Source: a virus
Direction: 5' to 3' (one strand)
Length of the DNA stretch: 28,926 nt
Virus record (IMG/VR): IMGVR_UViG_3300029309_000238
Coordinates: 321-29,246 of that record
The position numbers and the translations under genes were made by a program. The notes beneath the pieces were generated by a model. The model saw only the letters and a program-made list of their open reading frames with translations. It did not search any database and was not told where the DNA came from. Below are positions 1 through 28,926 of the stretch, piece by piece (position 1 is the stretch's first letter; each line of letters opens with the position of its first letter).

Positions 1-22
1 AGTCTAGCATTTTAATTAACAT
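1..22 (-). CDS. Possible start of the next gene, cut by the window edge
   Basis: An ATG at base 22 follows the stop of the DUF3127 gene by seven bases and opens a frame (M L I K M L D) that stays open to the edge. An A-rich stretch precedes it, as at other starts here. Only seven codons are visible, so nothing can be said about the product. Confidence 0.25.
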
Positions 23-29
23 TTTTACT

Positions 30-338
30 TTAAAAGGGCAAATCATCTTCAGCAGGTGCTGCTGCTTTTTCTGTTGTTGCACCATTAACATTTACTGCCC
101 AAGCCAATATATTATTGTAGTAGTTGCCCTCATATAAACGACCTCTAATATCAATCTTACAAGTGACATCAGTTCCTATTTTAATAGAACCTATCTTGTC
201 TATGTTGTCTTTTACAACCTCCATTTTGATTGATTGAGGATAATCTCCCCCTGTATTTACTACAAATTCTCTTTTCTTAAATCCGCTTTTAAATTCTTTT
301 GTTTCAAATATAGCTTCTAACTTTCCGTTAATTTCCAT
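30..338 (-). CDS. DUF3127 family protein, SSB-like, with acidic DDLPF tail
   Basis: This is a 102-residue protein. Residues 1-85 match the DUF3127 pattern I know from Bacteroidetes: a start like MEINGKL, then KREFVV, YPQSIKMEV, IGTDVTCKIDIRGR and a final aromatic strand. That order suggests an OB-type beta barrel. After a short Ala-rich linker it ends in DDLPF, very like the acidic tip of bacterial SSB (DDDIPF), which recruits replication and repair proteins. I infer a single-stranded DNA binding role at the phage replication fork. It is the last complete gene of the 2.03-0.03 kb operon, and its start overlaps the end of the DnaA-like gene by 11 bases. The family match is strong; the biochemical role is inferred. 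Confidence 0.75.
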   Translation of the reverse strand: MEINGKLEAIFETKEFKSGFKKREFVVNTGGDYPQSIKMEVVKDNIDKIGSIKIGTDVTCKIDIRGRLYEGNYYNNILAWAVNVNGATTEKAAAPAEDDLPF

Positions 339-741
339 CTTTTAATAATTTTAGTTCAATTTCTATTTGTTCCAACCTATTATCTAATAAGTTTTTCTCT
401 TTTTTAAGTAGGTACAGTTCCTCTGATAGTGTCACTTCACTATTTTGTTCAAACACATAATCTCTAACCTTTATATAGTTTGTCATTTCTGTTTTATCAA
501 ACTCCAAAAAGTTTGTCATTTGTGTTATATGATATATTGCGGTTGCATGATTCATACTAAACATCTTTGATATTCCTTTGTATGTTTCTCCATAGTGCTT
601 TCTTAAAAAATACAAAATCATTCTTCTTGCACTAACTATCTCTCTTCTACGATTAAGACTAAATAATTCATCTTCACTAACTCCATATGTTGAGCATACT
701 GCTTTTTTTAAAGCATTTCTTCTCTCATCACTATTTAACAT
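328..741 (-). CDS. Stand-alone DnaA domain IV (DNA-binding) protein
   Basis: This 137-residue protein carries the C-terminal DNA-binding domain of DnaA without the AAA+ ATPase. Residues 10-72 show the family's features in order: VCSTYGVSEDELFS, then RRREIVSARRMILYFLRK (the basic-loop helix, usually ..R.R.iv.pRqiamYL), then YKGISKMFSMNHATAIYHI. NHATAIYH corresponds to the DnaA signature DHTTVLHA that contacts the DnaA box. Residues 105-135 form a Leu/Lys/Glu-rich coiled coil that could dimerise it. Lacking an ATPase, it may mark the phage origin or compete with host DnaA for its boxes. It overlaps both neighbours by about ten bases. The domain call is strong, the role inferred. Confidence 0.75.
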   Translation of the reverse strand: MLNSDERRNALKKAVCSTYGVSEDELFSLNRRREIVSARRMILYFLRKHYGETYKGISKMFSMNHATAIYHITQMTNFLEFDKTEMTNYIKVRDYVFEQNSEVTLSEELYLLKKEKNLLDNRLEQIEIELKLLKDGN

Positions 742-961
742 AATTTATCATATTTAAAAGTTCTATATCTCCAACATCTTGATTCTTAAACTCATCAGCA
801 TTAGCCAATAGTTGTAAATGCTTGAGCCTTAACATTGTAGGGTTTTCTAAGTATTTTGTAACACTTGTTCCCTGTAATCCTGTTACTTCACTAAATCTAC
901 GCTTAGTCATTCCTGTTACTCTAACGAATTTTTCAAACTCATTTTTTGCTATCTTTTTCAT
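731..961 (-). CDS. Small Cro/C1-like helix-turn-helix protein
   Basis: This 76-residue protein has a probable helix-turn-helix in residues 15-45 (MTKRRFSEVTGLQGTSVTKY), followed by a helical segment (LRLKHLQLLANA) as in lambda-Cro-like domains. It is probably a DNA-binding regulator, although the recognition helix is not a clear match to any one family. Its last codons overlap the ATG of the DnaA-like gene, so the two are translationally coupled. A small regulator beside an initiator-like protein would suit control of early expression or replication, which is inference. There is no integrase nearby, so a role as lysogeny repressor is not supported. Confidence 0.5.
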   Translation of the reverse strand: MKKIAKNEFEKFVRVTGMTKRRFSEVTGLQGTSVTKYLENPTMLRLKHLQLLANADEFKNQDVGDIELLNMINYVK

Positions 962-969
962 AATTAATT

Positions 970-1170
970 TTATTTTACTATTTCTAATTCAATTTCAAAT
1001 TCTGATAAATATGCTTGTTTGATTTTTTCATCTGACATTTGCATATATAAATCTATAAATGTTTTACTTAGTCCTTTAGGTGTTTTTTTATTATCAATCT
1101 TTCCTATTTGACTTCTAGTGATTGAAACTATTGCACCTTCTTTTGTCATTACGTGTTTTCTTATTGCCAT
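970..1170 (-). CDS. Hypothetical protein, 66 aa
   Basis: I do not recognise this gene. It encodes 66 residues, basic in the first half (MAIRKHVMTKEG, KIDNKKTPKG) and acidic and helical at the end (SEFEIELEIVK). The start overlaps the stop of the 1161-1397 gene by ten bases and the spacing to the next gene is eight bases, so it is a co-transcribed member of the operon. There are no cysteine pairs, membrane segments or catalytic motifs. It could be a small DNA-metabolism accessory factor, but only its position suggests that. Confidence 0.5.
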   Translation of the reverse strand: MAIRKHVMTKEGAIVSITRSQIGKIDNKKTPKGLSKTFIDLYMQMSDEKIKQAYLSEFEIELEIVK

Positions 1171-1397
1171 CTTTTTGCCATTTTATTAAATTGTTCTCTA
1201 GGGTCTTTTGATACAAAATCATCTTTTAGCTTGTTAATTAATAAATATGCTTCTTGATATGTTAAATGTAAAAGACCTGTTTCAATATCTTTTATTTCAT
1301 CTTGTTCATACGGAACACCTGTCAGCAAACCCTCAATAATAGCCATTTGACTATTACTGATAGGTTCACCTGCAAGTATTTCGTCTATCCAATCCAT
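1161..1397 (-). CDS. Hypothetical acidic protein, 78 aa
   Basis: This 78-residue acidic, helical protein has no motif I recognise. The segment SNSQMAIIEGLLTGVPYEQDEIKDIE followed by LTYQEAYLLINKLKDDF reads as a run of short amphipathic helices, and the C-terminus (EQFNKMAKRW) is basic. Its ATG shares the stop region of the upstream 1397-1792 gene (TAATGG), and it overlaps the next gene by ten bases. That tight coupling to a possible annealing protein makes a partner role plausible but unproven. Confidence 0.55.
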   Translation of the reverse strand: MDWIDEILAGEPISNSQMAIIEGLLTGVPYEQDEIKDIETGLLHLTYQEAYLLINKLKDDFVSKDPREQFNKMAKRWQ

Positions 1398-1792
1398 TAA
1401 TCAGCCATTTCATCTTGACCAAATACACCCTGCTCATAAAATCCTGTAAGCATTAATACTGCTCTTGATTTGGCTCTTTTCTCTGCCATAGCCACAGGAA
1501 ACTTACCCGCAAGACCCATAGTGTTTTCTTTACTGCTTTCCCCAAAAGACTCTACCCTCTTTTGACCATCTGACATTTCACCAACACATCTAAGCACAAC
1601 CCAATCTTTTTCCATAACTATTGGTTCATAAGACAATCTAATACCACGATTACTTACAATCTTATCAATTCCTGTTCTAGTGATAATAACAAAACCTCTT
1701 TTGTCTTTATACACATCTTCTTGTACTAGACCATTCTCTGTGAATAGTCTGCGTAAACTTTCTTTTTTAGTTTCTGTTTTAATTTCTGACAT
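1397..1792 (-). CDS. Possible ssDNA annealing/recombination protein (Rad52/Sak-like), tentative
   Basis: This is a 131-residue soluble protein. The second half has two strands (YEPIVMEKDWVVLRCVG and KRVESFGESS) followed by NTMGLAGKFPVAMAEKRAKSRAVLMLTGFYEQGVFGQDEMAD. The order of a beta sheet, a Gly-rich turn, then a helix with a K-R-A-x-x-R-A core and an acidic end resembles phage single-strand annealing proteins of the Rad52/Sak group, where the equivalent helix is A.KRA...A. The match is by pattern only and the protein is shorter than typical Rad52 cores. Its place in an operon with an SSB-like and a DnaA-like protein supports a DNA-metabolism role. Proteins of this type are often left as hypothetical. 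Confidence 0.35.
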   Translation of the reverse strand: MSEIKTETKKESLRRLFTENGLVQEDVYKDKRGFVIITRTGIDKIVSNRGIRLSYEPIVMEKDWVVLRCVGEMSDGQKRVESFGESSKENTMGLAGKFPVAMAEKRAKSRAVLMLTGFYEQGVFGQDEMAD

Positions 1793-1803
1793 AATAATAT
1801 TTA

Positions 1804-2034
1804 TTAAAGTAGGTTAATATAAACTCTTAGTTCTTTTAGGGTATCTATATCGCAAAGTCTTGCTGATATTCTACCATTTGCCCATTGTTGCAACTCTTTA
1901 TCACCTGAATTAGCATAGTCTATCTCAGACTCCTCATCTCTAGATAATAATGTTTTTAGTAAATTTATCTTGCTATCCAAAAGGAAAAGAACCTCTCCTT
2001 TTTTTAAAGTTGATACTTTTGATTCTTCTGACAT
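1804..2034 (-). CDS. Hypothetical protein, first gene of the DNA-metabolism operon
   Basis: This 76-residue helical protein is not recognised. It has a basic N-terminal part (VSTLKKGEVLFLLDSKINLLKTLL), an acidic middle (RDEESEIDY) and a Leu-rich end (CDIDTLKELRVYINLL). It is the promoter-proximal gene of the operon that runs to base 30. The ATG lies 29 bases after the promoter box TAACTTTG, leaving room for a leader. The next gene starts 12 bases downstream. Confidence 0.5.
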   Translation of the reverse strand: MSEESKVSTLKKGEVLFLLDSKINLLKTLLSRDEESEIDYANSGDKELQQWANGRISARLCDIDTLKELRVYINLL

Positions 2035-2063
2035 AATAGTTTTGTTTTAATTAATAACTTCGA

Positions 2064-2094
2064 CAAAGTTAGTAAATAAATTTAAACTACCAAA
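2064..2094 (-). promoter_or_regulatory. Bacteroidetes-type promoter for the 2034-30 operon
   Basis: On the minus strand TTTG (2094-2091) is followed after 19 bases by TAACTTTG (2071-2064), a perfect match to the Bacteroidetes -7 consensus TAnnTTTG with the expected spacing. The start codon is 29 bases further on, so the predicted transcript has a leader of about 25 bases, unlike the leaderless promoters of the structural genes. Confidence 0.65.
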
Positions 2095-2130
2095 AATAAT
2101 TTAAGAAAAATGTAAAAAAAGTTTATACTA

Positions 2131-2892
2131 CTAGAGTGATTTAGTGTGAATTATTTTAGAACCCAAGTCCATAGGAATAAATATTGCAGTCTTTCCACCA
2201 TCAAGAACTACTCCACATCCTAAAGTTGGCTTCTTAGGAAAGTTCTTACCATAAGAAAATGCCATAGCATCTACATCTATGCCACATCCAACATTCATTC
2301 CAAATATTAAATCACTTCTTGAAGCCATATAGTTTACACCACCAAAAGAATGGCAATGACCAATTACAGTAGATTGTCTGTTAGAGATTGCTCTATTTTT
2401 ATGAGCCATAGCACCACTACTTCCTGTTCCATGTTCATACAATACATTGTCTATCTCCCATTGCAGTTCCCACTTCCAACCTTTAGGTGCGTTCCATATT
2501 TCTTCGTATGACTTTAAAAATCTTTTAGGAATACCTGCCGTTGTCGCTTGTCTAAAAGGTAGTGCAGAATGATTACCAACACACACTTTAACATCAGGAA
2601 AAGTAGAATACCATTTTTCCATAGCTCTCTGAGCAGTTTCAGCTTCGTTTTCAGCGTTAGGCATCTCAGCCATTTTTTCGTGATAAGATAGTGCAGAGTT
2701 ATCTACTTCATCTCCAATGTGTACTATTTCAGAAACACCAAACCTATCAAATACTTCGTAACAAAAATTTCTGTAATTAGGGTGACAGAATGGCTCGTGT
2801 GTGTCACCTATGATACCTACACCACCTCCATTTCTATGTTTTTGTATGATTTCAAACTCTTTTTGAGTAAGTCTAGGTCTGTATTGTTTCAT
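2131..2892 (-). CDS. Calcineurin-like metallophosphoesterase
   Basis: This 253-residue protein has all the metal-binding blocks of the calcineurin-like superfamily, in order: GDTH (29-32), GDEVD (60-64), GNHS (106-109) and GHCH (178-181), with YEHG near 152-155 as a further candidate ligand. It should be a di-metal phosphoesterase; whether it acts on nucleic acid, nucleotides or phosphoprotein cannot be read from the sequence. I chose the ATG at 2892 over one at 2928 because the promoter box TATACTTG (2915-2908) lies between them, so the upstream ATG would not be transcribed. It stands alone between its own promoter and the promoter of the next operon. No clear hairpin follows it. Confidence 0.85.
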   Translation of the reverse strand: MKQYRPRLTQKEFEIIQKHRNGGGVGIIGDTHEPFCHPNYRNFCYEVFDRFGVSEIVHIGDEVDNSALSYHEKMAEMPNAENEAETAQRAMEKWYSTFPDVKVCVGNHSALPFRQATTAGIPKRFLKSYEEIWNAPKGWKWELQWEIDNVLYEHGTGSSGAMAHKNRAISNRQSTVIGHCHSFGGVNYMASRSDLIFGMNVGCGIDVDAMAFSYGKNFPKKPTLGCGVVLDGGKTAIFIPMDLGSKIIHTKSL

Positions 2893-2907
2893 ATGTCTAT
2901 GTTTTTG

Positions 2908-2939
2908 CAAGTATAGTAAAAAAAACATAAAAAAACAAA
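2908..2939 (-). promoter_or_regulatory. Bacteroidetes-type promoter for the metallophosphoesterase
   Basis: TTTG (2939-2936), 20 bases, then TATACTTG (2915-2908), one mismatch to TAnnTTTG. The same -7 octamer and the same 20-base spacing recur at 10120-10151. The -33 TTTG lies in the T-rich tail of the terminator hairpin just upstream. The ATG follows the -7 box after 15 bases. Confidence 0.7.
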
Positions 2940-2940
2940 T

Positions 2941-2960
2941 GAGGTACTGAGTAGCACCCC
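2941..2960 (-). terminator. Probable terminator of the lysis module
   Basis: On the minus strand GGGGTGC and GTACCTC can pair over seven positions (two of them G-T) around the loop TACTCA. The run TTTGTTTTTTT and then a second T-run follow directly. It lies 76 bases after the stop of the last holin gene. Its tail overlaps the next promoter. Confidence 0.5.
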
Positions 2961-3035
2961 ACTTGAAAACTAAAACAAAGTATTATATCATACAGATATG
3001 ACTGCAAATATAATAAAAAAAAAGTAAGTAAAAAG

Positions 3036-3425
3036 TTATTTTTTAATTTTTTCGTAAGACCTGCCGCCAAAGTATGCACCAAAGCAAGTGATAGCCAAAA
3101 TTTGCCATAGGTCAATCCAAGAATCTTTTATATCCATATCTACATACCCAAAGTCAACTAAGGTAAATATAGTTAGCACAACCATCAAGAAAGCTAATGT
3201 AAGCGGTCTAATGGACTTTGTAAGCCAATTACCATTCATATCTGCTTCCCAACGCTTTGTTACCTCTAACTGCATCTTTTGTTCATAATCTAAAACATAC
3301 TTTTTTATTTCAGACTTTATAATTTCTTTTTCTTCTGCTGAGGTATGTATCTTATCAATAGCATTTCCAACTGAATTAACTAATTCACTAGCACCACTAC
3401 TAAAAATTTTACTAAAAATACTCAT
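3036..3425 (-). CDS. Holin (3TM family)
   Basis: This 129-residue protein has a soluble helical N-terminal half (residues 1-60, with EEKEIIKSEIKKYVLDYEQKMQLEVTKRWEAD) and two clear hydrophobic stretches in the second half: PLTLAFLMVVLTIFTLVDF and WQILAITCFGAYFGG. The junction NGNWLTKSIRPLTL is typical of the holin_3TM family (gene-transfer-agent release holins), which permeabilise the inner membrane at lysis. It is the last gene of the lysis cassette. It is separated from the DUF5675 gene by a 50-base hairpin repeat rather than overlapping it, so its expression may be controlled separately. The terminator at 2941-2960 follows it. Confidence 0.75.
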   Translation of the reverse strand: MSIFSKIFSSGASELVNSVGNAIDKIHTSAEEKEIIKSEIKKYVLDYEQKMQLEVTKRWEADMNGNWLTKSIRPLTLAFLMVVLTIFTLVDFGYVDMDIKDSWIDLWQILAITCFGAYFGGRSYEKIKK

Positions 3426-3456
3426 ATCTTTATCTTTAACTATATCTTTATCTTTA
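3424..3456. repeat. Tandem 15-base repeat before the holin start
   Basis: ATATCTTTATCTTTA occurs exactly at 3424-3438 and 3442-3456 (plus strand), with a period of 18 bases. The first copy reaches into the holin start codon. The second copy merges into the 50-base hairpin repeat. It may affect translation initiation of the holin; this is inference. Confidence 0.6.
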
Positions 3457-3492
3457 TTATATAGGGTATAAAGTACCCTTTAGAAACCCTTA
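3443..3492 (-). repeat. 50-base hairpin repeat, copy A
   Basis: Read on the minus strand it starts with the stop codon of the DUF5675 gene (TAAGGGT), has a second AAGGGTA and an inverted TACCCT that form a perfect six-base stem (AGGGTA/TACCCT at 3463-3479, five-base loop). It ends in ATAATAAAGATAAAGATA. It aligns without gaps to 26596-26645 with about 40 of 50 bases identical. The stem and flanks are conserved and the loop is not. No T-run follows, so it is not a standard terminator. Confidence 0.6.
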
Positions 3493-3969
3493 AAATTGTT
3501 TATCAAAGTCAATGTACTCTATAGTAACATCTTCTCCTTTCTCCATTCTTTCTGATATTTCTTTGTAAACTCTTTTATAGGCATTTGTAGATTTACCTAT
3601 AAAACCATCTTTAATTATTTGATTGTTTTCTTGCGAATCGCCCAAGAGTAAACATCCTGCGGTATTCTCATCGCTATTACCACAATGTAACAAAATGTAA
3701 TCAAAATTAGGCACATCCATAACTTGCAACATTCCTTTATGAATGTTAGAAAAACGCTTACTATATTTGTTATGAAAGCCACCTTCTTTTCTATACTCTA
3801 TATTATACTTTCCTTTTGGTATTCTTGTTTCTCCCTTAACCTTTAAAACTCTATGCTCATCTTCTAATGTGTAGCATAAAAACCTAAGTCCAAAACTATC
3901 AGTCTTTTCAAATAAAATACCATTAGTGCAATCTTTTTCGCTACTAATTCTATAAACAACTAACTTCAT
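3490..3969 (-). CDS. DUF5675 family protein, candidate lysis enzyme
   Basis: This 159-residue protein matches the DUF5675 pattern: LCYTLEDEHRVLKVKGETRIPKGKYNIEYR at about residues 31-60, then VPNFDYILLHCGNSDENTAGCLLLG at about residues 90-114. The pair IPxGxY ... LLHxGN....TxGC is reminiscent of the L,D-transpeptidase active site (H...S.GC), so C109 with H99 is a possible catalytic pair; this is my inference. The family is common in phage lysis regions, and no lysozyme, amidase or peptidase gene is visible nearby, so it may supply the wall-degrading activity. An open frame extends upstream to 4011, but the ATG at 3969, four bases after the stop of the cysteine-rich gene, is the natural start. 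Confidence 0.65.
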   Translation of the reverse strand: MKLVVYRISSEKDCTNGILFEKTDSFGLRFLCYTLEDEHRVLKVKGETRIPKGKYNIEYRKEGGFHNKYSKRFSNIHKGMLQVMDVPNFDYILLHCGNSDENTAGCLLLGDSQENNQIIKDGFIGKSTNAYKRVYKEISERMEKGEDVTIEYIDFDKQF

Positions 3970-3973
3970 ATTA

Positions 3974-4111
3974 TTAGTTACATTGTTTGCAGTCCTCTTT
4001 ACTACTAGCATTACACTCTTCTATATCACAAAAATGTTCAGCAGTTTCAGCAGTTTCAGCAGTTTCACAGCTTTCTTGACAATTTTCTTTATCTTCGCAA
4101 TTACAATTCAT
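3974..4111 (-). CDS. 45-aa cysteine-rich acidic protein
   Basis: A short frame not resembling anything I know starts at ATG 4111, overlapping the stop of the holin-like gene as ATGA, and ends with TAA just before the DUF5675 start. Of its 45 residues eight are cysteine (C3, C5, C11, C15, C28, C33, C41, C44). Many are Glu or Asp, and a central TAE unit is repeated three times. There is no signal peptide or hydrophobic segment. The CxC and CxxC spacings suggest metal binding, or disulfides if exported. The perfect coupling to both neighbours and strict frame conservation within a packed cassette argue that it is translated. Confidence 0.55.
   Translation of the reverse strand: MNCNCEDKENCQESCETAETAETAEHFCDIEECNASSKEDCKQCN
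4040..4066. repeat. Three tandem 9-base repeats in the cysteine-rich gene
   Basis: AGCAGTTTC occurs three times in a row on the plus strand. On the coding strand it gives three copies of the in-frame unit encoding E-T-A. Copy number could vary by slippage without breaking the frame. Confidence 0.85.
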
Positions 4112-4317
4112 TTTTTTTCTTTTATAAATTCAAGTATAATATCTATTTTTTTTTTAATCTCTTCCATATTGGAAGCGTTTTTTTCATGATGCTTAGAAAA
4201 AGTATTTTTTACCTCATGTATGCTAAAAAAGAAAAAACGATAAAGTGCATAACAACTACCTATAAGCAAAACAAGTGTAATTCCATATGTTTCTACTAAC
4301 TTTAAAATATCTTCCAT
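4108..4317 (-). CDS. Holin-like single-TM protein with coiled coil
   Basis: This 69-residue protein has one membrane segment near the N-terminus (YGITLVLLIGSCYALYRFFFF) followed by a charged helical tail (KHHEKNASNMEEIKKKIDIILEFIKEKK). The arrangement is that of small BhlA/UviB-type holin-like proteins, with the tail in the cytoplasm. Its ATG overlaps the stop of the 31-residue gene before it (TAATG) and its TGA overlaps the start of the cysteine-rich gene. The context of adjacent holin, XhlA-like and DUF5675 genes supports a lysis role. It could also be an accessory or antiholin; the sequence cannot tell. Confidence 0.55.
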   Translation of the reverse strand: MEDILKLVETYGITLVLLIGSCYALYRFFFFSIHEVKNTFSKHHEKNASNMEEIKKKIDIILEFIKEKK

Positions 4318-4412
4318 TATAATTTACAGTATTTACAATCACCAAAACAAACTTTTTTAAATGTAGCATAATGTAAAATAATACAAGCTATTACTTTTAG
4401 TTTTTTAATCAT
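4317..4412 (-). CDS. 31-aa protein with CxxC motif
   Basis: This tiny frame begins MIKKLKVIACIILHYATF and ends KKVCFGDCKYCKL. It has a short hydrophobic N-terminal stretch and four cysteines, with a CFGDCKYC cluster at the end. The start overlaps the end of the 4405-4629 gene by eight bases and the stop overlaps the ATG of the holin-like gene, as expected for a real member of the cassette. VIAC fits a lipobox pattern, but the hydrophobic segment before it is far too short for a signal peptide, so I do not call it a lipoprotein. Function unknown. Confidence 0.4.
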   Translation of the reverse strand: MIKKLKVIACIILHYATFKKVCFGDCKYCKL

Positions 4413-4629
4413 TTTTACAATTTTTAATTGTTGCTAATTCTTTTTCTAATTCTACTATTCTATCTTCGCACTCATTGATTATTTTAATCTTTTTTTCTAG
4501 TCTTTTTTCAAGAACAATAATATCTTCATCAAGTTGTGCTATTTGACTATAAGCAATACCCATAGTAAATATAATACCAATTATCCATATTATATTACCT
4601 ACAGATAGTGTTAAGTCTTTTTGTATCAT
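4405..4629 (-). CDS. N-terminal TM plus coiled-coil protein, inner-membrane spanin-like candidate
   Basis: This 74-residue protein has one N-terminal membrane segment (VGNIIWIIGIIFTMGIAYSQI) followed by a long heptad-patterned helix (LDEDIIVLEKRLEKKIKIINECEDRIVELEKELATI). That topology, a membrane anchor with a periplasmic coiled coil, is the one used by inner-membrane spanins, which disrupt the outer membrane at the end of lysis in Gram-negative hosts. No outer-membrane lipoprotein partner is recognisable, so the role is only suggested. The ATG overlaps the stop of the basic 43-residue gene (ATGA), and the end overlaps the 31-residue gene. Confidence 0.45.
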   Translation of the reverse strand: MIQKDLTLSVGNIIWIIGIIFTMGIAYSQIAQLDEDIIVLEKRLEKKIKIINECEDRIVELEKELATIKNCKND

Positions 4630-4757
4630 CTACCTTGAGAATTATAAGGTTTTTGATACTGTTTACCGCCTTTAGTTCTACTTTTACTTTTTGAGTGTAT
4701 GCCTTTACGTTTTATTTTAGCCTTTTTTCTATATGTAAAATTTATACCCTTAGCCAT
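4626..4757 (-). CDS. 43-aa very basic protein
   Basis: This short frame (begins MAKGINFTYRKKAKIKRK, ends KQYQKPYNSQGR) holds many Lys and Arg residues and almost no acidic ones. Small basic proteins with a similar KG..SKSK..K.QKPY..QGR layout occur near the lysis genes of other Bacteroidetes phages as far as I recall; their function is unknown. The ATG lies inside the last codons of the XhlA-like gene and the TGA overlaps the next ATG, so the frame fits the cassette exactly. It could bind nucleic acid, the virion or the negatively charged membrane face. Confidence 0.55.
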   Translation of the reverse strand: MAKGINFTYRKKAKIKRKGIHSKSKSRTKGGKQYQKPYNSQGR

Positions 4758-4995
4758 TTTTAGTAAAAAAATAAGCTACCAAAGAACCAACAACTATAGT
4801 CCATATACCCCACAATCCTCTTTGCATAGTAATTCTAGCAGAAGTATTTTTATTTACTCTAGCAACAACACCATTATCAGGATTTAAAAGATTTTTAGTT
4901 AGCATATCTAACTTTTCATCCATCTTGTCTAGTTTCTCTTCCATAGAGTCCATTCTCTGTTTCATAAGTGCTATTTCTTGTGCTGCTGTTGCCAT
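4750..4995 (-). CDS. XhlA-like lysis accessory membrane protein
   Basis: This 81-residue protein starts with a long coiled coil (residues 5-38; MKQRMDSMEEKLDKMDEKLDMLTKNL), continues with NPDNGVVARVNKNT and ends with a single membrane helix (LWGIWTIVVGSLVAYFF). The order of coiled coil, short linker and C-terminal anchor is that of the hemolysin XhlA family, which assists holins in phage lysis. It is the first gene of the lysis cassette. Its ATG overlaps the stop of the LamG gene, which places it in the same transcript as the structural genes, with no promoter of its own seen. Confidence 0.6.
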   Translation of the reverse strand: MATAAQEIALMKQRMDSMEEKLDKMDEKLDMLTKNLLNPDNGVVARVNKNTSARITMQRGLWGIWTIVVGSLVAYFFTKNG

Positions 4996-5705
4996 TATAG
5001 TCCGTTTCTTGAATTTATATCAGCTTCTACTGCTGTAACATTTGATGCAGAAAGTTCAGTATCAAATAGTGCTATTTCATAAATATCCATATCAGATGCT
5101 TCATTACCAATTCCTGTAAAGTCAAAAAGATTTGAAATTGCAAGTGTTGTTGTTGCACTTTGTAAGCTTCCATTAATTCTTATAGTTATAGTTCCATTAC
5201 TTGCTCTTAACAAAGCAAATAAAAACTTACCTGTAGGTATAGCACTATCTGTATCTATATCTCTATTAATCCCATTAATTCTTGCTCTAAATCCATCAGA
5301 AGAACCACCTCTAAAAAATCTTAGCTCATCATTTCCTGCTCTACCTACTACAGCTTCATTAGAAGCACCACTTTCAATAATATCAATAACACCAAAAACA
5401 GAAAATGCACCTAAATTTAATTGGTCTGATGCAGTTTTTAGTTCAGATTTATTACCTGTTGTAAAAGCTAATTTTCCTGTAGCAGAAGTAAAAGGAACAT
5501 CATTATCTGAAGCAGGAGGTACTAAATTCATATTTTCACTACTATTACCACTACTATCACTCCATTGACTTACATTGCCATCTCCATCTACACTTATAGA
5601 TGTATTAAATTTATACCAAGCCTTTAAATTACCAACAGTTAATAAAGCTGATTTAGCAGTTGAAACTGTTGACTTTAATCCTATATTTACTCCTAGTCGA
5701 AACAT
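4995..5705 (-). CDS. LamG/concanavalin-like surface protein
   Basis: This is a 236-residue beta-rich protein. After about 25 residues comes LKAWYKFNTSISVDGDGNVSQWSDSSGN, the WY.FN ... V..W.D.SGN pattern that begins LamG/concanavalin-A-like lectin domains in Bacteroidetes and their phages. It ends with IYEIALFDTELSASNVTAVEADINS, the matching last strand and helix (E.alfd..LS...). It is probably a glycan-binding decoration of the virion or tail. It follows three beta-rich structural genes and precedes the lysis cassette by overlap. Two other genes (16351-17352, 22240-23409) carry related domains. The ligand is unknown. Confidence 0.65.
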   Translation of the reverse strand: MFRLGVNIGLKSTVSTAKSALLTVGNLKAWYKFNTSISVDGDGNVSQWSDSSGNSSENMNLVPPASDNDVPFTSATGKLAFTTGNKSELKTASDQLNLGAFSVFGVIDIIESGASNEAVVGRAGNDELRFFRGGSSDGFRARINGINRDIDTDSAIPTGKFLFALLRASNGTITIRINGSLQSATTTLAISNLFDFTGIGNEASDMDIYEIALFDTELSASNVTAVEADINSRNGL

Positions 5706-5706
5706 A

Positions 5707-6315
5707 TTATTCTGTATATACTACTTCTATAGTAGCGTTAAATCTTGCTGTTGTTGTATCAGTATTACCTGCTGCAATAGTAACTATTAAAACATCTCCT
5801 GCTGCAAAAGTAGCAGAAGAACCTAAGCTGCCCATTGCAAAAATATCAACATTGCTAGTTCCACCACCTGTTTCTGTTGCAGTAGCACCTAATTGTGTTA
5901 AATCTATAGCAGCAGCACTAGCATCAGCAGGTGTGCCTTTATATACTCTAAAACTTACATTTTTACCGCTTGTTGCAGCAACTACACCACCAAAAGCATT
6001 TACAAAACCCGCTCTAGTACAATATAGTTGTGCTTGTGCAACAGCATCTTGTGCATCAGCAGTTGCATCAGTAACTACTGTGTTCCAAGTATGAGTAACA
6101 CCCGCAGCATAAGTAGGTGCAAATTCACTTGTTGAAGTTACACTACTTAAAAAACCACCTACACGAACAAAATGTGTTCTTCTGAGATTATCATCTGCCC
6201 AAGCTAAAGCACTACTACCATTCTTTGTAAGAACAGTATTTGCTGAAGCTGTGCTAAAATCTTTAGGAACGTGAAGTTGGTCGTTTGCTAAACTACTATG
6301 TTCATTACTTGCCAT
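5707..6315 (-). CDS. Beta-rich virion appendage protein
   Basis: This is a 202-residue protein. The N-terminus (SNEHSSLANDQLHVPKDFSTASANTVLTKNGSSALAWADD) matches the repeated segment LH.PK....A..N.V....G....W found at the base of many phage fibre and appendage proteins. The remainder is Ala/Thr/Gly-rich and beta-patterned (VSFRVYKG, AGDVLIVTIAAG, ARFNATIEVVYTE). It is likely a short fibre or head or neck appendage. It sits with other beta-rich structural genes between the DUF5824-like gene and the lysis cassette. No enzyme motif is visible. Which part of the virion it decorates cannot be read from sequence. Confidence 0.5.
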   Translation of the reverse strand: MASNEHSSLANDQLHVPKDFSTASANTVLTKNGSSALAWADDNLRRTHFVRVGGFLSSVTSTSEFAPTYAAGVTHTWNTVVTDATADAQDAVAQAQLYCTRAGFVNAFGGVVAATSGKNVSFRVYKGTPADASAAAIDLTQLGATATETGGGTSNVDIFAMGSLGSSATFAAGDVLIVTIAAGNTDTTTARFNATIEVVYTE

Positions 6316-6318
6316 GTC

Positions 6319-6804
6319 TTATACACTTGCTATTAATACTTCTACATCTATATTTTCTGATAAAGGGTCAACCAAAAGGCTTTCTAAGTCAGTTAATGCA
6401 GTTACAATAGTTGCATTAGCATCGCTAACAGCAATACCATCATGTATAGTGTGCATTATAAAACTTTGTCCTGCACCTACTAAATGTGTTGCAGACATAT
6501 TAGCTGTTCCATCTTCTCCTCCTGCAACTTGTAAAGACAAGTTCATTGGATTAGTGTCATCTAAGTTTGTTACCCTAATGTATCTAACATTTTCTAAGTC
6601 AATAGCATTATCTGCTGTATTAGTTGCTGTTTGAAATGTTGCTATAGTGCAATCAGTATCGTCAACACATCTAACAATTCTTTTAAAAACCTCTTTAATA
6701 GATGCTACTGATAATGTTTTTGTTCCTCCAAATTGAGTTCCACCTAATGTTATATCTTCAGAAATACTAACTGTAAGTGTTGATGCTGTTATTGTACTTG
6801 CCAT
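6319..6804 (-). CDS. Beta-rich structural protein, 161 aa
   Basis: This Thr/Ala/Asp-rich protein has predicted strands throughout (ITASTLTVSISEDITL, NVRYIRVTNLDDTNPMNLSLQVAG, ENIDVEVLIASV). The segment ENVRYIRVTNLDDTN is like surface proteins I have seen in marine phages, but I cannot name a family. Its size and composition fit a capsid decoration or appendage protein. It lies three bases from the next gene and four from the previous one, in a tight structural operon. Confidence 0.45.
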   Translation of the reverse strand: MASTITASTLTVSISEDITLGGTQFGGTKTLSVASIKEVFKRIVRCVDDTDCTIATFQTATNTADNAIDLENVRYIRVTNLDDTNPMNLSLQVAGGEDGTANMSATHLVGAGQSFIMHTIHDGIAVSDANATIVTALTDLESLLVDPLSENIDVEVLIASV

Positions 6805-6808
6805 ATTA

Positions 6809-7084
6809 TTATCTATTATATCCTATTACCACTCCACTTGTAAGGGTTATTGCTGTTACATTAAGAAGCAATGTTGTTCCCGCAGGTAATGTTGTTTGTA
6901 ACCCTGCTGCATTTGTAACTTCACTATCGCAAGTTATTGATGCAACTACTGTCTCTGTAACACAATAAACACAATAAAAATCTTTACTTCCATGAGCTGC
7001 TGTATTGCTAATAACTTCAATACTTTGAGTTTCACCCAACATTCTCATTAAAGCAATATTGTCGTCTAAAAATTCGTAAGCCAT
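6809..7084 (-). CDS. Small beta-rich structural protein, 91 aa
   Basis: This 91-residue protein has three or four predicted strands (SIEVISNTA, FYCVYCVTETVVASITC, TTLLLNVTAITLTSGVVIGYNR) and a CVYC pair at residues 38-41. Small proteins of this kind downstream of portal and connector genes are often head decoration or spike proteins, and that is the likeliest role; it is inferred from position. The start abuts the end of the DUF5824-like gene. Confidence 0.4.
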   Translation of the reverse strand: MAYEFLDDNIALMRMLGETQSIEVISNTAAHGSKDFYCVYCVTETVVASITCDSEVTNAAGLQTTLPAGTTLLLNVTAITLTSGVVIGYNR

Positions 7085-8157
7085 TATTTTTTATTTTTTT
7101 TAATTAATTTAATTTCTGTTATCATTTCTTCTTTTATAATATTTAAAAAGTTTACAACTTTATCCATATTAGAGCCATATCCTCCACCCCCATGTCTTTT
7201 ACCGCACATCCAAGAACCATCAGGCATTTGATGTTCATATCCATCAGGACAATTAGGATTTCTTCTTGCATTTTCTGCTTCTTCCATTGCTTTTTTCATT
7301 GGATGGTCTTTAGGTAATAAATCAGTATCGTGCTGACCACCTTGAAATCTACCTTTACGCATAACAAAAAGAAAAGAATTTACACGAGCATATGCCCATT
7401 GCTCTTCAGATTTTACATTTGGTCTAACTGATTGTCTATTTGTTCTATAAGCACCAACACCCCTATCAAATACTTTTTCCAACTTCTTGTAAGTTACTCT
7501 TGGATTCCAATCAACATTTAAGTCTTTAACTTCTTCATTGTGTTCTTTTACCTTATTTTCTAATCCTTGTTTTACAGTAGGACTAACATTCATAGGGTCA
7601 TCACTTTTTTTAGCATCATACATAAACTTAATAACTATTGGCTCTCCCATTTCATCAGTAGTCATTTCAAGTTCTCCTTTATCATGAAGCTCTTTCATCA
7701 TTTCCATAGTAAATTCTATGTGTAAATCATGGTCTATATTATTTTTCATATTATCTTTTCTACCTTCTAATTTTTTAGTTAATTCAAGTATTACATCTTT
7801 CATTCCTCTTTCTCCAAGATTTCCAATAACACCCCATTTAATCTGTGCCACAACTCCTGCAACATTTGATAAATTAGGTTCAGTATCACCTTTAAATTTT
7901 TGACCATCTCTAAAATGTCTTTTTGCCCACGACTCTCTTTCTTTTATCCATTCTCTGATAGCTTCTGTGTCTTGACCATCTCTTGCTCTTCCCCACAACA
8001 TAAAGGCTTCATTACCTCTTATATTACCGCCTGTTTTCCATATCTTTGGCTGTTGCTCTTTTAAATTTTTAGCAAACTCATAATCAAACTGCTTCTCTTC
8101 ACTATTTCGTAAAGAAATTTTTTTATCATCACCTTTTTTTGGAAAGTCTGTTGCCAT
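7084..8157 (-). CDS. DUF5824-like phage protein with C-terminal Cys motif
   Basis: This is a 357-residue charged, soluble protein. The core motif at about residues 230-285 (VFDRGVGAYRTNRQSVRP, then EQWAYARVNSFLFVMRKGRFQGGQHDTDLLP) matches the conserved block of a phage family I know as DUF5824, always near portal genes. The N-terminal half has WGRARDGQDTEAIREWIKERESWAKRHF and a region of charged helices. After the core comes NPNCPDGYEHQMPDGSWMCGK, two cysteines in a compact, possibly metal-binding knuckle. It lies just after the connector, so it is likely a head or ejected protein. Enzymatic activity is possible but not shown. Confidence 0.5.
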   Translation of the reverse strand: MATDFPKKGDDKKISLRNSEEKQFDYEFAKNLKEQQPKIWKTGGNIRGNEAFMLWGRARDGQDTEAIREWIKERESWAKRHFRDGQKFKGDTEPNLSNVAGVVAQIKWGVIGNLGERGMKDVILELTKKLEGRKDNMKNNIDHDLHIEFTMEMMKELHDKGELEMTTDEMGEPIVIKFMYDAKKSDDPMNVSPTVKQGLENKVKEHNEEVKDLNVDWNPRVTYKKLEKVFDRGVGAYRTNRQSVRPNVKSEEQWAYARVNSFLFVMRKGRFQGGQHDTDLLPKDHPMKKAMEEAENARRNPNCPDGYEHQMPDGSWMCGKRHGGGGYGSNMDKVVNFLNIIKEEMITEIKLIKKNKK

Positions 8158-8684
8158 TAATAAAATATTATTCCATTCATTTTACTAGCTATATCAGTAT
8201 CAGGCATAGAGCTATCACCATCTTTTCCATATAAAGGATATTTATCTACTTGGTCTTGATGAGTAATATAAGCAATCATATCATCTAGTAATACTTTAGC
8301 CTTTCTAAAAGTATCACTTTTCATTTGATTAAATTGCTCTACATTTGCAGGTGAACTAAAATCAGAATCATTAATAACTAATCCTGCTGATGTAGTATTA
8401 TATTGTATCTCATTCATTACTTCAAATCTTACAAACCAACATAATGCAGGTTTTAAAAAGTCAGTTACTAATGTTGAATTATCTGATGTAAGAGAAGAAT
8501 TATGATTTTGAGTTTTTAGTTCTTCATAAAAATCAAGTCCAAGCTCAGGCTTTATATGAGCTAATTCTGCTATATCTAAAATAGCACCACTAATTAAGGA
8601 TGTATCAGTTGCTTGATTAGTAAATGAAGTTCTTATTACTTCAGTAGCAGTTACAAAATTATTTAAGTTTCTTACATTTGCCAT
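8157..8684 (-). CDS. Head-tail connector (adaptor) protein
   Basis: This 175-residue, mostly helical protein has the size and position of a head completion adaptor that docks onto the portal ring (gp6/gp15-type; similar Bacteroidetes proteins are filed under DUF6712). The pattern is ISGAILDIAELAHIKPELGLDFYEELKTQ, then FLKPALCWFVRFEVMNEIQ, then FNQMKSDTFRKAKVLLDDMIAYI, ending in a Tyr-rich strand. It starts exactly at the last base of the portal gene. The call rests on fold pattern and neighbours. Confidence 0.6.
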   Translation of the reverse strand: MANVRNLNNFVTATEVIRTSFTNQATDTSLISGAILDIAELAHIKPELGLDFYEELKTQNHNSSLTSDNSTLVTDFLKPALCWFVRFEVMNEIQYNTTSAGLVINDSDFSSPANVEQFNQMKSDTFRKAKVLLDDMIAYITHQDQVDKYPLYGKDGDSSMPDTDIASKMNGIIFY

Positions 8685-9976
8685 TATACTTCTGTGTTTT
8701 GTCTTTCTACTTTAATTGTTTGTCTGTCAGATATTAAAAGGTCACCATCTTTTATTTCAGGCAAGTCTTTGTTAAGCATTGCTCTTTGTTCATTTATAGT
8801 TAAAACTAATTTAGGGTCAATATCAGAAAGAAAAGATATTGGCGGCTCATAAGCTACAGTTAAATCTTCTGTATTTATACCCATTTGTTCATTTATAACC
8901 TTTTTTATAGGCTCTAGCAAGATGTTGGTAGTATCTCTAATAACAGTTGACATAGCTAAGTCATAAGCTATTCTAATCTCGCTACCCGTATTATTCATCT
9001 TTCCTGATGATATGATACCACTCAATGCGGGTTGCCATCTGTGAGCGGTAATTATATTTTGGTCTGTTAACTTCTGTAAATCTAAAAAGTCACCATCTTC
9101 TTTGTTTGATATAATTTGAACATCAGTTCCTCTACTATCTTCTCCATTCTTTACAAGAAATAATATCTTTGAATTATTACCACTACCTGTTAAAGTTTCT
9201 TTAGCAGTTTCAACAAACTTCTCCGCTTCTGACTCACCAAAGTCACCATTAACAGTAACAATAGCTGAAGGACTAAATCCATTTTTAAATGAAGTGTGAT
9301 TAAACTTACCAATTTCATAATCAATAGCTATATGCTCTAAAGCAGCTACATAGTCAGGTAAACCATAAAAATTAAATGTACTTTCATAATCTTTATAGTG
9401 TATTACAAATCTACCATTTGAAACATTTGGATAAACAGATATTGTTTGTGTTTTATCTTTGTTTCTTGTATAATTAGTCCAATCAGAATTAAACAAGACG
9501 CTTTTTTTATCTTTAGACATTCTTGCTGTAGCAGCATCTTTATGATAAAAATTTACACCACCATCATAAACAACACCCTCTAAGTAGGCATTACCATAAG
9601 TATAATAGTCATCAGCTAATTTTTTAAAGCAGTCTTTTAAACTTTCTCCATTAGCATTTACATCTTGTATAAAATCAGATAATTTTTCATCAGATGTTAA
9701 AAAACCACCACCTGTAGTAAATGTAGTTTTCTGTGCTAAAACAGAACGATGAGTTGATGATTGTCTTTTTAATTCAGAAAGATATTGTGGAAATAAATTG
9801 TCTTTTCCAAAAGGAACAAAATTTTCTCTTACTTTTTTTAAGTCTTTTACCTCTGTAGTAACTTCAGGGGTAGATAAATTTACAAAAGCATACTTTGTTT
9901 TAAAAGTATTTTCAGATTGTTGAATTGTCCTTAGACTTTCTTTTTGTTTTGACTTCTTTCTTTTTTGGTGCTGCAT
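8684..9976 (-). CDS. Portal protein
   Basis: This 430-residue protein fits phage portals in length and layout: FVPFGKDNLFPQYLSELKRQSSTHRSVLAQKTTFTTGGG at about residues 52-90, the wing (LKDCFKKLADDYYTYGNAYLEGVVYDGG), and then the stem/crown region (ITAHRWQPALSGIISSGKMNNTGSEIRIAYDLAM...ILLEPIKKVINEQMG) typical of the HK97-like group. It forms the dodecameric channel for packaging and ejection. The 65-base overlap with the lysine-rich gene before it covers only the basic N-terminus (MQHQKRKKSKQKESLR). It lies far downstream of the terminase, an unusual order. Confidence 0.85.
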   Translation of the reverse strand: MQHQKRKKSKQKESLRTIQQSENTFKTKYAFVNLSTPEVTTEVKDLKKVRENFVPFGKDNLFPQYLSELKRQSSTHRSVLAQKTTFTTGGGFLTSDEKLSDFIQDVNANGESLKDCFKKLADDYYTYGNAYLEGVVYDGGVNFYHKDAATARMSKDKKSVLFNSDWTNYTRNKDKTQTISVYPNVSNGRFVIHYKDYESTFNFYGLPDYVAALEHIAIDYEIGKFNHTSFKNGFSPSAIVTVNGDFGESEAEKFVETAKETLTGSGNNSKILFLVKNGEDSRGTDVQIISNKEDGDFLDLQKLTDQNIITAHRWQPALSGIISSGKMNNTGSEIRIAYDLAMSTVIRDTTNILLEPIKKVINEQMGINTEDLTVAYEPPISFLSDIDPKLVLTINEQRAMLNKDLPEIKDGDLLISDRQTIKVERQNTEV

Positions 9977-10115
9977 TTTCTTCTTTTGTTACAAGGTCAT
10001 TATCTCCCATTTCGTAAACAGCTTTCATTTGTTCTTGAGTAGCATTAGACCAATCAACACGAAGTCCATTCTTACGAAACTTAGTAACACCCTTTTTTAA
10101 TCTTGATTTATACAT
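9912..10115 (-). CDS. Small lysine-rich protein upstream of portal
   Basis: This 67-residue basic protein (MYKSRLKKGVTKFRKNGLRVDW, then ATQEQMKAVYEMGDNDLVTKEE, then a Lys-rich tail) is the first gene of the portal operon. The middle segment looks like a short helical pair; I know similar small proteins of unknown role next to Bacteroidetes phage capsid genes. It has its own promoter, whose -7 box ends only four bases before the ATG, so its mRNA is predicted to be leaderless. Its 3' end overlaps the portal gene by 65 bases. Confidence 0.55.
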   Translation of the reverse strand: MYKSRLKKGVTKFRKNGLRVDWSNATQEQMKAVYEMGDNDLVTKEENAAPKKKEVKTKRKSKDNSTI

Positions 10116-10119
10116 ATTG

Positions 10120-10151
10120 CAAGTATAATAAAAAAAGAAGGGAAGGGCAAA
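10120..10151 (-). promoter_or_regulatory. Leaderless-type promoter of the portal operon
   Basis: TTTG (10151-10148), 20 bases, TATACTTG (10127-10120), then CAAT and the ATG. The -7 octamer and spacing are identical to the metallophosphoesterase promoter. The -33 TTTG forms the centre of the terminator hairpin of the preceding gene. With four bases between the box and ATG, transcription should start at or next to the A of ATG. Confidence 0.7.
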
Positions 10152-10158
10152 TTGCCCT
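10144..10158 (-). terminator. Terminator after the probable tail tube gene
   Basis: AGGGCAA-T-TTGCCCT is a perfect inverted repeat on the minus strand, followed after a few bases by TTCTTTTTTTATT. It lies 23 bases after the stop of the 10182-10757 gene. The hairpin contains the -33 box of the next promoter. Confidence 0.65.
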
Positions 10159-10181
10159 AACCATTCCTTTTTAGTTAATTA

Positions 10182-10757
10182 TTACGAAATAGTTACTGTA
10201 CCCGCAGAACTATCAGGAGTAAATGTTCCCGTAAAAGCACGAGGAAGCTCACCTGATTGAGCAGTAAGAGTAACAGTAACACCATTTTCATCACCTAAAG
10301 CAGCACCTGTACCACCTTCAATAGATGTTAGTGTAGCGTACATTTGCTCATTTTTAAAGTCATCTTCCAACGCATACTCTTTAGAACATCCAATAACATA
10401 TGTATTTTGTTCTGTACTTGTATTATAGTCTTGAACAAAAACCATAAGTCTTGTATTTTTCATTGATTCTAAAGCTCTCATGTGAGCAGAAGAAACTCTA
10501 GGAACAAAGAAAGAAACTGTGTGTTCAAACAAAATAGTGCCACCTTCTTTAGTACCGCTTGTTGTCAAAGAGCCTGTGCCTTGCTTTAAATCAAAAAGTT
10601 TTGCGTCTCCAACACCTGCAACTGCTGAAACAGCGTGGTCACCACTATCATCAAATGTTACATCCGTAGCATCGTCAAATGTTGTAATTGCTATATATCG
10701 TAAACCACCTCTTAACTCTAAGTCAGATGCGTTTACGTTTAATGCTTCTATTGCCAT
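10182..10757 (-). CDS. Probable major tail tube protein
   Basis: This is a 191-residue beta-rich protein. The pattern LRGGLRYIAITTFDD ... KEGGTILFEHTVSFFVPRVSSAHMRALESMKNTRLMVFVQDYN ... YVIGCSKEYALEDDFK ... ALGDENGVTVTLTAQSGELPRAF follows that of Bacteroidetes siphophage tail tube proteins: an EHTV strand, a long helix, a DxN turn, and a GDxNGxTVTLTA strand. It would polymerise around the tape measure. It sits directly after the major capsid gene between two hairpins, so it may be transcribed partly by readthrough. A head decoration protein is the main alternative. Confidence 0.6.
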   Translation of the reverse strand: MAIEALNVNASDLELRGGLRYIAITTFDDATDVTFDDSGDHAVSAVAGVGDAKLFDLKQGTGSLTTSGTKEGGTILFEHTVSFFVPRVSSAHMRALESMKNTRLMVFVQDYNTSTEQNTYVIGCSKEYALEDDFKNEQMYATLTSIEGGTGAALGDENGVTVTLTAQSGELPRAFTGTFTPDSSAGTVTIS

Positions 10758-10787
10758 TTTATTATTATTTTAAAAGTTAAAAATTAA

Positions 10788-10807
10788 GGGGGAGTATTTC
10801 ATCCCCC
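10788..10807 (-). terminator. Hairpin between capsid and tail tube genes
   Basis: GGGGGA and TCCCCC form a six-pair GC stem around an eight-base loop on the minus strand, followed by TTAATTTTTAACTTTT. It lies 14 bases after the capsid gene stop. As the tail tube gene has no convincing promoter of its own, this may be a partial terminator or a stabilising 3' hairpin for the capsid mRNA. Confidence 0.65.
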
Positions 10808-10821
10808 ATTAATTAAATTAA

Positions 10822-11841
10822 TTATGCGATTGCATTAGGAGTGTAATACACAGCTAATTTAGCATCTTTTAATGCACAACCTACCATGTAAGAAACTCTA
10901 AAACGATATGCTTTGTTATCCATAGAATACCATTGCTCTACAGAATTTTCATCAAAGTCAGTACCTACAACAAAAGCATCTTGTGTAGTTAACATTGCTC
11001 TGTGAGTTTCAGCAGCAGCAGTACAACCATTAATTTCTGAAGCATCAGCAGCGATTGAAGTATCCCAATCTCTACGAACAACAATAGGAATACCTCTATA
11101 AGTAAGGTTTGGAACACCATTTACTAAAGCACCATATCCCGCAGCAGCAAAGCTAGAAGATTCTAAGTTTGTAGCCATATAGTCATCAGCAATATCTCCT
11201 GATACAAAGAAAACATGTTGTCCTGCTTCTAGTAATTCAGGGGCGGCAGAATCATAAAGACCTTGCATAATTTTAAGACCATTACCTGCTACTAAAGCAG
11301 CATCATCAGCTTGTGTTAATAAACCTGAATATTCTCTTGTTAATGCTGTTGCACCACCTTCTTTTGCTACTTGGAATAGACCATCATAAATACCATAGTC
11401 AGCATCTGCTTCAGCAACATCTGATAACCATAATTGACGATTAAAGTCAGCTTTTACACCTTGTCCTATTAAGTCAAGAAGAATGTTTTTAACAACAGAA
11501 CCTTCAATATTATCAAAATCGTGTCCGTCACGCATTAATTGACCTTTCATTTTATTGAAAAGTTCGTTTGCTCTAAACTCAAGTTCAGCTTCTACACGAG
11601 CAGGTGTAATTGTTATTGTAGAACCTTTGTCTGAATCACCTTCAGCAGAGAAAGCACCATTTGTGAAAGCCTTTGTAATTTTTCCTAATTGATTAAATTT
11701 ATCAATCACAGTAGTACCTTTAATGTTAGGTAATACTTCCATATATTTCATATAATCCTGACCCATAAAAATAGGTTGGATGATTGCTCTGTTTACATCA
11801 TACTGATTTACAGTAGGTAAACTTGTTAATTGAATAGCCAT
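10822..11841 (-). CDS. Major capsid protein (HK97-like fold)
   Basis: This 339-residue protein comes right after the protease/scaffold gene, as expected. Features fitting a major capsid protein: an N-terminal arm, then ANELFNKMKGQLMRDGHDFDNIEGSVVKNILLDLIGQGVKADFNRQLWLSD (the spine-helix region), a Gly/Ala-rich A-domain with YDGLFQVAKEGG, and late strands VPNLTYRGIPIVVRRDWDTSIAAD and YSMDNKAYRFRVSYMVGCALKDAKLAVYYTPNA. No separate cleaved delta domain is evident; the scaffold is supplied by the preceding gene. The role is clear from context and fold pattern, although no short motif is diagnostic. Confidence 0.8.
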   Translation of the reverse strand: MAIQLTSLPTVNQYDVNRAIIQPIFMGQDYMKYMEVLPNIKGTTVIDKFNQLGKITKAFTNGAFSAEGDSDKGSTITITPARVEAELEFRANELFNKMKGQLMRDGHDFDNIEGSVVKNILLDLIGQGVKADFNRQLWLSDVAEADADYGIYDGLFQVAKEGGATALTREYSGLLTQADDAALVAGNGLKIMQGLYDSAAPELLEAGQHVFFVSGDIADDYMATNLESSSFAAAGYGALVNGVPNLTYRGIPIVVRRDWDTSIAADASEINGCTAAAETHRAMLTTQDAFVVGTDFDENSVEQWYSMDNKAYRFRVSYMVGCALKDAKLAVYYTPNAIA

Positions 11842-11854
11842 ATTTTTTTATTTA

Positions 11855-12232
11855 TTATTTTAAAATTGATTTAGCGAAAGCATCCCACTCATTTACAACA
11901 TCTTCTTTTGGAGTTATTGCAGGGTCAGAATCGCCTTCAACATTAGTTTCAGTAGCTTCTAATTTTGCTAATTTTGCTTCTATATCAGTTATCTTGTTTG
12001 TCAATTCAGCAATAGTGCCTTCCTTTTCACCAACAAGAGCAGCCAATTCTTCTTTTTCTTCACGAAGTGATTTAGCGTTTTCTTCAAGCTCTTCGAACTT
12101 ATTAACGATAACTTCGTTGTCAGAAATAGAAATAGAAACTTCATTAGAAGGAGTAGAAACTTCCTCTCCTTTAACAGCATTTAAGATTTCTTCTTTAACG
12201 CTATTGAACCAAGTTTTTAATTCTTCGGTCAT
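11855..12232 (-). CDS. Nested in-frame scaffold protein (internal start)
   Basis: An in-frame ATG at residue 208 of the protease gene is preceded by TAATAATAATAAGAAA, the same A/T-rich leader type that precedes true starts here. From it a 125-residue acidic coiled-coil protein (MTEELKTWFNSVKEEILNAV...) would be made, the scaffold without the protease. This mirrors lambda Nu3 within C. The boundary falls just after the Asn/Lys linker that ends the protease domain. Confidence 0.5.
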   Translation of the reverse strand: MTEELKTWFNSVKEEILNAVKGEEVSTPSNEVSISISDNEVIVNKFEELEENAKSLREEKEELAALVGEKEGTIAELTNKITDIEAKLAKLEATETNVEGDSDPAITPKEDVVNEWDAFAKSILK

Positions 12233-12853
12233 TTTCTTATTATTATTAGTTAAACTTAATTTATCATTAACCTCTTGCTCGTTGACGTTAGTAAACTTTG
12301 AAAGGTCAAAGGATGCAGCTATTTTCATTGGCTCTGTAATTTTATCTACAAAACCCATATCCATAGCTTCTTGACTTGACAACCAAGTTTCTTTATCCAT
12401 CATATCTGAAAGTTCACCAAAAGTAAGGTTTGTTCTTTTAGAATAGATTTCCATAATTTCATCTTTTATCTTGTCAAGCAAATCCGCAGTCTTACGCATA
12501 TCACCCGCTTCACCTGCTGATTTTCCAAAAGGATTGTGTATCATAAAAAAACCATTCTCTGACATTTCTATACTATCTCCTGCCATTGCTATAACAGTAG
12601 ATATTGAAGCAGCCAAACCTTCAATTTTAATATTTACAAATCCACTATGAGAACGTAAAGTATTGTAGATAGCTAAACCATCAAACACACTACCACCAAC
12701 AGAGTTGATTCGTAATGTAATGTCGCCATCTCCAACAGATTTTACTTCCTCAATAAATTCTTTTGCAGAAGTGCCAAAGTCACCTATTTCATCATAAATA
12801 GATATTTCAACACTATTATCTGCCTTATTTTCTATTGAATACCATTTGTTCAT
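11855..12853 (-). CDS. ClpP-type prohead protease fused to scaffold
   Basis: This is a 332-residue protein. Residues 15-175 are a ClpP-like serine protease: oxyanion segment INSVGGSV (50-56), nucleophile S83 in GLAAS, H106 in MIHNP, and D170 as likely third residue. Residues 208-332 are an acidic coiled coil (EELEENAKSLREEKEELAAL ... ITDIEAKLAKLEAT) ending in WDAFAKSILK, typical of a capsid scaffold. The protease processes the prohead after assembly on the scaffold. It has its own promoter with the -7 box four bases before ATG. An internal ATG at 12232 probably makes the scaffold alone, as in lambda C/Nu3. Confidence 0.85.
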   Translation of the reverse strand: MNKWYSIENKADNSVEISIYDEIGDFGTSAKEFIEEVKSVGDGDITLRINSVGGSVFDGLAIYNTLRSHSGFVNIKIEGLAASISTVIAMAGDSIEMSENGFFMIHNPFGKSAGEAGDMRKTADLLDKIKDEIMEIYSKRTNLTFGELSDMMDKETWLSSQEAMDMGFVDKITEPMKIAASFDLSKFTNVNEQEVNDKLSLTNNNKKMTEELKTWFNSVKEEILNAVKGEEVSTPSNEVSISISDNEVIVNKFEELEENAKSLREEKEELAALVGEKEGTIAELTNKITDIEAKLAKLEATETNVEGDSDPAITPKEDVVNEWDAFAKSILK

Positions 12854-12857
12854 TTTG

Positions 12858-12891
12858 CAAAATTAATTATTTATATACTATTTTCTTCGCA
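12858..12891 (-). promoter_or_regulatory. Leaderless-type promoter of protease/capsid genes (TGCGA subclass)
   Basis: The -7 box TAATTTTG (12865-12858) is a perfect TAnnTTTG; CAAA separates it from the ATG. There is no TTTG at -33. Instead TGCGA (12891-12887) lies 21 bases upstream, as in the promoter at 24657. The two promoters share AATAATTAATTTTGCAAAA exactly. Confidence 0.6.
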
Positions 12892-12903
12892 GAAACCATC
12901 CAA

Positions 12904-13221
12904 TTATCTTATATTGTAGTCTTTATGAAACTTTCTTTTGTGCTTATAGATAATATTTTGTATTGTTCTTTCTGACACATCATACTTTATAGATATATCC
13001 ATATATGTAAATGTGTAGTTATTTTCATTGGACTTTAATATTTTATCAAAATCCTGTATTATCATATAATCTCTAATTTTTCTTGGCTCTATCAAACCTT
13101 TTTCGGCAAGATGATTTAGTACATTTTTTATACCCGCTTCTTCAGAGTATTTAGCTTTAACCTGATTGTATATTACATCTATAAACTCTTCTACAATCTT
13201 AGCATTATTTTGCCTTATCAT
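12904..13221 (-). CDS. Small helix-turn-helix protein within the structural region
   Basis: This is a 105-residue, largely helical protein. Residues 70-98 (FTYMDISIKYDVSERTIQNIIYKHKRKF) make a clear helix-turn-helix with a basic recognition helix and tail. The first 60 residues are a helical domain (IVEEFIDVIYNQVKAKYSEEAG, then VLNHLAEKGLIEPRKIRDYMII). The start is the ATG at 13221; an earlier TTG is in frame but lies within the -7 promoter box. It has its own leaderless-type promoter and stands between the tape measure and the protease promoter. It is a candidate regulator of late genes, for instance of the TGCGA promoters; that is inference. Confidence 0.6.
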   Translation of the reverse strand: MIRQNNAKIVEEFIDVIYNQVKAKYSEEAGIKNVLNHLAEKGLIEPRKIRDYMIIQDFDKILKSNENNYTFTYMDISIKYDVSERTIQNIIYKHKRKFHKDYNIR

Positions 13222-13224
13222 ATA

Positions 13225-13256
13225 CAAATATACTAAAAAGAAGCCTGACTTTCAAT
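13225..13256 (-). promoter_or_regulatory. Leaderless-type promoter of the HTH gene
   Basis: ATTG (13256-13253), 20 bases, then TATATTTG (13232-13225), a perfect -7 match. Only TAT separates the box from the ATG, so the mRNA should begin at about the start codon. The promoter lies in the last codons of the tape measure gene. Confidence 0.65.
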
Positions 13257-15821
13257 AGCAGATATTCTGCTTTGTGTTTCTGTCATGTCACTTTCTACTA
13301 TAATTACCTTTTGATTTCCTGTTGAACCACTAACTAATTGTTGTGCTGACCTCAACTCTCCACCCATTGCAAATTTTTCTCCACTATTGAGCAATCCACC
13401 ATCAGCGAACTTTACACCATTGCCATTGTAACTATTTATTGCAGATAGCACAGGTCTAAACATTGATGTTGATTTCTTGTTAATAATTGCTTCACCACCT
13501 TCAGCTTCATGTATTCTACCACCAACTCTAAATTTAACACCACCATTAGCGTGTGAGTTACCCTGAAACATACCACCTCTTGTTAAACCACCTTCGGCAA
13601 ATTGATTGCCGACATCTTGCGATAAGTCGCCCCTCTCTGCGGATGACCCACCTCCCAATAAGCTATCTATCAAAGGTGTTATAAGAGACTTTAAACCTAT
13701 GGCAAGTCCAATTTGAGCAATAAAAGGAATTGAATCATCTTTAAAAATAGAGTTCATAGCGTTTAGTAATATCTCATTTACTCTCATTGATATTAACTGA
13801 GAAAACGCATCTTTAGCAGTTTCAGAATGTAATATTACATTTGCTATTTCTCTTTGTTGAGCTTCTTCTTTTTCTTTCTGTGCGTCTGATTGAAGTTTGT
13901 TTTGTTTTTGTTCATTAGATGTTATTTTAGCTTCTAAATCAATTTTCTTTTCAAGAACCTCATTATGTATAGTAGATGACTTTTCAAGTAAATCTAACTC
14001 TTGGTTAAATCTTTCTAACTGCATTTTCATTATTGCAGCATTTAATTCAGCTTCTGACGCAATTTTTCCATCTACAAATTTCTTTTGTAAAAGCAACTTT
14101 TTATCCGTTATATCCTGTTCCAACTGAACAGCCCTACTTTTTACAGCATCACCGTCAGGTGCTTCTAAGTTTTTTAAAAACTCATGATTTTCTATTGCAG
14201 CTATTCTTTCTTCTTCTTCTCTTTTTGCTCGTGCTTTTGCGGCTGCTTCAGCATTTTTATTATCTTCTTCTAGTTTTTTTCTAGCTTCTTTTTGTTTGTC
14301 TATTTGAGTATCTATTACATTATCCATTTCATCAATAGCAGCATTTAATACATCAAGTCTTTTTAATCTAAATTCTATTTGGTCTTGAGTAAGGTTTGCT
14401 GTTTTAGCCACATCAAAAGTTCTTGCATCTCCTTCTCCTTCAACACCCATAAGATTTATGATATTATTTCTTGTTTTTATCATTTCATCTTGTTGGTTTT
14501 CTAAGAATTGTTGTAAAGATTTTTTTCTTACTTTTTGACCCTTTTCACTTACTGTAGCTATAAACTTTTCATTATCAGCAAATTGTTGTTTTGCTTCTTT
14601 TGTTGCCCTAGAAACCTCTCTCATTGCTAGTTGCTGAGGAGTAGAAAGCATATCAGTAACATTTGATATAAATTCAGCAATTCTTTCTACACTTCTTTGA
14701 AATAATCCATTTCCCTCTAAAACTGTAAGAATAAAACCTTCATAAGCTGACTTTGCTTTTAATATAGCACCTTGAAGAGTATCTTCCATTATACCTGCCA
14801 TATCTTCAGCAGAACCACTTGCTGTAAGAAGAATTTTGTTTAAATCTGATATTGCATCAGCACTTCTAATAAAAGACTCCATTGCTTGAACTTGTCTTTT
14901 TTCAACAATACCCATTACACCCGCAACATCTATTCCTGAAGCATCTAATTCTTTAAGAGCTACAATTAGTTCTGTACCCGAATGAACAGTTCTTCCTAAT
15001 CTTTCAGATAATTCTGAAGTAGGGTCTTGTAGTGCCAACAATATGTTACGAAGCGATGTACCCGCAATAGATGCTTCAATACCTCTATCTGTAAGTAAAC
15101 CTAAAAGACCTGTTGTTTCTTCAAAACTAAAACCCGCACTTCTTGCAATAGCAGATACCTTAGTCATTGAGGTTTGAAACTTCTCTAAATCTAATGCAGA
15201 GTTAGCAAACGCAGTAGCCATTACATCGGCAAATCTTCCTGTTTGGTCTGTGTCCTCACCAAAACCTCTAATTGAAGCGGCAACCACAGTAGCAGTTCTA
15301 CCCAAGTCTTGACCCATTGCTGTGGCTAATTTAAGTATAGCTTCTTGAGAGTCTAATATTTCATCGGTTCTAAAACCTAGCTTAGATAAACTTAGTTGTA
15401 ACTCAGCTACATTTTGTGCGGTAAAGAATGTTGTTCTACCCAACTCTTTTGCTGAGTTATTTAGCTTTTTAAACTCTTCTGCGTTAGCACCTGAAATAGC
15501 TCTTACTTTAGCCATTGAAAACTCAAAGTCTTTAAAAGTATCTTTTGCTTTTCTAATTGTATTACTTAATGCTCTTGCTGCTCTTGTAAAAACCTCTATT
15601 GCTACTGTTGCTGCAACAAAAGCCTTACCCATTTGTTTTGAAAAGTTGCTTGTATCTTGAGTAGCTTTGTTGACATCTTTTAAACTTTTTTCAGTATCAT
15701 CGCTACGCTTTTTTAAATCTTCGTATCTTCCATTTAACTTTAGTATCTCTTTATTTAACGATTTAATATCGTCAAGACCTTTTACTTTAATTTCGTATAT
15801 TGATTGTTGCTTTTTTGCCAT
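13233..15821 (-). CDS. Tail tape measure protein
   Basis: This is an 862-residue protein. Residues 1-75 are a coiled coil. At about residues 90-260 is the TP901-type tape measure core (FEFSMAKVRAISGANAEEFKKLNNSAKELGRTT, then FTAQNVAELQLSLSKLGF, then TALANS-like and TGLLGLLTDRGIEASIAGTSLRNIL). A long helical, Lys/Glu-rich middle follows (about 390-640), then one hydrophobic stretch (IPFIAQIGLAIGLKSLITPLI). The C-terminus has repeated FAEGGL/FADGGLL units with EAEGGEAIINKKST, common in tape measures. It sets tail length and is ejected with the DNA. The gene abuts the neck-type gene and is the last of the tail module. Confidence 0.9.
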   Translation of the reverse strand: MAKKQQSIYEIKVKGLDDIKSLNKEILKLNGRYEDLKKRSDDTEKSLKDVNKATQDTSNFSKQMGKAFVAATVAIEVFTRAARALSNTIRKAKDTFKDFEFSMAKVRAISGANAEEFKKLNNSAKELGRTTFFTAQNVAELQLSLSKLGFRTDEILDSQEAILKLATAMGQDLGRTATVVAASIRGFGEDTDQTGRFADVMATAFANSALDLEKFQTSMTKVSAIARSAGFSFEETTGLLGLLTDRGIEASIAGTSLRNILLALQDPTSELSERLGRTVHSGTELIVALKELDASGIDVAGVMGIVEKRQVQAMESFIRSADAISDLNKILLTASGSAEDMAGIMEDTLQGAILKAKSAYEGFILTVLEGNGLFQRSVERIAEFISNVTDMLSTPQQLAMREVSRATKEAKQQFADNEKFIATVSEKGQKVRKKSLQQFLENQQDEMIKTRNNIINLMGVEGEGDARTFDVAKTANLTQDQIEFRLKRLDVLNAAIDEMDNVIDTQIDKQKEARKKLEEDNKNAEAAAKARAKREEEERIAAIENHEFLKNLEAPDGDAVKSRAVQLEQDITDKKLLLQKKFVDGKIASEAELNAAIMKMQLERFNQELDLLEKSSTIHNEVLEKKIDLEAKITSNEQKQNKLQSDAQKEKEEAQQREIANVILHSETAKDAFSQLISMRVNEILLNAMNSIFKDDSIPFIAQIGLAIGLKSLITPLIDSLLGGGSSAERGDLSQDVGNQFAEGGLTRGGMFQGNSHANGGVKFRVGGRIHEAEGGEAIINKKSTSMFRPVLSAINSYNGNGVKFADGGLLNSGEKFAMGGELRSAQQLVSGSTGNQKVIIVESDMTETQSRISAIESQASF

Positions 15822-16339
15822 TATATTTGTTTTGGTAATCTTTTTAATATTATATCTACGTCTTTTGATACTGCTTTATCAATATCATTAAAAAAGTGTC
15901 TTTCGTTACTTCCTACTACTCTGTTTATAAAACCTCTTCTAAATGTATTGTTAGAGTATTCTTTACTATTTCTTGTTGGTGTTCCTTCTTGAGATATTTT
16001 TTTAGCAATATTAATTGCCATTCTTCTTCTTTCATTAGGATTGTCAGGAAACTTTTTGTTATTGCCATTTTTGTCTTTATCATCCATCCAATCCAATATT
16101 TGAGATAAATCCCAATCAAATGGTCTTTGACCTTCGTTAACTTGTCTTATGTAGTCTGCTTTTGATTGTATAATTAAATCTAACTCATCTTTCTTGCTTT
16201 TAACTGTAAAGTGCATAGTATTAGATAAAGTTCCTGAAGCATTATGATTTTGCTGAGAAAGCTCTGTTCTAAATCTATCAACAAACTTATTGCCGATAGT
16301 TCCTATTGTTTTACCTAATGTATTTAAAACTCCTTTCAT
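15821..16339 (-). CDS. HK97 gp10-like neck/tail completion protein
   Basis: This is a 172-residue basic protein. The N-terminus (NTLGKTIGTIGNKFVDRFRTELSQQ), a strand pair around residues 35-60 (LSNTMHFTVKSKKDELDLIIQSKADYIRQVNEGQRPFDW) and a basic C-terminal half with FRRGFINRVVGSNERHFF resemble the gp10-like proteins that complete the neck or tail of siphophages. The segment Y..QVNEGQRPF is the most family-like. It immediately precedes the tape measure gene, whose ATG overlaps its end. Confidence 0.55.
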   Translation of the reverse strand: MKGVLNTLGKTIGTIGNKFVDRFRTELSQQNHNASGTLSNTMHFTVKSKKDELDLIIQSKADYIRQVNEGQRPFDWDLSQILDWMDDKDKNGNNKKFPDNPNERRRMAINIAKKISQEGTPTRNSKEYSNNTFRRGFINRVVGSNERHFFNDIDKAVSKDVDIILKRLPKQI

Positions 16340-16350
16340 TTTTTTATTTT

Positions 16351-17352
16351 TTATTCAGGAATATCATAGCTAGAGATTTCTTTTGATAAAGATGCTTTAG
16401 CTATTATTGATTGTTCTAGTTCTTCTAAATTTGTTTGCAAGTAGCTATTGTATGCCGAAAAGTGATACAAAGAGCCATTAAATGAATCTGTTGTTATGTT
16501 ACCTCTTTTACCAAACTGATTAAAAGTAAAGTCTGTTGTAGGTGTTGTTTTTTCAATAGCTTGTTTTCCATCTTCTCTTATGTATAGTTTTGTTCCACTT
16601 CTTTGTAGTGTAATTAAAATTTTTGAAGAACCTGTTGTAGGAGTCCAATAACCTGTATCATCACACTCAACACTACTGCCTGATGAAAAACTCAAAACAT
16701 AAGACTTATCATCTGTTTCTCCTATTGAAAAGTACATATCATTGTCATCGCTTTTACCCATCAACCTAACATACTTGTGTGCGTTAGGAATTTTTGGTGT
16801 TGACTTAATATACATAAATACAGTAAAATCCCCTGACAGAGTAACAGATGATGAAAGACTAAGATGGTCTGTATTTTCTGTTTTAAAATAAATAGGATGT
16901 GTGCCATTTACACCTCCACCATCAATGCCAATACTAGGTTGATTAGCTGTTGTTGACATTGTTAATCTATTGTTGCCAAAAGATGAAAGCCAAGTTTTAA
17001 CATTGTTACCGCTTGTAACCTCAGCAATACCATTTGTGTAATTAAAAACAAACTCAGGAGAAACAGACACAACAGTTTCAGTAGTTACTGTTCCTAAATT
17101 AGCAGTTGTTGTTGTAACACTAACTATCTCTTGAATAGTAGATATGTCTAGTGTTCTACCACCATTGCTTTTTCTTAATAATCTATCTTTAGGTGTTAAA
17201 AAAACATTACGCTTTAATGTATCCCCTTGAGGTTCTGTAAAATCAAATATTATTGGCTCTAAAACCCCATCAACAGTAGCATATATTTTTTCTTTAGCAG
17301 ATTCTTTTATATAAGGCAACCTAGATTTTCTGCTTGTTTTTATTCTTCTCAT
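16351..17352 (-). CDS. Tail protein with LamG-like domain
   Basis: This is a 333-residue protein. Residues 1-85 are a basic N-terminal part (MRRIKTSRKSRLPYIKESAKEKIY, then LTPKDRLLRKSNGGR) that may attach it to the tail. From about residue 105 comes a LamG/concanavalin-like domain: NGIAEVTSGNNVKTWLSSFGNN, HPIYFKTENTDHLSLSSSVTLSGDFTVFMYIKS, then SKILITLQRSGTKLYIREDG and FNGSLYHFSAYNSYL, the usual strand order. It is likely a glycan-binding receptor or decoration protein of the tail tip. It lies directly after the hub gene, with the stop overlapping its ATG. Confidence 0.6.
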   Translation of the reverse strand: MRRIKTSRKSRLPYIKESAKEKIYATVDGVLEPIIFDFTEPQGDTLKRNVFLTPKDRLLRKSNGGRTLDISTIQEIVSVTTTTANLGTVTTETVVSVSPEFVFNYTNGIAEVTSGNNVKTWLSSFGNNRLTMSTTANQPSIGIDGGGVNGTHPIYFKTENTDHLSLSSSVTLSGDFTVFMYIKSTPKIPNAHKYVRLMGKSDDNDMYFSIGETDDKSYVLSFSSGSSVECDDTGYWTPTTGSSKILITLQRSGTKLYIREDGKQAIEKTTPTTDFTFNQFGKRGNITTDSFNGSLYHFSAYNSYLQTNLEELEQSIIAKASLSKEISSYDIPE

Positions 17353-19979
17353 TATATATTTATATTTTCTACATCAATGTTTATAGTTGAATTTACAGGT
17401 GAAGCACCAAGATAAAAATACTCTTGTAGCTCAACTTTTGTTGATTCTTCTGAATGTGGCTTATAATCAATTATTTTGTTTATTCTATAATAATGACCAT
17501 CAATAAATATTAAGTTTCTAAAGTCAAGCATAGATATATCTTTATTTTTAAGATTTATATACATAACTTTTATTCTTGGATTATTCTTTAGCTGTTGAAT
17601 CATTTTAGAATAATACAAACCATACAACCCTTTTAAGGTATTTGGCGATGTGCTAATAACTGTATTATGTGTTACATCAGAAAAAGAAAGATTAAAATCA
17701 ACATTTTCATATCCATTGCTTATTTGTCTTTGAGATAAATTTGCAGTTGGAGGATTTCGCATTGTATCATTAGTATTAGTAGCGGGGTCTAAATCTACTG
17801 TTAAATTATCCCAACTTATAAATCTAGCAATTCTTGGTACAAAAGGAGCAGGACTTTCTGAAGTTCCGTCACCATCACTATCGTAGTCATGTTGAACTTG
17901 TTTTCCGTTTGATGAGTTGTATGTTGTACTTGCGCCAAGAGAGTTATTTCTTGATGTAATAAGTATTCTAGCACCTATCTTAAATTCTTTTTCAGGTCTT
18001 TCTGTCGCCCCCGATAAAGATAGGTCAACAACGTCAGTAAAATACATAGGAACAACAGGTGTTCTTTCCAATCTTACAACATTTATATAGTTGGCTTCAT
18101 ACCAATTAAAGGTAGGAGAAAAATAAGAATTTTCTATTTTAAACTCGCCTGTTTGAAATCTACCATCTGTAAATGTTTCTTCATAAGAACCCCAATCTAC
18201 ATTATTTCTTTTGTTGTATGCGTCTAACATGGCATCACTACTAGGGTCTTTGTATTTAAGAATAAGTCTTGATTTTACTTGATGTAAAAACTCATCTTTA
18301 ATATTTTTAGAATAATCTATTTTATCAGTCCAATCTAATGCGTGTACTGTTGTAGAATCAAAATCTTTATAAAAATGGTCGTATGGTTCTACAAAAACAG
18401 TTTTAGTATTTACATCGGTATGATACTGAAGATTGAACATTTGTGAAATACCTTTCACAAAATCTATTTGCTTTCCTTGTGGTAAAAGTTTTCCTATATT
18501 TGTTATTGTGTCTCCAACAAAAAATGCTGATGTCTGTTGTATTTCTAAAAAAGCACCTGATTTTATTTTAACAGTAATATCTGTATTTGTATCACTACCA
18601 CCACCTTCTTTAACAAAGTTTATAAGTAAAGCAACTTTATCATTAGCGTCTAAGTTGGTTTCATGGTCAAAGTTAAAAGTAACGTCTGTGCTTGTATGAG
18701 TGCTAAGACCACTAAAAGCACCATGACCAAAAGCAAAAAAAGTTGGAGAAGAGAAAGATGTTGAACCATAATCTTGACTTGTTACAATATTACTAAAATC
18801 ACTAACATCATCTCCTGTTCCTATCTTTACAAGTTTTGCATAAATACCTATACTTTCTCTACCATTTAATTGGTCGGTAGTACCTAAAATGTTACTAGAT
18901 ATATTAACAGTAACACTTGCTGTTATATTAAACACACCTGAGCCTTGAGCAGCCACCACCAATCCATTTTTCTTTCCACTTGCGTGAGTTATACCAAACT
19001 GAGCATTACCCGTAGTATCTGTTGGGGAAGGAGCATCATCATTAAGAGTGTCACCACCCATTATAAAATCTAAACTGTAATTGACATCAAGAAATTGTGT
19101 TGTAAATGAAGGATTTCCTATTGCTCTATTATTTGTAAAAGAGATTGGAGATGGTGTTCCTATCAAAGACTGATTGTGTTCTGTGTCGGTATTATATGTA
19201 TGTATATCTTCATCAGATGTTAAATTAACCCTACCAAAAGAAACATCTGTAACATCTGACCTTTTTTGAAATATTAAAGGCATACATAGATTTTTGAAAA
19301 ATGTGCTATCACAAAAGGTAGAGCTTACAGTATATCCTTGTGCTTGAAATATTTTATCCCAAACATTCTTTATGTAAACGCAGGGTATAAAATCACTATC
19401 CATTACTGAATCACTAAGACTATCACTTTCTCCAACTGTCATAAGTGGATATATAAGTTCATCATGATTAAATTTATATGCTTGAAACTGAGCCGCACTT
19501 AATGGATTTCCATAGATAAATGATTGCTCAGACATTGTGCTTGAATAAGAAGTATATGCTACACTACTAAATTTTAGCTCATCTAAGTCTAAGTTTTTTA
19601 TAGAGTCTGCCCAATCCATATTGTCACCCAAAAACACACATTCATATTCTAAAACCTCTGTGTTTTTATATATTTGAGTAACTCTTAATTTTCCTGATAT
19701 TATAGGTAGGTTGTCAGAGTATATTGTTGAAGGCAAATCTTTTCTAACATTTTTAACATCTGAATTACCATCACGATATATGTGATTTAGCAATTTATTA
19801 TTATTGCTTGTTGCGGGTATTTTAAATGTTTTACTAAATCCACCACCACGAGAGCCTAAATTTCTTATGTCAAAATTTTGAAAATTTAAAGACAAAGGAA
19901 AGTTCTCACTAGACGTTATATCAAGGTCACCCAATATATTGTCTGTAAAATCTCTTATTTCAACTCTTATTTCTGTCAT
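17352..19979 (-). CDS. Tail tip/baseplate hub protein
   Basis: This is an 875-residue protein. The N-terminus has the signature NLGSRGGGFSKTFKIPATSNNNKLLNHIY (residues 40-68), found in tail-tip proteins of Bacteroidetes phages, followed by YTNTEVLEYECVFLGD-like strands. A beta-rich insertion with Gly/Asp loops occupies about residues 260-480. The segment LLPQGKQIDFVKGISQMFNLQYHTDVNTKTVFVEPYDHFY (about 510-550) corresponds to the hub domain. The rest is beta strands ending in INKIIDYKPHSEESTKVELQEYFY. It probably forms the central hub linking the tail tube to the receptor-binding parts. No peptidase motif is evident. Confidence 0.65.
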   Translation of the reverse strand: MTEIRVEIRDFTDNILGDLDITSSENFPLSLNFQNFDIRNLGSRGGGFSKTFKIPATSNNNKLLNHIYRDGNSDVKNVRKDLPSTIYSDNLPIISGKLRVTQIYKNTEVLEYECVFLGDNMDWADSIKNLDLDELKFSSVAYTSYSSTMSEQSFIYGNPLSAAQFQAYKFNHDELIYPLMTVGESDSLSDSVMDSDFIPCVYIKNVWDKIFQAQGYTVSSTFCDSTFFKNLCMPLIFQKRSDVTDVSFGRVNLTSDEDIHTYNTDTEHNQSLIGTPSPISFTNNRAIGNPSFTTQFLDVNYSLDFIMGGDTLNDDAPSPTDTTGNAQFGITHASGKKNGLVVAAQGSGVFNITASVTVNISSNILGTTDQLNGRESIGIYAKLVKIGTGDDVSDFSNIVTSQDYGSTSFSSPTFFAFGHGAFSGLSTHTSTDVTFNFDHETNLDANDKVALLINFVKEGGGSDTNTDITVKIKSGAFLEIQQTSAFFVGDTITNIGKLLPQGKQIDFVKGISQMFNLQYHTDVNTKTVFVEPYDHFYKDFDSTTVHALDWTDKIDYSKNIKDEFLHQVKSRLILKYKDPSSDAMLDAYNKRNNVDWGSYEETFTDGRFQTGEFKIENSYFSPTFNWYEANYINVVRLERTPVVPMYFTDVVDLSLSGATERPEKEFKIGARILITSRNNSLGASTTYNSSNGKQVQHDYDSDGDGTSESPAPFVPRIARFISWDNLTVDLDPATNTNDTMRNPPTANLSQRQISNGYENVDFNLSFSDVTHNTVISTSPNTLKGLYGLYYSKMIQQLKNNPRIKVMYINLKNKDISMLDFRNLIFIDGHYYRINKIIDYKPHSEESTKVELQEYFYLGASPVNSTINIDVENINI

Positions 19980-22240
19980 TACCTTATAGTTCTTTTGGGT
20001 TTGCTTTCTATATATTGTAAATTACATTTTTGTAAGTTTTCTTCATCAAATGTTGTAAAACTTGCATCTCTAACTAAAACAGGAACATAATAGTTTCTAT
20101 TCAAAGTAGAATACCAATTTGTAGCATTAGGAATATCTGTTGTAAACTCTCTAACTACAATATGGTCTATTAAAACCTCTCCCGCTTGGTCATTGTAATT
20201 AATTAAAAACATTGGACTTATAAAAGCAACATCAGTATATGCTGTAGATGCTGTATTTATATTGTTAGATTGAACAGCAGCAGTTGTTGAGTTTCCTGAA
20301 ACATAACCCCTAAAGGTTTCCCACTTTTCCGTTGTAGTTTGGTCGTATGCGCTTAGAGTAATATAATGTGCATTATCAAAACTATTAGCACCCGTTGTAC
20401 TTACCTTTGTTGTTTTGTCTGCTTTCCAACCTACAAATCCTACATATTCAGCACCCGTACTATCGTGTTCACTTTTTATTCTAACTTCAATCTCATATAT
20501 ATTTCTAGGATTATATTTTATAAAACTTCTACTATAAGCATAAAGTTCATCATTACCACTATTGTCACCCTTTTCAAAACACCTTGTTCCTGTTATATGA
20601 CCTTTGGCAGTTTCAAAAGACCCGTTAGTTGTAAAATCTCCGTCATTTGCTACCCAATTATCTGTAATATTAGAAACAGCACCATAGCCACTCCAATCTT
20701 CTCTAAACACTTCTTTACCTCTCCAACCTTTTTCTATCCATACATTTGGTGATGCCAATAAATCTTCAAACATATCTTTTTCTTTAAGTCCATAAGGTCT
20801 TGATATAGCTGTTCCTTCTCTTACGGCTTTTACTTTAGATTTTCTAACGGCAGGATACTTGTCATCACTATAACCTGCTACTCTAGGAATTAAAGCACCA
20901 TAACCATTTGTATCCCAATGCAGATTTTGAACTTCTCCTGCAAAAACATTATCGTTTGATGTAGTTTGACCTGCTTGACCTCTAAACTCAGGATATATGC
21001 TTTGTTCATAGGTTTTTGAAGATATGCTGATGCCCTCATTAAAAGTTCCATCAAAAGTATAACTATCTATACCACCTAATCTGTTTTGCCAATGAAACCT
21101 TACTCCATCAGAGCTGTTTCTGTCGTGGTCTATGTAATAACATATATCTTCTCCAACTTTATTTGAAGCACCATCATCTGTAAAAACTTTATAATAAGCA
21201 ACATTAGAAAAATCAGTTAAAGACTCACTATTGTTCCATTGGTCAGGATACTGCATGGCTTCTTTTATATTTCTAGTTCCAACACCTACTTGAACAACAT
21301 AATGACCACCTTGTGCAAGGTTCGCTATGTGTGTTGAATCTAAATCACCAAATGAGTTTATTTCTTGACCTGTATTTCCTTCGCCATCAACACCTTCATC
21401 AATATTAAGGTAATATCTTTGAGATTGGTCTGTTGTTTTTATGCTAGAGCCTGATGAATCATAAAATTCTATACGAACTCTAGGAACATCAGTTGGAGCT
21501 GAAGCGGAGACAAATATTGGAAAAGTTATATACTCACACTCATCAACCCCTATATCTCTATGTATTGTTGGCTTTGTTGTAAAATATTTTTGTCTTGCCC
21601 TTTCATATCCTGAGCCATTTCTATGTAAATATAAATTGTTAAGTTGATTATAAAAAACTTGACCCGCAGAACCATTAAGTAAATTATCACCTATTGCAAG
21701 ATAATTTTCTTCCTCATGTAGTAAAGCTGCATTTACAGCAGTAAAATTACAAAAATCACTCATACCCGTAACATCAGATAATGTGTTTGTTGTAGAGTCT
21801 AACTCTTGAGGTTTTGCTTCAACATGAAATCTTTTATATGAGTTTTGTGAAATCATAGCCTGTGTTATATCTCTATCTACTAAGTTTAGTTGAGTATCAT
21901 GAGTACAAGCTCTTAAATCATACGACAAAAAATCTCTAGCAATACTAGAAACATCCAAGCTATACAAAACTCTTTTTGTGTTTGAGGTATTAGTTTCAAT
22001 AAGGTTTGGTATGTTTATACTAGGCTGAACCATAATCTCTACCTTGTCATTACTTTCTAAAGCACCCGTATATAAATTTCTAGGTGTTATGGTAAACTTA
22101 CAAATAGGATATTTAGATTTTGCTTCATTAACATTTGGAGCAACATTTAAATCAAACTCAAATGTTCCTGTTACTTTTATTGGACTATATACGCTTTGTA
22201 TTGTGTCTGCTACGCTGTCTACTATATTAAATGATGCCAT
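19979..22240 (-). CDS. Large tail protein with inserted carbohydrate-binding-like domain
   Basis: This is a 753-residue protein. The N-terminal region (1-500) is beta-rich with an SVYSPIKVTG start and NVWIEKGWRG near residue 510. It is then interrupted by about 180 residues (WSGYGAVSNITDNWVANDGDF ... GHITGTRCFEKGDN ... IYEIEVRIKSEHDSTGAEYVGFVGW ... GEVLIDHIVVREF) that look like a jelly-roll carbohydrate-binding module. The final 45 residues (NYYVPVLVRDASFTTFDEENLQKCNLQYIESKP) resume the tail protein with a strand that should pair with the WIEKGWRG region. I infer a distal tail protein with an inserted receptor-binding domain. The insertion is inferred from sequence pattern only. Confidence 0.6.
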   Translation of the reverse strand: MASFNIVDSVADTIQSVYSPIKVTGTFEFDLNVAPNVNEAKSKYPICKFTITPRNLYTGALESNDKVEIMVQPSINIPNLIETNTSNTKRVLYSLDVSSIARDFLSYDLRACTHDTQLNLVDRDITQAMISQNSYKRFHVEAKPQELDSTTNTLSDVTGMSDFCNFTAVNAALLHEEENYLAIGDNLLNGSAGQVFYNQLNNLYLHRNGSGYERARQKYFTTKPTIHRDIGVDECEYITFPIFVSASAPTDVPRVRIEFYDSSGSSIKTTDQSQRYYLNIDEGVDGEGNTGQEINSFGDLDSTHIANLAQGGHYVVQVGVGTRNIKEAMQYPDQWNNSESLTDFSNVAYYKVFTDDGASNKVGEDICYYIDHDRNSSDGVRFHWQNRLGGIDSYTFDGTFNEGISISSKTYEQSIYPEFRGQAGQTTSNDNVFAGEVQNLHWDTNGYGALIPRVAGYSDDKYPAVRKSKVKAVREGTAISRPYGLKEKDMFEDLLASPNVWIEKGWRGKEVFREDWSGYGAVSNITDNWVANDGDFTTNGSFETAKGHITGTRCFEKGDNSGNDELYAYSRSFIKYNPRNIYEIEVRIKSEHDSTGAEYVGFVGWKADKTTKVSTTGANSFDNAHYITLSAYDQTTTEKWETFRGYVSGNSTTAAVQSNNINTASTAYTDVAFISPMFLINYNDQAGEVLIDHIVVREFTTDIPNATNWYSTLNRNYYVPVLVRDASFTTFDEENLQKCNLQYIESKPKRTIR

Positions 22241-23409
22241 TATATATTATGTTTATGTTTTAAAATATCTGATACTTGTTTTATTTGTGTTGTTGAAAGT
22301 GCTGTGTTAAATATTATTAACTCTGATATAAGAACTGTACCAAAACTTCCTGTTCCTGCATTATTTGAACCAATAGTCATAGCATTACTGTTTCCAAAAT
22401 TCGTAAATCCACCAAAATCGGGGTCTGTATCACTATCAACTATAACACCATTTGTAAAAATACTTAATGTAGTTCCGTCAAGTCTTACCGCAGTTATAGC
22501 TTTGGTACTTGTAAGATTTGGTGAAGTATTGATTTGTGGATTATCACCATTAATATCGTTATAGTTAGCTTGATAAAAGTTTGAGCTTGGCAAACTACCA
22601 ATCTGTGTTATATTAAAGTTTGGTGTACTAGCATCATTTTTTGATAACAAGCTACCACCTGTTGTAAAAAGCATACCATTAAAAATTATAGTATGTGAGC
22701 TAGATATACCTGTTCCTCCGTTAATACCTTTATTAACACACTTTAATGAATCGTTGCTAAATTGAAGAGCAGGAAAATCACTTGTTGCATTAAGATACTC
22801 ATAGGTCGGCATTAAATCTTCAGAAGTTTGCTCAAAATGATTTCCGTTACCGCTTTGGTCAATCCACTTGTTAACAAGTTCATTTTGAAAGTTATCTCCT
22901 GTAATAGTTGTTTTTACACCCAAATCTGACCTTAGCCAAACTTTTGGTGAAAGGTCGCTTATAGTTAAATTATCTATTTGTGTAAAGTTTTTAGAGAAAC
23001 AGTTAAGAGTAAAAGTAAGCCTGATTTGTATCAACTTGTCGTTATATAATTCTTTTTCTCGTTCAACAGATATACTATCAGGACTTAAAATTACTTCTTT
23101 ACCTGAATAGCTGTCTAATACTCTTTGTAACCAAACTAAACCTTCCTGCTCAAGTAAAGAAAAATCGTTTTCTAGTCTTTTGTAGAATCCATGACGTAAT
23201 GGTGTTACTATAAGACACTCAAAAGTATATTCTTCTTGCATACTATCATCAGTAGAAGGAATCTCTGATGTTGGCGGTAGCACAAGCAATAAAGGATATT
23301 CATTGTTGTGATTTTCGTTTATTTCATTTTCATAACCAAATATAAAGTCGCCATTTAGCCAATTTGACTCAAATTTTGATTTTAATTGTCCAAGTTTATT
23401 AAAAGCCAT
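22240..23409 (-). CDS. Tail-terminator-like domain fused to LamG domain
   Basis: This is a 389-residue protein. Residues 1-145 (NNEYPLLLVLPPTSEIPSTDDSMQEEYTFECLIVTPL, then LEQEGLVWLQRVLDSYSGKEV, then NDKLIQIRLTFTLNCFSKNF) have the strand-helix layout of phage tail terminator/completion proteins. Residues 155-389 form a LamG/concanavalin-like domain, starting LSPKVWLRSDLGV ... VNKWIDQSGNGNHFEQ and ending LISELIIFNTALSTTQIKQVSDILK, the standard last strand and helix. A terminator fused to a lectin domain would place a glycan-binding unit at the head-proximal end of the tail. The order in the tail module (after the chaperones) fits a terminator. Confidence 0.6.
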   Translation of the reverse strand: MAFNKLGQLKSKFESNWLNGDFIFGYENEINENHNNEYPLLLVLPPTSEIPSTDDSMQEEYTFECLIVTPLRHGFYKRLENDFSLLEQEGLVWLQRVLDSYSGKEVILSPDSISVEREKELYNDKLIQIRLTFTLNCFSKNFTQIDNLTISDLSPKVWLRSDLGVKTTITGDNFQNELVNKWIDQSGNGNHFEQTSEDLMPTYEYLNATSDFPALQFSNDSLKCVNKGINGGTGISSSHTIIFNGMLFTTGGSLLSKNDASTPNFNITQIGSLPSSNFYQANYNDINGDNPQINTSPNLTSTKAITAVRLDGTTLSIFTNGVIVDSDTDPDFGGFTNFGNSNAMTIGSNNAGTGSFGTVLISELIIFNTALSTTQIKQVSDILKHKHNI

Positions 23410-23717
23410 TATTTTATTTGTTTTCGCTGCTCTTCATTAACAGCTAATTCATAATCTCCTTTTGCAGTTTTCCAAGACAAATAAGTTAAAACCTTATACA
23501 ATTTTTCATCTTTTACACTTTGCATAGCATCTTTACCATCTCTTGTAAATACACCATCAAGTGATATGTCGTATAAGGTGTTGAGCCAACCAAATGGCTT
23601 CATAATCTTACTTGCCTTCGCTACTGCGATACTTTTTGTTCCGCCATTTCTGAAAAGGTTTTTATAACGCTTAGTGATGTTAAAGTTCGTTTGTTCAAAA
23701 AAAAACTGAACTCCCAA
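23409..23717 (-). CDS. Tail assembly chaperone, T-type extension made by -1 frameshift
   Basis: This frame overlaps the end of the preceding gene by 97 bases in the -1 frame and has no ATG until 23603; its apparent start at 23717 is a TTG inside the other gene. The likely expression route is slippage at T-TTT-TTT (23705-23699), giving a 285-residue fusion of 189 residues from the first frame and 96 from this one, like lambda gpG/gpGT. The product part contains KRYKNLFRNGG, KIMKPFGWLNTLYDISLDGVFTRDGKDAM and a Lys/Glu-rich end. A 64-residue product from 23603 alone is the alternative. Confidence 0.6.
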   Translation of the reverse strand: MGVQFFFEQTNFNITKRYKNLFRNGGTKSIAVAKASKIMKPFGWLNTLYDISLDGVFTRDGKDAMQSVKDEKLYKVLTYLSWKTAKGDYELAVNEEQRKQIK

Positions 23718-24265
23718 ACGATGTCCATTGTTAACTTGCGAAATTTTTTCGTCTTTTCTTCAATATTGTCAAGGTCAACCTCTTCATCAACTTGTTTACA
23801 CAAAATTGCCATTTGTTCGGGTAAAATATCAAATCTACCGTTTTTTAGGTATTGTGTGTTCATTTCAAGCTGTTGACTCTCTATATAGTCGCCAAATGTT
23901 CCTGTTCTAAGAAAATCCATTGGAAAATAGTAAATATCACCTTCAAACTCAAAATAATCTATTCCTTCGGGTTTGTACTCTTCCATTATTTCATTTAAAC
24001 ACTCAATGACTGCTGTAACATTAGTCATTGGAACATTTAACATTATTTCTTCACTAATTCCCGTCATATAGATGAATAATTCCTTATACATCTTATTTTC
24101 TTGCATAGCGTGATATTTTGATAAATCATTTTCGCTATTTTCTTCTTCTTCTGTAACCTGATACTTTTTTATAATATGATACAAGCCGCAGTAATAATCA
24201 ACGGTCATTTCTTCCCATTTGTTAGGAATGTTGTACTCTTTATTGTTAATCTCTATATTTAACAT
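23621..24265 (-). CDS. Tail assembly chaperone, G-type
   Basis: This is a 214-residue acidic helical protein. The start LNIEINNKEYNIPNKWEEMTVDYYCGLYHII is typical of proteins I know from this place in Bacteroidetes phages, and the remainder is helical and Glu-rich. The evidence for a chaperone is mainly structural: a downstream frame overlaps it in the -1 register, with a canonical T-TTT-TTT slippery site 25 codons before the stop. That is the hallmark of tail assembly chaperone pairs that load the tape measure. It is in the tail module, although separated from the tape measure by five genes. It starts within the end of the 130-residue gene upstream. Confidence 0.6.
   Translation of the reverse strand: MLNIEINNKEYNIPNKWEEMTVDYYCGLYHIIKKYQVTEEEENSENDLSKYHAMQENKMYKELFIYMTGISEEIMLNVPMTNVTAVIECLNEIMEEYKPEGIDYFEFEGDIYYFPMDFLRTGTFGDYIESQQLEMNTQYLKNGRFDILPEQMAILCKQVDEEVDLDNIEEKTKKFRKLTMDIVWEFSFFLNKRTLTSLSVIKTFSEMAEQKVSQ
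23699..23705 (-). other. Slippery heptamer for -1 programmed frameshift
   Basis: On the minus strand the frame reads AGT TTT TTT TTG, so T-TTT-TTT fits X-XXY-YYZ in register. A nine-T run covers 23705-23697. Slippage joins the 24265-23621 frame to the 23717-23409 frame. No strong downstream stem-loop is obvious; a weak AACG/CGTT pairing lies about ten bases on. Confidence 0.6.
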
Positions 24266-24651
24266 TTTTGCATTGATTTTATTTCTTTTTCATCTTTCAT
24301 TAGGTCAGATAAATTTCCAACAACATCCATTGTAGAGCTGTATGCGTTTCTTACGCACTTTTCTATAATTCTGTCGTTTTCTTTGTTTCTTAACCCTGCA
24401 AAAAAGCCTAAAGCTGTAAACATTGTTAAATTAGGGATTGTAAACATCCATTCCTCAACATTTTCATTATTTAAGCCTATTCCAACAAAATCATCGTGAT
24501 ACATTAAAATATCTTCAAGTAATTCTTGAAAATCTTGATATTTACCATCATCAGCATTTTCAGTAGCAATATACACCTGTTTTTGTATGTAAATTATGTA
24601 TTTTGTTACTAAATCTTCGTGTTTTGCGTTTATATGCTTAAACTCTTTCAT
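24259..24651 (-). CDS. Hypothetical protein, 130 aa, first gene of the tail operon
   Basis: This is a helical, acidic protein not recognised: YIIYIQKQVYIATENADDGKYQDFQELLEDILMYHDDF, then VEEWMFTIPNLTMFTALGFFAGLRNKENDRIIEKCVRNAYSS and an acidic tail. The segment FTIPNLTMFTALGFFAGL is hydrophobic but too interrupted to call a membrane helix. It has its own promoter, with the -7 box five bases before ATG, and opens the operon that continues with the tail assembly chaperone (overlap seven bases). A virion or tail assembly role follows from position only. Confidence 0.55.
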   Translation of the reverse strand: MKEFKHINAKHEDLVTKYIIYIQKQVYIATENADDGKYQDFQELLEDILMYHDDFVGIGLNNENVEEWMFTIPNLTMFTALGFFAGLRNKENDRIIEKCVRNAYSSTMDVVGNLSDLMKDEKEIKSMQKC

Positions 24652-24656
24652 TTTTG

Positions 24657-24690
24657 CAAAATTAATTATTATATTATTTTATCTGTCGCA
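24657..24690 (-). promoter_or_regulatory. Leaderless-type promoter of the tail operon (TGCGA subclass)
   Basis: TAATTTTG (24664-24657), perfect TAnnTTTG, is followed by CAAAA and the ATG. TGCGA (24690-24686) lies 21 bases upstream as in the protease promoter. It overlaps the small hairpin GCAC-AAAAA-GTGC (24700-24688). No TTTG sits at -33. Confidence 0.6.
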
Positions 24691-24722
24691 CTTTTTGTGC
24701 AAATTTCAATTTTATAGGTTGT

Positions 24723-26150
24723 TTAGCCAAAAAATACTATTTTTTTGCCCTTAAAGTGCTGATTTAGTGCCATAACAAGGCAATCAACCATATCATCGTG
24801 CCTAGAAGCAGGAAATTGTTGACATTGCATCAAAAACTCCTCATTCCAAGCACCTTTTAGTAATGTTACTCTACCTGTTTCAAGTGTTGGACTTACATCT
24901 TGCACTCTTGCCACCTTATCTTTTGTTGGCGGCTTATCTTCTTTTACATTTAGTCCCGTTTCTCTTATTAGTGTTTGCACAATAGACTTACCACTTGCCT
25001 TTGGCTCTACATATATTTTAGATTGTGTGCTGTATCCATTTTTTTCTACAAACTTAATTATGTGTTTGATAAGGTCAGGAAACTCCAATCTTACGTTCTG
25101 TACTGATATTATTTGCCAAGTATTTTCTGCAAAGACATATGCTAATAGTGCTGAGGGGTCATTTTTCTCACTTGCGGTGTATGCGGGGTCTATTATAAAA
25201 TTGACTACTCCTTCTTTTTGTGTTTCATCAACCTTAAACCAAGATTTCTTTATCATACCGCTATTTGCAGGTGTTGGTCGTTGCTGTAGCTGACCTGCGT
25301 AGCCATAACTGCCTAAAGCTGATTTATAGTCATCCAACACCTCTTGAGAAAATCTTTCTTTCCAAAACAGACCATCTTGATATTTATCAGCCAAGTGTGA
25401 AGGCTTCAGGTCGCTAGATAGTTCAGCAGGAATACATATGTGTCTATGCTTGTCGGGTGAGTTGAACAATAAGTAACCACTAAGGTCATCTTCATGTACT
25501 CTTTGCATAATAATTATTCTAACTCCCGTTGTTGGATTGTTAAGTCGTGAATATAATGTTGACTTATACCATTCGTTAGCATTTTCTCTTTCTATTTGCG
25601 AAGCAGCATTTTTTGGTGATGTGGGGTCATCGACTAGAATTATATCGCCACCCTGTCCTGTAACAGAACCGCCAACTGATGTTGCTCTTCTTGAACCTAA
25701 AAAATTATTTTCGTATCTAGCTTTTAGGTTTTGGTCTTTTTTAATTTGGAATGTTTCTCCCCAATGCTTTTGATACCATTCGCTATTTACAATATCTCTT
25801 GACTTGGTTGCGTGTTCGATACTAATGTCGGATGAGTATGATGCTGTGATAAACCTCATCTTGGGGTATACTGCCCAACACCAAGCGGGGAACAATACTG
25901 TAACAAGTAATGACTTACTGCTACGAAAAGGAATATTAATAATTATATCTTTATTCTTTGGCTTATTGTCTTTAATCCTTTCGGCTTCCCCTTGTAGTAT
26001 ATCGCAAAGGTATTTGTGATGGAAGTTTACTGATATTGGAACAGAGGGTTCAGCAATCTCAAAGGCTCTGATAAAAAACTCATAAAATGATTTCTCACAT
26101 ATGGCTTTCTCCATTGCCTGAAGCAACTGCTTTTTCTGTTGTTTATCCAT
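24723..26150 (-). CDS. Terminase large subunit
   Basis: This is a 475-residue protein with all the blocks of a phage packaging motor. The ATPase has Walker A PFRSSKS (74-80), the adjoining ITASYSSDIS (101-110) and Walker B IILVDD (170-175). The RNase-H-like nuclease has D321 in IDPAYT, E382 in VEPKASG and D452/D453 in HDDMVD, the usual three acidic sites. It cuts concatemers and pumps DNA into the prohead via the portal. Walker A has Ser where most have Gly before the Lys (PxRxGKS), a modest deviation. Its ATG overlaps the stop of the small subunit gene by eight bases. Confidence 0.92.
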   Translation of the reverse strand: MDKQQKKQLLQAMEKAICEKSFYEFFIRAFEIAEPSVPISVNFHHKYLCDILQGEAERIKDNKPKNKDIIINIPFRSSKSLLVTVLFPAWCWAVYPKMRFITASYSSDISIEHATKSRDIVNSEWYQKHWGETFQIKKDQNLKARYENNFLGSRRATSVGGSVTGQGGDIILVDDPTSPKNAASQIERENANEWYKSTLYSRLNNPTTGVRIIIMQRVHEDDLSGYLLFNSPDKHRHICIPAELSSDLKPSHLADKYQDGLFWKERFSQEVLDDYKSALGSYGYAGQLQQRPTPANSGMIKKSWFKVDETQKEGVVNFIIDPAYTASEKNDPSALLAYVFAENTWQIISVQNVRLEFPDLIKHIIKFVEKNGYSTQSKIYVEPKASGKSIVQTLIRETGLNVKEDKPPTKDKVARVQDVSPTLETGRVTLLKGAWNEEFLMQCQQFPASRHDDMVDCLVMALNQHFKGKKIVFFG

Positions 26151-26553
26151 CTATCTCAATATAGTCTGCTAAGTCATCATCATCATCAACATCTCTTTCA
26201 AGATTTTCCATTTTAGCTTTTAGCTCATCTAAGCTAACATTGTCATCTAGCTTAATCTCAATCTTTCTACTATTCTCTGACTTAATTTCCGTTGACTGCA
26301 ATTTGGGCATTGCATAGTTTAGAAGTTTAGCGATTGCATTAATGTATGCTTCAGGATTTTTTGCCGATAGCTTTTCAAGGGCATCCATAATATTAACTTC
26401 CTGCCCACTAAGTGCGTTGGCAAGTATCTCTCTTGTTATCTTTGTGTTCTTTGAAATGCTACCCTTTCTTCTACCCGTTCCGTTATGATGACCAAATGTT
26501 CTTTTGGGTGTGTAGCTTTCGGGATTAGGTAAACCTTCTTTATCCTCACTCAT
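26143..26553 (-). CDS. Terminase small subunit (putative)
   Basis: This is a 136-residue protein. The N-terminus has TGRRKGSISKNTKITREILANALSG, the basic G(R)RKGS.N..T start seen in many small terminase or DUF5681-like proteins, followed by helices (IMDALEKLSAKNPEAYINAIAKLLNYAMPKLQS) and an acidic tail ending in DVDDDDDLADYIEIDG. It would recognise the packaging site and load the large subunit. It immediately precedes the large subunit gene with overlapping ends. It has its own leaderless-type promoter, and the repeat-rich 515-base region upstream is a candidate for its target. The call rests mainly on context and N-terminal pattern. Confidence 0.65.
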   Translation of the reverse strand: MSEDKEGLPNPESYTPKRTFGHHNGTGRRKGSISKNTKITREILANALSGQEVNIMDALEKLSAKNPEAYINAIAKLLNYAMPKLQSTEIKSENSRKIEIKLDDNVSLDELKAKMENLERDVDDDDDLADYIEIDG

Positions 26554-26557
26554 AACA

Positions 26558-26589
26558 CAAAACTAAATAAAATAACAATAATATACAAA
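26558..26589 (-). promoter_or_regulatory. Leaderless-type promoter of the terminase operon
   Basis: TTTG (26589-26586), 20 bases, TAGTTTTG (26565-26558), then TGTT and the ATG. This is a perfect match to both consensus boxes. The hairpin repeat copy B ends six bases upstream of the -33 box, close enough to affect polymerase binding. Confidence 0.75.
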
Positions 26590-26595
26590 TAGCTT

Positions 26596-26645
26596 TATCT
26601 TTAGCTTTATTATGTAGGGTACAGCATACCCTTCACATACCCTTA
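26596..26645 (-). repeat. 50-base hairpin repeat, copy B
   Basis: It aligns without gaps to 3443-3492, about 40 of 50 bases identical: TAAGGGT, AAGGGTA, a five-base loop, TACCCT, then ATAATAAAGCTAAAGATA. The stem (26616-26632) is a perfect six pairs. No T-run follows. It lies just upstream of the terminase -33 box, which suggests an operator rather than a terminator. Confidence 0.6.
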
Positions 26646-26646
26646 G

Positions 26647-26878
26647 TTATAAAATAGACTTTTAAAATTTTTTATAATTTTTTTTGACCCCCATTTTTGA
26701 TTTTATATATACATTTTACCTTTTTTCGTAATACTATTGCGAAAGATTGTGTTTTTATTTTACTAACTTGCGAACTTTCCTAGCAACGCTGATTAAACGT
26801 ATCCCAAAAACAACATATTGATTAGTAATTATAATACTAAAAATAATATCATCTAATTATAAAATTGACTTTAAAATT
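26647..26878. repeat. Pair of imperfect direct repeats
   Basis: 26647-26669 and 26857-26878 share TTATAAAATwGACTTT(T)AAAATT on the plus strand, differing by one base and one T. They frame most of the non-coding region, 210 bases apart. In such AT-rich DNA a chance origin is not excluded. Confidence 0.45.
26724..26744. promoter_or_regulatory. Inverted repeat, possible protein-binding site
   Basis: Two ten-base arms, TTTCGTAATA and TATTGCGAAA, flank a single C; nine of ten positions pair. An extra TTGCGAA half-site lies at 26768-26774. The dyad symmetry suits a dimeric DNA-binding protein. No product is assigned. Confidence 0.4.
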
Positions 26879-26912
26879 GTTGTGCTAATATAGATGTGCA
26901 TAAGTAACCCCG

Positions 26913-26927
26913 CGTCATATATTGACG
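26913..26927. promoter_or_regulatory. Inverted repeat CGTCA/TGACG
   Basis: CGTCA, five bases, TGACG: perfect arms in a GC-richer patch of the AT-rich region. It is too short for a terminator and has no T-run, so a binding site is more likely. Chance is possible. Confidence 0.3.
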
Positions 26928-26995
26928 GTATTATAAAAAAAAGCTATTTTTTAACACAATAACATGTATTTTTTTAACTTTTTGCAGGTAATTAT

Positions 26996-27039
26996 AAAAA
27001 AAAAGGTGTAAAAATTGGCAATTTGCCGACCTCTACACC
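26996..27039 (-). terminator. Rho-independent terminator of the 28.8-27.1 kb operon
   Basis: On the minus strand GGTGTA and TACACC close a hairpin that holds an inner GGCAA/TTGCC stem, and the outer stem is followed at once by nine T. It lies 30 bases after the stop of the 35-residue gene. This is the strongest terminator in the window. Confidence 0.85.
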
Positions 27040-27068
27040 ATTAAAAAAGTCTTTTAAATACTTAAATC

Positions 27069-27176
27069 TTAGCCAAAAAGGTATTTAATTACCTTGTCAA
27101 TAAGCAAAAGAATTGACCCCAAAAAGATAACAAACGCGCTTAGAGTGTTATCTTCTAGCCTTTTTTTATTACTCAT
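27069..27176 (-). CDS. 35-aa single-TM peptide
   Basis: This short frame starts at an ATG inside the last codons of the 27169-27387 gene and ends just before the terminator. It reads as a basic N-terminus (MSNKKRLEDN), one hydrophobic stretch (LSAFVIFLGSILLLIDKVIKYLF) and a final Gly. It is a typical small membrane peptide, unnamed. Coupling to the upstream gene and the terminator directly after it support that it is a real final cistron. It might act in superinfection exclusion or membrane targeting, but the sequence does not say so. Confidence 0.5.
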   Translation of the reverse strand: MSNKKRLEDNTLSAFVIFLGSILLLIDKVIKYLFG

Positions 27177-27387
27177 AGCCTTGCACATTTATTCCGTTAA
27201 ATAATATCTTAAAAAGCTCGTTTTCTGCTTCTGTCAACTCTTTGTTGTATAGCCTTTCTTTAGTCTTTAAAATAGCCTTAAAATAGGCTTGGTTTTTATC
27301 CTGTAAGTAATTTATATAATTTTGCGCCTCTTGTGGTAGGTCGTCAAATATTATTTCTATTTCTTGTTTTAGTTCTTTAATTTTCAT
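27169..27387 (-). CDS. Hypothetical helical protein, 72 aa
   Basis: A small charged helical protein, not recognised: MKIKELKQEIEIIFDDLPQEAQNYINYLQDKNQAYFKAILKTKERLYNKELTEAENELFKILFNG. The heptad-like pattern suggests a helical bundle or coiled coil. It starts three bases after the stop of the DUF7178-like gene and overlaps the start of the 35-residue membrane peptide, so the three are coupled. No enzyme motif. Confidence 0.5.
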   Translation of the reverse strand: MKIKELKQEIEIIFDDLPQEAQNYINYLQDKNQAYFKAILKTKERLYNKELTEAENELFKILFNGINVQGYE

Positions 27388-27390
27388 TTT

Positions 27391-27996
27391 TTAAGATTTT
27401 AAGTTATTAATATTATTTTGCACACTTAGCCAAATTATAGCCTGATATTCAAACCCCTTTAATCCTAGCTTTTCAGCTTTTTTAATTGTAAGTTCTTTTA
27501 TCTGCTTGTATGCTAGTTTCCCTATTTGAGTATTGCCGATGCTTTTAAATTGCTTTAAACAGCCTCTAATGTGCCAAATATCAATAGTTAAAGAAGATGG
27601 GTCTAAGTGGGCAATATTTCGCACAAAATTAAACGTTTTGGGGCTTTCTTCATTTATATATATATTTCCCTTAGCTAGTTCAAAAGCCTTGAATTTATTT
27701 TTATGAAAGGTACATACCTTTATATCTTCGGGGCTTTTGCCGTTCTTAATTGCTTCAAATACTTTTATAGTGTCTTTTAAGTTTTGCTTCCACTTATTGC
27801 GAGGACTTAAAGCAGAAACAACACTAGCAACTATTAACGGCGTTGTTTTATATTTCTTTGCCGTATCAATACAAAATTGATTTGCAAGTTTATACCATTG
27901 CCGACCCTCTTTAATATCTTCAGAGGTTGCAATATTAAAAAAGTAGTCTAAATTTTTACTAATCTTTTTTAACTCTGTTTTCGTTTGTTTTCTCAT
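27391..27996 (-). CDS. DUF7178-like phage protein
   Basis: This is a 201-residue helical protein. The blocks FCIDTAKKYKTTPLIVASVVSALSPRNKWKQNLKDT (41-76), VCTFHKNKFKAFELAKG (94-110), PKTFNFVRNI (119-128), SLTIDIWHIRG (135-145) and a C-terminal YKQIKELTIKKAEKLGLKGFEYQAIIWLS match a widespread phage family I know as DUF7178. Conserved D139 and H142 with a helical layout have suggested a relation to helix-hairpin-helix DNA glycosylases, which I cannot confirm here. A DNA-acting role is thus only possible. It sits in the promoter-proximal accessory operon, following the 117-residue gene by two bases. Confidence 0.6.
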   Translation of the reverse strand: MRKQTKTELKKISKNLDYFFNIATSEDIKEGRQWYKLANQFCIDTAKKYKTTPLIVASVVSALSPRNKWKQNLKDTIKVFEAIKNGKSPEDIKVCTFHKNKFKAFELAKGNIYINEESPKTFNFVRNIAHLDPSSLTIDIWHIRGCLKQFKSIGNTQIGKLAYKQIKELTIKKAEKLGLKGFEYQAIIWLSVQNNINNLKS

Positions 27997-27998
27997 AA

Positions 27999-28352
27999 TT
28001 AAAAAGTTTTGAAATATTTATTATTAAATTTTATCTTATTGCCTTGAAACGAATTATTGTAAACCATTAGCCCGTTATTGTCAATTTTAATTGGTATACA
28101 TTCTTGGTTGAATAATTCGCAAAGGTTCAAAGTCCATTCAATAAGATAATTAATAGATTTAAAGCTATTAAATTTTACTATTAATGTTGGCTCTATATTA
28201 TTTTTATAAGTGGCGTCAACCTCTTTAAAATCAATACAATTAAAATCATCATTGAAAATTTGTTTTATTCGTTCTATTGAATGGGGGTTATTGTTCAAAC
28301 CTACATTTAAAAAAACTTTCTTTGCGGTTGGGGTGTATGTTGATAGGGGCAT
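27999..28352 (-). CDS. Hypothetical protein, 117 aa
   Basis: Not recognised. This 117-residue protein has mixed alpha/beta patterns: KKVFLNVGLNNNPHSIERIKQIFNDDF, IEPTLIVKFNSFKSINYLIEWTLNLCELFNQECIPIKIDNNGLMVYNN. The T-L-I-V-K-F strand followed by a helix and then C-I-P-I-K-I strand looks like a small ferredoxin-like or nucleotide-interacting fold, but this is loose. Similar small proteins neighbour DUF7178 genes in other phages as far as I recall. The start is two bases after the 32-residue peptide gene. Confidence 0.5.
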   Translation of the reverse strand: MPLSTYTPTAKKVFLNVGLNNNPHSIERIKQIFNDDFNCIDFKEVDATYKNNIEPTLIVKFNSFKSINYLIEWTLNLCELFNQECIPIKIDNNGLMVYNNSFQGNKIKFNNKYFKTF

Positions 28353-28354
28353 GA

Positions 28355-28453
28355 TTATAAGTTTATTAAGTTAGTAATTATTAATATTAATACTATTATT
28401 TTCCATAAGTGAAAAATAAAATTATCTAATGTAAAATTTTTCTTTTGTTTCAT
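28355..28453 (-). CDS. 32-aa single-TM peptide
   Basis: This short frame starts at ATG 28453 with a basic N-terminus (MKQKKNFTLDNF) and one hydrophobic stretch (FHLWKIIVLILIITNLINL). It ends with TAA two bases before the next ATG. Nineteen bases before the start is the sequence ACCCAACAAAACAAA, also found before the first gene of the operon. The shared leader and tight junction to the following gene favour translation. Function unknown; it is one of two membrane peptides in this operon. Confidence 0.45.
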   Translation of the reverse strand: MKQKKNFTLDNFIFHLWKIIVLILIITNLINL

Positions 28454-28472
28454 AATATATAAGTTTAATTAG

Positions 28473-28784
28473 TTTGTTTTGTTGGGTTTTTATTTATTAT
28501 CCTTTTAGTATAGATATTAGTTCATTAGTCATATCATCAGTAAAATGACGAAAACAAAATGTTGTATCACATGCTATAAAACTTTTAAATATTTTTTTAG
28601 CTTTTTTTAATCTCTTATTTGTTTTTGTTCTTTCTAGTTTTGTGAACTCCATTGTAAATGGAGACAATATAGCTATTTCACTTGTATCGAATGTACCTAT
28701 ACTTACTAGGTGATTTCCTGCACTTATTAAAGTACCTTTTTTAAAATTTGTCATTGTATTATTTTTTAATTTGTTTTGTTGGGT
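28473..28784 (-). repeat. Duplicated 15-base mRNA leader element
   Basis: ACCCAACAAAACAAA occurs exactly at 28784-28770, 15 bases before the ATG at 28754, and at 28487-28473, 19 bases before the ATG at 28453. The first copy lies at the expected 5' end of the transcript. It may help ribosome binding in this host or be a protein or RNA target site. Confidence 0.6.
28497..28754 (-). CDS. Hypothetical protein, 85 aa, first gene of the accessory operon
   Basis: Not recognised. It has a beta-rich N-terminal half (FKKGTLISAGNHLVSIGTFDTSEIAILSPFTMEF), then a basic helix (KLERTKTNKRLKKAKKIFKSF) and CDTTFCFRHFTDDMTNELISILKG. I used the ATG at 28754 rather than the frame opening at 28838, because the -7 promoter box lies between them and the shared 15-base leader precedes this ATG. 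No enzyme signature is visible. It is followed after 43 bases by the 32-residue peptide gene. Confidence 0.5.
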   Translation of the reverse strand: MTNFKKGTLISAGNHLVSIGTFDTSEIAILSPFTMEFTKLERTKTNKRLKKAKKIFKSFIACDTTFCFRHFTDDMTNELISILKG

Positions 28785-28792
28785 CAAATATA
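28785..28792 (-). promoter_or_regulatory. Probable -7 element of the accessory operon promoter
   Basis: TATATTTG is a perfect TAnnTTTG and lies at once before the duplicated leader element. There is no TTTG at the usual 19-20 bases upstream; the nearest is 15 bases away. The ATG is 30 bases downstream. Confidence 0.45.
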
Positions 28793-28886
28793 TAAAAAAA
28801 TTTAATACAAAATAAAATAATTTTACCCCATACAACAAAAATAATTAATAAACAAGTAAAAAGTAAAAAAATATTGATTTGATAGG

Positions 28887-28907
28887 TTAGTGTGCAAACG
28901 ACACTAA
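28887..28907. other. Hairpin at the window edge with G-rich flank
   Basis: TTAGTGT and ACACTAA are perfect seven-base arms around GCAAACG. On the plus strand it is followed by GGAGGGGAGGGG. It may be the terminator of a gene outside the window, as a T-run appears about 17 bases downstream on the minus strand, or a binding site. No gene is seen in 28755-28926. Confidence 0.4.
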
Positions 28908-28926
28908 GGAGGGGAGGGGTCAGTAT

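Follow-up and report, generated by a model that had tools for sequence, protein, structure and literature searches.

A free DnaA domain IV with a predicted coiled-coil tail in the early operon of a marine Bacteroidota-type phage

The window analyzed here (G000:C1:321-29246; 28,926 nucleotides) comes from a marine Bacteroidota-type phage and covers nearly the whole of a 29,246-base IMG/VR record, with a 10-base N gap immediately 5′ of its start. The record ends just past an SSB-like gene, the next 320 bases holding the start of a PDDEXK nuclease gene. At this end of the window lies an early operon with the following features:

328-741, minus strand: DnaA-domain-IV-only protein of 137 aa, here called DnaA_C (ORF; PF08299 E 6e-15; fold match to 3pvp and 1j1v)
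442-726, minus strand: domain IV fold, residues 6-100 (Pfam, AF2 fold match and contact-residue mapping)
523-711, minus strand: Pfam HTH part, residues 11-73 (PF08299)
334-441, minus strand: C-terminal helix, residues 101-136, a predicted coiled coil with L/I heptads (AF2 secondary structure; heptads from sequence)
30-338, minus strand: DUF3127/phage SSB-like protein (PF11325 2e-24, phrog_4932 7e-25); its first 11 bp are shared with the DnaA_C gene
731-961, minus strand: Cro-like HTH protein (weak HTH_3 match, E 0.016; phrog_4779 E 4e-4; synteny); its last 11 bp are shared with the start of DnaA_C
970-1397, minus strand: two small conserved early-operon genes, 970-1170 and 1161-1397 (ORFs, conserved order)
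1397-1792, minus strand: c4, a conserved early protein of 131 aa whose gene is better conserved than any other in the operon (ORF, conserved order, identity comparison)
1804-2034, minus strand: c7, the first early-operon gene (ORF, conserved order)
2064-2094, minus strand: Bacteroidota-type promoter (TTTG ... TAACTTTG) 5′ of the early operon (c3-c7 spacer alignment; kept in most relatives)

We take the promoter upstream of c7 to be of the Bacteroidetes TTG/TAnnTTTG type.

The DnaA_C ORF runs from 741 to 328 on the minus strand, and the plus-strand translation of the same interval has stops throughout. Its product matched Bac_DnaA_C (PF08299) with 55.4 bits against a cut-off of 31.5 (E 6.1e-15, residues 11-73) as well as phrog_27829 (E 2.9e-6), and a profile of the family found solved DnaA structures at E 1e-6. 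The NHATAIYH signature occupies residues 64-71. DnaA domains I-III, the ATPase domain among them, are absent: the 137-aa ORF has space for domain IV and the tail only, and the protein scores just 37-47 bits where the equivalog models of full DnaA demand 344-657. These results bear out the first-pass annotation, which had described a protein that keeps domain IV and its NHATAIYH helix, has no ATPase domain, and lies beside an SSB-like DUF3127 protein and a Cro-like protein. In our scan these neighbors matched DUF3127 (E 2e-24) and, weakly, Cro/HTH_3 (E 0.016). As judged from its sequence and the structural model described below, DnaA_C is a real, conserved, and well-folded domain-IV-only protein.

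An AF2 model built from a 16-row alignment reached a mean pLDDT of 88. Upon comparison with known structures, it overlaid the DNA-binding domain (DBD) of Mycobacterium tuberculosis DnaA (3pvp) with Z 15.1 over 95 residues at an rmsd of 1.7 and that of Escherichia coli DnaA (1j1v) with Z 14.7 over 93 residues at an rmsd of 1.6, whereas unrelated HTH folds gave Z 7 and below. Since residues 6-100 overlay the DnaA DBDs, a complete domain IV is present, beyond the HTH alone; a comparison of this kind had been suggested earlier as a check on the domain assignment, and its outcome is in agreement. Domain IV is followed by a single helix, residues 101-136, with the heptads L105-L112-L119-I126-L133 and L109-K116-L123-L130. 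These Leu/Ile heptads support the coiled-coil reading of the C terminus already made in the first-pass annotation, and the search with the family profile gave a weak match to designed coiled coils. The tail would be expected to dimerize the protein. When searched alone, the tail retrieved just the same DnaA_C family, so it did not turn up attached to other kinds of protein. In closer relatives the stretch NYIKVRDYVFEQNSEVTLSEEL (window 352-480, residues 88-130), running from the final domain IV helix on into the coiled coil, is conserved more strongly than the HTH; this junction is likely a protein-protein interface.

To map DNA contacts, we compared DnaA_C with the E. coli domain IV sequence, checked by its numbering and in agreement with the 1j1v alignment. 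The contact-equivalent residues are R31, R39, R47, H65, and T67. In E. coli numbering, Arg at 399, Arg at 415 (Lys in E. coli), His at 434, and Thr at 436 are found in all 22 relatives compared, and Arg at 407 in 21 of 22, with Lys in one. Position 435 is Ala in 22/22 relatives and likewise in both of the host DnaAs from Bacteroidota used for comparison, and position 433 is Asn, His, or Asp. Because the contact residues are kept, DNA binding is likely, through a reading head that would resemble that of host DnaA. DnaA_C shares both the domain IV fold and the DNA-contact positions of bacterial DnaA (1J1V, 3PVP), whereas bacterial DnaA also has domains I-III, an ATPase, and a DnaA-box array, which the phage protein and replicon lack.

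Relatives of DnaA_C occur in 37 viral contigs at 55-96% identity, far beyond chance, and in seven further contigs at about 40-47%. Among 84,980 bacterial and archaeal genomes there were no close relatives, giving the family no host or prophage link. Mean pair identity is 52% for DnaA_C as compared with 84% for c4, 78% for the SSB, 73% for c0, 61% for the Cro-like protein, and 53% for the PDDEXK nuclease. From the alignments, such fast divergence around fixed base-contact residues would fit a specificity factor with a changing partner or site, in phage or host. The gene order is kept: metallophosphoesterase, c7, c4, c0, c13, Cro-like, DnaA_C, DUF3127 SSB, PDDEXK nuclease, c18, and c5, followed by c11, c8, c14, c16, the HTH protein c17, a WYL_2 protein, DUF7178, TerS, and TerL, with c5 and the genes beyond it known from relatives only. 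Individual contigs deviate from this order by losses or insertions; the position of the DnaA_C gene is constant in every relative long enough for checking.

Downstream of the SSB, relatives carry the PDDEXK nuclease and, further on, c5. The C-terminal part of c5 has a weak match to a DnaD-like helicase-loader PHROG (E 0.0013) and is ∼36-65% identical to phage proteins, some of them annotated as replication initiation protein or DUF4373. Its AF2 model, with a pLDDT of 48, was too poor for use. The N-terminal part of c5 (L036:9474-10145) is 58.5% identical to a stretch of Pseudanabaena phage Pan5 annotated as HNH endonuclease/hypothetical, and is perhaps a DNA-binding domain that a replication protein shares with a homing endonuclease. 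Among the early genes scanned, none was recognized as encoding a polymerase, primase, or helicase.

We then considered signals of a replication origin. The exact box TTATNCACA occurs twice in the window's genome (two expected) and 0-1 times in G001 and G002, two relatives that are nearly complete, with no cluster; DnaA boxes with one mismatch likewise occur at chance frequency, unclustered, in the phage genomes. Permuted patterns give similar counts, so we claim neither enrichment nor depletion of DnaA boxes. An iteron search of the phage genomes yielded no array, and GC skew is monotonic without an origin signal. A lambda O-like origin within the DnaA_C gene was rejected, as synonymous conservation in this gene is highest at codons 93-107 (0.86), a value that other genes equal (0.85-0.87); the conserved last codons of the gene are explained by the overlap with the SSB start. 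Marking of the phage origin through DnaA boxes is therefore unsupported: boxes are at chance, no iterons were found, and relatives encode a DnaD-like protein downstream. Of the first-pass interpretation, the identity as a domain-IV-only protein stands, as does its early context linked to replication. DnaA_C could plausibly mark the phage origin.

Proteins of the domain-IV-only kind are already known and annotated in isolated flavophages, where short proteins are labeled DnaA or replication initiation protein (gp53 of Polaribacter phage Freya, gp40 of Polaribacter phage Danklef, gp36 of Tenacibaculum phage Gundel, and gp13 of Cellulophaga phage phi19:3); the publication on Freya, Danklef, and Gundel makes no mention of DnaA in its main text. 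In unrelated flavophages (Freya gp53, Gundel gp36, phi19:3 gp13, Arctus) the protein lies 1-7 genes from a helicase-loader-type replication protein. The flavophage orphans of Freya, Danklef, Gundel, and phi19:3 (PHROG 27829) are also domain IV only, at 130-150 aa with an extra C-terminal stretch, and likewise sit in the replication/recombination module of Bacteroidota phages. Similarity to DnaA_C is, however, confined to the domain. DnaA_C differs in being followed by a DUF3127 SSB gene and in having a long helix with heptads as its tail, and in its family a DnaD-like protein was seen but no DnaC loader. An extra short domain frame besides dnaA was found in 13 of 395 sampled Bacteroidota genomes (about 3%). 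Among 15 orphan loci on chromosomes, a raw count of at least 9 have genes for replication, recombination, or Mu-type transposition next to them, with neighbors that include a replisome organizer and primase-helicase (L187), DnaB (L190), and DnaC (L193, L199). Two INPHARED matches, MT839331 and MT838945, were rejected as full-length host-type DnaA genes on bacterial contigs. Bacteroidota genomes also hold DnaA domain IV fused to DUF7768 and DUF4406, beside DnaC-type loaders (L193:4857-5468, L199:4670-5269).

Since its place beside replication genes is constant, a role in phage DNA replication, as an accessory or in origin recognition, is our first-ranked explanation for DnaA_C, held tentatively at a probability of roughly 0.45. 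It builds directly on the fold, the DNA-contact residues, the operon shared with an SSB gene, and the repeated occurrence of such genes within the replication modules that unrelated phages and prophages carry; in the loci examined, start/stop overlaps that join DnaA_C to the SSB gene and the Cro-like gene speak for it as well. The target site and partner proteins, like DNA binding and dimerization, are predicted. In this proposal, DnaA_C would be made early, bind DNA through DnaA domain IV, and dimerize by its coiled-coil tail, and it would sit at phage origin DNA as a sequence-specific recognition or loading accessory. From there it could assist the DnaD-like c5 and the SSB in recruiting both host DnaB helicase and the host replisome to the phage genome. 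By analogy, lambda O/P-type modules likewise encode a DNA-binding protein in an early operon together with SSB/recombination genes, and further downstream a helicase-loader-like protein, although there is no sequence relationship and no iterons were found inside the phage DnaA_C gene. Speaking against a replication role is that the searches above gave neither a DnaA-box array nor iterons nor another origin signal in the DNA, that the phages already have another candidate initiator in c5, itself a weak assignment, and that the best-studied domain-IV-only protein is a transcription activator.

That protein is GafY of Caulobacter, formerly HdaB, a DnaA domain IV homologue that binds and activates GTA promoters with IHF (PMC9632790, PMC11150451, PMC9638019). 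The name HdaB came from replication effects that later authors attribute to GTA activation (PMC9632790), and the DnaA-like N terminus of GafA is required for activation (PMC9638019). Both have the same domain-IV-type DNA-binding domain without an ATPase, in a phage-derived element. This precedent, which the first-pass interpretation omitted, suggests that DnaA_C could be a phage transcription regulator whose DnaA-type HTH binds 5′ of early or late phage promoters and contacts host RNA polymerase, a possibility we rank next and consider somewhat unlikely. A phage activator probably exists, given a late-promoter-like element with upstream repeats before TerS and a holin-like gene. In front of TerS, a conserved non-coding region (window 26554-27168, minus-strand sense; L202-L234) contains GAAGGGTA repeats and AAAGCTAAAGATAAAGCTA as well as the palindrome TTTCGCA-N7-TGCGAAA. 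One 26-mer of it recurs exactly in 34 contigs, 63-88 bases before the start codon where readable, and the gene behind it is TerS in some contigs and holin-like in others. The element is likely a late promoter with an activator site, and perhaps also a packaging site. A DnaA-box-like column before TerS was rejected, with 17% of permuted patterns equally good. However, the upstream repeats are near-identical where DnaA_C has diverged to about 45-56% identity, so DnaA_C is a less likely candidate for the activator. Moreover, the phage has further HTH proteins (c17, window 12904-13227), and DnaA_C sits with replication genes in most lineages seen. GafY is paired with the sigma-like GafZ and IHF in alphaproteobacteria, a different phylum, whereas no such partner was seen here: the operon neighbors scanned, several of them small and without a family, gave no sigma-like or DUF6456 match.

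Interference with the host, the next explanation in our ranking, is improbable. Here DnaA_C would occupy host DnaA boxes, at oriC or at DnaA-controlled promoters, and block or divert initiation, freeing the replisome for the phage. The first-pass annotation had raised such a block, and its support is indirect, in that the predicted base-reading residues are those of Bacteroidota DnaA: the equivalents of E. coli R399, R407, K415, H434, and T436 are kept, and 435 is Ala as in the two host proteins. Phage genomes with no more DnaA boxes than chance are in line with this, and divergence faster than that of most operon neighbors would suit an adaptive interface, but it also fits a changing phage target, and domain IV alone is without the cooperative assembly of full DnaA. 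Slightly harder to credit is a specific version in which the zipper-dimerized free DBD competes with host DnaA at boxes, host initiation is turned off, the phage starts DnaA-independently via the DnaD-like route, and divergence reflects host adaptation. Least probable is a degenerate or structural DnaA leftover that does not bind DNA, its C-terminal helix being kept as a protein-protein adaptor, e.g., for SSB or c5. Although the junction of domain IV and coiled coil is the most conserved part of the protein, a non-binding remnant would lose the contact residues, which are nearly invariant in the 22 members down to about 40% identity.

Free DnaA DNA-binding domains thus recur across Bacteroidota phages and prophages, and a literature search found no functional test of them in this phylum. 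The characterized relatives found are alphaproteobacterial only, and were read first as replication regulators (HdaB) and later as transcription activators (GafY). A conserved, fast-diverging family beside SSB and helicase-loader-like genes would let the replication and transcription readings be tested directly; should DnaA_C bind DnaA boxes, it would represent a new phage route for controlling host initiation.

Neither Rfam families nor tRNAs were found within the window. The 33,585-base contig G001 (L065+L066) has 15-base identical ends with an ORF running across the join, and seems to be complete, closing by end overlap. The early region carries variable cargo in relatives, including a PAPS-reductase-like gene (L036:10745-11596), a weak M42 peptidase match (L032:5337-6389), and a GP88 domain protein (L012:10419-11258). 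Lastly, a small membrane protein at window 3036-3425 with a weak GTA_holin_3TM match (E 0.0038) is a probable holin.
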